The position numbers and the translations under genes are program-made. Below, piece by piece: positions 1 to 64,000 of a stretch of DNA of 64,000 bases (positions are counted from its first letter, which is position 1; every line of letters begins with the position of its first letter). A model generated the notes under the pieces. That model did not search any database and was not told the DNA's origin. It saw only the letters and a list, made by a program, of their open reading frames with translations. The stretch spans positions 186,001 to 250,000 of the forward strand of contig NZ_CADFDB010000011.1 in NCBI RefSeq assembly GCF_902832845.1, written 5' to 3'. Source of the DNA: Burkholderia metallica (GTDB lineage Bacteria; Pseudomonadota; Gammaproteobacteria; Burkholderiales; Burkholderiaceae).

Positions 1-548
1 GGGTTCTCGGTGCCCGCGCGCAGGTACGCGCCCAGGCGCGTCTTCTCGATCACGAACCATGTCGCGAGGCACACCGCGAGCGACGCGACGACCACCCACG
101 CGCGGTAGTTCGGCAGGAACATGAAGCCGAGGTTGGTCGCGCCGGACAGCTGCGACGGCACGTCGTACGGCTGGCCGGACGAGCCGTAGATCGACCGGAA
201 CACGCCTTCGACGACCAGCGTGAGGCCGAACGTGAGCAGCAGCCCGTACAGGTGATCGAGCTTGTACAGCCAGCGCAGCATCGAGCGTTCGATCAGGATG
301 CCGAACGCCCCGACGACGAGCGGCGCGATCGCGAGCATCGCCCAGTACGGCAACCCGAAATACGACAGCCCCATCCACGCGAGCATCGCGCCCAGCATGA
401 ACAGCGCGCCGTGCGCGAAGTTGATCACGTTGAGCAGCCCGAAGATCACCGCGAGCCCGAGGCTCAGGATCGCGTAGAACGAGCCGTTGACGAGCCCGAG
501 CAGCAACTGGCTCAGCATCGCCGGCAACGGAATGCCAAAGATTTCCAT
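1..548 (-). CDS. livH: Branched-chain amino acid ABC transporter permease, LivH family (3' end cut by window)
   Basis: Inner-membrane permease of a high-affinity amino acid importer. The reading frame starts MEIFGIPLPAML and continues as alternating hydrophobic segments. It contains the LivH-type stretch GLAVIFGLLNVINFAHGA, in which N-x-A-HG is characteristic of the family. About 182 residues are present and the C-terminal part lies beyond base 1. It follows the binding-protein gene by 129 bases on the same strand, which is the usual order in such operons; a LivM partner would be expected further left. Family assignment is secure, but the substrate (leucine/isoleucine/valine or another amide or amino acid) cannot be read from the sequence. 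Confidence 0.9.
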   Translation of the reverse strand, partial: MEIFGIPLPAMLSQLLLGLVNGSFYAILSLGLAVIFGLLNVINFAHGALFMLGAMLAWMGLSYFGLPYWAMLAIAPLVVGAFGILIERSMLRWLYKLDHLYGLLLTFGLTLVVEGVFRSIYGSSGQPYDVPSQLSGATNLGFMFLPNYRAWVVVASLAVCLATWFVIEKTRLGAYLRAGTEN

Positions 549-677
549 CGACTTAGCCGTCAGAATGAGTTTCGTTGCGCACGCAACCTTCCGGCATCGC
601 GTACGCGGGCGGCGCAGCGGGCACATCGCTGCGGCCGCCACCGTGCGGCGCGCGCGTCGCGCGCCGCTACGCCCCGC

Positions 678-1877
678 TTACTTCCACAGCGCGCAGCGCG
701 ATTCCTGCTTGGTCGCGAACGCCTGTTCGCCCGGAATCGTCGCGAGCACCTTGTAGTAATCCCACGGCTCCTTCGATTCCGACGGCTTCTTCACTTCCAT
801 CAGGTACATGTCGTGGATCATGCTGCCGTCCGTGCGGATGTAGCCCTTCGCGTAGAAGTCGCTGATCTTGATCTTCTTCAGTTCGGCCATCACCTTGTCG
901 GAGTCGGTCGTGCCGGCGGCCTGCACGGCCTTCAGGTAGGTCGTCACCGACGAGTAGTCGGCCGCCTGCAGGCTCGACGGCATCTTCTTCATCTTGCCGA
1001 AGTAGCGCTGCGCCCACTGGCGCGACGCCGCATCGCGGTTCCAGTACCAGCTGTCGGTCAGCACGAGGCCCTGCGTCGTCTCGAGGCCGAGGCTGTGCAC
1101 GTCGTCGATGAACATCAGCAGCGCGGCGAGCTTCATCGTCTTCGTGATGCCGAATTCCTTCGCGGCCTTGATCGAGTTGATCGTGTCGCCGCCCGCATTC
1201 GCGAGGCCGAGGATCTGCGCCTTCGACGCCTGCGCCTGCAGCAGGAACGACGAGAAATCCGACGCGGACAGCGGGTGACGCACCGCGCCGAGCACCTGGC
1301 CGCCGTTCGCCTTCACGACGTCCGACGTGTTCTTCTCGAGCGCCTTGCCGAATGCATAGTCGGCGGTCAGGAAGAACCAGCTCTTGCCACCCTGCTTCAC
1401 GACGGCCGAACCGGTGCCCTTCGCGAGCGCCATCGTGTCGTATGCGTAGTGGACCGTGTACGGCGTGCACTGCTCGTTGGTCAGCGTGTCGGCGCCCGCG
1501 CCGATGTTGATGTAGACCTTCTTCTTCTCGGCCGCGACCTGGTTCATCGACAGCGCGGTGGCCGAGTTCGTGCCGCCCACCAGCAGGTCGAGCCCGCCGC
1601 GGTCCATCCATTCGCGCGCCTTCGACGCGGCGATGTCGGCCTTGTTCTGGTGGTCGGCATAGACGACCTCGATCGGCTTGCCGAGCACCTTGCCGCCGAA
1701 GTCGGCGACCGCCATGCGGATCGCTTCGAGGCCGCCCTGCCCGTCGATGTCCGCGTAAAGCCCCGACATGTCGGTGATGAAGCCGATCTTCACGGTATCC
1801 GCGGCCTGCGCGGCGCCGGCAGTGAACGCGGCAGTCGCGAGCGCGAGACAGGCGTGTGCGAGGGTCTTCATTTTCAT
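678..1877 (-). CDS. Periplasmic substrate-binding protein of a branched-chain amino acid type ABC transporter
   Basis: 399 residues. The start chosen is the first of two in-frame ATGs (MKMKTLAHAC). It gives a good Sec signal peptide of about 26 residues ending AGAAQA, then mature ADTVKIGFITDMSGLYADIDG, the typical opening of the type I periplasmic binding fold of the LivK/UrtA/AmiC group. It should capture substrate in the periplasm and deliver it to the LivH/LivM channel. It lies between livF upstream (gap about 77 bases) and livH downstream, so the order livG-livF-SBP-livH is one operon. Many proteobacterial homologues with this arrangement bind substrates other than leucine, so no substrate is proposed. 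Confidence 0.9.
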   Translation of the reverse strand: MKMKTLAHACLALATAAFTAGAAQAADTVKIGFITDMSGLYADIDGQGGLEAIRMAVADFGGKVLGKPIEVVYADHQNKADIAASKAREWMDRGGLDLLVGGTNSATALSMNQVAAEKKKVYINIGAGADTLTNEQCTPYTVHYAYDTMALAKGTGSAVVKQGGKSWFFLTADYAFGKALEKNTSDVVKANGGQVLGAVRHPLSASDFSSFLLQAQASKAQILGLANAGGDTINSIKAAKEFGITKTMKLAALLMFIDDVHSLGLETTQGLVLTDSWYWNRDAASRQWAQRYFGKMKKMPSSLQAADYSSVTTYLKAVQAAGTTDSDKVMAELKKIKISDFYAKGYIRTDGSMIHDMYLMEVKKPSESKEPWDYYKVLATIPGEQAFATKQESRCALWK

Positions 1878-1954
1878 TGACGTCTCCTGTTGTTCTGATG
1901 CGTTGTGGTTGTTCGATGTCCGCCACGGCCAGCGGCAAGGGAAACGGGGCGGCG

Positions 1955-2710
1955 TCACACCCCGAGCAGGTCGTGCAGGGTCGGCATCTTGCTTTCCAGT
2001 TCGGCCGCCTGGAAATGTTCGACGATGCTGCCGTGCTCCATCACGTAGAACCGGTCGGCGAGCGGCGCGGCGAAGCGGAAATTCTGCTCGACCATCACGA
2101 TCGTGTAGCCGCGCGCCTTCAGCGCGACGATCATCCGCGCGAGCGCCTGCACGATCACCGGTGCGAGGCCTTCCGAAATCTCGTCGAGCAGCAGCAGGTT
2201 CGCGCCGGTGCGCAGGATCCGCGCGACCGCGAGCATCTGCTGTTCGCCGCCGGACAGCCGCGTGCCCTGGCTCTGCCGGCGCGACGCGAGGTTCGGGAAC
2301 ATCGCGTAGATCTCGTCGATCGGCATCGCGTGTTCGCGCGGCCCGATCAGCGGCGGCAGCATCAGGTTCTCCTCGCACGACAGGCTCGAGAAGATGCCGC
2401 GCTCCTCCGGGCAGTAACCGATGCCGAAATGCGCGATGCGGTGCGTCGCGAGACCGATCGTCTCGTTGCCCGCGACCTTGATCGATCCGCTGCGGCGGCC
2501 CGTGAGGCCCATGATCGCGCGCAGCGTCGTCGTGCGGCCCGCGCCGTTGCGGCCGAGCAGCGTGACGACTTCGCCGCGATGCACGGTCAGGTCGACCCCG
2601 TGCAGGATGTGGGATTCTCCGTACCAGGCCTCCAGGCCCGTGATCTCCAGCGCGGGCGTACCGCTTTCGACGCCGCTCAATTCGCGTTCCTCCCGTTCGC
2701 TGTGCTTCAT
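1955..2710 (-). CDS. livF: Branched-chain amino acid type ABC transporter ATPase, LivF family, with a variant Walker A
   Basis: 251 residues. Cytoplasmic nucleotide-binding subunit. The ABC features are in order: Walker A region at residues 53-61, signature LSGGEQQ, Walker B LLLLDEISEGLAP and the switch histidine region. The Walker A reads GRNGAGRTT, so the invariant lysine is arginine (codon at 2534-2536 on the plus strand). The paired LivG keeps its lysine, which may sustain transport through an asymmetric ATPase pair. The ATG overlaps the livG stop by four bases (ATGA), indicating translational coupling. I recall similar GRTT variants in other beta-proteobacterial LivF paralogues, but this needs an alignment. 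Confidence 0.9.
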   Translation of the reverse strand: MKHSEREERELSGVESGTPALEITGLEAWYGESHILHGVDLTVHRGEVVTLLGRNGAGRTTTLRAIMGLTGRRSGSIKVAGNETIGLATHRIAHFGIGYCPEERGIFSSLSCEENLMLPPLIGPREHAMPIDEIYAMFPNLASRRQSQGTRLSGGEQQMLAVARILRTGANLLLLDEISEGLAPVIVQALARMIVALKARGYTIVMVEQNFRFAAPLADRFYVMEHGSIVEHFQAAELESKMPTLHDLLGV

Positions 2711-3486
2711 GCGTGCGCCCCCGCGAGCGCCGCGTCGGCGCTGCCCATGTAGGCTTCGATGACGAGCGGATTCTTCGACACTTCCGCATACGAGCCTTCG
2801 GCCAGCACCTCGCCGCGTTGCAGGACGGTGATCGTGTCGGAGATGCCCGCGATCACGTTCATGTTGTGCTCGACCATCAGGATCGTGCGGCCGCTCGCGA
2901 CCTTCTTGATCAGCGCGGTCACGCGATCGACGTCCTCATGGCCCATCCCCTGCGTGGGCTCGTCGAGCAGCATCAGTTCGGGCTCCATCGCGAGCGTGGT
3001 CGCGATCTCCAGCGCGCGCTTGCGGCCGTACGCGAGCTCGACGGTCGGCACCTGCGCGAAATCGGTGAGGCCCACCTGCGTGAGCAGGTCCATCGCGCGA
3101 TCGTCGAGCCGCCGCAGCGTGCGTTCGCTGCGCCAGAAATGGAATTCGGTGCCGAGCGCGCGCTGCAGGCCGATGCGCACGTTCTGCAGTGCGGTCAGGT
3201 GCGGAAACACGGCCGAGATCTGGAAAGAGCGGATGATGCCGCGCCGTGCGACCTGCGCGGGCCGCTCGTCGGTGATGTCGATGCCGTTGAAGACGATCTG
3301 GCCGGCCGTCGGCGTCAGGAATTTGGTGAGGAGGTTGAAGCAGGTCGTCTTGCCCGCGCCGTTCGGTCCGATCAACGCATGGATCGCACCGCGCCGCACA
3401 CGCAGGTTCACGCCGTTGACGGCCGTGAAACCCCTGAACTCCTTGGTCAGTCCGCGTGTTTCCAGAATCGTGTCGCCGAGAATCAT
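2707..3486 (-). CDS. livG: Branched-chain amino acid type ABC transporter ATPase, LivG family
   Basis: 259 residues, the normal length for LivG. A canonical Walker A (GPNGAGKTT) lies at about residues 40-48, with the LivG-type segment RSFQISAVFPHLTALQNVRIGLQ, a Walker B LMLLDEPTQGM and the H-loop VEHNMNVI. The signature motif is degenerate (VELAYGRKRALEIA), as is common in LivG proteins. The start ATG has a strong upstream Shine-Dalgarno (GGAAGGG). It is the first gene of the operon livG-livF-SBP-livH and hydrolyses ATP together with LivF to drive import. Upstream is a 459-base intergenic stretch that should hold the promoter. Confidence 0.92.
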   Translation of the reverse strand: MILGDTILETRGLTKEFRGFTAVNGVNLRVRRGAIHALIGPNGAGKTTCFNLLTKFLTPTAGQIVFNGIDITDERPAQVARRGIIRSFQISAVFPHLTALQNVRIGLQRALGTEFHFWRSERTLRRLDDRAMDLLTQVGLTDFAQVPTVELAYGRKRALEIATTLAMEPELMLLDEPTQGMGHEDVDRVTALIKKVASGRTILMVEHNMNVIAGISDTITVLQRGEVLAEGSYAEVSKNPLVIEAYMGSADAALAGAHA

Positions 3487-3945
3487 GTTCCCTTCCGTAC
3501 GAAGTCAGGCGAAGCACCGGGAAAATTCGCGAGAAGCGGCCGCGAAACAAGTCGGCGGATAAGCAGGCTGCCCCGGGCGCCGTGTGACGCCTCGAGGATG
3601 GTCTCCCGCGCCGACGCGTATGCACACTGCGCCACATTGTCTCGCCGTTGGTGCAGTGCAATCATCGGGATTTGCACTTATAGGGCCGACCGCCATGTCG
3701 CACGCGGCTATGCACGGTTTTTTCACCGCGTTTTTTTGACACGTGCATCATCGACCGTTGCCCTTTCGCACGAGCCGGCAAGCAAGCGACAAAAAAGCCG
3801 TGCGGCTGCACGGCTTGCATGGAACTTGCCGGCGACGCGGGACCATCGGCGCGATCGGCACGCGGGTGGCATCGGCCGCTTGTTTCGCATATCGAATCAG
3901 CGGGCGGCGCAACAACGGCCCGCTGTCGTGCGGGTCGGCGTTCCG
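3487..3945. other. Intergenic region between livG and the GMC oxidoreductase gene
   Basis: 459 bases without a convincing gene. It should contain the promoter of the livG operon (reading left), but no clear -35/-10 pair stands out. It also holds the minus-strand terminator of the GMC gene at about 3791-3816. Short open frames here look like chance. Confidence 0.6.
3791..3816 (-). terminator. Rho-independent terminator of the GMC oxidoreductase gene
   Basis: On the minus strand a perfect 7-bp stem GCCGTGC/GCACGGC with a 4-base loop is followed by a run of six T. It lies about 130 bases downstream of the GMC stop codon. Confidence 0.8.
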
Positions 3946-5631
3946 TCACGCAGCCGTCATCGTGGGCTCCGTGCGCACCGGCGTCGCTTCGCGTGCCGCG
4001 CGGCGATCGGCGCGGATCATGTCGCTCGCGCGCTCGGCGATCATCAGCGTCGGCGAATTGGTGTTGCCCGACGTAATGAAGGGCATCACCGATGCATCGA
4101 CGATCCGCAGCCCGGCGATGCCGCGCACGCGCAACCGGCTGTCGACCACCGCACGCTCGTCGTCGGCGCGCCCCATCCGGCAGGTGCCGACCGGATGGAA
4201 GATCGTCGTGCCGACCGCGCCGGCCGCATCGATCAACTCGGCTTCGCTCCGGTATTGCGTGCCCGGCAGGATTTCTTCCGGCCGGTAGCGTGCGAGTGCC
4301 GGCGCGGACGCGATCCGGCGCGTGAGGCGCAGCGCGTTCGCGGCGACGTGACGATCGTGGTCGGTCGACAGATAGTTCGGCGCGATCGCGGGTGCGACAC
4401 CCGGATCGGCGCTCGCGATATGCACGCTGCCGCGCGACGTCGGCCGCAGATGGCACACCGACGCCGTAAATGCGTTGAAGCCGTGCAGCGGCTCGCCGAA
4501 GCGTTCGAGCGAGAGCGGCTGCACGTGATATTCGAGATCGGGGCGCGTGAGTGCCGGATCGTCTGGATCGGATTTTGCGAACGCACCGAGCTGCGACGGC
4601 GCCATCGACATCGGGCCGCGCTGCAGCAGCGCATATTCGGCGCCGATCATCAGCTTGCCCCACCAGTGCGCGGACAGCGTGTTGAGCGTGCGCACGCCTT
4701 CCACGCGAAACGCCATCCGCAACTGCAGGTGATCCTGCAGGTTTTCGCCGACGCCCGGCAGATCCTGCACGACGTCGATGCCGAGCGCCTGCAGCCGCCG
4801 GCCGTCGCCGATGCCCGACAGTTCGAGCAGCTGCGGCGAATTCACCGCGCCGGACGTCAGCAGCACCTCCGCGCGCGCCCGTGCCACGTAATCGGTGTCG
4901 CCGCCGCGATACTCGACGCCGACCGCGCGCCGCCCGTCGAAGATCACGCGTTGCGCCTGCGCGCCGGTGATCACGGTCAGGTTCGGGCGCGCCATCGCGG
5001 GCCGCAGGAACGCCTTCGACGTATTCCAGCGCACGCCGCGCTTCTGGTTCACCTCGAAATAGCCGACCCCGGAATTGTCGCCGCGGTTGAAATCGTCGGT
5101 GGCCGGGATGCCGGTCTGCTGCGCGGCCTGCGCGAACGATTCGAGGATCTCCCAGCGCAGCCGCTGCTTCTCGACGCGCCAGTAGCCGCCCGCGCCGTGC
5201 GCGTCGCTCGCGCCCGCATGGTGATCCTCGCTGCGCTTGAAGATCGGCAGCACGCTGTCCCACGACCAGCCGGCGTCGCCGGTTGCCTGCGCCCAGCCGT
5301 CGTAGTCCTCGCGCTGCCCGCGCATGTAGATCATCCCGTTGATCGACGAGCAGCCGCCGAGCACGCGGCCGCGCGGATACGACAGCACGCGCCCGTTGAG
5401 CGCCGCTTCGGGCTGCGTCTTGTACAGCCAGTCGGTGCGCGGGTTGCCGATGCAATACAGATAGCCGACCGGGATGTGGATCCAGTGATAGTCGTCCTTG
5501 CCGCCCGCTTCGAGCAGCAGCACGTGGATGTCGGGATCTTCGGACAGGCGGTTCGCGAGCACGCAGCCCGCGGTGCCGGCGCCGACGATCACGTAATCGA
5601 ATTCGCCTTCCAGCGTGCGTTGAGTGCTCAC
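3946..5631 (-). CDS. GMC family FAD-dependent oxidoreductase (choline/alcohol dehydrogenase-like)
   Basis: 561 residues from a GTG start (VSTQRTLEGEFDYVIVGAGTAG). The GTG is chosen because AAGGGG lies just upstream and the FAD-binding motif follows at once. Visible motifs are the N-terminal dinucleotide-binding fold VIVGAGTAGCVLANRL, GMC signature 1 around GRVLGGCSSINGMIYMRG, signature 2 around TSGAVNSPQLLELSGIG, the catalytic His in HPVGTCRMG and the C-terminal GNTNSPTLMIAE segment. It oxidises an alcohol group with FAD, and the closest named relatives are BetA and AlkJ types. It is divergent from a LysR regulator that probably controls it. No betaine genes are nearby, so a choline-specific name is not warranted. 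Confidence 0.9.
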   Translation of the reverse strand: MSTQRTLEGEFDYVIVGAGTAGCVLANRLSEDPDIHVLLLEAGGKDDYHWIHIPVGYLYCIGNPRTDWLYKTQPEAALNGRVLSYPRGRVLGGCSSINGMIYMRGQREDYDGWAQATGDAGWSWDSVLPIFKRSEDHHAGASDAHGAGGYWRVEKQRLRWEILESFAQAAQQTGIPATDDFNRGDNSGVGYFEVNQKRGVRWNTSKAFLRPAMARPNLTVITGAQAQRVIFDGRRAVGVEYRGGDTDYVARARAEVLLTSGAVNSPQLLELSGIGDGRRLQALGIDVVQDLPGVGENLQDHLQLRMAFRVEGVRTLNTLSAHWWGKLMIGAEYALLQRGPMSMAPSQLGAFAKSDPDDPALTRPDLEYHVQPLSLERFGEPLHGFNAFTASVCHLRPTSRGSVHIASADPGVAPAIAPNYLSTDHDRHVAANALRLTRRIASAPALARYRPEEILPGTQYRSEAELIDAAGAVGTTIFHPVGTCRMGRADDERAVVDSRLRVRGIAGLRIVDASVMPFITSGNTNSPTLMIAERASDMIRADRRAAREATPVRTEPTMTAA

Positions 5632-5814
5632 GGCGTGTCCCCTTCTGCGTTGTTGTGCGCCGCGCGGCGCGATGCCGCGCGTCATTTCCAGCATAGTGCG
5701 TCGCGAGCCGCGCTTGCGGCCCCGCGCCACGACGATGAAGCGTACTCCGGCGGCCGGCGGCCGATCCAATGAGTTATGCTGAAATGCGTTATAAGCAGCG
5801 CTCATATCACGACG
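5632..5814. promoter_or_regulatory. Divergent promoter region of the GMC oxidoreductase and LysR genes
   Basis: 183 bases between divergently read genes. An AT-richer block at about 5769-5800 (around TTATGC and GTTATAAGC) is the likely site for the LysR regulator and the promoters. No fully convincing palindrome was found. Confidence 0.4.
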
Positions 5815-6714
5815 ATGGATCTCACCCTGCTCCGCGCGTTCGCGACGGTCGCGCGCGAAGGCAACCTGACGCGCGCCGCCGCGCAGCTGCACCTGACGCA
5901 GCCGGCCGTCAGCCTGCAGATCAAGCATCTGCAGGAAACGCTCGGCGTCACGCTGTTCACGCGCACGTCGCGCGGGCTCGCGCTCACGCGCGACGGCCAG
6001 ACGCTGCTGCCGCATGCGGAACGCGCGCTCGCCGCCGCCGCCGACGTGCAGCGCGCCGCTGCTGCATTGCGGCACGAGGTGCGCGGCCGGCTGCGGATCG
6101 GCACGATCCTCGATCCGGGCTTCCTGCGCCTCGGCGGCTTCCTGCGCGCGCTCGTCGAAACCCATCCGCAGATCGAGACCGCGCTGCGGCACGGCATGTC
6201 CGGCTGGGTGATCGAGCAAGTGCGCACGCAGGCGCTCGACGTCGGCTACTACATCGGCCGGCCGGGCGACGACGATCCGCTCGACGGTGCGCAGTTCCAC
6301 ACCGTCACGCTCACGCATTTCGAATACCGCGTGCTCGCGCCGGCCGGCTGGAAGGAGCGCGTGCAGCGCGCGCACGACTGGCGCGCGCTCGCCGCGCTGC
6401 CGTGGATCTGGACGCCGCCGGCGTCCGCGCACCACCGGCTGCTGTCGCGGCGCTTCGCGGAGGCCGGCGCGCAACCGGTCAAGGTGGCCGAGGTCGACCA
6501 GGAGCAGTCGATGCTCGATCTCGTCAAATCGGGGATCGGCCTGACGCTCGCGCGCGATTCGACCGCGCTGGCCGAGGCGCACGCGCATGCGCTGACGATC
6601 GTCGACCGCGTGACGGTGCCGACCGAACTGACGTTCGTGACGCTCGCCGAGCGGCGCGACGAGCCGGCGATCGCGGCCGCGCTGCGGCTGATCGAAGCGC
6701 AGTGGGCGATATGA
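5815..6714 (+). CDS. LysR family transcriptional regulator
   Basis: 299 residues from ATG at 5815 (MDLTLLRAFATVAREGNLTRAAAQLHLTQPAVSLQIKHLQETLG). An earlier in-frame ATG at 5776 would add 13 residues that do not belong to the family. The N-terminal winged helix-turn-helix covers residues 1-60, followed by a periplasmic-binding-like effector domain, for example RLRIGTILDPGFLRLGGFL. Length is normal. It is divergent from the GMC oxidoreductase, its most likely target. The effector is unknown. Confidence 0.9.
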   Translation: MDLTLLRAFATVAREGNLTRAAAQLHLTQPAVSLQIKHLQETLGVTLFTRTSRGLALTRDGQTLLPHAERALAAAADVQRAAAALRHEVRGRLRIGTILDPGFLRLGGFLRALVETHPQIETALRHGMSGWVIEQVRTQALDVGYYIGRPGDDDPLDGAQFHTVTLTHFEYRVLAPAGWKERVQRAHDWRALAALPWIWTPPASAHHRLLSRRFAEAGAQPVKVAEVDQEQSMLDLVKSGIGLTLARDSTALAEAHAHALTIVDRVTVPTELTFVTLAERRDEPAIAAALRLIEAQWAI

Positions 6715-6850
6715 GCGCGACTGATGACGACATGGCGTGGGCCGCGCGCGTCATCTCGCCACGCCCCGGCCCGTCGTCACGCCACCATCGCGGGCTTTTT
6801 GCTAGATTGTGCGTTCGCACACCGCGAGACCCCGATTGAAGGAGACCCGC

Positions 6851-7384
6851 ATGGCCCGCAACATCGAGATCAAAGCCCGCGCCCGCGAATTCGAGCACCT
6901 GCGCGAACAGGCGGCCAGGCTCGCGACCGAAGCGCCGCTGTTCTATCGCCAGCAGGATTTCTTCTATGACGTGCCGCGCGGCCGGCTGAAGCTGCGCCGC
7001 TTCGAGGACGGCACACCGGCCGAACTGATCTTCTACCAGCGCGACGACCGCGACGGCCCGAAAGCGTCGTACTACACGCGCAGCCCGGTGACGAATCCCG
7101 ACGCGATGCATTCGCTGCTCGCGACCGCGCTGACCACGCGCGGGATCGTCACGAAGGAACGGCACGTGTATCTCGTCGGGCGCACGCGCATCCACCTCGA
7201 CCGCGTCGACGGCCTCGGCGACTTCATCGAACTGGAAGTCGTGCTCGGCCCCGACGACGACGAAGCCGGCGGCGAAGCCGAAGCGCACGACGTGTTCGCG
7301 AAGCTCGGCGTGTCGCAGGACGATCTCGTCGCGGTCGCGTACGTCGACCTGCTGAACGCCGACACGCAGCACGAAGCGGCCTGA
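6851..7384 (+). CDS. CYTH domain protein (CyaB/class IV adenylate cyclase-like)
   Basis: 177 residues preceded by a good Shine-Dalgarno (GGAGAC). It belongs to the CYTH superfamily, whose members are class IV adenylate cyclases, thiamine triphosphatases and inorganic triphosphatases. The N-terminal motif reads N-I-E-I-K (residues 4-8), so the first Glu of the usual E-x-E-x-K is Asn. Later strands carry the expected acidic and basic residues (YDVPRGRLKLRRF, LDRVDGLGDFIELEVVLGPDD). Both ends of the gene stand alone: LysR is upstream on the same strand and the AsnC gene is convergent. The reaction is uncertain; triphosphate hydrolysis is at least as likely as cyclase activity. Confidence 0.8.
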   Translation: MARNIEIKARAREFEHLREQAARLATEAPLFYRQQDFFYDVPRGRLKLRRFEDGTPAELIFYQRDDRDGPKASYYTRSPVTNPDAMHSLLATALTTRGIVTKERHVYLVGRTRIHLDRVDGLGDFIELEVVLGPDDDEAGGEAEAHDVFAKLGVSQDDLVAVAYVDLLNADTQHEAA

Positions 7385-7424
7385 TCCGGCCCTGCCCCGC
7401 GCCGCCTTCGACGCTGCCGCCGCG

Positions 7425-7910
7425 TCATGCGGCGCCGGGCGCCAGATGCGCGAGCGGCAGCGCGCCGTTGCGCTTGAAGGTCGTCAGCACGATGTTCGAG
7501 CGCACGCTGTCGACGCCCGGCACCCGCATCAGCTTCTTCATCACGAACTGCGACAGCGCGTTCAGGTCGGGCGCGACGATCCGCAGCAGGTAGTCGGCGT
7601 CGCCCACCACCGCATGGCACTCGAGCACTTCGGGCAGCACGTCGATCTGCTGCTGGAACTGCTCGATGATCGAATCGCCGTGGTGCTTGAGCTTCAGGCT
7701 CGTGAACGCGGTGACGCCGAGCCCGAGCTTTTCGGGGCGCAACATCACGCGGTAGCCTTCGATCACGCCGGCCGCCTCGAGCCGCTGCAGCCGCCGGCCG
7801 ATCTGCGACGGCGACAGCGGCACCTCTTCGCCGAGCTGCTGGTGCGTCGCGCGGCCGAAGCGCTGCAGCACGTCCAGCAGCGCGAGATCGAAGTGATCGA
7901 GTTCCAGCAT
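7425..7910 (-). CDS. Lrp/AsnC family transcriptional regulator
   Basis: 161 residues. The start chosen is MLELDHFDLALLDVLQRFGR because GGAGA lies six bases upstream of that ATG; two ATGs lie slightly further upstream. The N-terminal helix-turn-helix is around TPSQ-like PLSPSQIGRRLQRLEAAGVIEGY, and the C-terminal RAM ligand-binding domain is around CHAVVGDADYLLRIVAPDLNALSQFV. The gene is divergent from phhA across 139 bases that contain a 7-bp-arm palindrome, so it most likely regulates phenylalanine/tyrosine catabolism in response to an amino acid. Many other proteobacteria use the unrelated PhhR for this. Confidence 0.9.
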   Translation of the reverse strand: MLELDHFDLALLDVLQRFGRATHQQLGEEVPLSPSQIGRRLQRLEAAGVIEGYRVMLRPEKLGLGVTAFTSLKLKHHGDSIIEQFQQQIDVLPEVLECHAVVGDADYLLRIVAPDLNALSQFVMKKLMRVPGVDSVRSNIVLTTFKRNGALPLAHLAPGAA

Positions 7911-7937
7911 GAGCATTCTCCGCATTGAATTGTGATT

Positions 7938-7958
7938 TGATGCGCGATTATCGCATCA
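7938..7958. promoter_or_regulatory. Palindromic operator candidate for the Lrp/AsnC regulator
   Basis: Perfect inverted repeat TGATGCG-N7-CGCATCA between the divergent AsnC-family and phhA genes. Its 21-bp span and arm length are close to known Lrp/AsnC sites. It lies 27 bases from the regulator start and about 92 from phhA, fitting autoregulation as well as control of phhA. Confidence 0.65.
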
Positions 7959-8049
7959 TCCAACGAATCAACGCCGATATTGCGCCCATTCCGCGCGCAG
8001 CCCGCTCTACACTTGCATGGTTCCCTACCGCCACGTGCAGAGCCAGATC

Positions 8050-8943
8050 ATGTCCACCGTCGTCACCGCGAAACTGCAGGAGCAGTTCAATGCGGGCCTC
8101 GAAACCCGCGCCGATTTCACCATCGACCAGCCGCTCGCGCGCTACGGCCAGGTCGACCACGCGGTGTGGACGCAGCTCTATGCACGCCAGTCGGCGCTGC
8201 TGCGCGGTCGCGCATGCGACGCGTTCGTCGCGGGGCTCGGCAAGATCGACCTGCCGGCCGATCGCGTGCCGTCGTTCGCCGACGTGAACCGCCAGTTGAA
8301 GCCGGCAACGGGGTGGGAAATCGTCGCGGTGCCGGGCCTCGTGCCCGATCGCGTGTTCTTCGAGCACCTGGCGAACCGGCGCTTTCCGGTCACCTGGTGG
8401 ATGCGCCGCCCCGATCAGCTCGACTACCTGCAGGAACCCGACTGCTTCCACGACCTGTTCGGCCACGTACCGCTGCTGATCGACCCCGTATTCGCCGACT
8501 ACATGCAGGCGTATGGCCGCACCGCGCTCGCGGTCGCCGACGACGCAGCGGCGCTGGCGCGGCTCGCGCGGCTCTACTGGTATACGGTGGAATTCGGGCT
8601 GATCCGCGACCCGCGCGGCACGAACGGGCTGTCGATCTACGGCGCCGGCATCGTGTCGAGCAAGGGCGAAAGCCTGTACAGCCTCGAAAGCGCGGCGCCG
8701 AACCGGCTCGGTTTCGACCTCGAGCGCGTGATGCGCACGAAGTACCGGATCGACACGTTCCAGAAGACCTACTTCGTGATCGACGATTTCGCGCAGCTGT
8801 TCGCGCTCGCCGACGTCGACGGCCGCGCGCTGGCCGACCGGCTGGCGGCGCTGCCCGAGTTCGCGGCCGGCGCGGTGCTCGACACCGATCGCGTGCTGCA
8901 TCGCGGCACGGGCGAAGGCTGGCGCGACGACGCCGACGCGTGA
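8050..8943 (+). CDS. phhA: Phenylalanine 4-monooxygenase (phenylalanine hydroxylase)
   Basis: 297 residues from ATG at 8050 ([12 protein letters not shown]). An in-frame ATG at 8017 would add 11 residues. It converts phenylalanine to tyrosine using O2, tetrahydrobiopterin and Fe(II). The 2-His-1-carboxylate iron ligands are visible as His134 and His139 in [13 protein letters not shown] and Glu181 in YWYTVEFGL. It is a single catalytic domain without an ACT domain, as in Chromobacterium and Pseudomonas enzymes. It is followed by phhB, which recycles the oxidised pterin cofactor, and is divergent from a Lrp/AsnC regulator. No strong ribosome binding site supports either start. Confidence 0.95.
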
Positions 8944-9118
8944 CGCGCGCGGGCGCCCGGACGCGCCGCGGCCGGTCTCCCGATCGCGTTCCCCGGCTGC
9001 CTGTTGCCGGCTGCCCGTCTCCGGATGGCCTTCCCGCAACTATGAAACAATGAACGATGCCGGCTTCGCCGCGCGGCGCAGCCGCACGCGAGCGCCGCTA
9101 TCGAACGAGAGGTGCAAG

Positions 9119-9427
9119 ATGATCCACAAGCTCACATCAGAAGAACGCAAGACCCGGCTCGAAGGCCTGCCACTCTGGACGGCCGTCCCGGGCCGCGACG
9201 CGATCCAGCGCAGCCTGCGCTTCGCCGATTTCAACGAAGCGTTCGGCTTCATGACGCGCGTCGCGATCAAGGCGCAGGAAATGAACCACCATCCGGAATG
9301 GTTCAACGTGTACAACCGTGTCGACGTCACGCTGTCGACCCACGACGCCGACGGTCTGACCGAGCGCGACATCGAACTCGCGCTGTTCATCGACCGTGCG
9401 GGCGCGCACGCGCACCCGGCCGCCTGA
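9119..9427 (+). CDS. phhB: 4a-hydroxytetrahydrobiopterin dehydratase (pterin-4a-carbinolamine dehydratase)
   Basis: 102 residues, a normal length for the family, with a Shine-Dalgarno GAGAGG just upstream of the ATG at 9119. It dehydrates the 4a-hydroxypterin made by PhhA so that the cofactor can be reduced again. The family motif is present at residues 55-62 as MNHHPEWF, with the catalytic histidine pair His57-His58. It lies 175 bases after phhA on the same strand. It probably shares the phhA transcript, although the spacing leaves room for its own promoter. Confidence 0.93.
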
Positions 9428-9441
9428 AGGGTTCCTCTACC

Positions 9442-9465
9442 GCCGCGCGTCTTTCGGCGCGCGGC
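9442..9465 (+). terminator. Possible terminator hairpin after phhB
   Basis: Perfect 8-bp stem GCCGCGCG/CGCGCGGC with an 8-base loop, 15 bases after the phhB stop. No immediate T run follows (the next bases are GCGTCAACTTTT), so intrinsic termination is uncertain. Confidence 0.35.
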
Positions 9466-9519
9466 GCGTCAACTTTTCATTTCGATGAACGTTTTCTAGG
9501 ATGTAGTCAGCGGAAGCCT

Positions 9520-9750
9520 TCAGCTTTCCAAGCCATCCTTAAGGCGCACGTAAGTCTCGTACGCATTCCGTGCCTTGGGGTCCAAACCTTCCAGTTGCAG
9601 CGCGCTTTCGCGCTGTACAATCAGCAGCGCATACGGCTTGGAGAGCGCGCTGGCCTCTTCGCAGAGTTTGAGTTCGTCGCCGCTCGACGGCGAGCGGGCG
9701 CGCCAGAAATTGATCGCGGCTTCTAGGTCGTTGATCGAAATATCGGACAT
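9520..9750 (-). CDS. Small DUF3717-type protein
   Basis: 76 residues from ATG at 9750: MSDISINDLEAAINFWRARSPSSGDE. The opening and length fit the DUF3717 family of small Burkholderiales proteins of unknown function. There is no signal peptide or membrane segment; the protein is acidic and probably helical. It is convergent with phhB and divergent from the response regulator gene at 9873. Family membership is from recollection of the INDLEAAINFWR pattern. Confidence 0.7.
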   Translation of the reverse strand: MSDISINDLEAAINFWRARSPSSGDELKLCEEASALSKPYALLIVQRESALQLEGLDPKARNAYETYVRLKDGLES

Positions 9751-9872
9751 GATTGGATTTAATCGTTCGCTGGCCGCCATGCTTGATGTCAGGCTAAGCG
9801 GCGCCCCTGTGGAAACGGCGTCGTGCTGTCCGCGTGCCTGAACCGCCAACCCATTGTACTTGAGCGAACTTC

Positions 9873-10565
9873 ATGCGACTCCTTCTGATCGAAGACGACC
9901 GCCCCATCGCACGCGGTATCCAGAGCAGCCTCGAGCAGGCTGGCTTCACCGTCGACATGGTGCATGACGGCATCTTTGCCGAACAGGCGCTGGCACAGAA
10001 CCGCCACGAACTCGTGATCCTCGACCTCGGCCTGCCGGGCATCGACGGGATGACGCTGCTCACGCGTTTCCGCCAGACCAACCGCCACACGCCCGTCATC
10101 GTGCTGACCGCACGCGACGAGCTGAACGACCGGATCCAGGGCCTGAACTCCGGCGCCGACGATTACATGCTCAAGCCGTTCGAGCCGGCCGAGCTCGAAG
10201 CGCGCATCCGCGCGGTGATGCGCCGCAGCGGCCCGCACAGCGACATGCCGCGTCCGGAAGTGTCGCTCGGCGGCGTCCGCCTGTCGGGCGTCGACCGCCG
10301 GATCTTCAACGACGACAAGCCGCTCGAACTGTCGCCGCGCGAATTCGCGGTGCTCGAGATGCTGCTGCTGCGCCACGGCCGCGTGGTCAGCAAGGCCCAG
10401 CTGCAGGATCACCTCACGCACTTCGGCGGCGATCTCGGCGACACCGCGATCGAAGTCTACGTGCACCGCGTGCGCAAGAAACTCGAACAGTGCCGTGTCG
10501 AAATCGTCACGGTGCGCGGCTTCGGCTATCTGCTGCAGGAAATCCGCCAGACGGCGAGCGTCTGA
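9873..10565 (+). CDS. OmpR/PhoB-type response regulator (QseB/PmrA-like)
   Basis: 230 residues. The receiver domain (residues 1-120) has the acidic pair ED at 7-8, phospho-acceptor Asp51 in LVILDLGLPG, a T in LTARDE and the Lys in DDYMLKPF. The C-terminal winged helix includes LSPREFAVLEMLLLRHGRVVSKAQL and ends TVRGFGYLL. It should bind promoter DNA when phosphorylated by the kinase encoded 122 bases downstream. The resemblance to QseB/PmrA/TctD is general and the stimulus is not evident. Confidence 0.92.
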   Translation: MRLLLIEDDRPIARGIQSSLEQAGFTVDMVHDGIFAEQALAQNRHELVILDLGLPGIDGMTLLTRFRQTNRHTPVIVLTARDELNDRIQGLNSGADDYMLKPFEPAELEARIRAVMRRSGPHSDMPRPEVSLGGVRLSGVDRRIFNDDKPLELSPREFAVLEMLLLRHGRVVSKAQLQDHLTHFGGDLGDTAIEVYVHRVRKKLEQCRVEIVTVRGFGYLLQEIRQTASV

Positions 10566-10687
10566 GCGGCGCCGCGCGCGTCGGCCGGCCGCGGGCCGCC
10601 GGCGTGTGCGCGTCCTGCTCCGCGTCATCGCCCGGCGTACGACCGCGCCGCTCCCCGTGAGCGGCGCTTATCCATTTGCCCGTCGAA

Positions 10688-12172
10688 ATGTCTCCTGATC
10701 CGGCTGTGACCACCAGCCTGCGCCGCTCGCTGCTTCGGCGCCTCGCCGCCCCGCTGTCGATGCTCGCGCTGATGAGCGGCCTGATCGCCTACTGGCTCGC
10801 GTGGCAATACACGCAGCACGTGATCGACCGCTCGCTCGCCGATCTCGCGACCGCCATCTCCAAACAGATCCAGATCGCCGGCCCCGACGCGCCGTTCACG
10901 GTGCCGCCGCTCGCGCAGGCGATGTTCTCCGATCCCGCCGAAGCGCTGATCTACCGGATCAGCGACGGCGAACAGGAACTCGCCGGCGATCCGAAGCTGC
11001 CGCTGCAGGGCATCAACGTACGCCGCATGCATCATGCGTACGTGTTCGAGGCCGAATACGACAACCGTGCGGTGCGCGTCGCGCAGGTGCGCGTCGACAA
11101 CGTCGAAGGCGGCAAGCCGATGGTCGTCGAGGTCGCGCAGCCGGTGCGGCACCGCTACCGGATCGCGGCCGAATTCCTCGTCGCGATCATGATGCCGCTG
11201 CTGCTGCTGTTGCTCGCGGGCTGGGGCATCGTGTGGCGCGTCGTGAACCAGCAGCTCGGCCCACTCACGCATCTGGCCGATTCGCTGAACCGGCAGACCC
11301 ACACGTCGCTGGAACCCGTCGACGAAACCGAGGTGCCGCTGGAAATCCGGCCGCTGACGAGCGCGATGAACGCACTGCTCGGCCGCCTGAAGACCGCGCT
11401 CGACGCGCAGCGCAAGTTCATCGCCGATGCCGCGCACCAGTTGCGCACGCCGCTCACCGCGGTGAAGCTGCACGCCGAGCAGGCGGCCGTCGCACGCGAT
11501 CCGCATCAGACCTTCGCCGCGGTGCGCGAACTGCGCGCGGCCGCCGACCGCGCGGTGCGGCTGTCGAACCAGCTGCTGTCGCTCGCCCGTGCGGAACCGG
11601 GCGAACAGGCTGCGCGGTTCGTCGACGTCGACCTCGCGGCGATGGCGTTCGAGACGGGTGCCGAATGGGTGCCGCGCGCGCTTGCGTCGCACGTCGACCT
11701 CGGGTTCCAGCGCACCGACGATCCCGGTGACGACGAGAAGCTGGTCGTGCGCGGCAACCCCGTACTGTTGCGCGAGGTGATCGCGAACCTGCTCGACAAT
11801 GCGCTGAAGTACGTGCCGCTCGCACGGCCGGTCGGCGCGCGGATCACGGTGAACGTCGCGCGCAGCGCGCTCGAGGACGGCCAGCCGGCCGCCGAGATCG
11901 TCGTCGAGGACAACGGCCCCGGCGTACCCGCCAACCAGCAGGCCGACCTGTTCAAGCGCTTCTTCCGCGGCGACGCGCAAAGCGGCAACGGCGTCGAGAC
12001 GGGTGCCGGGCTCGGTCTCGCGATCGTGCACGACATCATCGCGATGCATGGCGGCGCCGTGTCGTACGAGGATGCACCGGAAGGCGGCTCGCGCTTCGTG
12101 GTGAAGGTGCCGCTGATCGCGCACACCGGGCAGCCGGCCAGCGAAACGCCGGCGGCCGCGTCGACGCACTGA
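10688..12172 (+). CDS. Sensor histidine kinase (QseC/TctE-like)
   Basis: 494 residues from ATG at 10688; a TTG four codons upstream is also possible and neither has a clear Shine-Dalgarno. Membrane segments lie at about residues 20-42 and 165-190 and enclose a periplasmic 2CSK_N-type sensor domain (SLADLATAISKQIQIAGPDAPF). The dimerisation domain carries the phospho-acceptor His250 in FIADAAHQLRTPLTAV. The ATPase domain has the N box (NLLDNALKYVP), G1 (VEDNGPGVP) and G2 (GAGLGLAIV). It phosphorylates the regulator encoded just upstream. Inner membrane location is inferred from the topology. Confidence 0.92.
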   Translation: MSPDPAVTTSLRRSLLRRLAAPLSMLALMSGLIAYWLAWQYTQHVIDRSLADLATAISKQIQIAGPDAPFTVPPLAQAMFSDPAEALIYRISDGEQELAGDPKLPLQGINVRRMHHAYVFEAEYDNRAVRVAQVRVDNVEGGKPMVVEVAQPVRHRYRIAAEFLVAIMMPLLLLLLAGWGIVWRVVNQQLGPLTHLADSLNRQTHTSLEPVDETEVPLEIRPLTSAMNALLGRLKTALDAQRKFIADAAHQLRTPLTAVKLHAEQAAVARDPHQTFAAVRELRAAADRAVRLSNQLLSLARAEPGEQAARFVDVDLAAMAFETGAEWVPRALASHVDLGFQRTDDPGDDEKLVVRGNPVLLREVIANLLDNALKYVPLARPVGARITVNVARSALEDGQPAAEIVVEDNGPGVPANQQADLFKRFFRGDAQSGNGVETGAGLGLAIVHDIIAMHGGAVSYEDAPEGGSRFVVKVPLIAHTGQPASETPAAASTH

Positions 12173-12291
12173 GCCGAGCGATTCGCGGCGGGCCGTCGTC
12201 GGCCCGCCGGCCAGCGAACGCGGTAAAAACGGTTGCGACGCGGCAACCGTCCGCCGCGATGACAGCAGCGGCGCATGATGCGCCGCCCGTA

Positions 12292-12822
12292 TTACTTCCT
12301 GCTTTTCTTGTCCTTCGACCGGGACTCGGACTTGCCGTCCTTCTTGTCCTTCTTCATTTTCTTCTTCCCGCCTTCGTCCGACGTCGCGAGCAGCGTACCG
12401 CGGCACGACTCCGCGCCGCAATGGCACGCGTATTCGCGCTTGAGCTTCTTCGTCAGCTTCGCGTCGATCACGAGGCCGTAGTCGTAGAACAGCTCCTCCT
12501 CCGGCCCGATGTCGCGCAGCGCGTGGATGTACACGCGGCCTTTGACTTCCTCGGCTTCGCAGTTCGGCGCGCACGAATGGTTGATCCAGCGCGCGCTGTT
12601 GCCGTCGATCTTGCCGTCGATCACGCCGCCTTCGTCGAGTGCGAAGTAGAACGTATGGTTCGGTTCGCTCGGGTCGTGCGGATGGCGGCGCAGCGCCTCC
12701 TTCCAGGAAATCCGCTCGCCCTTGTATTCCACTACGCGCTCGCCGGCCTTGATCGGCGCCACGGCGAACACGCCCTTGCCGTGTACTCCCGAGCGGCGCA
12801 CCGCGATCCTGCGTGAACTCAT
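12292..12822 (-). CDS. SET-domain protein (putative lysine methyltransferase)
   Basis: 176 residues from ATG at 12822, with AAGGA nine bases upstream. SET motifs are visible in order: GVHGKGVFA (residues 12-20), RWINHSCAPNCEA (79-90), the catalytic Tyr region FYDYG (112-116) and a post-SET cysteine motif CHCGAESCRG (C133, C135, C140). The last 25 residues are a Lys-rich tail, KKKMKKDKKDGKSESRSKDKKSRK. SET proteins methylate lysine side chains with S-adenosylmethionine. A bacterial target is not known to me; basic nucleoid or ribosomal proteins are possible. It stands as a single gene convergent with the kinase gene. Confidence 0.85.
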   Translation of the reverse strand: MSSRRIAVRRSGVHGKGVFAVAPIKAGERVVEYKGERISWKEALRRHPHDPSEPNHTFYFALDEGGVIDGKIDGNSARWINHSCAPNCEAEEVKGRVYIHALRDIGPEEELFYDYGLVIDAKLTKKLKREYACHCGAESCRGTLLATSDEGGKKKMKKDKKDGKSESRSKDKKSRK

Positions 12823-13001
12823 CGAACGAATCCTTGTGAAGACGACTTGAATGGAAGCGGCCGCAAGCGCGGCTTGGCGTCGCGCCAAACGAAAACGCGG
12901 CACCGGTCGGTGCCGCGTCGGGGCATGCGGCGAATCACCCGCATCCTACACGTTCACGATTGCTTCGTTCAACATCATGCGCAATATTGCGCGCCCGGCG
13001 C

Positions 13002-14114
13002 TCAACGCTGGCCGAACGCGACGTCGCCGAACAACGCCTTGTGCTCGCGCGGCTGCGAGCGCCAGTATTGCGGCGGCGCCGTCACCTGCGCGCCGAGCTC
13101 GGCCGCCGCATGCCATGGCCAGCGCGGGTCGTACAGCATCGCACGCGCCATCGCGACGAAATCGGCATCGCCGGCCTCGATGAGCCGGTTCGCATGCGCG
13201 GGCTCGTTGATCAGGCCGACGGCGATCGTCGGCATGCCGACCGCGCGCTTCACGGCCTGCGCGAACGGTACCTGGTAGCCGGGCGACAGCGGAATCTTCT
13301 GCAACGGCGACACCCCGCCGGACGACACGTCGATCCAGTCACAGCCGCGGCGCTTCAGTTCGTGCGCGAACGCGATCGTATCGTCGAGCTCCCAGCCGCC
13401 TTCGACCCAGTCGGTCGCGGATACGCGCACGCCGACCGGCCGGTCTTCGGGAAACGCCGCGCGCACGATCTCGAAGATCTCGAGCGGAAAACGCATCCGG
13501 TTTTCGAGCGAGCCGCCGTATTCGTCGGTGCGCCGGTTCGCGAGCGGCGACAGGAACTGATGCAGCAGATAACCGTGCGCCGCATGCACTTCGATCGCGT
13601 CGATGCCGAGCCGCGCGGCACGCCTGGCCGCGGCCGCGAACGCTTCGCGGATCCGGTTCAGGCCCGCGGCGTCGAGGGCAAGCGGCGGCGTCTCGCCGTC
13701 CTTGTGCGGCACGGCGGACGGCCCGTGCGGCAACCAGCCGCCGTCGGCGACCGACACGAGCTGGCCACCCTGCCACGGCACCGCGCTCGACGCCTTGCGC
13801 CCCGCATGCGACAACTGCATCGCGACGCGGATCGGCGAATGCTTGCGGATCGCGGCCAGCACCGGCTTCAACGCGGCTTCGGTCACGTCGTCCCACAGGC
13901 CGAGGTCGCCCTGCGTGATGCGCCCGTCGGGTTCCACGGCGGTCGCTTCGATGCAGAGGAGCCCCGCGCCCGACAGTGCGAGATGGCCGAGGTGAATCAT
14001 GTGCCAGTCGGTCGCTTCACCGCGTTCGGCCGAATACTGGCACATCGGGGAAATCACGATCCGGTTCGGAAGGGTCACGCCGCGCAGCGTGAACGGGGAA
14101 AACAGCGCAGTCAT
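13002..14114 (-). CDS. NADH:flavin oxidoreductase, Old Yellow Enzyme family (YqjM/XenA-like)
   Basis: 370 residues. FMN-dependent TIM barrel that reduces activated C=C bonds with NAD(P)H. Motifs of the YqjM/XenA subgroup are visible: VISPMCQYSAERGE near residue 22-35 (Cys and Tyr that tune the flavin), QLSHAGRKAS, and the substrate-binding histidine pair in VHAAHGYLLHQFLSP. The C-terminal flavin phosphate-binding part is ANRLIEAGDADFVAMARAML. It is a single gene between the SET gene and the amidotransferase operon, all on the minus strand. The physiological substrate is unknown. Confidence 0.92.
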   Translation of the reverse strand: MTALFSPFTLRGVTLPNRIVISPMCQYSAERGEATDWHMIHLGHLALSGAGLLCIEATAVEPDGRITQGDLGLWDDVTEAALKPVLAAIRKHSPIRVAMQLSHAGRKASSAVPWQGGQLVSVADGGWLPHGPSAVPHKDGETPPLALDAAGLNRIREAFAAAARRAARLGIDAIEVHAAHGYLLHQFLSPLANRRTDEYGGSLENRMRFPLEIFEIVRAAFPEDRPVGVRVSATDWVEGGWELDDTIAFAHELKRRGCDWIDVSSGGVSPLQKIPLSPGYQVPFAQAVKRAVGMPTIAVGLINEPAHANRLIEAGDADFVAMARAMLYDPRWPWHAAAELGAQVTAPPQYWRSQPREHKALFGDVAFGQR

Positions 14115-14336
14115 GGAAGCCGCTCGCCTGGAAGGGAAAGAGCGAACGAGCGTAGCACGCAGGCGGCAAGCGTGCTGGCGGGGCGCGCGGCAGTAAGCGG
14201 ACGGTCAGGTACGGCGCGCGGCGGGTGGCCGGCAATGCGGGAACGCAGGCGAACGCCGCGCGGACGGCGATGCGTGGGCCGGCAACGGATACGGACGGGC
14301 AAGCCCTTCGCGGCTACGGGCGCGCCGCTTGCAGCG

Positions 14337-15050
14337 TCAGAGCCCGACGCTGTCGAGCCACTCCGCGAACATGCGTCGCGCGGCCGCCTCGAGCGCAGGG
14401 CCGTTCTGCGCGGTATCGGCGCGCAGCTGGCGCGCGTCGATGCCGGGCGTCGCCGCGATTTCGCCAGCGTTCGCGATCAGCCACGGTTCGAAGCGCTCGG
14501 TGCGGATTTCCGGATGACATTGCAGCGCCAGCACGTGCTGCCCCCACGCGAATGCCTGGTGGCGGCATGCCGGCGTCGACGCGAGATGGATCGCCCCACC
14601 CGGCAGGTCGAACGTGTCGCCATGCCAGTGCAGCATCGACGTCGCGGCAGCGTCGAAATGACGCAGCGGCGATGCGCGGCCGGCGTCGGTGAGCGTCAGC
14701 GGCGCCCAGCCGAGTTCGTGCTGCGCGGCCGGATAAACACGTGCGCCGAGCGCCCGGGCGACGAACTGTGCGCCGAGGCAGATGCCGAGGATCGGCAGCC
14801 CGGCGTCGATGCGCTGGCGCACGAGCGCCAGCAGCGGCGCGATCGTCGGATACTGCGCGTCGTCGTACACGCTGAGCGGCCCGCCGAGCACGACGAGCAA
14901 CGACGGCTCGAGTACGTCGAGCACTTCGACCCGCGACGAACCGACGTCGACATAGCGCACCCGGCGACCGCGTTCGCCGAGCACCTGCTCGAAGCTCCCG
15001 AGATCCTCGAAATGCACGTGGCGGATCGCCACGACCTCAGCGTTCATCAT
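14337..15050 (-). CDS. Class I glutamine amidotransferase-like protein
   Basis: 237 residues, with two adjacent ATG starts and GGGAGG just upstream. The triad of class I amidotransferases is complete: Cys91 in ILGICLGAQFVARALG, and His179 and Glu181 in LALQCHPEIRTE. There is no synthetase domain, so it is a free-standing GATase like those annotated as GMP synthase-like or gamma-glutamyl hydrolase-like. It lies 25 bases downstream of a MarR-type regulator on the same strand and is probably co-transcribed. Real substrates of such proteins range from gamma-glutamyl amines to unknown amides. Confidence 0.85.
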   Translation of the reverse strand: MMNAEVVAIRHVHFEDLGSFEQVLGERGRRVRYVDVGSSRVEVLDVLEPSLLVVLGGPLSVYDDAQYPTIAPLLALVRQRIDAGLPILGICLGAQFVARALGARVYPAAQHELGWAPLTLTDAGRASPLRHFDAAATSMLHWHGDTFDLPGGAIHLASTPACRHQAFAWGQHVLALQCHPEIRTERFEPWLIANAGEIAATPGIDARQLRADTAQNGPALEAAARRMFAEWLDSVGL

Positions 15051-15075
15051 CGGCCTCCCGGTCGATCGACGGACG

Positions 15076-15714
15076 TCAGCCGGCGAAAATCTTCCAGGTC
15101 TTCTTCTGCGTCGCCGCGTCGGCTTCTTCCTGCACCGAGCAGTCGAGACGCAGGTCGCTGTCGGACATCGAGATGTCGAGCGCCGCGCAGTGATGCACGG
15201 TCTTCTTCGACAGCTTGCCCGGCTGGAAGTGGGCGCACGTCAAGCACATGCGCTGCGGCGGCGTCGCACCGGCCACCTGCAGCTCGCGCAGTGTCTTCAG
15301 CAGTGCGCGATACAGGGCGCCCTGCTCGTCCGCGCCGAGCTTGCCGACGGCTTTCGTCAGGAATTCCGGCCATTGCAGCGCCTTCTTCGCGGCCGTACGG
15401 CCACGGGCCGACAGGCGCACGGCCAGCGCGCGGCCGTCGTCCAGCGCGCGGCGCTTCTCGACGAGCCCCTTCGTCTCGAGCGTGCTGACGGCATCGCTCG
15501 TGGTCGCCGCGGTCAGCTGCGTCTCGCGGGCGATCTCGCCGAGCCGCATCGGGCCCTTGCGCTGCAGCAGCAGCACGAGAATCTCGCCCTGCGTCGGCGT
15601 GAGGCCAGCGCCTTCCGCCCAATCCCATGCCTGGCTTCGCATGGCCGTACTCAACCGCAGCAGGCTGTGGGTCACACGTCCCGAAGCCTGATTCCCGTAA
15701 ACGCCTTCGCTCAT
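15076..15714 (-). CDS. MarR family regulator with a C-terminal cysteine cluster
   Basis: 212 residues, longer than the usual 140-160 for MarR. The winged helix covers residues 35-110 (LTPTQGEILVLLLQRKGPMRLGEIARETQLTAATTSDAVSTLETKGLVEKRR). A C-terminal extension holds four cysteines spaced C157-x2-C160-x15-C176-x15-C192, next to His174-His175, which looks like a metal or redox site. It heads an operon with the amidotransferase gene. It could sense metal, oxidant or an iron-sulfur cluster state; this is inference from the cysteines alone. Confidence 0.88.
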   Translation of the reverse strand: MSEGVYGNQASGRVTHSLLRLSTAMRSQAWDWAEGAGLTPTQGEILVLLLQRKGPMRLGEIARETQLTAATTSDAVSTLETKGLVEKRRALDDGRALAVRLSARGRTAAKKALQWPEFLTKAVGKLGADEQGALYRALLKTLRELQVAGATPPQRMCLTCAHFQPGKLSKKTVHHCAALDISMSDSDLRLDCSVQEEADAATQKKTWKIFAG

Positions 15715-16222
15715 AGTCTTTTCGCTTTGCCGCCGCCCGGTTTGCCGAGCAGCCGTAGTGTGGAGATCGAATGTCTATCTCAAAACAGACACGCTCTTGC
15801 GAGGGTGTCAGCACGGCCGTCGCGAGGGCACACGCGGCGGTCGCGTTCGCGGCGACCGGTAAGACACGCATCGTTCCGGTGTCCGCAAAGCCGACATTCT
15901 AAGCGAGAGCGGAAAATCGCACAGCTAAGTTATCCCCTTCATTCTGTGGAAAATCGCTGGATAACCATAACTTTTCGTTGTGCCTGCAATGTCGAACGCC
16001 CGCCGAACCGTGCGTACGCGCATTTTCCTGTTCGGATCGGCCATCGGGCCGACTCCCCTGATCCACCGGGTTATCCCGTGCACAGATCGTTGACTTTGCA
16101 GCGGAATATCCAGTTATCCACAGATTTTCAGGACAACCGGCAACGATTTCGGCGCCGATCGGGGCTGCCGGTCGTTCAGCGAATCGCGACGCGGTCGAGC
16201 CCGTAATCTGCAAAACATTTTT
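15715..16222. other. 508-base intergenic region containing a DnaA-box cluster
   Basis: No supported gene. The left part is the upstream region of the MarR gene and the right part lies downstream of ybdK. The stretch 15930-16122 is rich in TTATCCACA-like 9-mers, described as a separate entry. A 104-residue open frame at 15899-16213 was judged to be chance. Confidence 0.6.
15930..16122. other. Cluster of DnaA-box-like sequences, possible part of a replication origin
   Basis: One perfect DnaA box TTATCCACA lies at 16114-16122. Near matches lie at 15930-15938 (TTATCCCCT), 15945-15953 (reverse strand, TTTTCCACA), 15956-15964 (reverse strand, TTATCCAGC) and 16071-16079 (TTATCCCGT). Five sites in under 200 bases is similar in density to known origins. 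A second cluster lies 3 kb to the right. Confidence 0.45.
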
Positions 16223-18567
<2,345 letters not shown>

Positions 18568-19240
18568 CGTGGTGACTTCTCCTTTGGAAGCAACCGCCAG
18601 CGACGCGGGGTCAAGCGTCAAAAAATGGATGCGCGCCGGCTGGGTATCGCCCCGAATGTGATTGTTGTGTTCGACGACGGCGGGACATGGGATCCGCCTT
18701 TTCCGCCACTCGGCGGAAAGTCGCTCAGGTTGCCGATCTGGATTGTCGGCCTGGTGTGTGAACGGACTGCGCAGTCTCGAAGATTCAGATTCGAAATCGT
18801 GCCGACCGTTCCATTGAAGCATGTCCGGCGCCAGGCCGGATGAACGCGAAGGAAACCGATTGTGCCACAGCTTTTTCGTTCCGGAACCGATTGAATCGAC
18901 TCGCGGCGCTGTGCGGCACCCCAGGTCTTTGGTTTCAAAGGTTTACTTGTATATATACGTAGTAGAAGTTAACAAAGGACCCACAGTTCTGTGGATAACT
19001 TCGGTTTTCGCTGATGGATCAATGCGTTGGCGAAACCATAACCGGATGCACAGGCTGTTTGCTCACAGTCGTTTGAGTTGAGCAACTTTTGGGCCGCGTC
19101 ACAGCTGTGCCGAGTTGCCCAGTTTACGTCCACTGTGATTGCACACGAAGTACGCGCGGATTCCGCGTGGTTATCCACAGCGTTGCGTGGATAACTTCGC
19201 GCGAAAAAGTCCGGAAACTGTGAGCGGCTCGGGCGAACGA
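18568..19240. other. 673-base intergenic region with DnaA boxes and an AT-rich stretch; candidate oriC
   Basis: No supported gene; a 72-residue frame at 18625-18843 has no recognisable features. An AT-rich block at 18926-18978 (about 70% A/T in an otherwise GC-rich region) is followed by a perfect DnaA box in reverse orientation at 18990-18998. A second perfect box lies at 19171-19179 and a one-mismatch reverse box at 19186-19194. The 13-mer GTGGATAACTTCG occurs twice (18991 and 19188). Kef is read leftward from here and mnmC ends at 19241. Confidence 0.5.
18990..19194. other. DnaA-box cluster beside an AT-rich element
   Basis: TTATCCACA occurs on the minus strand at 18990-18998 and on the plus strand at 19171-19179, and TTATCCACG on the minus strand at 19186-19194. 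The last two face each other 6 bases apart. The AT-rich stretch at 18926-18978 could act as a DNA unwinding element. Confidence 0.5.
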
Positions 19241-21211
19241 TCAGCCGGCCGGGCCGACGCGGCGTGCGCGCAGCGCGCGGATCAGGAAGCGTGCGGGGTC
19301 GACTGCATCGGCGAGCTCGCGCTCGAGCGGCCACGGTTCGCCTTCGAGTTGCGATGCGATCAGCTCGGCGCCGAGTGCGGCCCAGACGAGGCCGCGCGAG
19401 CCGAAACCGAACGCGCCGTAGAGTCCGGGCACGCGCGGCAGCTCGCGCGCCTGCGCACCGCTCAGCGCGCGCGCATTCGCGATGGCGCCCGCTTCGTCCG
19501 CGAGCGGGCCGATCAGCGGCAGGCGGTCGCCGACGACCCAGCGGAACGCGACGCGGCCTTCCAGTGTGTCGGGATCCGGCAGGTCGCGAAGCAGGCCCGG
19601 CAGCAGATGCCGCACGCGGTCGATGTTTTCGCGATGCCCGGCCGCGCGCAGCGCGGGATCGACGTCGTCGGGTTCGAACGTCGCGCCGATCAGCAGCGTG
19701 CCGTCGTCGAGCGGCACCGCGTAACCGTCGCCGATCGCCGGGCACGGCAGCGGTGCCGTGGTGCCGGGCGGCAGCAACGTCAGCTGGCCGCGCACCGGCT
19801 GCAGCGAGACATGCTGCAGCCCGGCCAGACGCGCGGCCTCGCCGGCATTCGCGAGTACGACGACGGGCGCGTCGGCCAGCGTGCGGCCCGCATCGTCGAG
19901 TGCGTGCCATGCGTCGCCCCGCCGTTCGAGTCGCGCCACGGTGGTGGACGCGAGCAGGCGCACGCGCTCGCCGGCCGCCGCGCATTGGGCCGCGCACAGG
20001 CCGGCCGGCCAGACGGCGCCGCCGTGCGGGAACAGCAGGCCGCCCTGCGCGACCGGCAGGTTCAGGTGTGCGCGCGCGGCATCGGCATCGAGCAGCGAGA
20101 CATAGTCCGACGGCGCGCCGAACGCGTCGAACGCGTCGCGCATCCGTGCGAAGTCGTCGGCCGATTCGGCGAGATGGATCATCCCGTGCGTGCTGCGCGC
20201 GAACGCATGGCCCGCGCGTTCGAGTGCGCGCCAGCGGGTCAGTGCGTGAAGAAAGCCGCGGCGCGTGAGCCGGCTCGCGATGTTGTCGTCGCGTGTCATC
20301 AGCGGATGGAAGACGCCGGCCGGATTGCCCGACGCGTCGCTCGCGATCCGGTCGTGCCGCTCGATCAGCGTGACCGCCCAGCCGCGCGCGGCCAGGCGTT
20401 CGACGACCGCGCAGCCGGCCAGGCCCGCGCCGATCACGATCGCGCGACGCTCGGCAACGGGCAGCGCGCTCGGCGGTTCGTGACGGCGCGTGCGCCAGCG
20501 CGGCGCGTATTCGCCGACGAGCATCGCGAACTTGCCGGCGAATCCGTCGCGCTTGCGATACGTGAAACCTGCATCGGTGAGCGCCTGTTTCACGGCGCCC
20601 GCACTCGAGTACGTCGCGAAGGTCGCGCGCTCGGCCGCGATGCGCGCGAGTGCGCGAAACACGTCGGGCGACCAGAGTTCCGGGTTCTTCGCCGGCGCGA
20701 AACCGTCCAGATAAAACGTATCGGCGCGCGCGACGAGTTTCGGCAGCAGCGCGAGCGCGTCGCCGAACGCAAGCGTGAGCACGACCCGGCCTTCGTCGAA
20801 TTCGAGTCGATGCACACCCGGCACGAGCGTCGGCCACGCATCGGCCAGCAGTCCTGCGTCCGCCGATATGGTTGTGTTCGCAACGATATGGGAAAGCGCG
20901 CGGCGCAGGTCGTCGCGCGAGAACGGATGCTTCTCGACCGACACGAAATGCAGCCGTTCGCAGCGCGCGGGGTCGTCGCGCCACGCGGCCCAGGTCGCGA
21001 GGAAGCTGGCGCCCACGCCGAAGCCCGTCTCGACGATCGTGAACGTGCGGCGGCCCTGCCAGCGCGCCGGCAACCCGTTGCCCGCGACGAACACGTAGTT
21101 CGCCTGAGCGAGCGCACCCGCGACGTTGTGATAGATGTCGCCGTACTGGGGCGAGACGAGCGTGCCGTCGTCGCGGATGGCGAGCGTGGCGGGAACGAGT
21201 CGGTCTGTCAT
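19241..21211 (-). CDS. mnmC: Bifunctional tRNA 5-methylaminomethyl-2-thiouridine synthesis protein MnmC
   Basis: 656 residues from ATG at 21211 (MTDRLVPATLAIRDDGTLVSPQYGDIYHN). It completes the mnm5s2U34 modification of tRNAs. The C-terminal FAD oxidase domain removes the carboxymethyl group and the N-terminal SAM-dependent domain methylates the resulting amine. The methyltransferase part has TIVETGFGVGASFLATWAAW and TFYLDGFAPAKNPELWS. The oxidase part begins with the dinucleotide-binding motif AIVIGAGLAGCAVVERLAARGW at about residue 255 and ends FGSRGLVWAALGAELIA. The full two-domain length is kept. Confidence 0.95.
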   Translation of the reverse strand: MTDRLVPATLAIRDDGTLVSPQYGDIYHNVAGALAQANYVFVAGNGLPARWQGRRTFTIVETGFGVGASFLATWAAWRDDPARCERLHFVSVEKHPFSRDDLRRALSHIVANTTISADAGLLADAWPTLVPGVHRLEFDEGRVVLTLAFGDALALLPKLVARADTFYLDGFAPAKNPELWSPDVFRALARIAAERATFATYSSAGAVKQALTDAGFTYRKRDGFAGKFAMLVGEYAPRWRTRRHEPPSALPVAERRAIVIGAGLAGCAVVERLAARGWAVTLIERHDRIASDASGNPAGVFHPLMTRDDNIASRLTRRGFLHALTRWRALERAGHAFARSTHGMIHLAESADDFARMRDAFDAFGAPSDYVSLLDADAARAHLNLPVAQGGLLFPHGGAVWPAGLCAAQCAAAGERVRLLASTTVARLERRGDAWHALDDAGRTLADAPVVVLANAGEAARLAGLQHVSLQPVRGQLTLLPPGTTAPLPCPAIGDGYAVPLDDGTLLIGATFEPDDVDPALRAAGHRENIDRVRHLLPGLLRDLPDPDTLEGRVAFRWVVGDRLPLIGPLADEAGAIANARALSGAQARELPRVPGLYGAFGFGSRGLVWAALGAELIASQLEGEPWPLERELADAVDPARFLIRALRARRVGPAG

Positions 21212-21599
21212 GCGAAACAAAAAACGTGGCAGCCAAGCCTGGCAAGGGATTGCGCGGGGTCGTCCGCCCGTCCGTTGGAAAACGGCAACGGGCCGGCGCC
21301 CGGGCGGACCGCGCTGCGTATCCTGTCCGGTTGGCGCAGATCAAAAACCGGGCAGTCGGCGATTCATTCGGCGAAATACCGATGAAAATCTTTGAAACCC
21401 TTGTCGTTATTGGGTTTGCGCTGCGCTATCATAGCAACGCCGTACCGCGGGGTGGCCGCCGGCTCACCGGAGGGCGCGTCGCGCGGGCCAGGATTCGGCG
21501 CTGTGTCGTCGGAGTCTGACTCTCGACGGCACGGTTCGCGCACGTATAATCGGCGCGTTCGCGCTGTTCGTGTCAACCTAACCTGATAAAGGAACCTTA
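21212..21599. other. Intergenic region upstream of hupA
   Basis: 388 bases between the divergent mnmC and hupA starts. It contains the hupA promoter candidate at 21523-21550 and must also hold the mnmC promoter, which was not identified. An A/T-richer patch lies near 21380-21435. Confidence 0.6.
21523..21550 (+). promoter_or_regulatory. Sigma-70 promoter candidate for hupA
   Basis: A perfect -10 hexamer TATAAT at 21545-21550 is preceded by TCGACG (4 of 6 matches to TTGACA) at 21523-21528 with a 16-base spacer. It lies 50 bases before the hupA start codon, fitting a strong housekeeping promoter. Confidence 0.6.
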
Positions 21600-21878
21600 A
21601 TGAACAAACAGGAACTGATCGACGCCGTCGCCGCCCAAACGGGCGCCAGCAAGGCTCAAACCGGCGAAACGCTGGACACGCTGCTCGAAGTCATCAAGAA
21701 GGCCGTGTCGAAGGGTGATGCGGTTCAGCTGATCGGCTTCGGCAGCTTCGGTTCGGGCAAGCGCGCAGCACGTACGGGCCGCAACCCGAAGACCGGCGAA
21801 ACCATCAAGATCCCGGCAGCCAAGACGGTCAAGTTCACGGCTGGCAAGGCGTTCAAGGACGCCGTCAACAAGCGTTAA
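21600..21878 (+). CDS. hupA: DNA-binding protein HU
   Basis: 92 residues, with a ribosome binding site AAAGGAACC just upstream. Small histone-like dimer that bends and compacts DNA. The family signature [45 protein letters not shown] is intact, starting with [20 protein letters not shown]. It is a single gene with its own promoter candidate and a strong terminator. Codon use is very GC-biased with frequent AAG for Lys, as expected for a highly expressed gene. Burkholderia carry more than one HU gene, so the choice of symbol is by convention. Confidence 0.95.
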
Positions 21879-21896
21879 ACCAGCGCCTGTTCCAGG

Positions 21897-21923
21897 AAAA
21901 ACCCGCCTTTCGGCGGGTTTTTT
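21897..21923 (+). terminator. Rho-independent terminator after hupA
   Basis: The stem ACCCGCC/GGCGGGT with loop TTTC is flanked by A residues before and six T residues after, about 20 bases past the hupA stop. The flanking A run means it could also stop leftward transcription from the cobW gene. Confidence 0.85.
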
Positions 21924-21996
21924 GTTGGGCGCGCGCGGCATTTTCGCCACAGTCCGCGCCCCTCTTGCAAGATTTAACGGTTGTTTTTACAACGCG

Positions 21997-23292
21997 TTAC
22001 GCATGCACGATCTGCGTGTCGCCGGGGTCGTCGTCGTGCGAATCGATATCCCACACCGGGAACGGATCGTCGAGCGCGTGCCATCCCGCCGCGCCGAGCG
22101 CGAATTCCGCCTCGGTCAGCAGGCATGCGTCGAGTTTCGCGCGCCATGCGTGCGCGTCGAGCGCGATGCCGATCAGCACGAGTTCCTGCCGGCGATCGCC
22201 CACGGTGCGATCGTCGAGATCGCCGTGCCATTCGGCACGGATATCCGCGAGCAACTCGTCGTCGTCCGGCCATTCCGCACGATCCTGCGCGGCCCACCAG
22301 AGACCCGCCGGGCCATGCCGGCACACACCGCCCGCCTGCGACAGCGAACCCGCGATGTCGTTGCGCGTCGCGAGCCAGAAAAAGCCCTTGCTGCGCAGCA
22401 CGCCCGGCCACTCCTGATGCAGCAGCGCCCAGAGTCGCGCCGGGTGAAACGGACGGCGCGCGCGGTAAACGAAATTGCCGATCCCGTATTCGTCGGCTTC
22501 GCCGTGCACGTGCGCATGCTGTTCGTCGTCGTGATGCGTGTGATCGTGATCGAGCGACGCGAGCCAGCCCGGCGCATTCGCGGCCTCGTCGAAATCGAAG
22601 CGGCCGGTGTTCAGCACTTCGTCGAGCGGCACGTTGCCGAACGTCGACACGACCTGGTGCGCGCGCGGATTGAGTCGCGCGAGGATGTGCTGCAGGCGCG
22701 CGAGGTCGTCGGCGCCGACGAGGTCGGCCTTGTTGATCACCAGCACGTCGCAGAACTCGATCTGCTCGATCAGCAGCTCGACGAGCGTGCGGTCGTCGTC
22801 TTCCGACGCGGCGATGCCGCGCGTCGCGAGCGCGTCGTCCGACCCGTAATCGCGCAGGAAGTTGTACGCGTCGACCACGGTGACGAGCGTGTCGAGCCGT
22901 GCGACGGCCGACAGCGACGTGCCTTCGTCGTCGACGAACGTGAAGGTCTCGGCGATCGGCATCGGCTCCGCGATCCCGGTCGATTCGATCACGATCGCGT
23001 CGAAGCGGCCTTCGGCCGCGAGCGTGCGGATCTCGACGAGCAGGTCGTCGCGCAGCGTGCAGCAGATGCAGCCGTTCGACATCTCGACGAGGCGCTCCTC
23101 GACGTGCGACAGCGCCTGCGCGTCGCGCACGAGCGAAGCGTCGATGTTGACCGCCGCGAGATCGTTGACGATCACGGCCACTTTCAGGCCCGCGCGGTTC
23201 GCGAGGATGTGATTGAGCAGCGTGGTCTTGCCGGCGCCGAGGAAGCCGGACAGCACGGTGACGGGCAACGGCTGGTTCATTGCCGGATTCAT
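21997..23292 (-). CDS. CobW/COG0523 family GTPase (putative zinc metallochaperone)
   Basis: 431 residues from ATG at 23292; ATG at 23280 (MNQPLPVTVL) is equally plausible. Walker A GFLGAGKTT lies near residue 16-24. The metal-binding CxCC motif is present in MSNGCICCTLRDDL, the GTP specificity motif is NKAD, and there is a His-rich linker DHDHTHHDDEQHAHVHGE near residue 280. The C-terminal CobW_C domain is complete (LWALLHQEWPGVLRSKGFFWLATR). COG0523 proteins deliver metals, often zinc, using GTP hydrolysis. No convincing Zur box was seen upstream. Confidence 0.88.
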   Translation of the reverse strand: MNPAMNQPLPVTVLSGFLGAGKTTLLNHILANRAGLKVAVIVNDLAAVNIDASLVRDAQALSHVEERLVEMSNGCICCTLRDDLLVEIRTLAAEGRFDAIVIESTGIAEPMPIAETFTFVDDEGTSLSAVARLDTLVTVVDAYNFLRDYGSDDALATRGIAASEDDDRTLVELLIEQIEFCDVLVINKADLVGADDLARLQHILARLNPRAHQVVSTFGNVPLDEVLNTGRFDFDEAANAPGWLASLDHDHTHHDDEQHAHVHGEADEYGIGNFVYRARRPFHPARLWALLHQEWPGVLRSKGFFWLATRNDIAGSLSQAGGVCRHGPAGLWWAAQDRAEWPDDDELLADIRAEWHGDLDDRTVGDRRQELVLIGIALDAHAWRAKLDACLLTEAEFALGAAGWHALDDPFPVWDIDSHDDDPGDTQIVHA

Positions 23293-23451
23293 AGCGATAT
23301 GCACCAACGGAAAAATTGAGAAAGCGGCCGCGGCGCCCTTCCGGGGCGCGATCGGCGCGCGGACGGGCGAAATTGCGGCGTGAGATCCGCATTGTGCATC
23401 AAACGCGCGCCGGCCGGCCGGTGTCGCGTCAGCCCGCGCCGCGGCGCCGCG

Positions 23452-23901
23452 TCACGGTGCGGGCGGCAGCAGCTTCCACTGGGTCAGGATGCCGGCGATC
23501 TGCCGCGCGTACTTGTCGCGCAGCGACGGCGTTTCCGAATGATAGGCGCCGACGGCCTGCCACGTGTTGCCGTAGCGGTTCATCTTCTGCTTCAGATGCC
23601 ACGCGGCGATGTACACGTTCTTGCACGGTTCCATCAGCGTGTCGCGACCGATCCCGTAGCGCGACAGCGTCGGCAGGTGGATTGAATTGATCTGCATCAG
23701 GCCGTAATCGACCGAGCCGTTCGTATTCTTGTTCAGCGCATCGGGCCGGTTGCGCGACTCCTGCCACGCGATCGCGCGCAGGATCAGCGGATTGACCTGC
23801 TGATATTTGGCCGCCTCGTCGAAACAGTCCGCGCGAGCGTTCGCGCTGGCGCAACACGCGCCGGCGGCGATCAACGCGATCGAAGCGAACCGTCTGTTCA
23901 T
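23452..23901 (-). CDS. Lytic transglycosylase, SLT family (IagB/VirB1-like)
   Basis: 149 residues. The signal peptide of about 24 residues ends ANARA before DCFDEAAKYQQVNPLILRAIAWQESRN. The catalytic Glu48 lies in WQESR, followed by the typical GLMQINSIHLPTL and the C-terminal AVGAYHSET. It cuts peptidoglycan in the periplasm. Small SLT proteins of this kind often accompany secretion machinery, and the type II secretion locus starts 366 bases away on the other strand, so a role in cell-wall opening for GspD assembly is possible but not shown. Confidence 0.88.
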   Translation of the reverse strand: MNRRFASIALIAAGACCASANARADCFDEAAKYQQVNPLILRAIAWQESRNRPDALNKNTNGSVDYGLMQINSIHLPTLSRYGIGRDTLMEPCKNVYIAAWHLKQKMNRYGNTWQAVGAYHSETPSLRDKYARQIAGILTQWKLLPPAP

Positions 23902-24267
23902 GGTGCGGAATCGATGGAAATTGCGCAGGGGTCGGGAAAACCCGTGCCTGTTATTCGTGCGACGAGAAACGTGCCGCCCGTATCATACCGACAGTCCGTC
24001 AGCTTGTGACATGCAGGAATACGGCCGCCCCGTTATACCGCATTGTCGTGTCGGCTCATCGCGAAATGCGGACGATGGCCGGCATGCCGAGCGTAGTGCA
24101 GAATCTTACATCTTGCATACGCTTCGCCGAACAGATGTCGTATGTGAGACAGTCCTCGGATCAATGTGATATTTCGGACATGAAAAACTGCTAATGTCGC
24201 CTCTTTCGGACTTGGATTCCAGCACTACCGCCGGAAGTGGCCTGAGCCGGCATCGACCCATTCATCC
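23902..24267. other. Intergenic region upstream of gspD
   Basis: 366 bases between the divergent transglycosylase and gspD genes. The part 24060-24200 is clearly less GC-rich than the surroundings. An imperfectly placed inverted repeat CATACG-N-CGTATG (about 24117-24145) lies there and could be a regulatory site. No gene and no confident promoter hexamers were identified. Confidence 0.5.
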
Positions 24268-26613
24268 ATGACAAGAAATCGCTTCGTTATGCGGCGTGTC
24301 GCCACGACCCTGGTCGTCGCCGGCATCATCGTTTCGCAGGCCGCCTACGCTCAGGTCACGCTCAATTTCGTGAATGCGGATATCGACCAGGTCGCGAAGG
24401 CGATCGGCGCCGCAACCGGCAAGACCATCATCGTCGACCCCCGCGTGAAGGGGCAGCTCAACCTCGTGGCCGAACGCGCGGTGCCGGAAGACCAGGCACT
24501 GAAGACGCTGCAGTCGGCGCTGCGCATGCAGGGCTTCGCGCTCGTGCAGGATCACGGCGTGCTGAAGGTCGTGCCGGAGGCCGACGCGAAGCTGCAGGGC
24601 GTGCCGACCTACATCGGCAATGCGCCGCAGGCGCGCGGCGACCAGGTGATCACGCAGGTGTTCGAGCTGCACAACGAATCGGCGAACAACCTGCTGCCCG
24701 TACTGCGGCCGCTGATCTCGCCGAACAACACGGTCACCGCCTACCCGGCGAACAACTCGATCGTCGTGACCGACTACGCGGACAACGTGCGGCGCATCGC
24801 GCAGATCATCGCGGGCGTCGACAGCGCCGCGGGCGCGCAGGTGCAGGTCGTGCCGCTGCGCAACGCGAACGCGATCGACCTCGCCGCGCAGTTGCAGAAA
24901 ATGCTCGACCCGGGCGCGATCGGCAACAGCGATGCCACGCTGAAAGTGTCGGTCACGGCCGACCCGCGCACCAATTCGCTGTTGCTGCGCGCATCGAACG
25001 GGTCGCGCCTCGCGGCCGCGAAGCGCCTCGTGCAGCAGCTCGACGCGCCGAGCGCGGTGCCCGGCAACATGCACGTCGTGCCGCTGCGCAACGCCGATGC
25101 GGTGAAGCTCGCGAAGACGCTGCGCGGGATGCTCGGCAAAGGTAGCGGCAACGACAGCGGCTCGTCGGCGTCGTCCAACGATGCGAACAGCTTCAACCAG
25201 AACGGCGGCTCGTCGTCGAGCGGCAACTTCTCGACCGGCACGTCGGGCACTCCGCCGCTGCCGTCGGGCGGCCTGGGCGGGTCGTCGTCTTCGTCGGCGT
25301 ATGGCGGTTCGTCCGGCGGCGGCGGACTTGGCACGGGCGGCCTGCTCGGCGGCGACAAGGACAAGAGCGGTGACGACAACCAGCCGGGCGGGATGATCCA
25401 GGCCGACTCGGCCACCAACTCGCTGATCATCACCGCGTCCGATCCGGTTTACCGGAACCTGCGCTCGGTGATCGACCAGCTCGACGCGAGGCGGGCGCAG
25501 GTCTACATCGAAGCGCTGATCGTCGAGCTGAACTCGACGACGCAGGGTAACCTCGGCATCCAGTGGCAGGTCGCGAGCGGCCAGTTCCTTGGCGGCACGA
25601 ACCTTAACCCCGGGCTGGGCCTCGGCAACAGCATCATCAACCTGACGGCCGGCGGCCTGACCAATGCCGCAGGCGGGATCACCGGCGGCGGCCTCGCCTC
25701 CAACCTCGGGCAGTTGTCCCAGGGGCTCAACATCGGCTGGCTGCACAACATGTTCGGCGTGCAGGGGCTCGGCGCGCTGCTGCAGTACTTTGCGGGCGTG
25801 AGCGACGCGAACGTGCTGTCGACGCCGAACCTGATCACGCTCGACAACGAGGAAGCGAAGATCGTCGTCGGCCAGAACGTGCCGATCGCGACCGGCTCGT
25901 ATTCGAACCTGACGAGCGGCACGACGAGCAATGCGTTCAATACCTACGACCGTCGCGACGTCGGCCTGACGCTGCACGTGAAGCCGCAGATCACTGACGG
26001 CGGCATCCTGAAGCTGCAGCTCTATACCGAGGATTCGGCGGTCGTCAGCGGCACCACCAACGCGCAGACCGGCCCGACCTTCACGAAGCGCTCGATCCAG
26101 TCGACGATCCTGGCCGACAACGGCGAGATCATCGTGCTCGGCGGCTTGATGCAGGACAACTACCAGGTGTCGAACAGCAAGGTGCCGCTGCTTGGCGACA
26201 TCCCGTGGATCGGCCAGCTGTTCCGTTCCGAATCGAAGGTGCGCGCGAAAACCAACCTGATGGTATTCCTGCGCCCGGTGATCATCACCGATCGCAACGT
26301 CGCGCAGGAAGTCACGGCCAACCGCTACGACTACATCCAGGGCGTGACGGGTGCGTACAAGTCCGACAACAACGTGATGCGCGACAAGGACGATCCGGTC
26401 GTCCCGCCGATGCCGATCGGCCCGAGCCAGGGCGGCACGCCCGCGGGCAACCTGTTCGATCTCGACAAGATGCGTCGCCAGCAGTTGCAGCGCCAGGTGG
26501 CGCCGGTGCCGGCCCAGCCGTTGCCGGAGGCGACGCCCGCGCAGCCGCAGAGCGTGCCGCAGCAGGCGGTGCCGCAACAGCCGCTGACGGCCACGCCGGG
26601 AGCCTCGCAGTGA
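24268..26613 (+). CDS. gspD: Type II secretion system secretin GspD
   Basis: 781 residues. Outer-membrane channel of the type II secretion system. The signal peptide is MTRNRFVMRRVATTLVVAGIIVSQAAYA, with a second possible start at Met8. N0 and repeated N domains follow (VTLNFVNADIDQVAKAIGAATGK, VFELHNESANNLLPVLRPL, VVPLRNANAIDLAAQLQKML, VVPLRNADAVKLAKTLRGML). A long Gly/Ser-rich linker lies at about residues 292-375. The C-terminal secretin core includes VSDANVLSTPNLITLDNEEAKIVVGQNVPI and RSIQSTILADNGEIIVLGGLMQD. A Pro/Gln-rich tail ends the protein. It is the first gene of the locus and overlaps gspE by four bases. Confidence 0.96.
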   Translation: MTRNRFVMRRVATTLVVAGIIVSQAAYAQVTLNFVNADIDQVAKAIGAATGKTIIVDPRVKGQLNLVAERAVPEDQALKTLQSALRMQGFALVQDHGVLKVVPEADAKLQGVPTYIGNAPQARGDQVITQVFELHNESANNLLPVLRPLISPNNTVTAYPANNSIVVTDYADNVRRIAQIIAGVDSAAGAQVQVVPLRNANAIDLAAQLQKMLDPGAIGNSDATLKVSVTADPRTNSLLLRASNGSRLAAAKRLVQQLDAPSAVPGNMHVVPLRNADAVKLAKTLRGMLGKGSGNDSGSSASSNDANSFNQNGGSSSSGNFSTGTSGTPPLPSGGLGGSSSSSAYGGSSGGGGLGTGGLLGGDKDKSGDDNQPGGMIQADSATNSLIITASDPVYRNLRSVIDQLDARRAQVYIEALIVELNSTTQGNLGIQWQVASGQFLGGTNLNPGLGLGNSIINLTAGGLTNAAGGITGGGLASNLGQLSQGLNIGWLHNMFGVQGLGALLQYFAGVSDANVLSTPNLITLDNEEAKIVVGQNVPIATGSYSNLTSGTTSNAFNTYDRRDVGLTLHVKPQITDGGILKLQLYTEDSAVVSGTTNAQTGPTFTKRSIQSTILADNGEIIVLGGLMQDNYQVSNSKVPLLGDIPWIGQLFRSESKVRAKTNLMVFLRPVIITDRNVAQEVTANRYDYIQGVTGAYKSDNNVMRDKDDPVVPPMPIGPSQGGTPAGNLFDLDKMRRQQLQRQVAPVPAQPLPEATPAQPQSVPQQAVPQQPLTATPGASQ

Positions 26614-28109
26614 GCGACGTGCTCGCGTCTTCCTCCCACGACGGCGCGCCGGGCGAACGGCAGCCGCCGTCGCCGCTCGCCGCGCGCCTGTTGCCGTACG
26701 GCTTCGCGAAGAGCGGCCAGGTGCTGATCGCGCACCAGCTCGACGACACGCTCGAGGTGTGGATCAGCGAACGCACGAGCGATGCCGCGCTCGCGGAAAT
26801 CGCGCGCAACTTCGGCTCGATTTCCGTGCATCGCGTGCCGGCCGACGAGCTCGCGCAGGCGATCAACCATGCGTACGCACGCCAGGACGGCAGCGCCGCG
26901 CAGGTGGTCGGCGAGGTCGAAGGCGAAGTCGACCTGTCGCGGCTGATGCAGGACATCCCCGAAGTCGAGGATCTGCTCGAATCGGAAGACGATGCGCCGA
27001 TCATCCGGATGATCAACGCGCTGCTCACGCAGGCGGCACGCGAACAGGCGTCGGACATCCACATCGAACCGTTCGAGAACGCGTCGGTCGTGCGCTTTCG
27101 CGTGGACGGCACGCTGCGCGACGTCGTGCGGCCGAAGAAGGCGCTGCACGGCGCGCTGATCTCGCGGATCAAGATCATGGCGCAGCTCGACATCGCGGAG
27201 AAGCGCCTGCCGCAGGACGGCCGCATCACGCTGCGCGTCGGCGGCCGGCCGGTCGACGTGCGGGTGTCGACGCTGCCGACCGGGCACGGCGAGCGCGCGG
27301 TGCTGCGTCTGCTGGAAAAAGATGCGCAGCGCCTGAACCTCGAAGCGCTCGGGATGGGCCGCGACACGCTCGTGCAATTCGACAAGCTGATCGCGCGCCC
27401 GCACGGCATCGTGCTCGTCACGGGCCCGACCGGGTCGGGCAAGACGACCACGCTGTATGCGTCGATGTCGCGGCTCGAAACCGCGACGACCAACATCATG
27501 ACCGTCGAGGACCCGATCGAATACGACCTCGGCGGGATCGGCCAGACGCAGGTGAACGAGCGGATCGGGATGACCTTTGCCCGCGCGCTGCGCTCGATCC
27601 TGCGTCAGGACCCGGACGTGATCATGATCGGCGAAATCCGCGACCTCGAAACCGCGCAGATCGCGGTGCAGGCGTCGCTCACTGGCCACCTCGTGCTCGC
27701 GACGCTGCACACGAACGATGCGGCGTCCGCCGTCACGCGTCTGACCGACATGGGCGTCGAGCCGTACCTGCTCGCGTCGTCGCTGCTCGGCGTGCTCGCG
27801 CAGCGCCTCGTGCGCCAGCTCTGCCCGGTCTGCAAGGAAGAGCGGCACGAGGACGGCCGTACCGTGTGGCATCCGGTCGGCTGCGACAAGTGCGGGCATT
27901 CGGGCTACTCGGGCCGGCGCGGCGTCTACGAACTGCTGCTGGTCGACGACTCGATCCGCGCGCTGATCCACCGCAACGCGGCCGACGCGGAGATTCTCGC
28001 CGCCGGCCGTGCGGAAGGGATGCGCACGCTGCGCGACGACGCCGAGCGCTGGCTCGCGTCGGGCGCGACGTCGCTCGAGGAAGTGCTGCGCGTGACGGGA
28101 GGCGCATAG
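26610..28109 (+). CDS. gspE: Type II secretion system ATPase GspE
   Basis: 499 residues from a GTG that overlaps the gspD stop by four bases; upstream in-frame sequence is the gspD shadow. It is the cytoplasmic motor for pseudopilus assembly. The N-terminal domain interacts with GspL. The Walker A GPTGSGKTTT has Lys278, and the Asp box and Walker B are in ILRQDPDVIMIGEIRDLETA. The His box is HLVLATLHTNDA. The tetracysteine zinc motif CPVCKEE...CDKC lies at about residues 405-430. Regulation is likely with the whole gsp operon. Confidence 0.96.
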   Translation: MSDVLASSSHDGAPGERQPPSPLAARLLPYGFAKSGQVLIAHQLDDTLEVWISERTSDAALAEIARNFGSISVHRVPADELAQAINHAYARQDGSAAQVVGEVEGEVDLSRLMQDIPEVEDLLESEDDAPIIRMINALLTQAAREQASDIHIEPFENASVVRFRVDGTLRDVVRPKKALHGALISRIKIMAQLDIAEKRLPQDGRITLRVGGRPVDVRVSTLPTGHGERAVLRLLEKDAQRLNLEALGMGRDTLVQFDKLIARPHGIVLVTGPTGSGKTTTLYASMSRLETATTNIMTVEDPIEYDLGGIGQTQVNERIGMTFARALRSILRQDPDVIMIGEIRDLETAQIAVQASLTGHLVLATLHTNDAASAVTRLTDMGVEPYLLASSLLGVLAQRLVRQLCPVCKEERHEDGRTVWHPVGCDKCGHSGYSGRRGVYELLLVDDSIRALIHRNAADAEILAAGRAEGMRTLRDDAERWLASGATSLEEVLRVTGGA

Positions 28110-28113
28110 CGCG

Positions 28114-29331
28114 ATGCCGGCATTCCGTTTCGAAGCAATCGATTCGGCGGGACGCGCGCAGAAAGGCGTGATCGATGCCGACAGCGCGCGGGCCGCGCGC
28201 GGCCAGCTGCGCACGCAGGGGCTCACGCCGCTCGTCGTCGAGCCGGCCGCCAGCGCGACGCGCGGGGCGCGCTCGCAGCGGCTCGCGTTCGGCCGCAAGC
28301 TGTCGCAGCGCGAACAGGCGATCCTCACGCGCCAGCTCGCGAGCCTGCTGATCGCGGGGCTGCCGCTCGACGAGGCGCTCGGCGTGCTGACCGAGCAGGC
28401 CGAGCGCGACTACATCCGCGAACTGATGGCCGCAATCCGCGCCGAGGTGCTCGGCGGCCATTCGCTCGCGAATGCGCTGGGCCAGCATCCGCGCGATTTC
28501 CCCGAGATCTACCGCGCGCTCGTCGCGGCGGGCGAGCATACCGGCAAGCTCGGCATCGTGCTGTCGCGTCTGGCCGACTACATCGAGCAGAGCAACGCGC
28601 TGAAGCAGAAGATCCTGCTGGCGTTCACGTATCCGGGGATCGTCACGCTGATCGCGTTCGGCATCGTCACGTTTTTGCTGAGCTACGTCGTGCCGCAGGT
28701 CGTCAACGTGTTCGCGAGCACGAAGCAGCAGCTGCCCGTGCTGACGATCGTGATGATGGCGCTGTCGGATTTCGTGCGGCACTGGTGGTGGGCGATCCTG
28801 ATCGCGGTCGGGCTCGTCGTGTGGTTCGTGAAGGCGACGCTGTCGCGCGCCGGGCCCCGGCTCGCGTTCGACCGCTGGGTGCTGACCGCGCCGCTCGCGG
28901 GCAAGCTCGTGCGCGGCTACAACACGGTGCGTTTCGCGAGCACGCTCGGCATTCTCACCGCGGCCGGCGTGCCGATCCTGCGCGCGTTGCAGGCGGCCGG
29001 CGAGACGCTGTCGAACCGCGCGATGCGCGCGAACATCGACGACGCGATCGTGCGCGTGCGCGAAGGCTCCGCGCTGTCGCGCGCGCTGAACAACGTGAAG
29101 ACGTTTCCGCCGGTGCTCGTGCACTTGATCCGTTCGGGCGAAGCGACGGGCGACGTGACGACGATGCTGGATCGCGCGGCAGAAGGCGAAGCGCGCGAGC
29201 TCGAGCGCCGCACGATGTTCCTGACGAGCCTGCTGGAGCCGCTGCTGATCCTGGCGATGGGCGGCATCGTGCTCGTGATCGTGCTGGCCGTGATGCTGCC
29301 GATCATCGAGCTGAACAACATGGTGCAGTGA
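28114..29331 (+). CDS. gspF: Type II secretion system inner-membrane platform protein GspF
   Basis: 405 residues, the normal GspF length. The two repeated T2SSF cytoplasmic domains begin LSQREQAILTRQLASLLIAGLPLDEAL and FASTLGILTAAGVPILRALQAAGETL. Three membrane segments are visible, including IVTLIAFGIVTFLLSYVVPQVV and the C-terminal LLEPLLILAMGGIVLVIVLAVMLPII. It starts four bases after the gspE stop. It couples the ATPase to pseudopilin insertion. Confidence 0.95.
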   Translation: MPAFRFEAIDSAGRAQKGVIDADSARAARGQLRTQGLTPLVVEPAASATRGARSQRLAFGRKLSQREQAILTRQLASLLIAGLPLDEALGVLTEQAERDYIRELMAAIRAEVLGGHSLANALGQHPRDFPEIYRALVAAGEHTGKLGIVLSRLADYIEQSNALKQKILLAFTYPGIVTLIAFGIVTFLLSYVVPQVVNVFASTKQQLPVLTIVMMALSDFVRHWWWAILIAVGLVVWFVKATLSRAGPRLAFDRWVLTAPLAGKLVRGYNTVRFASTLGILTAAGVPILRALQAAGETLSNRAMRANIDDAIVRVREGSALSRALNNVKTFPPVLVHLIRSGEATGDVTTMLDRAAEGEARELERRTMFLTSLLEPLLILAMGGIVLVIVLAVMLPIIELNNMVQ

Positions 29332-29366
29332 CGGCCTGAGCGTCGGCCCGGCCGCCCGCTGCGGCT

Positions 29367-29777
29367 TCAGCGCATGTAGATCGCCGGGGACGGCGTGTTG
29401 GCGGGGAGCTGGATTTCGGCGCGGGCGCCGTTGCGCTCGACGATGATCGAGCGGGGGCGCACTTCGGCGAGCTTCGCGCCGGACGTGACGTCCGCGCCGA
29501 GCGACACGGCACGCGGCGGTTCGCCGCCGACGCCGACGATCGCGGCGCCGCCGTGGTCGAGCGCGAGGATGCCGAACAGGTGGATGTCCTGCACGGGATT
29601 CTTGTCGAGCTGACCGCCGAAGAGCGCCGCGGCGTCCTCGGTGCGGATCGGCAGCCGCGCGGCGGCGGCGGGCAGCGGCGCTTCGCGGGCCGACAGCGTG
29701 ACGACCCAGTAGGTGGCCGTCGCGCACAAACCCGCGAAGAGGGCTAGGGAGAGGATCCGGATCGAGAGCGCGTTCAT
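29367..29777 (-). CDS. gspC: Type II secretion system protein GspC, short form, inverted
   Basis: 136 residues on the strand opposite to the rest of the locus, convergent with gspF and divergent from gspG. The N-terminal membrane anchor is LSLALFAGLCATATYWVVTLSA. The periplasmic homology region follows (LFGGQLDKNPVQDIHLFGILALDHGGAAIVGVGGEPPRAVSLGADVTSGAKLAEVRPRSIIVERNGARAEIQLP). There is no C-terminal PDZ or coiled-coil domain. GspC links the inner-membrane platform to the secretin, and the homology region is the part that touches GspD. I recall the same inverted short gspC in other Burkholderia. Confidence 0.85.
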   Translation of the reverse strand: MNALSIRILSLALFAGLCATATYWVVTLSAREAPLPAAAARLPIRTEDAAALFGGQLDKNPVQDIHLFGILALDHGGAAIVGVGGEPPRAVSLGADVTSGAKLAEVRPRSIIVERNGARAEIQLPANTPSPAIYMR

Positions 29778-29952
29778 GCGCGCTATTGTACGGATGTATG
29801 TGAAATTTGCGTTGGGTGAAAGCCCTCGGCAATGCGCGCCTTACAATGCGTGCTCCGCGCCCGCGGGTCCGGAAGGTTGCCGTCAGGCAATCGTCCGGAG
29901 CGCCGGGTGCGTTACTCAACCGACGACATTTTTTGGAAAGAGGTAGTCAGTC

Positions 29953-30405
29953 ATGCAAACGTGGATCACTCGCCGCAACGCGGCCGTGCGTCGTCAGCGC
30001 GGTTTCACGCTGATCGAGATCATGGTGGTGGTCGCGATCCTCGGGATCCTGGCGGCGCTGATCGTGCCGAAGATCATGAGCCGCCCGGACGAGGCGCGCC
30101 GCATCGCCGCGAAGCAGGACATCGGCACGATCATGCAGGCGCTCAAGCTGTACCGTCTCGACAACGGCCGTTACCCGACGCAGGACCAGGGCCTGAACGC
30201 ACTGATCCAGAAGCCGACCACCGATCCGATCCCGAACAACTGGAAGGACGGCGGCTATCTCGAGCGCCTGCCGAACGATCCGTGGGGTAACGGCTACAAG
30301 TACCTGAACCCGGGCGTGCACGGCGAGATCGACGTGTTCAGCTACGGCGCCGACGGCAAGGAAGGCGGCGAAGGCAACGACACCGACATCGGTTCGTGGC
30401 AGTAA
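29953..30405 (+). CDS. gspG: Type II secretion system major pseudopilin GspG
   Basis: 150 residues. The class III prepilin leader [17 protein letters not shown] is cleaved before [22 protein letters not shown], with the conserved Glu at +5. The C-terminal part has the GspG motif [22 protein letters not shown] and the calcium-binding-type loop [24 protein letters not shown]. It forms the pseudopilus. A ribosome binding site (AAGAGG) precedes it. It begins the rightward gspG-N block, and its promoter lies in the 175 bases shared with gspC. Confidence 0.96.
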
Positions 30406-30444
30406 ACGCGCGCTGACCGTCCCGGCGCTTCCGCCCCGTTCTTC

Positions 30445-31014
30445 ATGCTCGCCACTCGCACGACCTTCCGCTGCGGCCGCGATCGCCGTGTGCGTCGCGG
30501 CGCGGCGTCGTCCGTGCCGGCGCGTGCCGACAGTGGCCCGGCGTCGCACGGGGCGCGGCGTTACCGCGCGCGCGGCTTCACGCTGCTCGAAATGCTGGTC
30601 GTGCTCGTGATCGCGGGGCTGCTCGTATCGCTCGCATCGCTGTCGCTCACGCGCAATCCGCGCACCGACCTGCGCGAAGAAGCGCAGCGCGTCGCGCTGC
30701 TGTTCGAGAGCGCCGGCGACGAAGCGCAGGTGCGCGCGCGGCCGATCGCGTGGCAGCCGACCGCGCACGGCTTTCGTTTCGACGTGAGCTCGCCCGACGG
30801 CTGGCGCACGCTGCGCGACGACCTGCTGCGCCCGCGCGACTGGGACGGCGGCGTCACGGGCGCCGACATCGACTATCCGGGGTCCGACACGCGCGCGAGC
30901 CGCGTCGTGTTCGGCACCGAAAGCATCGACACGCCGGTGCGCGTGACGCTGCATTCGGCCGCCGGCAGCGCGACGATCGTCGGCACCGGCAACGGCCGCT
31001 ACGAGGTGCAATGA
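30445..31014 (+). CDS. gspH: Type II secretion system minor pseudopilin GspH
   Basis: 189 residues from ATG at 30445. The prepilin cleavage site is RARG before FTLLEMLVVLVIAGLLVSLASLSL. The leader from this ATG is 44 residues, unusually long; in-frame GTG codons at about 30490 and 30514 would give leaders closer to normal length. The remainder is a typical GspH beta-rich periplasmic domain. The stop overlaps the gspI start (ATGA), so translation is coupled. Confidence 0.88.
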   Translation: MLATRTTFRCGRDRRVRRGAASSVPARADSGPASHGARRYRARGFTLLEMLVVLVIAGLLVSLASLSLTRNPRTDLREEAQRVALLFESAGDEAQVRARPIAWQPTAHGFRFDVSSPDGWRTLRDDLLRPRDWDGGVTGADIDYPGSDTRASRVVFGTESIDTPVRVTLHSAAGSATIVGTGNGRYEVQ

Positions 31015-31418
31015 CGATGCGTCGTCGCCTGCCCTTTCCCGGCACTTCATCCCGCGGCTTCACGATGATCGAAGTGCTGGTCGCGCTCGCGATCATCGCG
31101 GTCGCGCTCGCCGCGTCGATCCGCGCGGTCGGCACGATGGCGACCAATGCGTCCGACCTGCACCACCGGCTGCTGGCCGGCTGGAGCGCCGACAACGCGC
31201 TCGCGCAACTGCGGCTCACGCACGCATGGCCCGAGGTGGGCGAGCAGAGCTTCGACTGCTCGCAAGGCAACGTGCAGCTCGTCTGCACGCAGCGCGTGAG
31301 CACGACGCCCAACCCGGTGTTCCGGCGCGTCCGGATTTCGGTGAGCATGCCTGGCCGCGCCGGCGTGCTCGCGCAGATGGTGACGGTGGTCGCGAATGAA
31401 ACCAGTCGTCCGCTCTGA
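31011..31418 (+). CDS. gspI: Type II secretion system minor pseudopilin GspI
   Basis: 135 residues from ATG at 31011, which overlaps the gspH stop; a second ATG follows at 31017. The leader MTMRRRLPFPGTSSRG precedes FTMIEVLVALAIIAVALAASI with Glu at +5. The GspI motifs ATNASDLHHRLLAGWSADNALAQLRL and VFRRVRISVSM are present. It forms the pseudopilus tip complex with GspJ and GspK. Confidence 0.93.
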   Translation: MTMRRRLPFPGTSSRGFTMIEVLVALAIIAVALAASIRAVGTMATNASDLHHRLLAGWSADNALAQLRLTHAWPEVGEQSFDCSQGNVQLVCTQRVSTTPNPVFRRVRISVSMPGRAGVLAQMVTVVANETSRPL

Positions 31419-32085
31419 CAAACCGATGCGACGCCCGCTCGCCCGCCCCGCCCGCGGCTTCACGCTGATCGAGCTGATGATCGCGATCGCGATCCTCGCG
31501 GTGGTCGCGATCCTCGCGTGGCGCGGGCTCGACCAGATCATGCGCGGTCGCGACAAGGTCGCGGCCGCAATGGAAGACGAGCGCGTGTTCGCGCAGATGT
31601 TCGACCAGATGCGCATCGACGCGCGGCTCGCCGCGACCGACGACGAGGCCGGCCAGCCGGCGATCGGCGTCGCCGGCAATACGCTGCAGATCGTCCGCGA
31701 ACTCGACGTGCCGGGCGCCGCGCCGCGGCTGCAGGTGGTCCGCTACCGGATCGCCGGCGGACGCGTCGTGCGCTATGCGTCGCCGCCGATCGACGACGCG
31801 AACCGGCTGCGCACGATGCTGAAGGACAGCAGCGTCGAAGGCTGGAGCTGGGTCGCGCTGATGGGCGGCGTCGGCGCGATCGACGCGAAGCTGTACGTGC
31901 CGCGCGTGGGCTGGACCACCAACCTGCAGACGGCCGACGAAGCGCTCGCGCAGAACAACGACGCGCTCAAGGTGCCGCAGATCGGCAACGCGCCGCCTGC
32001 GCGCGCGGTGACCGGGCTGCAGGTCAGCATCGGCGCGACGTCGCTGCGCGTGCCGGTCACGCGCATCTTCCTCGTCGGGGAATGA
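31396..32085 (+). CDS. gspJ: Type II secretion system minor pseudopilin GspJ
   Basis: 229 residues from ATG at 31396, overlapping the gspI end by 23 bases; ATG at 31426 is an alternative that avoids the overlap. The cleavage site PARG precedes FTLIELMIAIAILAVVAILAWRGLDQIMRGR. The GspJ core QMFDQMRIDARLAA and the C-terminal VPVTRIFLVGE fit the family. It is part of the tip complex. The stop overlaps the gspK start. Confidence 0.93.
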   Translation: MKPVVRSDKPMRRPLARPARGFTLIELMIAIAILAVVAILAWRGLDQIMRGRDKVAAAMEDERVFAQMFDQMRIDARLAATDDEAGQPAIGVAGNTLQIVRELDVPGAAPRLQVVRYRIAGGRVVRYASPPIDDANRLRTMLKDSSVEGWSWVALMGGVGAIDAKLYVPRVGWTTNLQTADEALAQNNDALKVPQIGNAPPARAVTGLQVSIGATSLRVPVTRIFLVGE

Positions 32086-33218
32086 CGATGCGTGCTCGCC
32101 CTGCCCGTCGATCCGCGTTCAACCGTGCGTCCGCACGCAGGCGGGCACGCGCGCGCCAGCGCGGCGCGGCGATCATCACCGCGCTGCTCGTCGTCGCGCT
32201 GTCGGCGATCCTGGTCTCGGGGATGCTGTGGCGCCAGCAGGTGCAGATTCGCCGCATCGAGAACCAGCGCGTGCTCGCGCAGGCGCAGTGGGTCGCGCGC
32301 GGCGCGCTCGACTGGACGCGGATGATCCTGCGCTCGGAAGGCGACACGGCGCCCGGCATCACGTATCTCGGCGGGATCTGGGGCGTACCGATCGCGAAGA
32401 CGAAACTGTCGGACTTCCTCGGCCGGATCGGCGCGCCGAACGACACCGGCGGCGAAGACACCTATATCTCCGGCTCGATCGAGGACGCGCAGGCGAAGTT
32501 CAACCTGCGCAACCTGGTAGCGTCGCCGGCGCCCGGCGTGCTGCAGTTGAACGTCACGCAGGTCCAGGCGTTCCAGCGCCTGCTGACGACGCTCGGCTAC
32601 GACGGCGCGTTCGCGAAGCGCATCGCGCTGCAGGTGCGCGCGGGCCTGCTGCATTCGGCGACGCGGTTCCAGATGCCGACGCTGCCGGGTGGCGGCACCG
32701 CGCCGCCGGTCACCGCGCCGGTGACGACCGATCAACAAGGCGGCGGCGGCTTCACCGACGATCCCGGCATGACGGGCGGCGACCGCGGGCCCGCGCCGCT
32801 GATGATGACGGGCGTCGACAGCCTGCTCGACGTCGACGGCGTGACGCCCGAGATGGTCGCGCGGCTGCGCCCGTTCGTCACCGTGCTGCCGACCACGACG
32901 CCCGTGAACATGAACACCGCGCCGGCCGAGGTGATCGCGGCGCTGATGCCGGGGATGAGCGTGTCGTCCGCGCAGGCGCTCGTGTCGCGCCGCGAGACCG
33001 TGTTTTTCCGTAACGTCGGCGACGTGCAGCTCGCGCTGCGCGGCGCCGGCGCACCGAACGTGACGCTCGACTCGAGCCTCGTCGACGTCAATTCGAGCTA
33101 TTTCATCGTGCATGGCCGGATCCAGCACGAACGCGCGGAGGTCGATCGCACCTCGCTCGTGTATCGTGATCCGACCACGCATTCGACACGGGTCGTGCGC
33201 ATCCGCGACCAGCTATAA
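32082..33218 (+). CDS. gspK: Type II secretion system minor pseudopilin GspK
   Basis: 378 residues from ATG at 32082, coupled to gspJ by ATGA; ATG at 32088 is an alternative. The leader is long and basic (MTMRARPARRSAFNRASARRRARARQRG). The mature start AAIITALLVVALSAILVSG lacks the +5 Glu, which is normal for GspK as the tip subunit. The large alpha-helical insertion domain is present, including DAQAKFNLRNLVA and TPVNMNTAPAEVIAALMPGMS. It caps the pseudopilus. Confidence 0.94.
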   Translation: MTMRARPARRSAFNRASARRRARARQRGAAIITALLVVALSAILVSGMLWRQQVQIRRIENQRVLAQAQWVARGALDWTRMILRSEGDTAPGITYLGGIWGVPIAKTKLSDFLGRIGAPNDTGGEDTYISGSIEDAQAKFNLRNLVASPAPGVLQLNVTQVQAFQRLLTTLGYDGAFAKRIALQVRAGLLHSATRFQMPTLPGGGTAPPVTAPVTTDQQGGGGFTDDPGMTGGDRGPAPLMMTGVDSLLDVDGVTPEMVARLRPFVTVLPTTTPVNMNTAPAEVIAALMPGMSVSSAQALVSRRETVFFRNVGDVQLALRGAGAPNVTLDSSLVDVNSSYFIVHGRIQHERAEVDRTSLVYRDPTTHSTRVVRIRDQL

Positions 33219-33244
33219 CGACGCCAATCGGGAGAGGAGCTCTT

Positions 33245-34606
33245 GTGAGCACGTTGATTGTTTCTTTGCCGCCGCGCGAGCCGGCCGTGCCGCTGCAGGA
33301 ATGGCAGTGGCCCGAGCTGCCGTTCACGCTCGTCGACAAGGCCGGCCACGTGCAGCGCGCCGGCCGCGCCGCGCTCGCGCTGCTGCCGCGCGCGAATGCG
33401 ACGGTGCTGATCGTCGCCGCGCGCGACGTGCTGCTGCTGGCCGCGACCGTGCCGCCGCTGAAAGGGCCGAAGCTGCGCCAGGCGCTGCCCAACATCGTCG
33501 AGGATCAGCTGATCCAGGATCCGCTCGGCTGCCATATCGCGCTCGATCCGGACGCGCTGCCCGACGGGCGCCGCGTGCTGGCCGTCATCGATCGCGCGTG
33601 GTTCCGCACGATCTGCGACGCGTTCACGGCGGCCGGCCACCGGCACCTGAGCGCGGTGCCCGCGACCCGCTGCTTGCCGGCGCCGCACGTATCCGCCGCG
33701 CCGGCCGGCAGCGAAATCGACGTCGCCGCGGTGGCAGCGGACGCCGTCGAAGCGCCGCCGGCGCGCCCGGCGACGGTGGCCGCGGTGCTCGGGCTCGCGG
33801 CATCGGTCGAACAAGTGCTCGTCGAGGCCGGCGCGCAGCCGGCCGCGGCCGGTGCGCCGCGCCTCGAACTCGCGGTCGCGCGTGGCGCGCTCGGCGAAGG
33901 CTTCGCGGCGCCTGCGTCGCGCGCGGCCGGCACGCTGGCTGCGCTGGCAGGCGGCGGCGACGTCGAACTGTACGAACTCGGCGAACCGGGCGCGGAGCCT
34001 CGCCTGGCATCGGTCGGACACAGCGACGGCGGCCCGCTGCTGCCGGGCGCCGCACCGCTGTCGTTCGACGCGTTCGCGCGGCGCGCGCTGACCGAGAAGT
34101 TCGATCTGTGCCAGTTCGAATTCGAATCGCAGCCGTGGCGTTTCGACCGCGCGACGCTGAAGCGCCTGCGCGTGCCGATCGCGCTCGCCGCGGCGACGCT
34201 CGGCGTCGCGGTGATCGGGATGAACCTGCACTGGTGGAAGCTGTCGCGCGAGCGCGATGCGCTGTCCGCGCAGATCACCGAGACGCTCTTGTCCGCGTTC
34301 CCGAAGACGACGACGGTGCTCGATCCGCCCGCGCAGATGCAGCGCCAGCTCGACCAGTTGCGCGTTGCGGCCGGCGAGCTGTCGCCGAACGATTTCCTCG
34401 CGCTGTCGAGCGGGCTGTCGCGCTCGATGGGCGCGCTGCCGCTGAACGGCATCGCGTCGCTCGACTATCACGACCGGCGGCTCGACGTCGGCTTCAAGCC
34501 GGAGGTGAAGGTCGATCCCGATTTCACGCAGCGCCTCGCACGTAACGGACTGTCCGGCGAAGTCGACAGCAACACGGGCAAATGGACGATCCGGAGCCGC
34601 TCATGA
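33245..34606 (+). CDS. gspL: Type II secretion system protein GspL
   Basis: 453 residues from GTG at 33245 with a strong GGAGAGGAG upstream. The cytoplasmic actin-like domain comes first and recruits GspE (LRQALPNIVEDQLIQDPLGCHIAL and the Ala-rich middle). A single membrane helix is at about residues 312-332 (IALAAATLGVAVIGMNLHWW). A short periplasmic ferredoxin-like domain follows. It anchors the ATPase to the membrane and pairs with GspM. The stop overlaps the gspM start by four bases. Confidence 0.92.
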   Translation: MSTLIVSLPPREPAVPLQEWQWPELPFTLVDKAGHVQRAGRAALALLPRANATVLIVAARDVLLLAATVPPLKGPKLRQALPNIVEDQLIQDPLGCHIALDPDALPDGRRVLAVIDRAWFRTICDAFTAAGHRHLSAVPATRCLPAPHVSAAPAGSEIDVAAVAADAVEAPPARPATVAAVLGLAASVEQVLVEAGAQPAAAGAPRLELAVARGALGEGFAAPASRAAGTLAALAGGGDVELYELGEPGAEPRLASVGHSDGGPLLPGAAPLSFDAFARRALTEKFDLCQFEFESQPWRFDRATLKRLRVPIALAAATLGVAVIGMNLHWWKLSRERDALSAQITETLLSAFPKTTTVLDPPAQMQRQLDQLRVAAGELSPNDFLALSSGLSRSMGALPLNGIASLDYHDRRLDVGFKPEVKVDPDFTQRLARNGLSGEVDSNTGKWTIRSRS

Positions 34607-35109
34607 AGACGGAACAACTGAACCAGACGCTGGCCCAGTTCTGGGGCGAGCGCTCGCCGCGCGAAAAGACGCTGCTCGGCTGGGGCGGCGCCGTGCTGGC
34701 GGTCGCGATCGCGTATTCGGTGCTGTGGTCGCCCGCGCAGGAAGGCCGCGCACGGATCCAGCGCGAACTGCCGACGATGCGCCGCGAGCTTGCGCAGATG
34801 ACCGCGCAGGCGAACGAGGCGAAGTCGCTGACGGCCGCCGCGCAGGGCGTGGCGCCGACCGGCCTCGCGCTGAAGGATGCGCTGACCGCGTCGCTGTCCG
34901 ATCACGGGATGCAGGGCGCGCAGGTGCAGATCGTCGGCAACGGCGTGCAGATCCAGATGAAGAACGTGTCGTTCCCCGCGTGGACGCAGTGGCTCGACGA
35001 TGCGCGCCGGCAGTTCAAGGTGCAGGTCGGCGAGGCGCATGCAACGGCGCTGAAGGACGACGGCCAGGTCGACCTGACGGCCGTGATGCAACCGTCTACG
35101 CAGAAATGA
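34603..35109 (+). CDS. gspM: Type II secretion system protein GspM
   Basis: 168 residues from ATG at 34603, coupled to gspL. A short cytoplasmic segment with FWGERSPREKTLLGWGGAVLAVAIAYSVLWSPA gives one membrane helix at about residues 24-42. A periplasmic coiled-coil (RIQRELPTMRRELAQMTAQANEAKSL) and a small ferredoxin-like domain follow. The sequence and position between gspL and gspN make the assignment secure. Confidence 0.92.
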   Translation: MKTEQLNQTLAQFWGERSPREKTLLGWGGAVLAVAIAYSVLWSPAQEGRARIQRELPTMRRELAQMTAQANEAKSLTAAAQGVAPTGLALKDALTASLSDHGMQGAQVQIVGNGVQIQMKNVSFPAWTQWLDDARRQFKVQVGEAHATALKDDGQVDLTAVMQPSTQK

Positions 35110-35140
35110 CGCAGTGGATGACGCAAGTGGAAGGCGGCCG

Positions 35141-35929
35141 ATGAGGCCGGGACTCAGGCGGCTCACCGCCGCATTGCCGTGGGTACTGGCGGGCGGGCTG
35201 GCGACGGCGGTGACGCTCGTCGCGCTCGCGCCGGCCGCATGGATCGCGCCGCAGTTCGCGCGGGCGACCGGCGGCCACGTGAATCTCGTCGATCCGGACG
35301 GGTCGCTGTGGCGCGGCTCGGGCACGCTGATGCTCGCGCCGGGGGCCGACCAGAGCGCGGCGACGCTGCTGCCGGGCCGGGTCGAATGGACCACGGGCTT
35401 CTGGCCGCTGCTGACCGGGCGCGTGCGGATGCGCATGCGTCAGACCGAGGCGATGCCCGATGCGGTCACGCTCGATGCGACGTGGCGCGGCGCGGTGCTG
35501 TCGGCGGGCACGATGGCCGTGCCCGCGTCGCTGCTCGCGGGGCTCGGCACGCCGTTCAACACGCTCGACCTGCAGGGCGACGTGCGGCTCGGCTGGAGCG
35601 ACTGGCGGCTGATCGGCAACAACGCGTTCGGCCAGCTGACGGTGACGATCGATTCGATGAGTTCGCGCGTCTCGCGCGTGAAGCCGCTCGGGTCGTACCG
35701 CGCGGTGCTGCAGGCGAAGGGGGCCGGCGCCGATCTCGACCTGTCGACGACGCAGGGCCCGCTGTTCCTCGACGGCCACGGCAGTTTCGGCCCGGGCCAG
35801 GGATCGTTCCGCGGCACCGCGCATGCGGCGCCCGAGCAGCAGGCGAACCTTGCGGGGCTGCTGAACCTGCTCGGCCACCCGATCGGGAACAACGAGGTGT
35901 CGCTGATCTTCGGCGACGCGCAGCGCTGA
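35141..35929 (+). CDS. gspN: Type II secretion system protein GspN
   Basis: 262 residues from ATG at 35141, chosen because GGAAGG lies six bases upstream; a GTG nine codons earlier is weaker. An N-terminal membrane anchor (LPWVLAGGLATAVTLVALAPAAWIA) precedes a periplasmic domain of the GspN family, with NLVDPDGSLWRGSGTLML and WPLLTGRVRMRM. It is the last gene of the locus and convergent with the efflux lipoprotein gene. GspN is dispensable in many systems. No prepilin peptidase gspO is in the window. Confidence 0.9.
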   Translation: MRPGLRRLTAALPWVLAGGLATAVTLVALAPAAWIAPQFARATGGHVNLVDPDGSLWRGSGTLMLAPGADQSAATLLPGRVEWTTGFWPLLTGRVRMRMRQTEAMPDAVTLDATWRGAVLSAGTMAVPASLLAGLGTPFNTLDLQGDVRLGWSDWRLIGNNAFGQLTVTIDSMSSRVSRVKPLGSYRAVLQAKGAGADLDLSTTQGPLFLDGHGSFGPGQGSFRGTAHAAPEQQANLAGLLNLLGHPIGNNEVSLIFGDAQR

Positions 35930-35951
35930 CGCGCGCGTCGCCCTTTCCTGC

Positions 35952-37517
35952 CTACTGCTGCGCGAGCGGCGCAGCGACCGACGGTGCGGCGGCCGCGGGC
36001 GCGGCCGCACCGGATGCCGGCACGGGCGCCGGCGCCGCCATGTCGCCGTTCTCGCGCGCCATCTCCGACACATTCCAGCCGCCGCCGAGCGCCTTCACGA
36101 GCCCGACCGACGACGTCATCCGCTGGCCGGCGATCGTCGCGAGCTTCTGCTGCGCGGTGAAGGCGGTGGTCTGCGCGGTCAGCACGTTCAGGTACGCGAC
36201 CGTGCCGGCCTTGTACTGGTTCGTGACGATCGCGAGCGCATGCTCGGCGCTGTCGACGGCCTGCCGCTGCACGTCGATTTCCTGCGCCAGAATGCGTTGC
36301 GACGCGAGGTTGTCCTCGACGTCCTGGAACGCGGTGAGCACCGCGAGGCGGTACGCGGCGACGTCCTGGTCGTAGGTCGCGCGCGCGGCGTCGGTCTGCG
36401 CGGCGCGCAGCCCTGCGTCGAACAGCGTGGCCGCGAGTTGCGGGCCGACCGTCCAGAAGCGCGCCGGCAGCGTGAACAGCTGCGACCACACCGAGCTCTG
36501 GAAGCCGCCGCTCGCCGACAGCGTGAGGGTCGGGAAGAACGCGGAAATCGCGACGCCGATCTGCTCGTTCGCGGCCGCCGCGCGGCGCTCGGCCGCCGCG
36601 ACGTCGGGCCGGCGCTCGAGGATCGCGGACGGCACGTCGACCGGCGTGATCGGCGGCTCGGCCGTGAGCGGATTCGGCGGCAGCGAGAACGCCGACGCCG
36701 GTTGGCCGATCAGCGTCGCGATCGCATGCTCGTACTGCGCGCGCGCGACGCCGTTGTCGATCGATGCGGCCTGCGCGCTCTGCAGCTGCGTCTGCGCCTG
36801 GATCACGTCCGCGCGCGCGGCGACGCCCTGCGCGTACTGGTTCTGCGTGAGTTTCAGGGACTGTTCGTACGCTTTCACGGTGTCGTCGAGCAGCTTCTGC
36901 AGCGAGTCGGACGTGCGCAGCTGGAAATAGGTCTGCGCAAGCAGCGCCTGCTGCGACAGCCGCGCGTTCGCGAGGTCGGCCGCGGCGGCCGCCTCGCCGG
37001 CGCGCTGCGCGCCGACGGTGCGGCTCACCTTGCCCCACAGGTCGGGTTCCCAGCTCGCGTCGAGGCCGACGCTGTAGCTGTTGCTGATCGACGAACTGCC
37101 GCCGAAACTCGATGAAGATCCCGACGACACCGACGCGCGCGGCGTGCGGGCGCGTGAGCCCGATGCGGTCAGCCCGACGGTCGGGAAGTATGCGGCACGC
37201 GCCTCGGCCACGAGCGCACGCGCCTGCCGGTACGCGGCCGCCGATTGCGCGATGGTCTGGTTCGACGTGTTGAGCTTGTCGATCAGCGCATCGAGCTGCG
37301 GATCGTTGTAGACCGTCCACCACGGGCCGCGGTCGGTGCGGTCGGCGGGCTGCGCGACCTTCCAGCCGGCCGGCGCTTCCTTGTAGGCGGCGGGGATCGA
37401 CGTGTCGGGCCGGTGATAGTCGGGCCCGACGGCGCAGCCGGCGAGCAGCACGGCCGTCGCGACGGCGACGGCGGCGCTCAGCGGGCGAAAGGCGCGCGGG
37501 AAGGGGGCGTACGGCAT
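35952..37517 (-). CDS. NodT/OprM-type outer-membrane efflux lipoprotein
   Basis: 521 residues. The lipoprotein signal ends in LLAGC with lipidated Cys28, followed by AVGPDYHRPDTSIPAAY, the usual start of RND outer-membrane factors. The two OEP repeats are visible (ALIDKLNTSNQTIAQSAAAYRQARALVAEARAAYFPTVGL and the C-terminal ALAIVTNQYKAGTVAYLNVLTAQTTAF). It forms a trimeric channel for drug or organic compound export. The C-terminal tail is Ala/Pro-rich. No RND pump or membrane-fusion gene is adjacent. The nearest transporter is the DHA2 exporter at 38915, so the two may work together with an adaptor encoded elsewhere. Confidence 0.9.
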   Translation of the reverse strand: MPYAPFPRAFRPLSAAVAVATAVLLAGCAVGPDYHRPDTSIPAAYKEAPAGWKVAQPADRTDRGPWWTVYNDPQLDALIDKLNTSNQTIAQSAAAYRQARALVAEARAAYFPTVGLTASGSRARTPRASVSSGSSSSFGGSSSISNSYSVGLDASWEPDLWGKVSRTVGAQRAGEAAAAADLANARLSQQALLAQTYFQLRTSDSLQKLLDDTVKAYEQSLKLTQNQYAQGVAARADVIQAQTQLQSAQAASIDNGVARAQYEHAIATLIGQPASAFSLPPNPLTAEPPITPVDVPSAILERRPDVAAAERRAAAANEQIGVAISAFFPTLTLSASGGFQSSVWSQLFTLPARFWTVGPQLAATLFDAGLRAAQTDAARATYDQDVAAYRLAVLTAFQDVEDNLASQRILAQEIDVQRQAVDSAEHALAIVTNQYKAGTVAYLNVLTAQTTAFTAQQKLATIAGQRMTSSVGLVKALGGGWNVSEMARENGDMAAPAPVPASGAAAPAAAAPSVAAPLAQQ

Positions 37518-37786
37518 GGTGATATTCCTGTCTGGGCGGGACGTCCGGCGAGCGGCGTCGCGCGATGCGGTCGTCGTGCCGCTGGCGGACAAATGGTAAC
37601 TGACGGCGGGAAAGCTGCGCAGCCCCAAGGGTACGGTGCGCGGCGACAGGAATGTGTTACCGGCGCGGGCGGCCGGTTTACCGGGGATTACGACCTGGCG
37701 GGAAGACGGGCAGGCGACGCCGGCCGTACGGGGCACGGCCGGCGCTCAGCCGGCCGAGCGGTCGTGAAGGCGGCAGACGCGCGGCG

Positions 37787-38080
37787 TCAGTGGCAGCGCG
37801 CGGGCAGCGGGAGCGGTTCGGCGGCGGACCGCCATGTCGACGGCTCCGTCGCGGCCGGCTGGCCCGTGCGGCGCACGCCGTCTTTCGCGTTGCGCTGCCG
37901 GCGATGATCGAACCATGCGAACCCGATCGCCGCGAGCGAGCCGCCCGGCACCACCAGCATCGTCACGTACAGCGCGATCTTCCAGCCGCGGTGCGGCCCG
38001 GAAAACACATGATGAGCGGTATCGGTCAGGTTGCGGCGCAGCGCGCCGGCGGCATTTTTCAGGAACAGCATCGCGAACAT
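37787..38080 (-). CDS. Small single-span membrane protein of unknown function
   Basis: 97 residues from ATG at 38080, or 94 from ATG at 38071, which has GAGG at a better distance. I do not recognise the family. There is an amphipathic start MFAMLFLKNAAGALRRN, one membrane helix WKIALYVTMLVVPGGSLAAIGFAW, then a basic stretch FDHRRQRN and a Pro-rich tail. It is divergent from the MarR-type gene and upstream of the efflux lipoprotein gene on the same strand. It could be a real accessory gene or a chance frame; the clean helix and its position favour a real gene. Confidence 0.5.
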   Translation of the reverse strand: MFAMLFLKNAAGALRRNLTDTAHHVFSGPHRGWKIALYVTMLVVPGGSLAAIGFAWFDHRRQRNAKDGVRRTGQPAATEPSTWRSAAEPLPLPARCH

Positions 38081-38169
38081 CCTCGGGTGCCCGGCAGCGC
38101 GGGCGATTCGGTCAGAACATAGTCTCCGGCAGTGCAACATGCACGTCGTAACTGGTTGCCTTAAATAAT

Positions 38170-38199
38170 ATTGACTAAGCAATCATTTTTCAAGATACT
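38170..38199 (+). promoter_or_regulatory. Promoter of the MarR-type gene with an overlapping inverted repeat
   Basis: TTGACT at 38171-38176, a 17-base spacer and GATACT at 38194-38199 form a good sigma-70 promoter. The -35 box lies within a short inverted repeat ATTG-N6-CAAT (38170-38183), a plausible site for autorepression by the MarR protein. Confidence 0.6.
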
Positions 38200-38245
38200 G
38201 GGCGCGTTCAAATCCGAAACGCACTATTGCTGCGCGCGCAATCGC

Positions 38246-38737
38246 ATGACCGGCGGCCTCTACGATCCCGAGAACATCGAGCTGGAAAAGAGCCTCGGCT
38301 ACTACCTGTCGAAGGCGAAGCAGGCGCTCGTCGAGCGGATGGACCGTGCGCTCGAGCCGCTCGACCTCACCGCGCAGCAGATCGGCGTGATCCTGCTGCT
38401 GTCGCGCGGCTATGCGCGCACGCCGTTCGAGCTGTCCCGCAAGATGTCGTACGACAGCGGTTCGATGACGCGGATGCTCGACCGGCTCGAACGCAAGGGG
38501 CTCGTCGCCCGTTCGCGCAGCGAGCAGGATCGCCGAATGATCGAGCTGACGCTGACCGAGCGCGGCGCCGAAGCTGCGCGGGCGTTGCCGTCGCTGATCG
38601 CGACCGCGCTCAACGCGCAGCTCGACGGGTTCTCGGCCGACGAGCTCGCGACGCTCACCGGTCTGCTGCAGCGCTTCATCGCCAACGGGCCCGGCCCGGC
38701 CGGCTGCCCGGCACCCGACGACGAAGCGGGCGGCTGA
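38246..38737 (+). CDS. MarR family transcriptional regulator
   Basis: 163 residues from ATG at 38246 (MTGGLYDPENIELEKSLGYYLSKAKQALVERMD). An upstream TTG frame overlaps the promoter and is unlikely. The winged helix includes LTAQQIGVILLLSRGYARTPFELSRKMSYDSGSMTRMLDRLERKGLVARSRSEQDRRMIELTLTERG. It lies just upstream of a DHA2 exporter gene with a palindrome in between, the typical layout of a repressor of drug efflux such as EmrR. It is likely released by a phenolic or drug ligand. Confidence 0.9.
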   Translation: MTGGLYDPENIELEKSLGYYLSKAKQALVERMDRALEPLDLTAQQIGVILLLSRGYARTPFELSRKMSYDSGSMTRMLDRLERKGLVARSRSEQDRRMIELTLTERGAEAARALPSLIATALNAQLDGFSADELATLTGLLQRFIANGPGPAGCPAPDDEAGG

Positions 38738-38763
38738 CGTGCGCGGCGGCCCGATGTCTAGGT

Positions 38764-38777
38764 TAAGCACTCGCTTA
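38764..38777. promoter_or_regulatory. Operator candidate between marR-type and exporter genes
   Basis: Perfect inverted repeat TAAGC-ACTC-GCTTA in the 177 bases between the MarR-type gene and the exporter gene. The element TAAGC also occurs in the MarR promoter (38176-38180), suggesting one regulator for both sites. Confidence 0.45.
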
Positions 38778-38914
38778 TTTGTCTGTCTGGGCAGAAGATG
38801 ACCGTGCACGCGCTCTCCGTTTCCCTTTATCCGTTCCACCCGGCCGGGTTGCGCTGCGGCGCACACCCGTGCGTTGTGCCGGCGCGCCGCGCGCGCCGCG
38901 TCTAGGAGATTCCG

Positions 38915-40477
38915 ATGTCCGCCACCCCGGCATCCGCCGCCTCCCCTGCCGCCGAGCCCGCGCCGCTGTCCGGCGGCGCACTCGCGCTGCTCACCGTCGG
39001 GCTCGCGCTCGGCACGTTCATGGAAGTGCTCGATACGTCGATCGCGAACGTCGCGGTGCCGACCATTTCGGGCAGCCTCGGCGTCGCGACGAGCGAAGGC
39101 ACCTGGGTGATCTCGTCGTACTCGGTCGCGTCCGCGATCGCCGTGCCGCTCACCGGCTGGCTCGCGCGGCGGGTCGGCGAGGTGCGCCTGTTCACGCTGT
39201 CGGTGCTCGCGTTCACGATCGCGTCGGCGCTGTGCGGCCTCGCGACCAACTTCGAGACGCTGATCGCGTTCCGGCTGCTGCAGGGCCTCGTGTCGGGGCC
39301 GATGGTGCCGCTGTCGCAGACGATCCTGATGCGCAGCTATCCACCCGCGAAGCGCGGGCTCGCGCTGGGGCTATGGGCGATGACGGTGATCGTCGCGCCG
39401 ATCTTCGGCCCGCTGCTGGGCGGCTGGATCAGCGACAACTACACGTGGCCGTGGATCTTCTACATCAACCTGCCGATCGGCATCTTCTCTGCGACCTGCG
39501 CGTATTTCCTGCTGCGCGGCCGCGAGACGAAGACGACGAAGCAGCGGATCGACGCGATCGGCCTCGCGCTGCTCGTGATCGGCGTGTCGTGCCTGCAGAT
39601 GATGCTCGATCTCGGCAAGGACCGCGACTGGTTCAACTCGTCGTTCATCGTCGCGCTGGCGCTGATCGCGGTCGTGTCGCTCGCGTTCATGCTCGTGTGG
39701 GAGGCCACCGAGAAGGACCCGGTGGTCGACCTGTCGCTCTTCAAGGACCGCAACTTCGCGCTCGGCGCGATGATCATCTCGTTCGGCTTCATGGCGTTCT
39801 TCGGCTCGGTCGTGATCTTCCCGCTGTGGCTGCAGACGGTGATGGGCTACACGGCCGGCAAGGCCGGCCTCGCGACCGCGCCGGTCGGGCTGCTCGCGCT
39901 CGTGCTGTCGCCGCTGATCGGCCGCAACATGCACCGGCTCGACCTGCGGATGGTCGCGAGCTTCGCGTTCATCGTGTTCGCCGGCGTGTCGATCTGGAAT
40001 TCGACGTTCACGCTCGACGTGCCGTTCAACCACGTGATCCTGCCGCGACTCGTACAGGGGATCGGCGTCGCATGCTTCTTCGTGCCGATGACGACGATCA
40101 CGCTGTCGAGCATCCCGGACGAGCGGCTCGCGAGCGCGTCCGGGCTGTCGAACTTCCTGCGCACGCTGTCGGGCGCGATCGGCACCGCGGCCAGCTCGAC
40201 GTTCTGGGAGAACGACGCGATCTACCATCACGCGCGGCTGTCGGAATCGGTGAGCGTGTATGCGCAGGGCACGACCGACTACCAGGGCGCGCTGTCGCAG
40301 CTCGGCATCGTCGGCCAGACGGCCAATGCGCAGCTCAACCAGCTCGTCACGCAGCAGGGCTTCATGATGGCGACCAACGACTTCTTCCTGCTGTCGGCAT
40401 TCATGTTCGGCGCGCTCGCGGCGCTCGTGTGGATCACGAAGCCGAGGAAGGGCGCGGGGCCGGCGATGGGACATTGA
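38915..40477 (+). CDS. DHA2 family multidrug efflux transporter (EmrB/QacA type)
   Basis: 520 residues with TAGGAG upstream of the ATG. Fourteen hydrophobic segments are expected for DHA2. Motifs include LDTSIANVAVPTISGSLG (motif D1), WLARRVGEVRLFTLSVLAFTIASALCG (motif A) and LGLWAMTVIVAPIFGPLLGGWI (motif C), all hallmarks of proton-driven drug exporters. Also present are RLLQGLVSGPMVPLSQ and the C-terminal ASSTFWENDAIYHHARL segment of EmrB-like pumps. EmrB normally works with EmrA and an outer-membrane channel. A NodT-type channel is close by but no EmrA is in the window. Confidence 0.92.
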   Translation: MSATPASAASPAAEPAPLSGGALALLTVGLALGTFMEVLDTSIANVAVPTISGSLGVATSEGTWVISSYSVASAIAVPLTGWLARRVGEVRLFTLSVLAFTIASALCGLATNFETLIAFRLLQGLVSGPMVPLSQTILMRSYPPAKRGLALGLWAMTVIVAPIFGPLLGGWISDNYTWPWIFYINLPIGIFSATCAYFLLRGRETKTTKQRIDAIGLALLVIGVSCLQMMLDLGKDRDWFNSSFIVALALIAVVSLAFMLVWEATEKDPVVDLSLFKDRNFALGAMIISFGFMAFFGSVVIFPLWLQTVMGYTAGKAGLATAPVGLLALVLSPLIGRNMHRLDLRMVASFAFIVFAGVSIWNSTFTLDVPFNHVILPRLVQGIGVACFFVPMTTITLSSIPDERLASASGLSNFLRTLSGAIGTAASSTFWENDAIYHHARLSESVSVYAQGTTDYQGALSQLGIVGQTANAQLNQLVTQQGFMMATNDFFLLSAFMFGALAALVWITKPRKGAGPAMGH

Positions 40478-40518
40478 GCACGCGCGGCGACGTGTCCTGC
40501 GCGTCGCGGACTGTCGGG

Positions 40519-40683
40519 GCGGCCAAGGCTGGCAAGCCGCTGGTCAAGGTGGTACCGATCGATGCGCCCGAAGTCGCTGCGCCGTCCCGGATCGGCTTCA
40601 TGAAGGGGCAGATTCGGGTCCCGGACGACTTCGACACGATGGGGGACGATGCCGTCCGGAAGCTGTTCGAGGGTGACGCGTGA
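40519..40683 (+). pseudogene. Truncated Phd/YefM-type antitoxin relic
   Basis: The frame AAKAGKPLVKVVPIDAPEVAAPSRIGFMKGQIRVPDDFDTMGDDAVRKLFEGDA matches the C-terminal half of antitoxins of the prevent-host-death type that pair with PIN toxins. The N-terminal DNA-binding half is absent: upstream sequence runs directly into the end of the exporter gene with no start codon in a sensible place. Its stop overlaps a toxin-like GTG by four bases, as in intact modules. The call is from pattern recognition. Confidence 0.7.
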
Positions 40684-40759
40684 AACTGTTGCTCGACACC
40701 CACTGGTCACGCACGACCTGACCGTTGCCCGGTACCCGGGGCCGGTCCAGCACGTCTGA
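40680..40759 (+). pseudogene. PIN-domain toxin relic with a large internal deletion
   Basis: GTG at 40680 reads MKLLLDTHW, the start of VapC-like PIN toxins of this group (usually MKLLLDTHALLW). A different frame from 40703 reads LVTHDLTVARYPGPVQHV and stops at 40757-40759, which resembles the end of such a toxin (LVTHDRQIARY). Roughly 100 residues between are missing and the frame is shifted. It cannot be functional. Confidence 0.65.
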
Positions 40760-40778
40760 TCGTCGGGTAGCGCAGCCG

Positions 40779-41705
40779 TCACTCCCGCGCGCGCAATCCG
40801 CCGAACGCCAGATCGTCGACGGGCGCGACCGGCAGCGTCGCCCGCGCCACGTCGAGCCACGCCCGCGCCGCGTGCGACAGATACCCCTTCTTCAGCCAGC
40901 CGAGCGCGATCGCCCACGTGATCTCCGGCTCGACGATCGGCCGGCACGTGAACTGGCCCGCGTCGAGCCGCCGGCAATACGGCTCGGGAAGCAGCGCGAT
41001 GCCGACGCCCGCATGCACGAGCGCGGCCATGAAATCCCAGTGGCCGCTGCGGCTCACGATCGACGGCGTAAAGCCGACCTGCCGGCATGCGTCGAGCACC
41101 GCGTCGTGCAGCGCGAGACTTTCCGCGTAGAACACGAACGACTCGCGCGCGAGATCCGCGAGCGGCACGGCCGCATGCTCCTCCCAGCGCGACTCGCGCG
41201 GCGCGACGAGCCACAGCGGCGCGCGCACCATCGGCAGCCGCTCGAAGGTGCCGGGGTCGACCGGCTCCAGCAGCCCGCCCAGCTCCAGCTCGCCCGACAT
41301 CAGCGCGGCCTCGATCATCCGCGCGCCCTGCTCGAACAGCTTCAGCTCGATGTTCGGATAGCGCTGCTTGTAGGCGGCGATGATCGGCGTGAACAGCGAG
41401 CCGCCGAGCGGCGGGATCCCGATCGTCAGCTCGCCGCGCCCGAGCGTGCCGAGATCGTTCAGCTCCGACTGCAGCTGCGCCTGCGCGGCGAGCACGTCCT
41501 GACCGCGCTGGAACACGATCCGCCCGGCGTCGGTCAGCACCATCTGCCGGCCGTCGCGCAGCAGCAGCGGCGAACCGATCTCGTCCTCCAGCGCCTTCAC
41601 CATCTTGCTGATGGTCGGCTGGGTCACGAACAGTTTGTCGGCGGCCGCCGTGAAGCTCTGCTGGCGGACCACCTCGACGAAGTACCGCAGTGCGCGCAAT
41701 TCCAT
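40779..41705 (-). CDS. LysR family regulator of the cidA/lrgB operon (CidR-like)
   Basis: 308 residues from ATG at 41705 (MELRALRYFVEVVRQQSFTAAADKLFVTQPTISKMVKALEDEIG). The N-terminal helix-turn-helix and a LysR substrate domain (ELTIGIPPLGGSLFTPIIAAYKQRYPNIELKLFEQGA) are present. It is divergent from cidA with inverted repeats in the gap, the arrangement of cidR-cidAB. In Staphylococcus and Bacillus, CidR-type regulators respond to acetate or pyruvate overflow; whether that applies here is not known. Confidence 0.9.
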   Translation of the reverse strand: MELRALRYFVEVVRQQSFTAAADKLFVTQPTISKMVKALEDEIGSPLLLRDGRQMVLTDAGRIVFQRGQDVLAAQAQLQSELNDLGTLGRGELTIGIPPLGGSLFTPIIAAYKQRYPNIELKLFEQGARMIEAALMSGELELGGLLEPVDPGTFERLPMVRAPLWLVAPRESRWEEHAAVPLADLARESFVFYAESLALHDAVLDACRQVGFTPSIVSRSGHWDFMAALVHAGVGIALLPEPYCRRLDAGQFTCRPIVEPEITWAIALGWLKKGYLSHAARAWLDVARATLPVAPVDDLAFGGLRARE

Positions 41706-41743
41706 CGATGACTCCCCAAAGTGGTGCGGCGATCCCAAAGCGA

Positions 41744-41810
41744 ATTCCTAAATGGAATGATAAGGATAGAGACAAGTCATTTTATTTATGGTTAGGGGAA
41801 ACCCTATACT
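41744..41810 (+). promoter_or_regulatory. cidA promoter region with two inverted repeats
   Basis: A -10 hexamer TATACT at 41805-41810 has only a weak -35 (TTATTT at 41782-41787, 17-base spacer), as expected for an activator-dependent promoter. The inverted repeat ATTCC-TAAAT-GGAAT (41744-41758) and TAGGG-GAAA-CCCTA (41793-41806, overlapping the -10) are candidate sites for the divergent LysR protein. Confidence 0.55.
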
Positions 41811-41846
41811 CACACCATCAACGGAATCATCCGCAGGGAGCCCGCC

Positions 41847-42323
41847 ATGACCAAGCCGACCGCCGCACTCGCCAACCGCCCCGCCGCATCGGGCGGCATC
41901 GCACGCACGGGCCGGATCGTGCTGCAGGCCGCCGCGCTCGGCGCGCTGTGGATGGCGGTCGACTGGGCCGTGCGCAAGGTCGGGCTGCCGATCCCGTCCG
42001 GCGTGATCGGCCTCGCGGTACTGCTCGTGCTGCTGTTCTCGGGCCGCGTCGCACCCGCGTGGGTGAAGGACGGCGCGAACTGGCTGCTGTCCGACATGCT
42101 GCTGTTCTTCGTGCCGGCCGCCGTCGCGGCCGTGCAGTACGGCGGACTGTTCCGCGAGGACGGCTGGCGCATCGCGCTGGTGATGCTCGCCGGTACCGCG
42201 TTCGTGATGGTCGCGGTGGCCGTCGCGGTCGATCTCGCCGCGAAGCTCGAGCGCCGGCTCGCCGCGCAGCGCGTGTTCGCCGAACGCCGCCGCGCACGGC
42301 TGAGCGCCGTGTCCGCGCACTGA
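41847..42323 (+). CDS. cidA: CidA/LrgA family holin-like protein
   Basis: 158 residues with GCAGGGA upstream. Four hydrophobic segments, including VLQAAALGALWMAVDWAV, IPSGVIGLAVLLVLLFSG and WLLSDMLLFFVPAAVAAVQY, carry the LrgA signature (LPIPSGVIGL). A basic C-terminal tail follows. These proteins sit in the inner membrane. They were first tied to murein hydrolase export and cell death, and later also to pyruvate and organic acid transport with the LrgB partner. It is followed 13 bases later by lrgB. Confidence 0.9.
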   Translation: MTKPTAALANRPAASGGIARTGRIVLQAAALGALWMAVDWAVRKVGLPIPSGVIGLAVLLVLLFSGRVAPAWVKDGANWLLSDMLLFFVPAAVAAVQYGGLFREDGWRIALVMLAGTAFVMVAVAVAVDLAAKLERRLAAQRVFAERRRARLSAVSAH

Positions 42324-42336
42324 GCCGGAGCCCGCG

Positions 42337-43059
42337 ATGCTGGCCGCATTGTCGAACCTGTCCGCCGAAAACGCGAACACCGCGATCTCGTTCGGCTGCT
42401 TCGTGCTGACGGTCGCACTGTATTTCGCGTCGAAGCGGCTCTACGCGTTCAAGAAGACGCTGCTGTTCTCGCCGCTCGTGTTCGTGCCGGGCGTGCTGGT
42501 GCTGCTCGTGCTGCTGACCGGCATCCCGTATTCGGTCTACTTCCACGACACGCGCTGGCTGATGTGGCTGCTCGGCCCGGCGACGATCGCGTTCGCGGTG
42601 CCGATCTACGACTATCGCGACCTGATCCGCCGCCACTGGCTGTCGCTGTCGGTGGGCGTCGCGGTCGGGATCGGCGCGGGCGTGTGCGGGTCGCTGCTGC
42701 TCGCGAAGCTGCTGCATCTGTCGCCCGAGCTGCAGCGCTCGCTGATGACGCGCTCGGTGTCGACGCCGTTCGCGCTCGCCGTGTCGGACAAGATCCACGC
42801 GCCGAAGGATCTCACCGCGCTGTTCGTGATCGCGACCGGCATCTGCGGGATGCTGCTCGGCGAACTGGTGCTCGCGCTGGTGCCGCTGCGCACGCGGCTC
42901 GCGCGCGGTGCGCTGTTCGGCGCGGCCGCCCACGGCGTGGGCACGGCGAAGGCGCGCGAGATCGGCAGCGAGGAAGGTGTCGTGTCGAGCCTCACGATGA
43001 TGATCGCGGGCGTCGCGATGGTGCTGATCGCGCCGCTGCTCACGCTGTTGCCGATCTGA
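42337..43059 (+). CDS. lrgB: LrgB/CidB family inner-membrane protein
   Basis: 240 residues, typical LrgB length, with CCGGAG upstream of the ATG. Multiple hydrophobic segments carry the LrgB motif KSVSTPFALAVS-like TRSVSTPFALAVSDKIHAPKDLTALFVIATGICG and the C-terminal GAAAHGVGTAKAREIGSEEGVVSSLTMMIAGV. It acts as the partner of CidA in the same operon. Confidence 0.92.
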   Translation: MLAALSNLSAENANTAISFGCFVLTVALYFASKRLYAFKKTLLFSPLVFVPGVLVLLVLLTGIPYSVYFHDTRWLMWLLGPATIAFAVPIYDYRDLIRRHWLSLSVGVAVGIGAGVCGSLLLAKLLHLSPELQRSLMTRSVSTPFALAVSDKIHAPKDLTALFVIATGICGMLLGELVLALVPLRTRLARGALFGAAAHGVGTAKAREIGSEEGVVSSLTMMIAGVAMVLIAPLLTLLPI

Positions 43060-43346
43060 CCGCGCGGCCGGCACGAAGCGAACGTGCCGCCCGCGATCGG
43101 CGCGGCCCGCTCCGCGCGGCGGCAACGGCGCCGCCTCCCGTCCGCGCCCGCTCCGCCCGTTCCCGCCTGCCCGGCGGCCTTTGCGCACCCGGCATGACCG
43201 CCCGCCCCCGCCCCACTAACCTGCATCGGGCCGACACCCGGCCGACAATCGGCTGAGATAGCCGCAAATCCCCCCTCTTTTCCGCCCATCGGGCTCGGCC
43301 CGGATGCCGAACAATGCATGCTACGAGACATCACGCACGCATTCAC

Positions 43347-43850
43347 ATGGCCTCCACGACCGCAAACCCGCCCGCCGACAAGCCGGCTTCGTCCGGCAAG
43401 TTCAAGCGCATCGCGCTCCTCGCCGTCATCGCGCTGGGCGCGGCCGCCGCTGCCGCCGGCGGCATGTACGTGTTTCTGAGCAAGGCGGGCGTCGGCCATG
43501 CGAGCGCGCCCGCCGAGCCGGCGCCGCTTGCCGCGCCGGTGTTTTTCCCGCTCGACCCGCTGACCGTGAACCTGCAGTCGGACGACGGCGCGCAGCACTA
43601 CCTGCGCGTCGGCCTGTCGCTGAAGCTCACCGACCCGAAGGCGCAGGAGCAACTGACCGCGCGGATGCCGGAGATCCGCAGCCGGATCCTGCTCGCGCTG
43701 TCGAACAAGCATCCCGAGGATCTCGCGACGCCGGACGGCAAACGTTCGCTCGCGAAGGAACTGCGGGAGCTGATCGAACAGCCGACGCAGCCGGGCAACC
43801 AGCGCGCGAAGGTCGACGACGTGCTGTTCACCGAGTTCGTCGTCCAGTAA
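43347..43850 (+). CDS. fliL: Flagellar basal body-associated protein FliL
   Basis: 167 residues from ATG at 43347 (MASTTANPPADKPASSGKFKRIALLAVIALG); an in-frame ATG at 43314 is less likely. One N-terminal membrane helix precedes a periplasmic FliL domain (FFPLDPLTVNLQSDDGAQHYLRVGLSLKLTDP, KVDDVLFTEFVVQ). It surrounds the stator in the membrane and supports motility. It is the first gene of the fliLMNOPQR operon, a known order in proteobacteria. Confidence 0.94.
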   Translation: MASTTANPPADKPASSGKFKRIALLAVIALGAAAAAAGGMYVFLSKAGVGHASAPAEPAPLAAPVFFPLDPLTVNLQSDDGAQHYLRVGLSLKLTDPKAQEQLTARMPEIRSRILLALSNKHPEDLATPDGKRSLAKELRELIEQPTQPGNQRAKVDDVLFTEFVVQ

Positions 43851-43872
43851 CGCGGCCGAGAAAGGAGCGCGT

Positions 43873-44871
43873 ATGGGTCACCAGGAGTTCATGTCCCAGG
43901 AGGAGGTCGATGCCCTCCTCAAGGGCGTCACGGGCGAAGCCGATTCGGTCGACGAGCAGCGCGACACGTCGGGCGTGCGCCCCTACAACATCGCGACGCA
44001 GGAGCGGATCGTCCGCGGCCGGATGCCCGGTCTCGAGATCATCAACGACCGCTTCGCGCGCCTCTTGCGGATCGGCATCTTCAACTTCATGCGGCGTACG
44101 GCGGAAATCTCCGTCAGCCAGGTGAAGGTGCAGAAGTACAGCGAGTTCACCCGCAACCTGCCGATCCCGACGAACCTGAACCTGGTGCACGTGAAGCCGC
44201 TGCGCGGCACGTCGCTGTTCGTGTTCGATCCGAACCTCGTGTTCTTCGTCGTCGACAACCTGTTCGGCGGCGACGGGCGGTTCCACACGCGCGTCGAAGG
44301 CCGCGACTTCACGGCCACCGAGCAGCGGATCATCGGCAAGCTGCTGAACCTCGTGTTCGAGCACTACACGAGCGCGTGGAAGAGCGTGCGGCCGCTGCAG
44401 TTCGAATTTGTGCGCTCGGAGATGCACACGCAGTTCGCGAACGTCGCGACGCCGAACGAGATCGTGATCGTCACGCAGTTCTCGATCGAGTTCGGGCCGA
44501 CGGGCGGCACGCTGCACATCTGCATGCCGTATTCGATGATCGAGCCGATCCGCGACGTGCTCAGCTCGCCGATCCAGGGCGAGGCGCTCGAAGTCGACCG
44601 CCGCTGGGTGCGCGTGCTGTCGCAGCAGGTGCAGGCCGCCGAAGTCGAGCTGACCGCGAATCTCGCCGAGATCTCGTCGACGTTCGAGAAGATCCTGAAC
44701 CTGCGCGCCGGCGACGTGCTGCCGCTGGAAATCGACGACACGATCGTCGCGAAGGTCGATGGCGTGCCGGTCATGGAATGCGGCTACGGAATTTTCAATG
44801 GTCAATATGCATTGCGCGTGCAGAAGATGGTCGGCGCGGGCGATGCGATGAAGGAAGGTGGATATGAGTGA
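43873..44871 (+). CDS. fliM: Flagellar motor switch protein FliM
   Basis: 332 residues with AAAGGAG upstream. The N-terminal CheY-binding peptide is FMSQEEVDALLKGV. The middle CheC-like domain follows (YNIATQERIVRGRMPGLEIINDRFARLLRIGIFNFMRR, with the conserved GG-type LFGGDGRFHTRVEGRDFT). The C-terminal SpoA domain ends the protein. It is part of the C-ring that sets rotation direction. It overlaps fliN by eight bases. Confidence 0.96.
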   Translation: MGHQEFMSQEEVDALLKGVTGEADSVDEQRDTSGVRPYNIATQERIVRGRMPGLEIINDRFARLLRIGIFNFMRRTAEISVSQVKVQKYSEFTRNLPIPTNLNLVHVKPLRGTSLFVFDPNLVFFVVDNLFGGDGRFHTRVEGRDFTATEQRIIGKLLNLVFEHYTSAWKSVRPLQFEFVRSEMHTQFANVATPNEIVIVTQFSIEFGPTGGTLHICMPYSMIEPIRDVLSSPIQGEALEVDRRWVRVLSQQVQAAEVELTANLAEISSTFEKILNLRAGDVLPLEIDDTIVAKVDGVPVMECGYGIFNGQYALRVQKMVGAGDAMKEGGYE

Positions 44872-45355
44872 GCTGAACCAGACGCCCGACGACGACATGC
44901 AGGCGATGGCCGACGCGGCCCTCGCGGCGTCGGCCGCCACCGCGCAGGCGGCGCCGGCTGCGGCGGAGGAGGATCCGGGCATGGACGACTGGGCGGCCGC
45001 GCTCGCCGAGCAGAATCAGCAGCCGGTGCAGGCGGGCGCGACGGGCGCCGGCGTGTTCCAGCCGCTGTCGAAGGCCGCGGCCACCTCGACACACAATGAC
45101 ATCGAGATGATCCTCGACATCCCGGTCAAGATGACCGTGGAGCTCGGCCGCACGAAGATCGCGATCCGCAACCTGCTGCAGCTCGCGCAGGGCTCGGTCG
45201 TCGAGCTCGACGGCCTCGCCGGCGAGCCGATGGACGTGCTCGTGAACGGCTGCCTGATCGCGCAGGGCGAAGTCGTGGTCGTCAACGACAAGTTCGGCAT
45301 CCGCCTGACCGACATCATCACGCCGGCCGAACGCATCCGGAAGCTCAACCGATGA
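44864..45355 (+). CDS. fliN: Flagellar motor switch protein FliN
   Basis: 163 residues from ATG at 44864, preceded by AAGGAAGG within the end of fliM. The N-terminal 75 residues are acidic and Ala-rich (EDPGMDDWAAALAEQ). The C-terminal SpoA domain is typical: DIEMILDIPVKMTVELGRTKIAIRNLLQLAQGSVVELDGLAGEPMDVLVNG. It completes the C-ring with FliM and FliG. The stop overlaps the fliO start (ATGA). Confidence 0.95.
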   Translation: MSELNQTPDDDMQAMADAALAASAATAQAAPAAAEEDPGMDDWAAALAEQNQQPVQAGATGAGVFQPLSKAAATSTHNDIEMILDIPVKMTVELGRTKIAIRNLLQLAQGSVVELDGLAGEPMDVLVNGCLIAQGEVVVVNDKFGIRLTDIITPAERIRKLNR

Positions 45356-45933
45356 ACGTGGCGACGCCCGGCCGCCGCGCATGCAACGCGACGGCAGCGG
45401 CGGCGCTGGCCGTCGCCGCATCGCTCGCGTGCGCGCCGGCCGGCGCCGCCGACATGAACGCGGTGAACCATCCGGGCTCGATCGCATCGAGCGTGGTGGT
45501 CGGTTCGGCCGCGCCGTCGCTCGGCATCGGCGCGGTGCTGCAGACGCTCGTCGGGCTCGCGGTCGTGATCGGTCTCGTGTTCGCCTGCGCGTGGCTCGCG
45601 CGCCGTTTCGGCTTCCAGCATGCACGCGGCGGCGGCCCGCTGAAGGTCGTGTCCAGTGTCGCGGTCGGCGGGAAGGAGAGCGCGACGATCGTCGAGATCG
45701 GCGACACCTGGCTCGTGCTCGGCGTCGCGCCGGGCAACGTGCGATTGCTGCACACGCTGCCGGCCGGTTCGGCCTCGGCTGCCGCGACGGCGGCTTCGGC
45801 TTCGGCCTCGGGCGACACGCCCGCCGGCACCGCTTCTTCCGAAAGCGGCCTGCCCGGCACGTTCGGCTCGCGGTTTCGCGACGCGCTCGCGGGCGAAGCC
45901 GCGAAGCGCCTCGGTCGCGGCAAGGACCGCTGA
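45352..45933 (+). CDS. fliO: Flagellar biosynthetic protein FliO
   Basis: 193 residues, translationally coupled to fliN. A cleavable-looking N-terminal hydrophobic region (AAAALAVAASLACAPAGAA) and one membrane helix (GAVLQTLVGLAVVIGLVFACAWLARRFG) are followed by the short FliO domain PLKVVSSVAVGGKESATIVEIGDTWLVLGVAPGNVRLLHTL. A Ser/Ala-rich tail follows. It assists assembly of the FliPQR export gate. Confidence 0.92.
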   Translation: MNVATPGRRACNATAAAALAVAASLACAPAGAADMNAVNHPGSIASSVVVGSAAPSLGIGAVLQTLVGLAVVIGLVFACAWLARRFGFQHARGGGPLKVVSSVAVGGKESATIVEIGDTWLVLGVAPGNVRLLHTLPAGSASAAATAASASASGDTPAGTASSESGLPGTFGSRFRDALAGEAAKRLGRGKDR

Positions 45934-45969
45934 CATGGCGCCGCGCCTTCTTTCCGACTCCGCATTCCG

Positions 45970-46731
45970 ATGAAATACGCATTCCTGCATCGCGCGGCGC
46001 GCTGCGCGCCCGTGCTGATCCTCTGCCTCGCCCCCGCGCTCGCGTACGCGCAGGCGAACGGCCTGCCCGCGTTCAACGCGAGCCCGGGCACGCATGGCGG
46101 CACCACCTATTCGCTGAGCGTGCAGACGATGCTGCTGCTCACGATGCTGTCGTTCCTGCCGGCGATGCTGCTGATGATGACGAGCTTCACGCGCATCATC
46201 ATCGTGCTGTCGCTGCTGCGCCAGGCGCTCGGCACCGCGACGACGCCGCCGAACCAGGTGCTCGTCGGCCTCGCGATGTTCCTCACCTTCTTCGTGATGT
46301 CGCCGGTGCTCGACCGCGCGTACAACGACGGCTACAAGCCGTTCTCCGACGGCTCGATGCCGATGGAGCAGGCCGTGCAGCGCGGCGTCGCGCCGTTCAA
46401 GACCTTCATGCTGAAGCAGACCCGCGAGACCGATCTCGCGCTGTTCGCGAAGATCTCGAAGGCCGCGCCGATGCAGGGGCCCGAGGACGTGCCGCTGTCG
46501 CTGCTGGTGCCCGCGTTCGTCACGAGCGAGCTGAAGACGGGCTTCCAGATCGGCTTCACGGTGTTCATCCCGTTCCTGATCATCGACATGGTCGTCGCGA
46601 GCGTGCTGATGTCGATGGGGATGATGATGGTGTCGCCGTCCACCGTGTCGCTGCCGTTCAAGCTGATGCTGTTCGTGCTGGTCGACGGCTGGCAGCTGCT
46701 GATCGGCTCGCTCGCGCAGAGCTTCACGTAA
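45970..46731 (+). CDS. fliP: Flagellar export gate protein FliP
   Basis: 253 residues. A signal peptide [27 protein letters not shown], as usual for FliP, precedes the conserved core [57 protein letters not shown]. The C-terminal TM pair is [32 protein letters not shown]. It forms the export gate with FliQ and FliR. Confidence 0.96.
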
Positions 46732-46751
46732 GCCGCGGAGGAACACGCACG

Positions 46752-47024
46752 ATGACGCCCGAACAGGTGATGACGCTCGCGCACCAGGCGATGATGGTCG
46801 GCCTGCTGCTCGCCGCCCCGCTGCTGTTGGTCGCGCTCGCGGTCGGCCTCGTCGTGAGCCTGTTCCAGGCCGCGACGCAGATCAACGAAGCGACGCTGTC
46901 GTTCATCCCGAAGCTGCTCGCGGTGGCCGCGACGCTCGTGATCGCCGGCCCGTGGATGCTGACGACGATGCTCGACTACCTGCGGCAGACGCTGCTGCAC
47001 GTCGCGACGCTCGGCGTCGGCTGA
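46752..47024 (+). CDS. fliQ: Flagellar export gate protein FliQ
   Basis: 90 residues, normal length, with GGAGGA about 12 bases upstream of the ATG. Two hydrophobic hairpins carry the FliQ pattern MVGLLLAAPLLLVALAVGLVVSLFQAATQINEATLSFIPKLLAV. It is part of the helical FliPQR export gate. It lies 20 bases after fliP and 28 before fliR. Confidence 0.96.
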   Translation: MTPEQVMTLAHQAMMVGLLLAAPLLLVALAVGLVVSLFQAATQINEATLSFIPKLLAVAATLVIAGPWMLTTMLDYLRQTLLHVATLGVG

Positions 47025-47052
47025 GCCGCGCGCCCGGCGCCCTTCCACCGCG

Positions 47053-47835
47053 ATGTTCTCGGTTACCTACGCGCAGCTCAACGGCTGGCTCACGGCGTTC
47101 CTGTGGCCGTTCGTGCGGATGCTCGCGCTCGTCGCGACGGCACCCGTCGTCGGGCATGCGGCGGTGCCCGTGCGCGTGAAGATCGGGCTCGCCGCATTCA
47201 TGGCGCTGGTCGTCGCGCCCACGCTCGGCGCGATGCCGGACGTCACCGTATTCTCCGCGCAGGGCATCTGGATCCTCGTCACGCAGTTCCTGATCGGCGT
47301 CGCGATGGGTTTCACGATGCAGCTCGTGTTCGCGGCCGTCGAGGCGGCCGGCGATTTCATCGGACTGTCGATGGGGCTCGGCTTCGCGACGTTCTTCGAT
47401 CCGCATACGAGCGGCGCGACGCCCGCGATGGGCCGCTTCCTGAACGCGGTCGCGATGCTCGCGTTCCTCGCGGTGGACGGCCACCTGCAGGTGTTCGCCG
47501 CGCTCGCCGCGTCGTTCCAGTCGCTGCCGGTGTCGGCCGACCTGCTGCACGCGAGCGGCTGGCGCACGCTCGCCGCGTTCGGCACGACCGTGTTCGAGAT
47601 GGGGCTGCTGCTCGCGCTGCCGGTGGTCGCGGCGCTGCTGATCGCGAACCTCGCGCTCGGCATCCTGAACCGCGCGGCGCCGCAGATCGGCGTGTTCCAG
47701 GTCGGCTTTCCGGTGACGATGCTGGTCGGGCTGTTGCTCGTGCAACTGATGATCCCGAACCTCGTGCCGTTCGTGTCGCACCTGTTCGACATGGGGCTCG
47801 ACGCGATGGGGCGCGTGCTGATCGGGTGGCGCTGA
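47053..47835 (+). CDS. fliR: Flagellar export gate protein FliR
   Basis: 260 residues, the normal FliR length. Hydrophobic throughout, with the family segments LNGWLTAFLWPFVRMLALVATAPVVGHAAVPVRVKIGLA and IGLSMGLGFATFFDPHTSGATPAMGRFLN. The C-terminal part contains GILNRAAPQIGVFQVGFPVTMLVGLLL. It is the last gene of the fliLMNOPQR block; no flhB follows directly. Confidence 0.96.
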   Translation: MFSVTYAQLNGWLTAFLWPFVRMLALVATAPVVGHAAVPVRVKIGLAAFMALVVAPTLGAMPDVTVFSAQGIWILVTQFLIGVAMGFTMQLVFAAVEAAGDFIGLSMGLGFATFFDPHTSGATPAMGRFLNAVAMLAFLAVDGHLQVFAALAASFQSLPVSADLLHASGWRTLAAFGTTVFEMGLLLALPVVAALLIANLALGILNRAAPQIGVFQVGFPVTMLVGLLLVQLMIPNLVPFVSHLFDMGLDAMGRVLIGWR

Positions 47836-48131
47836 GGCGGCGATGCCTGGCAGGCGTGCGGGATATTCGCGCTGCCCCCTTGCTTTTCGAGCCACACCGG
47901 ACGGAAATCCGGCGCGCATCGACGTCAGCGGCCTTGCTCCGTTTTGACCCACCGGCCGCGCCACACGACGCCTTCTGCCTCCCGCCCCAGGCCGCCGCAA
48001 GGAAATTGCTGGAAAACCCCTAAACGAACCGCCCCCCCGCGAAAGGTAGCGGAAGGCTTCGCGTCCCTATACTCGTCGTGACGATGCAGCAAGCATCGCG
48101 CCACACGAATACAACGAACGGAGACGACCCG

Positions 48132-49136
48132 ATGCGACCCATCCTGCGCACCCTCGCCGTGGCAGCCAGCCTGAGCTGCACGCTTGCCGCTCATCCCGCT
48201 TTCGCCGACGACGGCGGCAAGATCACGATCATGGTCGGCGGGATCGCGAAGCTGATCTACCTGCCCGCGCGGCTCACGCAGGAGCTCGGCAACTTCAAGG
48301 CCGAAGGGCTCGACGTCGAGCTGCTGTCGCAGCCGGCCGGCGTCGACGCCGAGAACGAGCTGCTCGCGGGCGCCGTGCAAGGCGTGGTCGGCTTCTACGA
48401 CCACACGATCGACCTGCAGAGCAAGGGCAAGGACGTGAAGGCGATCGCCGTGTTCGGCCAGGTGCCGGGCGAAGTCGAGATGGTGTCGACCAAGGCCGCG
48501 CCGACCTTCAAGTCGATGGCCGACGCGAAGGGCAAGACGCTCGGCGTCACGGGCCTCGGCTCGTCGACGAGCTTCCTCACGCAATACCTCGCGCTCGCGC
48601 ACGGCGTGCCGTCGACGCAGTACACGATGCTGCCGGTCGGCGCCGACGCGAGCTTCATCGCCGCGATCAAGCAGGGCCGCATCGACGCCGGGATGACGAC
48701 CGAGCCGACGGTGTCCGCGCTCGAGAAGATGGGCGACGCGAAGGTGCTGGTCGACATGCGCACGCTGGAAGGCACGCGCGCCGCGCTCGGCGGCACCTAC
48801 CCGGCCGCGAGCCTGTACGTGCAATCGGCGTGGGCCGATTCGCACAAGGAGCAGGCGGTCAAACTCGCGCACGCGTTCGCGAAGACGATGCAGTTCATCC
48901 ATACGCACAGCGCCGAGGAGATCGCCGCGAAGATGCCGGCCGACTACCAGAAGGACAAGGCGCTGTACGTGAGCGCGCTGAAGGCGTCGCTGCCGATGTT
49001 CACCGCCGACGCGAAGATGCCGGCCGACGGCCCGGCGACGGTGCTGAAGGTGCTGTCGGCGTTCAACCCGTCGGTGAAGGGCAAGCACATCGACCTGGCG
49101 CGCACCTACACGAACGATTTCGTGAACGCGAAGTAG
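48132..49136 (+). CDS. Periplasmic binding protein of a nitrate/sulfonate/taurine-type ABC transporter
   Basis: 334 residues from ATG at 48132 with GGAGACGA upstream. The signal peptide ends HPAFA before DDGGKITIMVGGIAKLIYLPARLTQELGNFKAEGLDVELLSQPAG. This is the NMT1/SsuA-like type II binding fold, with typical later segments GVTGLGSSTSFLTQYLALAHGV and IKQGRIDAGMTTEP. The family transports sulfonates, nitrate, thiamine precursors or other small anions and rings. The substrate here is unknown. It is the first gene of a three-gene transporter operon. Confidence 0.9.
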   Translation: MRPILRTLAVAASLSCTLAAHPAFADDGGKITIMVGGIAKLIYLPARLTQELGNFKAEGLDVELLSQPAGVDAENELLAGAVQGVVGFYDHTIDLQSKGKDVKAIAVFGQVPGEVEMVSTKAAPTFKSMADAKGKTLGVTGLGSSTSFLTQYLALAHGVPSTQYTMLPVGADASFIAAIKQGRIDAGMTTEPTVSALEKMGDAKVLVDMRTLEGTRAALGGTYPAASLYVQSAWADSHKEQAVKLAHAFAKTMQFIHTHSAEEIAAKMPADYQKDKALYVSALKASLPMFTADAKMPADGPATVLKVLSAFNPSVKGKHIDLARTYTNDFVNAK

Positions 49137-49257
49137 TCGATTCCAGTAGCGGCGCCGGCGGCGGCGATCCCGCCGCCGTGCGTGCCCCGTTCCGGCCCGG
49201 TTGACCGGCCCGGCGTCGCCACGATGCGGCGCCCTCCTCACCCGCAGGACGAATGCG

Positions 49258-50055
49258 ATGAACCAGGCAGTTTCTCCGAGCACACCGGCGATCGAGTTTC
49301 GCAATGTGTCGTGCCGCTTCATTTCGCCGGAAGGCAAGGCCACCGTCGCGCTGCGCGACTTCAGCATGAGCGTCGCGCGCGGCGAATTCATCGCGATCGT
49401 CGGGCCGACCGGCTGCGGCAAGTCGACGACGCTGAACCTGATCACCGGGCTGCTCAAGCCGGTGTCGGGCGAAGTACGCGTGATGGGCCGCCCGGTCGAC
49501 GGGATCGACCCGCGCATCGGCTTCGTGTTCCAGGCCGACGCCGTGTTCCCGTGGCGCAACGTGATCGACAACGTCGCGGCCGGCCCGCTGTTTCGCGGCC
49601 GCTCGAAGGACGTCGCGTATGCGCAGGCCGAGGAATGGATCCGCAAGGTCGGCCTCGACAAGTTCACGAAGCACTACCCGCACCAGCTTTCCGGCGGGAT
49701 GAGAAAGCGCGTCGCGCTCGCGCAGACCTTCATCAACCAGCCGGAAATCCTGCTGATGGACGAGCCGTTCTCCGCGCTCGACATGCAGACGCGCACGCTG
49801 ATGCAGGACGAACTGCTGCAGCTGTGGTCAGCGAACAAGGGCTCGGTCGTGTTCGTCACGCACGACCTCGAGGAAGCGATCGCGCTGGCCGACCGCGTGT
49901 TCGTGCTGACCGCGCGCCCCGCCACGCTCAAGCGCGTGTACGAGATCGACCTGCCGCGCCCGCGCGTCACGTCGGAAATTCGCTACGACCCGCGCTTCAT
50001 CGAAATTTCCAAGGACATCTGGCACGACCTGCGCGAAGAAGTGCAGATCGGCTGA
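49258..50055 (+). CDS. ABC transporter ATPase, nitrate/sulfonate/taurine type
   Basis: 265 residues from ATG at 49258; a GTG/TTG-initiated longer frame is not needed. Walker A GPTGCGKSTT has Lys55, the Q-loop is FVFQADAVFPWRNVIDNV, the signature LSGGMRKRVALAQ, Walker B EILLMDEPFSALD and the H-loop VTHDLEEAIALADRV. These are typical of SsuB/TauB-like proteins. It energises import with the permease encoded 38 bases downstream. Confidence 0.92.
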   Translation: MNQAVSPSTPAIEFRNVSCRFISPEGKATVALRDFSMSVARGEFIAIVGPTGCGKSTTLNLITGLLKPVSGEVRVMGRPVDGIDPRIGFVFQADAVFPWRNVIDNVAAGPLFRGRSKDVAYAQAEEWIRKVGLDKFTKHYPHQLSGGMRKRVALAQTFINQPEILLMDEPFSALDMQTRTLMQDELLQLWSANKGSVVFVTHDLEEAIALADRVFVLTARPATLKRVYEIDLPRPRVTSEIRYDPRFIEISKDIWHDLREEVQIG

Positions 50056-50093
50056 CGCGTACGCCGCACGGCAAGAACCGCAAGGACAGGAGC

Positions 50094-50951
50094 ATGACCG
50101 ACATGACGCTTCCCCCCACCGCCCTTCCGGCGACGACGCTCGAGGACGACGAGCGCGCCGCGCAACGCCGGCTGCGCCGCCGGCGCAACCTGATCGTCAC
50201 GCTGCGGATCGCCGTGCTCGTGATCGTGCTGGGCGGGTGGGAACTCGCCGCACGACTGAAGTGGATCGATCCGTTCTTTTTCTCGATGCCGTCGCTGATC
50301 TTCGCGCAGATCCAGGACTGGTTCGTGAACGGCACGTCGCAGGGCCCGCTGCTCACGCAGGTATGGGTCACGCTCGAGGAAACCGGGATCGGCTTCATCA
50401 TCGGCTCGGTCGCCGGCGTGATCTGCGGGATCGTGCTCGGCCGCAACAAGCTGATGGCCGACGTGTTCGGCCTGTATATCCAGATCGCGAACTCGATTCC
50501 GCGCGTCGTGCTCGGCTCGATCTTCGTGATCGCGCTCGGCCTCGGGATGGCGTCGAAGATCGCACTGGCCGTCGTGATGGTGTTCTTCGTCGTGTTCGGC
50601 AACGCGTTCCAGGGCGTGCGCGAAGCCGACCGCTACCTGATCGCGAACGCGCAGATCCTCGGCGCGTCGCGCCGGCAGATCACCACGGCGGTCGTGATCC
50701 CGTCCGCGCTGAGCTGGATTCTCGCGAGCCTGCACGTGAGCTTCGGCTTCGCGCTGGTCGGTGCGGTGGTCGGCGAATTCCTGGGTTCCAAGCAAGGCAT
50801 CGGGCTGCTAATCTCCACCGCCCAGGGCGCGTTCAACGCGAGCGGCGTGTTCGCGGCGATGATCGTGCTGGCCGTGGTCGCGCTGGCCGCCGACTACCTG
50901 CTGACCTGGCTCGAGAAGCGGCTCTTGAAGTGGCGCCCCGCGGCGTTCTGA
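50094..50951 (+). CDS. ABC transporter permease, nitrate/sulfonate/taurine type
   Basis: 285 residues with AGGACAGGAG just upstream of the ATG. Six hydrophobic segments follow a basic cytoplasmic N-terminus. The BPD_transp_1 coupling motif is in GVREADRYLIANAQILGASRRQITTAVVIPSALSWILASLHVSFGFALVGAVVGEFLGSKQGIGLLI. It forms the membrane channel of the SBP-ATPase-permease operon. The two-component genes follow 22 bases later on the same strand. Confidence 0.92.
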   Translation: MTDMTLPPTALPATTLEDDERAAQRRLRRRRNLIVTLRIAVLVIVLGGWELAARLKWIDPFFFSMPSLIFAQIQDWFVNGTSQGPLLTQVWVTLEETGIGFIIGSVAGVICGIVLGRNKLMADVFGLYIQIANSIPRVVLGSIFVIALGLGMASKIALAVVMVFFVVFGNAFQGVREADRYLIANAQILGASRRQITTAVVIPSALSWILASLHVSFGFALVGAVVGEFLGSKQGIGLLISTAQGAFNASGVFAAMIVLAVVALAADYLLTWLEKRLLKWRPAAF

Positions 50952-50973
50952 ACGCGGCGTCCGGACGCCTGAC

Positions 50974-52407
50974 ATGACACTCCCGACCGCGCCGGCGACC
51001 CCGGCGCGGTTCGGCATTTCGAAGAAGGAGCGCAACCGGATGGCGCACAGCCTGCGCGGACGGCTGCTGTGGTGGCTGCTGCTGCCGCTCGCGGTGTTCG
51101 TGCTGATCGCCGGCGCGATGTCGTACGACACCGCGCGGACCACGGCCGGGCTCGTGCAGGACAGCGCGCTCGTCGCGTCCGCGCGCACGATCGGCGAGGA
51201 CATCGAATGGCGCAACGGCCTGCCGGTCGCCGACGTGCCGCCGGCCGCGCTGGAGATTTTCGAGTCGCCGGCGGGCGATTCGGTGTTCTACAAGGTGGTC
51301 GACGGCCACGCCCGCCTGCTCGCCGGCAATCCGGCGCTCGACCTGCCCGCGCGGCACGGCGTCGAGCCGACGCTGTACGACACGTCGCTCGACGGCGTGC
51401 CGCTGCGCGCGGTGGCCTACGATCGCCAGCTGTACGACGAGGGGCAGGTCGAAACGGTCACGGTGGTCGTCGCGAAGACGACGCGCTCGTACGGCGCGAT
51501 GATCGCGACGATCTGGCGGCCGCAGCTCGTGCGCCTGTCGCTGATGCTGGCGCTCGCGATGGTGCTCGTCTATCTCGGCCTCACCTTCGAGCTGCGTCCG
51601 CTGATGAAGCTGAAGGACGACGTGGCCGACCGCGGGCCGATGGAACTCGAGCCGATCCGCCCCGAACGGCTGCAGCACGAGCTGCGGCCGATCGTCGACG
51701 CGATCAACCAGTGCATCGCGCGGCTCAACACGCATACGGCCACGCAGCGGCGCTTCATCGCGGATGCCGCGCACCAGTTGCGCACGCCGATCGCGGTGCT
51801 CGACACGCAGATCCAGTACGCGCAGCGGCGCGGGCACGACGACGCGGAACTCGCGTCGGTGCTCGACAGCATGCAGCGCAGCAGCCGCAAGATGGCCGAC
51901 GTGACCGACAAGCTGCTGCTGCTCGCGCATGCGGAAGCGACGCCGTCGACGCTGCTGACCCATCGCGTCGATCTCGCGGCTGTGGTGTCGAGCGTGCTGG
52001 AGGAAACGATCGTGCTCGCGCAGCGGCGCGATATCGACCTCGGCGCCGACCTCGGCGAGCGGCTCGACGTCGCGGGCAGCGACAGCCTGCTGACCGCGCT
52101 GGTGATGAACCTCGTCGACAACGCGGTGCGCTACACGCAGCCGGGCGGCTGCGTGACGGTCGCCGCGCGGCGCGACGGCGACGCGATCGTGCTCGACGTG
52201 GTCGACAACGGCCCGGGCATTCCGGCCGAGGCTCGGCCGCACGTGTTCAAGCGGTTCTACCGCGTGTCGACCGACACCGAAGGCTCGGGCCTCGGCCTCG
52301 CGATCGTCCGCGAGATCGCGCAGGCGCACGGCGGCAGCGTGTCGCTCGCGCCGGGGCCCGGCAATCGCGGTATTGTCGTGACGGTACGGCTGCCCGCCTA
52401 CGATTGA
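50974..52407 (+). CDS. Sensor histidine kinase (TctE/QseC-like)
   Basis: 477 residues from ATG at 50974; ATG at 51040 (MAHSLRGRLLWWLLLPL) is an alternative start just before the first membrane helix. A 2CSK_N-type periplasmic domain lies between two membrane helices. The phospho-acceptor His267 is in FIADAAHQLRTPIAVLDTQ, and the ATPase motifs are NLVDNAVRYTQPGG, VVDNGPGIP and GSGLGLAIV. Its position, 22 bases after the ABC operon and upstream of a porin gene, suggests it controls uptake of a small anion, as TctDE does for tricarboxylates. The resemblance is contextual, not proof. Confidence 0.9.
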   Translation: MTLPTAPATPARFGISKKERNRMAHSLRGRLLWWLLLPLAVFVLIAGAMSYDTARTTAGLVQDSALVASARTIGEDIEWRNGLPVADVPPAALEIFESPAGDSVFYKVVDGHARLLAGNPALDLPARHGVEPTLYDTSLDGVPLRAVAYDRQLYDEGQVETVTVVVAKTTRSYGAMIATIWRPQLVRLSLMLALAMVLVYLGLTFELRPLMKLKDDVADRGPMELEPIRPERLQHELRPIVDAINQCIARLNTHTATQRRFIADAAHQLRTPIAVLDTQIQYAQRRGHDDAELASVLDSMQRSSRKMADVTDKLLLLAHAEATPSTLLTHRVDLAAVVSSVLEETIVLAQRRDIDLGADLGERLDVAGSDSLLTALVMNLVDNAVRYTQPGGCVTVAARRDGDAIVLDVVDNGPGIPAEARPHVFKRFYRVSTDTEGSGLGLAIVREIAQAHGGSVSLAPGPGNRGIVVTVRLPAYD

Positions 52408-52419
52408 AGAGATGTCGCC

Positions 52420-53097
52420 ATGAAACTCCTGCTGGTCGAAGACAACGCCGAACTCGCGCACTGGATCGTGAACCTGCTGCGCGGCGAGGATTTCGCGGTC
52501 GACTGCGTCGGCGACGGCGAGCGCGCCGACACGGTGCTGAAGACCGAACGCTACGACGCGGTGCTGCTCGACATGCGGCTGCCCGGCATCAGCGGCAAGG
52601 AGGTGCTCGCGCGGCTGCGGCGCCGCAACGACAACGTGCCGGTGCTGATGCTGACCGCGCACGGCTCGGTCGACGACAAGGTCGACTGCTTCGGCGCGGG
52701 CGCCGACGACTACGTCGTGAAGCCGTTCGAATCGCGCGAGCTGGTCGCCCGGATTCGCGCGCTGATCCGCCGGCAGGCCGGCGTCGGCACGACGCAGCTC
52801 GTGTGCGGCGATCTCGTCTACGCGTTCGGCACGCGCGAATTCCGCTGCGGCGAAACGGTGCTGACGCTGCGCCGCCGCGAGCACGCGATCCTCGAAACGC
52901 TGATGCTGCAGCAGAACAAGACGGTGTCGAAGGCGCGGCTGATGGACAGCGTGTTCGCGCTCGACGACGAGCCGAGCGCCGACGCGATCGACATCTACAT
53001 TCACCGGCTGCGCAAGCATCTCGCGGGTAGCACGGCCGAGATCATCACGCTGCGCGGGCTCGGCTATATCCTGCGCGCGAAGAGCACGCAGGACTGA
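52420..53097 (+). CDS. OmpR/PhoB-type response regulator (TctD-like)
   Basis: 225 residues, 12 bases after the kinase gene. The receiver domain has ED at residues 7-8, phospho-acceptor Asp51 in AVLLDMRLPGISGKEVL and the Lys of DDYVVKPFESRELVARI. The winged helix includes LTLRRREHAILETLMLQQNKTVSKARLMDSVF and ends LRGLGYIL. It is the partner of the upstream kinase and a candidate regulator of the porin gene that follows and of the ABC operon. Confidence 0.92.
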   Translation: MKLLLVEDNAELAHWIVNLLRGEDFAVDCVGDGERADTVLKTERYDAVLLDMRLPGISGKEVLARLRRRNDNVPVLMLTAHGSVDDKVDCFGAGADDYVVKPFESRELVARIRALIRRQAGVGTTQLVCGDLVYAFGTREFRCGETVLTLRRREHAILETLMLQQNKTVSKARLMDSVFALDDEPSADAIDIYIHRLRKHLAGSTAEIITLRGLGYILRAKSTQD

Positions 53098-53379
53098 CGG
53101 GCGCGCCTGCGTCACCGCCGAACATCGATTCGTATCACGAAACGCATCGACCGCCTGCCGGTTGGCGGCGTGGCGCGTCTCCGCACGCGCTGCCGATCCG
53201 TGACGATTGCGCGTTCGGTGTTTTCACCGATCCGGTTCTTTCCTCCGGGAAAGCGGCGTGAAGGATTGCACCCTCTACGATGCTACGCGTCGGCCCTCTC
53301 GCTGTGGCCGGCAAGAGTCGGCATACATTACGTACTGCCAACGACAGAATTTCAATGCGGCAGCTCGGAGGAGACGATC

Positions 53380-54510
53380 TTGAAACGAAAAACCCTTGCC
53401 CTTTCCATCGCGGCGGCCGGCCTGTGCGCCGGTACCCAGGCGCACGCGCAATCGAGCGTGCAGCTCTATGGCCTGATGGACCTGAGCTTTCCGACCTACC
53501 GGACCCACGCCGACGCGAACGGCAAACACGTGATCGGGATGGGCAACGACGGCGAGCCGTGGTTCAGCGGCAGCCGCTGGGGCCTGAAAGGCGCCGAAGA
53601 CATCGGCGGCGGCACGAAGATCATCTTCCGCCTCGAGAGCGAATTCGTGGTCGCGAACGGCCAGATGGAAGACAGCGGCCAGATTTTCGACCGCGATGCG
53701 TGGGTCGGCGTCGAGGACGAGCGCTTCGGCAAGCTGACGGCCGGCTTCCAGAACACGATCGCGCGCGACGCGGCGACGATCTACGGCGATCCGTACGGCT
53801 CCGCGAAGCTTTCGACCGAGGAAGGCGGCTGGACCAACTCGAACAACTTCAAGCAGATGATCTTCTACGCGGCCGGCCCGACCGGCACGCGCTACAACAA
53901 CGGCATCGCGTGGAAGAAGCTGTTCGCCAACGGCATCTTCGCGAGCGCCGGCTACCAGTTCAGCAACTCGACGCAGTTCGCGACCGGCTCCGCGTACCAG
54001 GCCGCGCTCGGCTACAACGGCGGGCCGTTCAACGTGTCGGGCTTCTACAGCCACGTGAACAACGGCGGCTTCAGGAACCAGACGTTCTCGGTCGGCGGCA
54101 ACTACACGTTCAGCATCGTGCGCCTGAATGCCGGCTACTTCCGCTACAACGGCGACCAGGGCTCGCTCGGCCAGCGCCACGACGATTCGTGGACGGTGTC
54201 GATGAAGATCGCCCCGAAGGGCGCGCTCGACTACGAGCTCGGCTACCAGCAGATGCGCGTGAAGAACGCCGCGAACAACGCGGACGGCTTCACGCCGAAT
54301 GCCAACCTCGGCGCGTTCAGCCTGACCAACGGCGTCGCCAACGGCTTCAAGGAGACGATCTACGGGTCGGTGTTCTACCACCTGAGCAAGCGCACCGAGG
54401 TGTACCTGGCCGGCGACTACATGAAGCTGCACGGCGGTTACACGGTGTCGTCGACGTTCGGCGCGAAGAACCAGCTCGAACTGACGTCGGGCATCCGCAC
54501 GCGGTTCTGA
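53380..54510 (+). CDS. Outer-membrane general porin (Burkholderia-type 16-strand)
   Basis: 376 residues from a TTG start at 53380, supported by GGAGGAGAC at the correct distance and a signal peptide KRKTLALSIAAAGLCAGTQAHA right after it; no ATG fits. The mature protein starts QSSVQLYGLMDLSFPTYRTH. It continues with the porin family pattern WGLKGAEDIGGGTKIIFRLESEF, RDAWVGVEDERFGKLTAGFQNT, and ends ELTSGIRTRF with a C-terminal Phe. It allows diffusion of small solutes. Expression probably depends on the adjacent two-component system. Confidence 0.92.
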   Translation: MKRKTLALSIAAAGLCAGTQAHAQSSVQLYGLMDLSFPTYRTHADANGKHVIGMGNDGEPWFSGSRWGLKGAEDIGGGTKIIFRLESEFVVANGQMEDSGQIFDRDAWVGVEDERFGKLTAGFQNTIARDAATIYGDPYGSAKLSTEEGGWTNSNNFKQMIFYAAGPTGTRYNNGIAWKKLFANGIFASAGYQFSNSTQFATGSAYQAALGYNGGPFNVSGFYSHVNNGGFRNQTFSVGGNYTFSIVRLNAGYFRYNGDQGSLGQRHDDSWTVSMKIAPKGALDYELGYQQMRVKNAANNADGFTPNANLGAFSLTNGVANGFKETIYGSVFYHLSKRTEVYLAGDYMKLHGGYTVSSTFGAKNQLELTSGIRTRF

Positions 54511-54858
54511 CCGCGGGGCGCCATCCGGGCGGCGCCCACCGGGCTCCGTCCCCTCCATCCGGGATTCTCCATGCGGGCACGCCGGCGCACTGCGCCGACC
54601 GTGCCCTTTTTTTCGGCGGCGCCGCCGGTTGGCCGGAGCGCCCGGCAAGCCAGCGCCGGCCGGCCCCGGGCGCGACGCCGCCGGAAGCCGCTTGCGGCCC
54701 GTCCGGTGGCCGACGAGCGGCCGAAACCCGCCCGATCGCCTCACATCGGCGCTTGACCTGCGCCGATCGACTCGCTAGCGTTTCGGGTTTGCCCGGGCGG
54801 CCATTGCCGCCGGTGCCGTGAGCGCGCCCGACGTCCTGGCGCGCACGGCCGGGCTCCG
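54511..54858. other. Intergenic region between porin and mod genes
   Basis: 348 bases. It contains a 7-bp-stem hairpin (54516-54537, GGGCGCC/GGCGCCC) and the strong terminator at 54575-54613. The rest is very GC-rich with no gene. The mod promoter must lie in the right part but is not obvious. Confidence 0.6.
54575..54613 (+). terminator. Rho-independent terminator after the porin gene
   Basis: The outer stem GGGCACG/CGTGCCC and inner stem CGGCGC/GCGCCG form a long hairpin followed by seven T residues. It lies about 65 bases after the porin stop. Confidence 0.85.
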
Positions 54859-56877
54859 ATGGAAAAGACGATGCAGAAACTCGATGCGGCCAGCCCGCAG
54901 GCGATGTCGACGGATTTCACCGCCGACAACGTCGCGCGCCTGAAGGCGCTGTTCCCCGAACTCGTGACCGAAGGCCCCGCCGGCGCGTCGGTCGACGTCG
55001 ACGTGCTGAAGGCGCTGATCGGCGAACGCACGGTCGGCGACGCCGACGAGCGCTACGGTTTTCACTGGCACGGCAAGCGCAGCGCGCGCCAGGCCGCGCT
55101 CACGCCGTCGACGGGCACGCTGCGCCCCTGCCCCGACGACAGCGTCGCGTGGGACGACACGCGCCATCTCGTGATCGAGGGCGACAACCTCGACGTGATG
55201 AAGCTGCTGCACAAGAGCTACGCGGGCAAGGTGAAGCTCGTCTACATCGATCCGCCGTACAACACGGGCAGCGATTTCGTCTATCCGGACGACTTCAGCG
55301 ACAGCATCCGCCACTACCTGGCGATGACGGGCCAGACCGAAGGCGGCGTGAAGCGCAGCACCAACACCGAGGCGAACGGCCGGTTCCACACCGACTGGCT
55401 GAACATGATGTATCCGCGCCTGAAGCTCGCGCATGCGCTGCTGTCCGACGAAGGGCTGATCGCCGTGCACATCGACGAGCACGAAGTGCATGCGCTCGTG
55501 CTGATGCTGCGCGAGATCTTCGGCGAGGAGAACGAGCTCGGCGTGGCCGTGTGGGACAAGCGCAATCCGAAGGGCGACGCCCGCGGCATCGCGTACCAGC
55601 ACGAATCGCTGGTGCTGTTCGCGCGCAACGCCGAGACGCTGCTCGAACAGGCGCCGCTCAGGCGGCCGAAGCGCAACGCGCAGCGCATGCTCGACGCCGC
55701 TCATGACGCCGTCTACCGCAGCGGCAACGCGAAGGACGCGCAGAAGGCGTACCGCGCATGGTTGAAGGCGCAGACCAACCTGTCCGGCGGCGAAGTGATG
55801 TACGACCGGCTGTCGGAAGACGGCCGCGTGTACCGCCTCGTGTCGATGGCCTGGCCGAACAAAAAGAAGGCGCCGGACGAGTATTTCACGCCGCTGATCC
55901 ACCCGGTCACCGGCAAGCCGTGCGCGATGCCGGCGCGCGGCTGGCGCAACCCGCCCGCGACGATGCAGGCGCTGATCGAGCGCGGCCAGATCGAATTCGG
56001 CGCGGACGAAACCACGCAGCCGCAGCGGATCTACTACCTCGATGAGAACATGTACGAGAACGTGCCGTCGGTATTGCCGTTCGCCGGCTCCGACGACGCG
56101 CTGCTCAAGGCGCTCGGCATCCCGTTCGACCTGCCGAAGCCGGTCGATTTCGCGGCGGCCGTGATCGGCTGGTGCACGCGCGGCGACGACATCGTGCTCG
56201 ACTGCTTCGCGGGCTCCGGCTCGACCGGCCACGCGGTGATGCAGGTGAACGCGACCGACGGCGGCGCGCGCCGCTACATCCTCGTGCAGCTGCCCGAGGC
56301 GCTCGACCGCCGCGACAAGACGCAGCAGGCGGCCGCCGATTTCTGCGCAAAGCTGAAAAAACCGCTGACGCTCGCGGAAATCACGAAGGAGCGCCTGCGC
56401 CGCGCCGCGCAGCAGGTCGCGCGCGACTACCCGGAAAGCTATGGCGACCTCGGCTTTCGCGTGTACCGGCTCGACACGACCAACGTGATCGAGTGGGACC
56501 CGCGCCGCGACGACTTCGACCACGCCCTCTTCGCGTCCGTCGAGCACGTGAAGACCGGCCGCACCGAGGATGACCTGCTCGCCGAGCTGACGCTGAAGCT
56601 CGGCCTCGACCTGTGCACGCCGGTCGAACATCACACGATCGCCGGCAAGACCGTGCACCTGATCGGCCGCTCGATCGTCGCGTGCTTCGATGCGCGCATC
56701 GCGCGCGACGACGCGGGCCCGCTCGCCGACGGCATCGTCGACCTGCTCGACGCGAGCGGCGCGACGCGCGACGTCACGTGCCTGTTCCGCGACAGCGGCT
56801 TCGTCGACGACGTCGCGAAGCTCAATCTCGCCGCGCTGCTCGAACAGCACGGCGTGAAGCGCGTGCGGAGCCTGTGA
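54859..56877 (+). CDS. mod: Type III restriction-modification methyltransferase subunit (Mod), N6-adenine
   Basis: 672 residues from ATG at 54859; ATGs at 54871 and 54904 are possible. It transfers a methyl group from S-adenosylmethionine to adenine in one DNA strand. The catalytic motif IV DPPYNTGSDFVY lies near residue 130, and the SAM-binding motif I DCFAGSGSTGHAV follows it at about residue 450, the beta-class order. The target recognition domain lies between. The stop overlaps res. In B. cenocepacia a type III Mod is linked to CACAG methylation and gene regulation (recollection). No simple repeats that would give phase variation were seen. Confidence 0.92.
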   Translation: MEKTMQKLDAASPQAMSTDFTADNVARLKALFPELVTEGPAGASVDVDVLKALIGERTVGDADERYGFHWHGKRSARQAALTPSTGTLRPCPDDSVAWDDTRHLVIEGDNLDVMKLLHKSYAGKVKLVYIDPPYNTGSDFVYPDDFSDSIRHYLAMTGQTEGGVKRSTNTEANGRFHTDWLNMMYPRLKLAHALLSDEGLIAVHIDEHEVHALVLMLREIFGEENELGVAVWDKRNPKGDARGIAYQHESLVLFARNAETLLEQAPLRRPKRNAQRMLDAAHDAVYRSGNAKDAQKAYRAWLKAQTNLSGGEVMYDRLSEDGRVYRLVSMAWPNKKKAPDEYFTPLIHPVTGKPCAMPARGWRNPPATMQALIERGQIEFGADETTQPQRIYYLDENMYENVPSVLPFAGSDDALLKALGIPFDLPKPVDFAAAVIGWCTRGDDIVLDCFAGSGSTGHAVMQVNATDGGARRYILVQLPEALDRRDKTQQAAADFCAKLKKPLTLAEITKERLRRAAQQVARDYPESYGDLGFRVYRLDTTNVIEWDPRRDDFDHALFASVEHVKTGRTEDDLLAELTLKLGLDLCTPVEHHTIAGKTVHLIGRSIVACFDARIARDDAGPLADGIVDLLDASGATRDVTCLFRDSGFVDDVAKLNLAALLEQHGVKRVRSL

Positions 56878-59800
56878 TGCGGCTGCATTTCGAAGCGGAT
56901 CTCGACTACCAGCGCGAGGCAATCGACGCCGTCTGCGACCTGTTTCGCGGGCAGGAGTCGTATCGCGGCGACTTCAGCGTGCTCGCGAACGCCGCGCCCG
57001 GCACGACGGCTGCGGCGCAAGGCTCGCTCGGCTTCGCGGTGTCGGAGCAAGGCGTCGGCAACCGGCTGTCGCTGACCGACGACGCGCTCGCGCGCAATCT
57101 CGCCGACGTGCAGCTGCGCGGCGGGCTGCCGCCGTCCGGCCTGCCCGGCTCGCGCGACTTCACCGTCGAGATGGAAACCGGCACCGGCAAGACCTACGTG
57201 TACCTGCGCACGATCTTCGAGCTGAACCGCCGCTACGGCTTCACGAAGTTCGTGATCGTCGTGCCGTCGATCGCGATCAAGGAAGGCGTGCACAAGACGC
57301 TCGCGATCACCGAGGATCACTTCCGCGCGCTGTACGCGGGCGTGCCGTACGACTACTTCCTGTACGACTCCGCGAAGCTCGGCCAGGTGCGCCACTTCGC
57401 GGCGAGCGCGGCGATCCAGATCATGGTGATGACGGTTGCCGCGATCAACAAGAAGGAGATCAACAATCTCTACAAGGACAGCGAGAAGACCGGCGGCGAG
57501 AAGCCGATCGACCTGATCCGCGCGACGCGCCCGATCGTGATCGTCGACGAGCCGCAGAGCGTCGACGGCGGCCTCGAAGGCCGCGGGCGCGAAGCGCTGG
57601 CCGCGATGGCGCCGCTCTGCACGCTGCGCTATTCGGCCACGCACGTCGACCGTCACCACATGGTGTACCGGCTCGACGCGGTCGACGCGTACGAGCGCAA
57701 GCTCGTCAAGCAGATCGAGATCGCATCGGCGATCGTCGAGGATGCGCACAACAAGCCGTACGTGCGGCTCGTCGGCGTGTCGAACCGGCGCGGCGCGATC
57801 AGCGCGCGCATCGAACTCGACGTCGCGACGGCGGCAGGCGTGAAGCGCCAGATCGTGTCGGCCACCGACGGCGACGATCTCGAACGCCTGACCAGGCGCG
57901 CGCTGTACGCGGGGCTGCGGATCGGCGAAGTCCACGCGGTGAAGGGCGCCGAATACGTCGAGCTGCGCCATCCGGAAGGCGAGGCGTTCCTGTCGCTCGG
58001 CGAGGCGTTCGGCGACATCGACACGCTCGCCGTGCAGCGCGAGATGATCCGCCGCACGATCCGCGAACATCTCGACAAGGAATTGCGCCTGGCCGAGCGC
58101 GGCGTGAAGGTGCTGTCGCTGTTCTTCGTCGATTCGGTCGAACGCTATCGCCGCTACGACGAAAACGGAATGCCCGTGAAAGGCGACTACGCGCTGATCT
58201 TCGAAGAGGAATATGCGCGCGCGGCCCGCGTGCCGGCCTACCGCGCGCTGTTCGACGGCGTGGACGTGGCCCTCGAAGTCGAGCGCGCGCACAACGGCTA
58301 CTTCTCGATCGACCGCAAGGGCGGCTGGACCGACACGAGCGAAAGCAGCGCGGCAGCGCGCGAGAACGCGGAGCGCGCGTACGGCCTGATCATGCGCGAG
58401 AAGGAAGCGCTGCTGTCGTTCGACACGCCGCTGAAGTTCATCTTCTCGCACTCGGCGCTGAAGGAAGGCTGGGACAACCCGAACGTGTTCCAGATCTGCA
58501 CGCTGCGCGACATCCAGACCGAACGCGAGCGCCGCCAGACGCTCGGCCGCGGGCTGCGCCTCGCCGTCGACCAGGACGGCGAACGCGTGCGCGATCCGGG
58601 CGTGAACACGCTCACCGTGATCGCGACCGAGCGCTACGAGTCGTTCGCGGAGAACCTGCAGAAGGAAATCGAGGCCGACACGGGCATCCGCTTCGGCATC
58701 GTCGAGCAACACCAGTTCGCGGCGCTGCCCGTGCAGGAAGGCGACGGGCCCGCGCATGCGCTCGGCATCGAGCTGTCGCGCGTGCTGTGGAACCACCTGC
58801 ACGAGCAGGGCTACGTCGACGCGCAGGGCAAGGTGCTCGACCGGCTCAAGGATGCGCTGCGCCAGAGCGCGCTGGTGCTTCCGGGCGCGTTCGAGATGCT
58901 GCGCGCGCCGATCGTCGCGACGCTGCGCAAGCTGTCGGGCCGCTTCGCGGTGCGCAACGCCGACGAGCGCCGCGCGATCGCGTTGCGGCGCGATGCGTCG
59001 GGCAAGGCCGTCGTGTTCGGCGAGGATTTCCGCGCGCTGTGGGACCGCATTCGTCATCGCACCGTGTACCGCGTCGAGTTCGACAACGCGAAGCTCGTCC
59101 GCGACTGCACGGCCGCGTTGCGCGACGCGCCGGACATCGCGCGTGCGCGGCTGCAGTGGCGCAAGGCCGAGATCGACATCGGCAAGGCCGGCATCGAGGC
59201 GATCGAGGTGGGCGGCGCCGGCACGGTGCTGCTCGACGAAGGCGAGTTGCCGCTGCCCGACCTGCTCACCGAGCTGCAGGACCGCACGCAGCTCACGCGC
59301 CGTTCGCTCGCGACGATCCTGGCCGACAGCGGCCGGCTCGACGATTTCCGCGTGAATCCGCAGCAGTTCATCGCGGTCGCGGCCGACGCGATCAATCGCT
59401 GCAAGCGGCTCGCGCTCGTCGCGGGCATCGCGTACCGCAAGCTCGGCGAGCGCCACGTGCATGCGCTCGAATCGTTCGAGAGCGAGGCGCTGACCGGCTA
59501 CCTGCGCAACCTGCGGCCCGATGCGCGGAAGTCGATCCACGAAGCGGTCGTGTGCGAGACGGATGCGGAGCGCGCGTTCGCCGATGCGCTCGAGGCGCAC
59601 GACGGCGTGAAGCTGTACGCGAAGCTGCCCGCGTGGTTCCGCGTGCAGACGCCGCTCGGCAGCTATCATCCGGACTGGGCCGTGCTCGCGGAGCAGGACG
59701 GCGGCGAGCGGCTGTACTTCGTCGTCGATACGCCGAATGCGGACGGCCACGTGCCGAGCGAACACGAGCGCGCGAAGCTCGCGTGCGGCGAAGCGCATTT

Positions 59801-59903
59801 CCGCGCGCTGGTGGACGGCGACGATGCGGCGCGCTTCGTGCGCGTCAGGCAGGCCGATGCATTGTTCGAGCCGGCGGTACCGCCGGCGAGCGCCGGGCGA
59901 TAA
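56877..59903 (+). CDS. res: Type III restriction subunit (Res) with an altered nuclease motif
   Basis: 1008 residues; the ATG overlaps the mod stop by one base (TGATG). The N-terminal SF2 ATPase has Walker A METGTGKTYVY near residue 100, the DEAD-like motif VIVDEPQSVD and motif VI around RRQTLGRGLRLAVD. The C-terminal endonuclease region has GSYHPDWAVL (Pro-Asp at 932-933), but the expected E-x-K is D-T-P (951-953, codons 59727-59735). The ensuing PSEHERAKLACGEAHF is otherwise conserved. DNA translocation is probably kept while cleavage is doubtful. Full length, no frameshift. Confidence 0.9.
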   Translation: MRLHFEADLDYQREAIDAVCDLFRGQESYRGDFSVLANAAPGTTAAAQGSLGFAVSEQGVGNRLSLTDDALARNLADVQLRGGLPPSGLPGSRDFTVEMETGTGKTYVYLRTIFELNRRYGFTKFVIVVPSIAIKEGVHKTLAITEDHFRALYAGVPYDYFLYDSAKLGQVRHFAASAAIQIMVMTVAAINKKEINNLYKDSEKTGGEKPIDLIRATRPIVIVDEPQSVDGGLEGRGREALAAMAPLCTLRYSATHVDRHHMVYRLDAVDAYERKLVKQIEIASAIVEDAHNKPYVRLVGVSNRRGAISARIELDVATAAGVKRQIVSATDGDDLERLTRRALYAGLRIGEVHAVKGAEYVELRHPEGEAFLSLGEAFGDIDTLAVQREMIRRTIREHLDKELRLAERGVKVLSLFFVDSVERYRRYDENGMPVKGDYALIFEEEYARAARVPAYRALFDGVDVALEVERAHNGYFSIDRKGGWTDTSESSAAARENAERAYGLIMREKEALLSFDTPLKFIFSHSALKEGWDNPNVFQICTLRDIQTERERRQTLGRGLRLAVDQDGERVRDPGVNTLTVIATERYESFAENLQKEIEADTGIRFGIVEQHQFAALPVQEGDGPAHALGIELSRVLWNHLHEQGYVDAQGKVLDRLKDALRQSALVLPGAFEMLRAPIVATLRKLSGRFAVRNADERRAIALRRDASGKAVVFGEDFRALWDRIRHRTVYRVEFDNAKLVRDCTAALRDAPDIARARLQWRKAEIDIGKAGIEAIEVGGAGTVLLDEGELPLPDLLTELQDRTQLTRRSLATILADSGRLDDFRVNPQQFIAVAADAINRCKRLALVAGIAYRKLGERHVHALESFESEALTGYLRNLRPDARKSIHEAVVCETDAERAFADALEAHDGVKLYAKLPAWFRVQTPLGSYHPDWAVLAEQDGGERLYFVVDTPNADGHVPSEHERAKLACGEAHFRALVDGDDAARFVRVRQADALFEPAVPPASAGR

Positions 59904-59907
59904 GACG

Positions 59908-59934
59908 AAGGGCGGCATCGAGCCGCCCTTTTTT
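59908..59934 (+). terminator. Rho-independent terminator after res
   Basis: A perfect 7-bp stem GGGCGGC/GCCGCCC with a 5-base loop is followed by six T, starting seven bases after the res stop codon. Confidence 0.9.
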
Positions 59935-59957
59935 CATGGAACGCCGCGCGCGCGAGG

Positions 59958-60209
59958 CTATTGCGCCGGCTGCCCGCCCTGCACCGCGGCCTTGTGCTGC
60001 GCGGCCTGCTCCTGCGCCTGCTTCTTCGCCATGTGGTGGCCGACGATACAGCCGCCGACCGCGCCGACGACCGCGTGGTGCCCGGCGTAGTGGCCGGCTA
60101 CGCCGCCGACCACCGCGCCCTTCATGCAGCCCGCCGCGTGCGCGCTGCCGATCGTTGCGAGCGCAACGACGGCGGCGGCGCACAGCCTGATGTGTCGAAT
60201 GGGCATCAT
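59958..60209 (-). CDS. Small exported glycine-zipper protein
   Basis: 83 residues with two adjacent ATGs. A signal peptide MMPIRHIRLCAAAVVALATIGSAHAA is followed by GCMKGAVVGGVAGHYAGHHAVVGAVGGCIVGHHMAKK. This is a glycine-zipper segment (G-x3-G repeats with His) of the kind found in small envelope proteins, ending in a Gln/Ala-rich tail. It lacks a lipobox. It is probably periplasmic or outer-membrane associated. Function unknown. Confidence 0.75.
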   Translation of the reverse strand: MMPIRHIRLCAAAVVALATIGSAHAAGCMKGAVVGGVAGHYAGHHAVVGAVGGCIVGHHMAKKQAQEQAAQHKAAVQGGQPAQ

Positions 60210-60246
60210 GTCTTCATGCTCCTCTTGTCGCGATCAGCGGAACCGC

Positions 60247-60537
60247 TCAATTCCAGCGGTCGCCGTGCCAGCCGCCGCGGTCGTGGTCGCGCCACTCGTG
60301 CTCGCGCCATTCACGGCGACGCCACTCGTGTTCGCGCCACTGACGCGCGCGCCAGTCGTCGTAGCGGTAGCCGACCGGCGCATACGCGACCGGCGGCGGA
60401 GCCACGTAGACGGGCGCCGGCGCCGCGTAGGCCGGCACGCCGATGCCGACCGACAGGTCGACGTGGGCCGATGCGACGCCCGAGGCTGCCAGCGCCGCTA
60501 CACCGAGAACTGCACCGAGAATAAGTTTCTTGCTCAT
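60247..60537 (-). CDS. Small exported protein with Trp/Arg/Glu/His-rich repeats
   Basis: 96 residues from ATG at 60537 with GGGAG upstream. The signal peptide MSKKLILGAVLGVAALAASGVASA is followed by HVDLSVGIGVPAYAAPAPVYVAPPPVAYAPVGYRYDD and a repeat region in which REHEWR/RREWR units recur three times (residues about 70-88). Proteins of this type (Pro/Tyr middle, Trp-Arg-Glu-His tail) are common in Burkholderia and are usually annotated hypothetical or PXPV repeat. Envelope location is inferred. Confidence 0.75.
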   Translation of the reverse strand: MSKKLILGAVLGVAALAASGVASAHVDLSVGIGVPAYAAPAPVYVAPPPVAYAPVGYRYDDWRARQWREHEWRRREWREHEWRDHDRGGWHGDRWN

Positions 60538-60840
60538 CTCGCGACTCCCTGCACGTGTCGTGCGTCTTGTGAATACGGTTTGGAGTCTAGGCACCGGACA
60601 CTGACACAGGTGAAACGGGTCTGCGAGACAGGTAACGGACGTTTACAGGCGCCCGCAAAGCCTTGCCGGGCAAGGGAGAGCGCACACTCCAGACACCGTT
60701 GCAACGGTGCATCGGGCCGGTAAAAAAGGGTTGTCGGCGCGAATCGGGGCGATTCGATCGCGCTCGCCGGCGTGCACGAGCGTGCACCGGAGGCGGAACC
60801 GCCCGCCCGCTGCGGCGCGAGCGGTTCGCAGCGGTGCGCG
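60538..60840. other. Intergenic region between the small exported protein gene and egtD
   Basis: 303 bases without a gene. It holds the promoter of the leftward small exported protein gene and the 3' flank of egtD. No clear promoter hexamers or terminator were found. Confidence 0.5.
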
Positions 60841-61854
60841 TTACGCGCGGATATCGTCGACGCTGCGCAGCCAGTGCACGCTGAACAGGTTGTCGGCGTC
60901 GGTCCATACGGTATCGGGCTCGAATCCCGCGCGGCGCGCGATCGCATGGAAGCCGTCGATCGTGAACTTGTGCGAGTTCTCCGTGTGGATGTGCTCGCCG
61001 GCGTCGAAGCGGAACGTATGGCCGCGCACGTGCACGGTCTGCGCGACGTCGCTGACGAGATGCATTTCGATGCGCTGCCGCTCGCGGTCGTAGAACGCGC
61101 AATGCGAGAACGCGTCGACGTCGAAATCGGCGCCAAGTTCGGCATTCGCGCGCACGAGCAGGTTCAGGTTGAACTGCGCGGTCACGCCCTGCGCGTCGTT
61201 GTACGCGTCGTGCAGCGTACGCTCGTCCTTCACGAGATCGGCGCCGACCAGCAGGCCGCCGCCGCGCAGCAGCCGCGCGGCATCGCGCAGGAACGCATCG
61301 GCCTCTTCCGGCGAGAAATTGCCGATCGTCGAGCCGGGAAAGAAGCCGATCCGCCGCCGCGGCGTGTCGGTCAGCGCGGCCAGCTGCTCGGCCTTCGTGT
61401 AGTCGGCCGCGAGCGGCGCGACGTCGAGCCACGGATAGGCCGAACGCAGCCGCGCGGCCGCGCCGTGCAGGTAGTCGGCCGAGATGTCGACCGGGATGTA
61501 GCGCGCCGGCGCGTTCGCGTAGTTGCCCGCGAATGCGTCGAGCAGCACGCGGATCTTCTCGAGCGAGCCCGCGCCGAATTCGACGATGTCCGCATGCGGG
61601 CCGACGCGCTGCACGATCTCGGCCGCGCGATCGCGCAGGATGCCGAGTTCGGTGCGCGTCGGGTAATACTCCGGCAGCTCGCAGATGCGGTCGAACAGCG
61701 CGGAGCCGGCCGCATCGTAGAAGTATTTCGGCGAAATGCTGCGCGATGGGCGCGACAGTCCGTCGATCAGGTCGCGCTCGAACGCGCTCGGCCGCGAATC
61801 GCGGGCGGGTTGCTGGCCACCGCTCGTGGCCGTCTGGTCAGACGTCTCGCGCAA
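60841..61854 (-). CDS. egtD: L-histidine N-alpha-methyltransferase EgtD
   Basis: 337 residues from a TTG start at 61854, chosen because GGGAG lies six bases upstream and the frame before it is the egtB end; the two genes overlap by 17 bases. It trimethylates histidine to hercynine with S-adenosylmethionine, the first step of ergothioneine synthesis. Family motifs are KYFYDAAGSALFDRICELPEYYPTRTELGIL, IVEFGAGSLEKIRVLLDAF (SAM site) and RRRIGFFPGSTIGNFSPEEADAFL. The C-terminal MHLVSDVAQTVHVRGHTFRFDAGEHIHTENSHKF is complete. Confidence 0.94.
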   Translation of the reverse strand: MRETSDQTATSGGQQPARDSRPSAFERDLIDGLSRPSRSISPKYFYDAAGSALFDRICELPEYYPTRTELGILRDRAAEIVQRVGPHADIVEFGAGSLEKIRVLLDAFAGNYANAPARYIPVDISADYLHGAAARLRSAYPWLDVAPLAADYTKAEQLAALTDTPRRRIGFFPGSTIGNFSPEEADAFLRDAARLLRGGGLLVGADLVKDERTLHDAYNDAQGVTAQFNLNLLVRANAELGADFDVDAFSHCAFYDRERQRIEMHLVSDVAQTVHVRGHTFRFDAGEHIHTENSHKFTIDGFHAIARRAGFEPDTVWTDADNLFSVHWLRSVDDIRA

Positions 61855-63061
61855 GTCGCACTCCCGTGAATTGCCAGCGTGCCGCCGGCGGAAAGAAATT
61901 GCGGTACGTCGGCCGTTCGTGCCCGGGCGGCGTCGCGATGCTGCTGCCGCGCAGGACCTGCTGGCCGACCATGAACTTGCCGTTGTATTCGGCAGCGACG
62001 CCCGCGAGCGGCCGGAAGCCCGGATACGGCTCGTAGGACGAACGCGTCCACTGCCAGACGTGCCCGAGCATCTGCCGGATACCGTCGGCGGCGAACGCGG
62101 TTTCCCATTCGAATTCGGTCGGCAGCCGCGCGCCGGCCCATTCCGCATACGCGGCCGCTTCGTAGAAGCTCACGTGGCATACCGGCGCATCGGGTGCGAG
62201 CGGCTCGACGCCGTGCAGACCGAACGTGCGCCGCACACGCGTGCCGGCCGCATCGTCGTCGTCGGGCATCCAGTACGCGGGCCCTTGCCACCCTTCCCGC
62301 TGCACCGTCGCCCAGCCGTCCGACAGCCAGAACTCGGGGCGCGTATAGCCGCCGTCGGCGATGAACGCCGCGAATTCCGCGTTCGTCACGAGACGGTTCG
62401 CGATCTCGTACGGCCGCACGAGCGCCGTATGGCGCGGCCGTTCGTTGTCGAACGAGAACGCGTCGCCGTCGTGGCCGATCTCGACGAGCCCGCCCGGCTG
62501 GTGCAGCCAGCGCAGCTCGCCGGCGTCGCCCGCGGCCATCGCATCGCCGTCCATCCCGTTGCGCGGCCGGAACGCCGGCTTCAGCGGGTTGCACGAGAAC
62601 GCATGCAGCATGTCCGTGACGATCAGCTCCTGGTGCTGCTGCTCGTGATTCAGGCCGAGCACGACCTCGGGCGCCATCGCGTCGAGCAAGGCCGCATCGG
62701 CGCCGGCCAGCGCGCGCAGCATCGCGTCGTCGACGTATTGCCGGTACGCATGCACTTCGTCGAGCGACGGACGCGTGAGCAGCCCGCGCTGCGGCCGCGG
62801 ATGGCGCGGGCCGAGCGCTTCGTAATACGAATTGAAGAGGAACTGGAATGCCGTGTCGAACGGCGCGTAGCCAGGCACGCGACGCATCAGCACGACGGTT
62901 TCGAAGAACCAGGTCGTATGCGCGAGATGCCATTTGGTCGGACTCGCGTCGGGCATCGACTGCACGGCCTGGTCTTCGGCGGACAGCGTCGCGGTCAGCG
63001 CGACGCTATGGGTGCGCACGTCCTGGTAACGGCGCTGAAGCTGTGATGCAAGGAGGCTCAT
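61838..63061 (-). CDS. egtB: Ergothioneine biosynthesis protein EgtB (hercynine sulfoxide synthase)
   Basis: 407 residues from ATG at 63061. An N-terminal DinB-like domain supplies the iron-binding three-histidine facial triad: His48 in KWHLAHTTWFFE, and His139 and His143 in NHEQQHQEL. The C-terminal formylglycine-generating-enzyme-like domain is around AYAEWAGARLPTEFEWETAF and ends FFPPAARWQFTGVRLARDV. It oxidatively joins hercynine to a thiol, cysteine or gamma-glutamylcysteine, using O2. SenA, a selenoneine synthase, is a close homologue, but pairing with egtD and absence of senB/senC favour EgtB. Confidence 0.93.
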   Translation of the reverse strand: MSLLASQLQRRYQDVRTHSVALTATLSAEDQAVQSMPDASPTKWHLAHTTWFFETVVLMRRVPGYAPFDTAFQFLFNSYYEALGPRHPRPQRGLLTRPSLDEVHAYRQYVDDAMLRALAGADAALLDAMAPEVVLGLNHEQQHQELIVTDMLHAFSCNPLKPAFRPRNGMDGDAMAAGDAGELRWLHQPGGLVEIGHDGDAFSFDNERPRHTALVRPYEIANRLVTNAEFAAFIADGGYTRPEFWLSDGWATVQREGWQGPAYWMPDDDDAAGTRVRRTFGLHGVEPLAPDAPVCHVSFYEAAAYAEWAGARLPTEFEWETAFAADGIRQMLGHVWQWTRSSYEPYPGFRPLAGVAAEYNGKFMVGQQVLRGSSIATPPGHERPTYRNFFPPAARWQFTGVRLARDV

Positions 63062-63641
63062 CGGTTTACCGTCCACGTCGCGATTCGCTGCGTTGCGTTG
63101 CCGGAAAAGGGAAAGCCTTGCGCTCGGGATGCGCGCGGCTGACGTGCGACCTGCTGCTGCGTCGTCGGGCAGCCGGCGCGCGCGCCGGGCCGCGGATGCG
63201 GCGTCACTTCGTCTGCCCGTGCAGAACAGTATGGGCCAGAAATGTGAACGTCGCGAATCGGATTTCGGGTGAAACGATTGCGAAAGAAAAATGAAAGCAT
63301 CGGGGCCGTGCCTGTCGCAGATTGGGCAAACCGCCGGCGCCTGTCGCGGCGGGGATGGCCGAGCGACGCAATGCGCATGCCCGCACCTGCACGCTACTGA
63401 CGCCCCGTGACAGCCGTCCGGCGCGCACGAAAGGAGTCCGGCACGGATTCGTCGGAGAAACTGTGTCATGCAGCCGATGCGTGCGCGGGTATCGCGGTCG
63501 TCGGCGCCCCGCCCGGCCGCACTGCCCGCCGCTCGTCGCCGCATGCTTTATCGGGTTTTCGAAAATTTTTCGCATCGATGTCACACGCGCGGGGGGCTCG
63601 CTCGTCATATCACCGGAACCCACACGAAAGGAGAAGGAACC
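63062..63641. other. Intergenic region between egtB and the AhpD-like gene
   Basis: 580 bases, with no supported gene among several short frames. It is less GC-rich near 63240-63300, where the egtB promoter probably lies. The promoter of the rightward AhpD-like gene is expected in the right part. No palindrome or terminator stands out. Confidence 0.5.
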
Positions 63642-64000
63642 ATGACTGCGAAACTCAATCCGTTTGCCGCCGCTCCCGCGCTGATGAAGAACTGGATGAC
63701 CGTGTCGGTCGCCGTTGCCGGGAGCCTCGAGCCGACGCTGGTCGAGCTGGTCAAGATCCGCGCGTCGCAGATCAACGCGTGCGCGAACTGCATTAACATG
63801 CACACCGCCGAGGCGCGCGGGCAAGGCGAGACCGAGCAGCGCATCTACCTGCTGTCGGCATGGCGCGAAGCGCCCTGCTACACCGACCGCGAACGCGCGG
63901 CGCTCGGCTGGACCGAGGCGCTCACGCGGCTGTCGGAAAGCCATGCCGCGCACGAAGCGGCCTACGCGGCGCTGAACGACCACTTCAGCCAGGAGGAACA
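63642..64000 (+). CDS. AhpD-like carboxymuconolactone decarboxylase family protein (3' end cut by window)
   Basis: 119 residues are present before the window end; a strong AAAGGAGAAGG precedes the ATG at 63642. The AhpD-type peroxidase motif C47-x2-C50-x3-His54 is visible in INACANCINMHTAEARG, after the typical PTLVELVKIRASQ. Such proteins act as thiol-dependent peroxidases, and many are encoded just upstream of an ECF sigma factor gene; what follows here is not visible. The precise substrate is unknown. Confidence 0.88.
   Translation, partial: MTAKLNPFAAAPALMKNWMTVSVAVAGSLEPTLVELVKIRASQINACANCINMHTAEARGQGETEQRIYLLSAWREAPCYTDRERAALGWTEALTRLSESHAAHEAAYAALNDHFSQEE

Follow-up and report, generated by a model that had tools for sequence, protein, structure and literature searches.

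The prevailing view is that a bacterial chromosome has a single origin. In the E. coli oriC, an AT-rich unwinding element lies beside the R1 box, with an IHF site and further boxes in the same region. To our knowledge this origin has no counterpart of the modules B and C described below. Bipartite origins, such as those of B. subtilis and H. pylori, contain two DnaA box clusters with genes between them (accessible part of PMC4403523). The double origins recorded in DoriC, e.g. in Ralstonia pickettii 12D, are two origin-like regions on one chromosome; in the accessible part of the text they are single-species cases, 150, 291 or 882 kb apart or adjacent, and Burkholderia is absent there, whereas the pair reported here recurs across the genus (Gao 2015, PMC4403523). 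In the basal unwinding system a DnaA box is followed at a fixed distance by triplets, with a spacer that peaks at 10–13 nt (accessible part of PMC8287927).

The closest described system is the provisional oriC1 of B. cenocepacia J2315, which has DnaA boxes, an AT-rich block, an IHF site and parABS, as does the locus studied here; in contrast, no repeated module or paired AT element is described in the accessible part of that report (Du et al. 2016, PMC4948915). There, the c1 origin is considered typically chromosomal with an uncertain precise position, and a second box cluster is mentioned near nt 1 and the skew minimum. This second cluster would correspond to our modules A/B. In B. glumae, chromosome 1 was started 100 bp upstream of dnaA as the origin (PMC9335073, part available); according to the skew profiles presented below, a chromosome 1 numbered from dnaA in this way does not begin at the skew minimum. 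Among titles and abstract openings, with subscription papers mostly outside the search, no description of a paired origin in Burkholderia was found, nor anything joining Burkholderia to a bipartite origin and DnaA, or Paraburkholderia to oriC and a DnaA box. What is new here is the paired module: the kind of element is known, but not this arrangement of it, which is found again and again in the genus.

The window, i.e. the whole 64 kb stretch of DNA that was analysed, covers positions 186001-250000 of a 260,782-base contig (C11) in a genome of 37 contigs. The origin module A occupies the intergenic region 18568..19240 between a kef-like Na/H exchanger gene (17353..18567; PF00999, E 1.7e-28) and mnmC (19241..21220; PF05430 and PF01266), both on the minus strand, and the same two genes flank it in the relatives examined. 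A GCS2-family gene (ybdK-like; 16223..17338, minus strand; PF04107, E 2.8e-56) follows on one side and the HU gene (21600..21878, plus strand; PF00216, E 1.5e-34) on the other. The initial annotation had proposed this gap as the chromosome 1 origin, and the elements on which it relied are all present: two perfect DnaA boxes at 18990-18998 (minus) and 19171-19179 (plus), a one-mismatch box at 19186-19194 (minus), an AT-rich block announced at about 70% (18926-18978, 69.8% A/T) and a duplicated 13-mer, GTGGATAACTTCG, whose only two occurrences on the contig are at 18991 and 19187. Its remark on gene strands is borne out as well, since within the window a rough ORF caller places 11 of 16 genes on the minus strand left of A and 24 of 33 on the plus strand to the right. 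As it also said, dnaA is not adjacent and sits on another contig. On the regional scale, the skew test that it suggested came out in favor of the proposal, with a minimum at 2.2–3.2 kb from A, far from dnaA; modules B and C and the fixed geometry had been overlooked. According to the annotation, the HU gene of B. cenocepacia J2315 would carry one of the last chromosome 1 locus numbers. J2315 hupA is BCAL3530 in the accessible part of PMC3682984, which partly bears this out.

Module A is a rigid unit in which two DnaA boxes form an inverted pair and a third one accompanies the AT-rich element TTGTTAACTTCTACTACGTATATATAC. On the minus strand the order is box pair, AT-side box, TTATCCACAG, 13 nt and TTGTTAACTTCTACTACGTATATATAC. 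The pair, TTATCCACA (plus) and TTATCCACG (minus), spans 19171..19194 with box starts 15 nt apart, and 219 nt lie between its outer edge and the AT element start. The AT-side box (18990..18998, minus strand), 196 nt on from the outer box, adjoins the unwinding element and starts 23 nt ahead of TTGTTAACT, a placement like that of R1 in E. coli. The AT element core, TTGTTAACTTCTACTACGTAT (18955..18975, minus strand), carries DnaA-trio-like triplets and is matched by the pattern across genomes. It belongs to the AT-rich block 18926..18978, the presumed DNA unwinding element, whose weakest 30-mer (at 18942) ranks fourth among the separate low-stability places of the contig; of 260,753 overlapping windows, 43 are weaker. 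The sequence of A thus offers a putative unwinding element directly beside a box. Between the AT-side box and the pair, a putative IHF-like site recognised by eye, GATCAATGCGTTG (19017..19029, plus strand), differs at one position from WATCAANNNNTTR, the IHF consensus quoted in PMC3682984 (part available).

Eight DnaA boxes with at most one mismatch are present in the window against 2.16 expected, a number reached in 0 of 100 shuffles. Three of them cluster within 205 bp in A at conserved positions; these are the only boxes of this quality in the module, which is few for an oriC. With the E. coli oriC, A shares the AT-rich element and its adjoining, identically oriented R1-like box, the IHF-like site and the further boxes, and it differs by its fewer recognisable boxes and its gene setting. 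As in the basal unwinding system, A shows a box and then triplets at a fixed distance (CTN-NYA-CTA; CTT-CTA-CTA in A, three NTN), but its 21 nt spacer exceeds the 10–13 nt peak by about one helical turn and goes beyond the 16 nt within which the published search for that system expects at least three DnaA-trios (PMC8287927, accessible part). The middle triplet at C is TCA. Methylated CACAG and GTWWAC motifs have been reported at all origins of J2315 (PMC7364216, in the part available). In 341 bp of A (18900-19240), CACAG occurs 10 times against 0.30 expected, and three GTWWAC sites are present, giving six strand matches for 0.12 expected since each site of this palindrome is counted on both strands; GTTAAC moreover belongs to the AT-element pattern used to find the modules. 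Module C has nine CACAG and two GTWWAC sites.

The geometry of the module was compared over 193 distinct zero-mismatch occurrences, after removal of those with cut-off flanks and of copies identical over ~111 nt. In all 193, a DnaA box with at most two mismatches is located exactly 23 nt upstream (126 perfect, 61 with one mismatch, 6 with two). The inverted pair, defined as boxes 15 nt apart with at most three mismatches in 18, is found at 206–208 or 218–219 nt in 177 of 189, the four occurrences without 300 nt upstream being left out. Shuffled upstream sequence, preserving composition only, gave no pair, no perfect box and 10 boxes in 193 with one or two mismatches at any offset. When sorted by neighbour genes, the 193 comprise 93 A modules, 26 B modules and 74 others, which are labelled C when neither kef/mnmC nor ybdK/marR lies within 900 nt, a label that takes in a second kef-mnmC module (L111), a bin contig (L226) and a module with A-like spacing (L271). 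The best pair position is 218/219 nt in 88 of 93 A modules, and 206–208 nt in 23 of 26 B modules and 69 of 74 others; B and C thus mostly share one spacing class, 12 nt shorter than that of A. In a midpoint-rooted FastTree tree of 189 modules, grouping follows location with only five label changes. C modules are split between a group next to A and another next to B; the sequences are short and the supports moderate.

Module B (15930..16122, plus strand) lies in the gap next to that of A. It consists of a degenerate box pair (15930 and 15945, the latter on the minus strand) and a perfect box at 16114 (plus), with a spacing of 184 nt and no AT element, and it faces A across ybdK-kef, 2.9 kb away. 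In 17 Burkholderia genomes (our own, G008, G009, G010, G011, G012, G015, G018, G022, G024, G025, G029, G030, G035, G039, G051 and G061), all with modules above the pair threshold required for scoring B, which G014, G016, G026 and G049 are not among, the box and the pair are kept while at least 10 of the 18 fixed positions of the AT element are changed. By contrast, only 0–2 of the 18 are changed at B in two genomes of the same genus (G037, G041) and in G192, G093, G136, G099, G168, G069, G096 and G141 from other genera. In genomes with an AT element at B, A and B face each other ~3 kb apart. From this comparison B looks like the second half of a bipartite origin whose opening element has been lost in most of Burkholderia; the comparison shows the element to be missing from B, and its loss, as opposed to its never having been gained, is what we infer. 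Like the origins of B. subtilis and H. pylori, A and B are thus two DnaA box clusters with genes between them, but in some relatives both carry an AT element and face each other, dnaA is not between the clusters, and an extra module, C, lies 41–67 kb off (compared with the accessible part of PMC4403523).

Module C, the distant twin of A, is located at contig positions 252190-252440, 2.2 kb past the window end and 47 kb from A, with boxes at 252190, 252205, 252374 and 252440 around TTGTTAACTATCACTACGTATATATACG. The 13-mer of the AT element, TACGTATATATAC, has exactly two no-mismatch sites in the 7.55 Mb genome, one in A and the other in C (C11:252411-252423). When A and C are aligned between the boxes, the score is 73, against at most 61 in 300 shuffles. 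Both modules appear to be under similar constraint. Identities to our own sequence, which as the reference is left out, are 0.996 for the box, 0.961 for the pair and 0.989 for the AT core over 30 A modules, versus 0.762 for other nearby positions; the corresponding values over 16 C modules are 0.972, 0.979 and 0.982, versus 0.814. Conservation of the AT core is partly by construction, as modules were found by the AT-element pattern; that of the box is not, and background 9-mers as conserved as the box number 0 of 245 for A and 7 of 233 for C. A tRNA-Val (GAC) gene lies 0.3–4.4 kb from C in 11 of 13 Burkholderia C loci, L088 and L094 being those without it, and our own C also has one. In another genus, C loci are accompanied by tRNA-Lys (G161, G105, G154) or by no tRNA (G168). 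The neighbour genes of our own C were not found at the C loci of these four genomes or at L088 and L094. A mobile origin of C was considered and rejected: viral contigs gave no exact match to the core pattern, and modules A and C were unmatched in the plasmid collection. A 16S rRNA gene starts ~6 kb beyond C (L021:18566-20000), near the contig end, which places ribosomal RNA genes in the vicinity of this twin.

The pairing of A with a second element is common in the genus. The pattern TTGTTAACTNNYAYTAYRTWT, allowing one mismatch, is present in 62 of 62 Burkholderia genomes, versus none for the reversed pattern used as control. Two matches were obtained in 54 genomes, three in 3 (G017, G021, G034) and one in 5 (G014, G015, G026, G049, G051). 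In G051 a second copy is present but bears a one-base insertion, so that a single element is left in 4 of 62 (G014, G015, G026, G049), as judged with two patterns at up to one mismatch, which a diverged copy could escape. In 42 genomes (42 of the 54 with two matches), the two elements lie on one contig, 40.8–67.2 kb apart and in the same inverted orientation; among the other two-match genomes, they are 2.9 kb apart in G037 and G041 and on different contigs in 10.

We consider that A in the kef-mnmC gap, together with B, is the oriC of chromosome 1, and that C is a complete paralogous module which assists or regulates A without being the main start, with a probability of about 0.8. One argument is GC skew. 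The cumulative minimum of the contig falls at 16363, 249 bases from the box of B and 2.6 kb from the AT element of A. Regional profiles were built for our genome and 10 more Burkholderia genomes by joining the A-to-C interval with its flanks (20 kb on the left of A and no more than 25 kb on the right of C); on this regional rather than whole-replicon scale, all 11 profiles have their minimum at 2.2–3.2 kb from the A element, and a 500 kb profile of G035 places it at A/B as well. The rigid module geometry, the conserved boxes (0.96–1.00) and the kef and mnmC flanks point in the same direction, as do the weak AT element and the enrichment in CACAG and GTWWAC. So does the partition system: parB, parA and gidA are at contig positions 173631-178040, 27–31 kb left of A, with two matches to a parS pattern (176608 and 178564), which puts parABS 26–31 kb from A overall. 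Against this assignment stand the three boxes, the 21 nt to the triplets, the absence of a KOPS polarity switch at A, and the blindness of skew to A versus B, the minimum being so close to the box of B and 2.6 kb from A. The origin of chromosome 1 is narrowed to a 3 kb stretch, and most likely to one gap within it. Elsewhere on the contig, two perfect DnaA boxes 0.7 kb apart (158579 and 159316) are located ~46 kb left of A, outside the module.

By analogy with the E. coli and B. subtilis origins, DnaA would fill the box pair and the AT-side box of A, possibly helped by IHF-type bending between them, and would extend from the AT-side box onto one strand of the TTGTTAACTTCTACTACG element. Opening of TATATATAC by DnaA would then allow helicase loading and the departure of two forks. 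B could be a former second half of a bipartite origin that has kept its DnaA boxes, mostly without an unwinding element. C would most likely assist or regulate A; it could, for instance, compete for DnaA or serve as a weak back-up origin. A maintained origin twin would be either a simple, testable exception to the one-origin rule or a new kind of DnaA control site.

How C acts can be read in several ways. It may be a DnaA regulator in the manner of datA/DARS, an origin-like complex that titrates or resets DnaA, and we regard this as a plausible reading, if short of a probable one. An array of about six DnaA-box repeats is located at contig 254151-254803 (L021:14151-14803), 4.2–4.8 kb past the window and 1.7–2.4 kb beyond C: in these, TGTGGAYAWC is followed after ~20–25 nt by CGAAACGCTGTG and GGTGAG-like ends, and the array has a CTGTG repeat. 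Judged by its repeats, this array is a candidate DnaA titration array that would add to the effect of C; box clusters are found near C, at 0.7–3.5 kb, in several relatives too. The second element that was not found in 4 of 62 genomes suggests that C is dispensable, as a non-essential regulator could be, and skew bears no sign of firing at C. A titration site is not known to need an unwinding element. The AT core of C is nevertheless 0.982 identical across the 16 modules, a value partly due to the way these were searched, and this argues against the regulator reading.

C may instead be a second working origin, so that A and C would both fire, in the same or in different cells, and the stretch between them would be copied from either side. 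Chromosome 1 of most Burkholderia would then have two firing DnaA-driven origins, A and C, inverted and 41–67 kb apart, plus a disarmed B. In favor of this, C has the pair, box and AT element of A under similar constraint, the two inverted elements keep one orientation at 40.8–67.2 kb in 42 of 62 genomes, and C-type modules adjoin other genes in other genera. Skew speaks largely against it. The regional minimum is at C in none of the 11 profiles. Convergent forks between A and C would make the skew rise from A and fall towards C, which we reject since it is positive in the last sixth of the interval in 11 of 11; the fourth sixth is not positive in 11 of 11, a dip in mid-interval. On the right of C the skew is strong, but the box array and the 16S rRNA gene confound it. 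In G035, the A-C skew (+0.0147) is below the right-arm mean (+0.0265) but within the range of that arm, 14 of 78 windows being as low. The lone element in G014, G015, G026 and G049 also weighs against a second origin, and on balance we consider it doubtful that both modules fire. Chromosome c1 was reported to replicate both ways from the predicted origin region in 10-kb bins, with a marker frequency that gives ~33 kb per minute (Du et al. 2016, PMC4948915, part available). At this rate forks would cross the A-C interval in ~1.5 minutes and such bins may blur A and C, so the published marker frequency may not resolve one from the other. If A and C were both to fire, Burkholderia would provide a genus-wide case of a bacterial chromosome with more than one built-in origin.

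It is very unlikely that replication starts mainly at C, or in a region nearer dnaA, with A as a relic, although box density in Ori-finder might suggest this. Boxes are indeed more numerous near C (10 with at most one mismatch in 2.6 kb), and in 11 of 18 genomes C is on the stretch that separates A from dnaA. A search for dnaA in 18 other genomes succeeded in all 18, with distances from A or the A/B pair that range from ~41 kb (G161, if the contig is circular) to 585 kb (G055): ~68 kb in G024, 70 in G035, 78 in G033 and G061, 81–92 in G010, G012, G018 and G032, 94 in G011, 99 in G008, 110 in G030, ~114 in G158 and 236 in G009, and ~82–92 kb to the pair in G017, G021 and G034. A common but not required trait of oriC, an adjacent dnaA, is thus absent from A. 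KOPS-like sites, searched with the E. coli motif as in Du et al. and both few and common to related genomes, were pooled over 11 genomes, with plus/minus counts of 0/32 left of A, 4/36 between A and C, and 12/12 right of C. Between A and C they thus point as on the left arm (36 of 40), which would favor C. However, the skew switches at A/B and not at C, and in G035 the sites still point leftward over the 160 kb from C to 200 kb from A (1 plus, 5 minus), turning only beyond ~200 kb from A (12 plus, 3 minus). KOPS polarity switches at neither A nor C, and we rejected it as a marker of C because the G035 switch, ~200 kb right of A, marks neither module. That the boxes are ordinary DnaA-controlled promoter elements of kef and ybdK, whose starts adjoin A and B, is hardly credible given that the same module has unrelated neighbours at C, and different ones once more in other genera, and that the skew minimum is at A/B.

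At the family level, the pattern is present in 63 of 110 genomes, from 11 of 22 genera, versus 2 of 110 for the reversed control. At the order level only 5 of 200 genomes match, 3 of them from the family, which has 8 members among the 200. The remaining 2 of 192, with one one-mismatch match each, are taken as chance since the reversed control gives 10 of 200; a wider spread in the order outside the family, which would rest on these two single weak matches below the control, was therefore rejected. A search of named genomes returned at least 118 stretches, and 79 of the 80 listed carry the names Burkholderia, Paraburkholderia, Caballeronia, Trinickia, Robbsia and or Mycetohabitans. The other one listed is a contig of an Acidobacteriaceae bin (L226) with a C-type module and a HU match, probably a misbinned Burkholderiaceae contig. 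Four genomes (G079, G113, G139, G147) contain three AT elements apiece, separated by large and unequal distances, which indicates that in their genus the module is variable in copy number and spacing.
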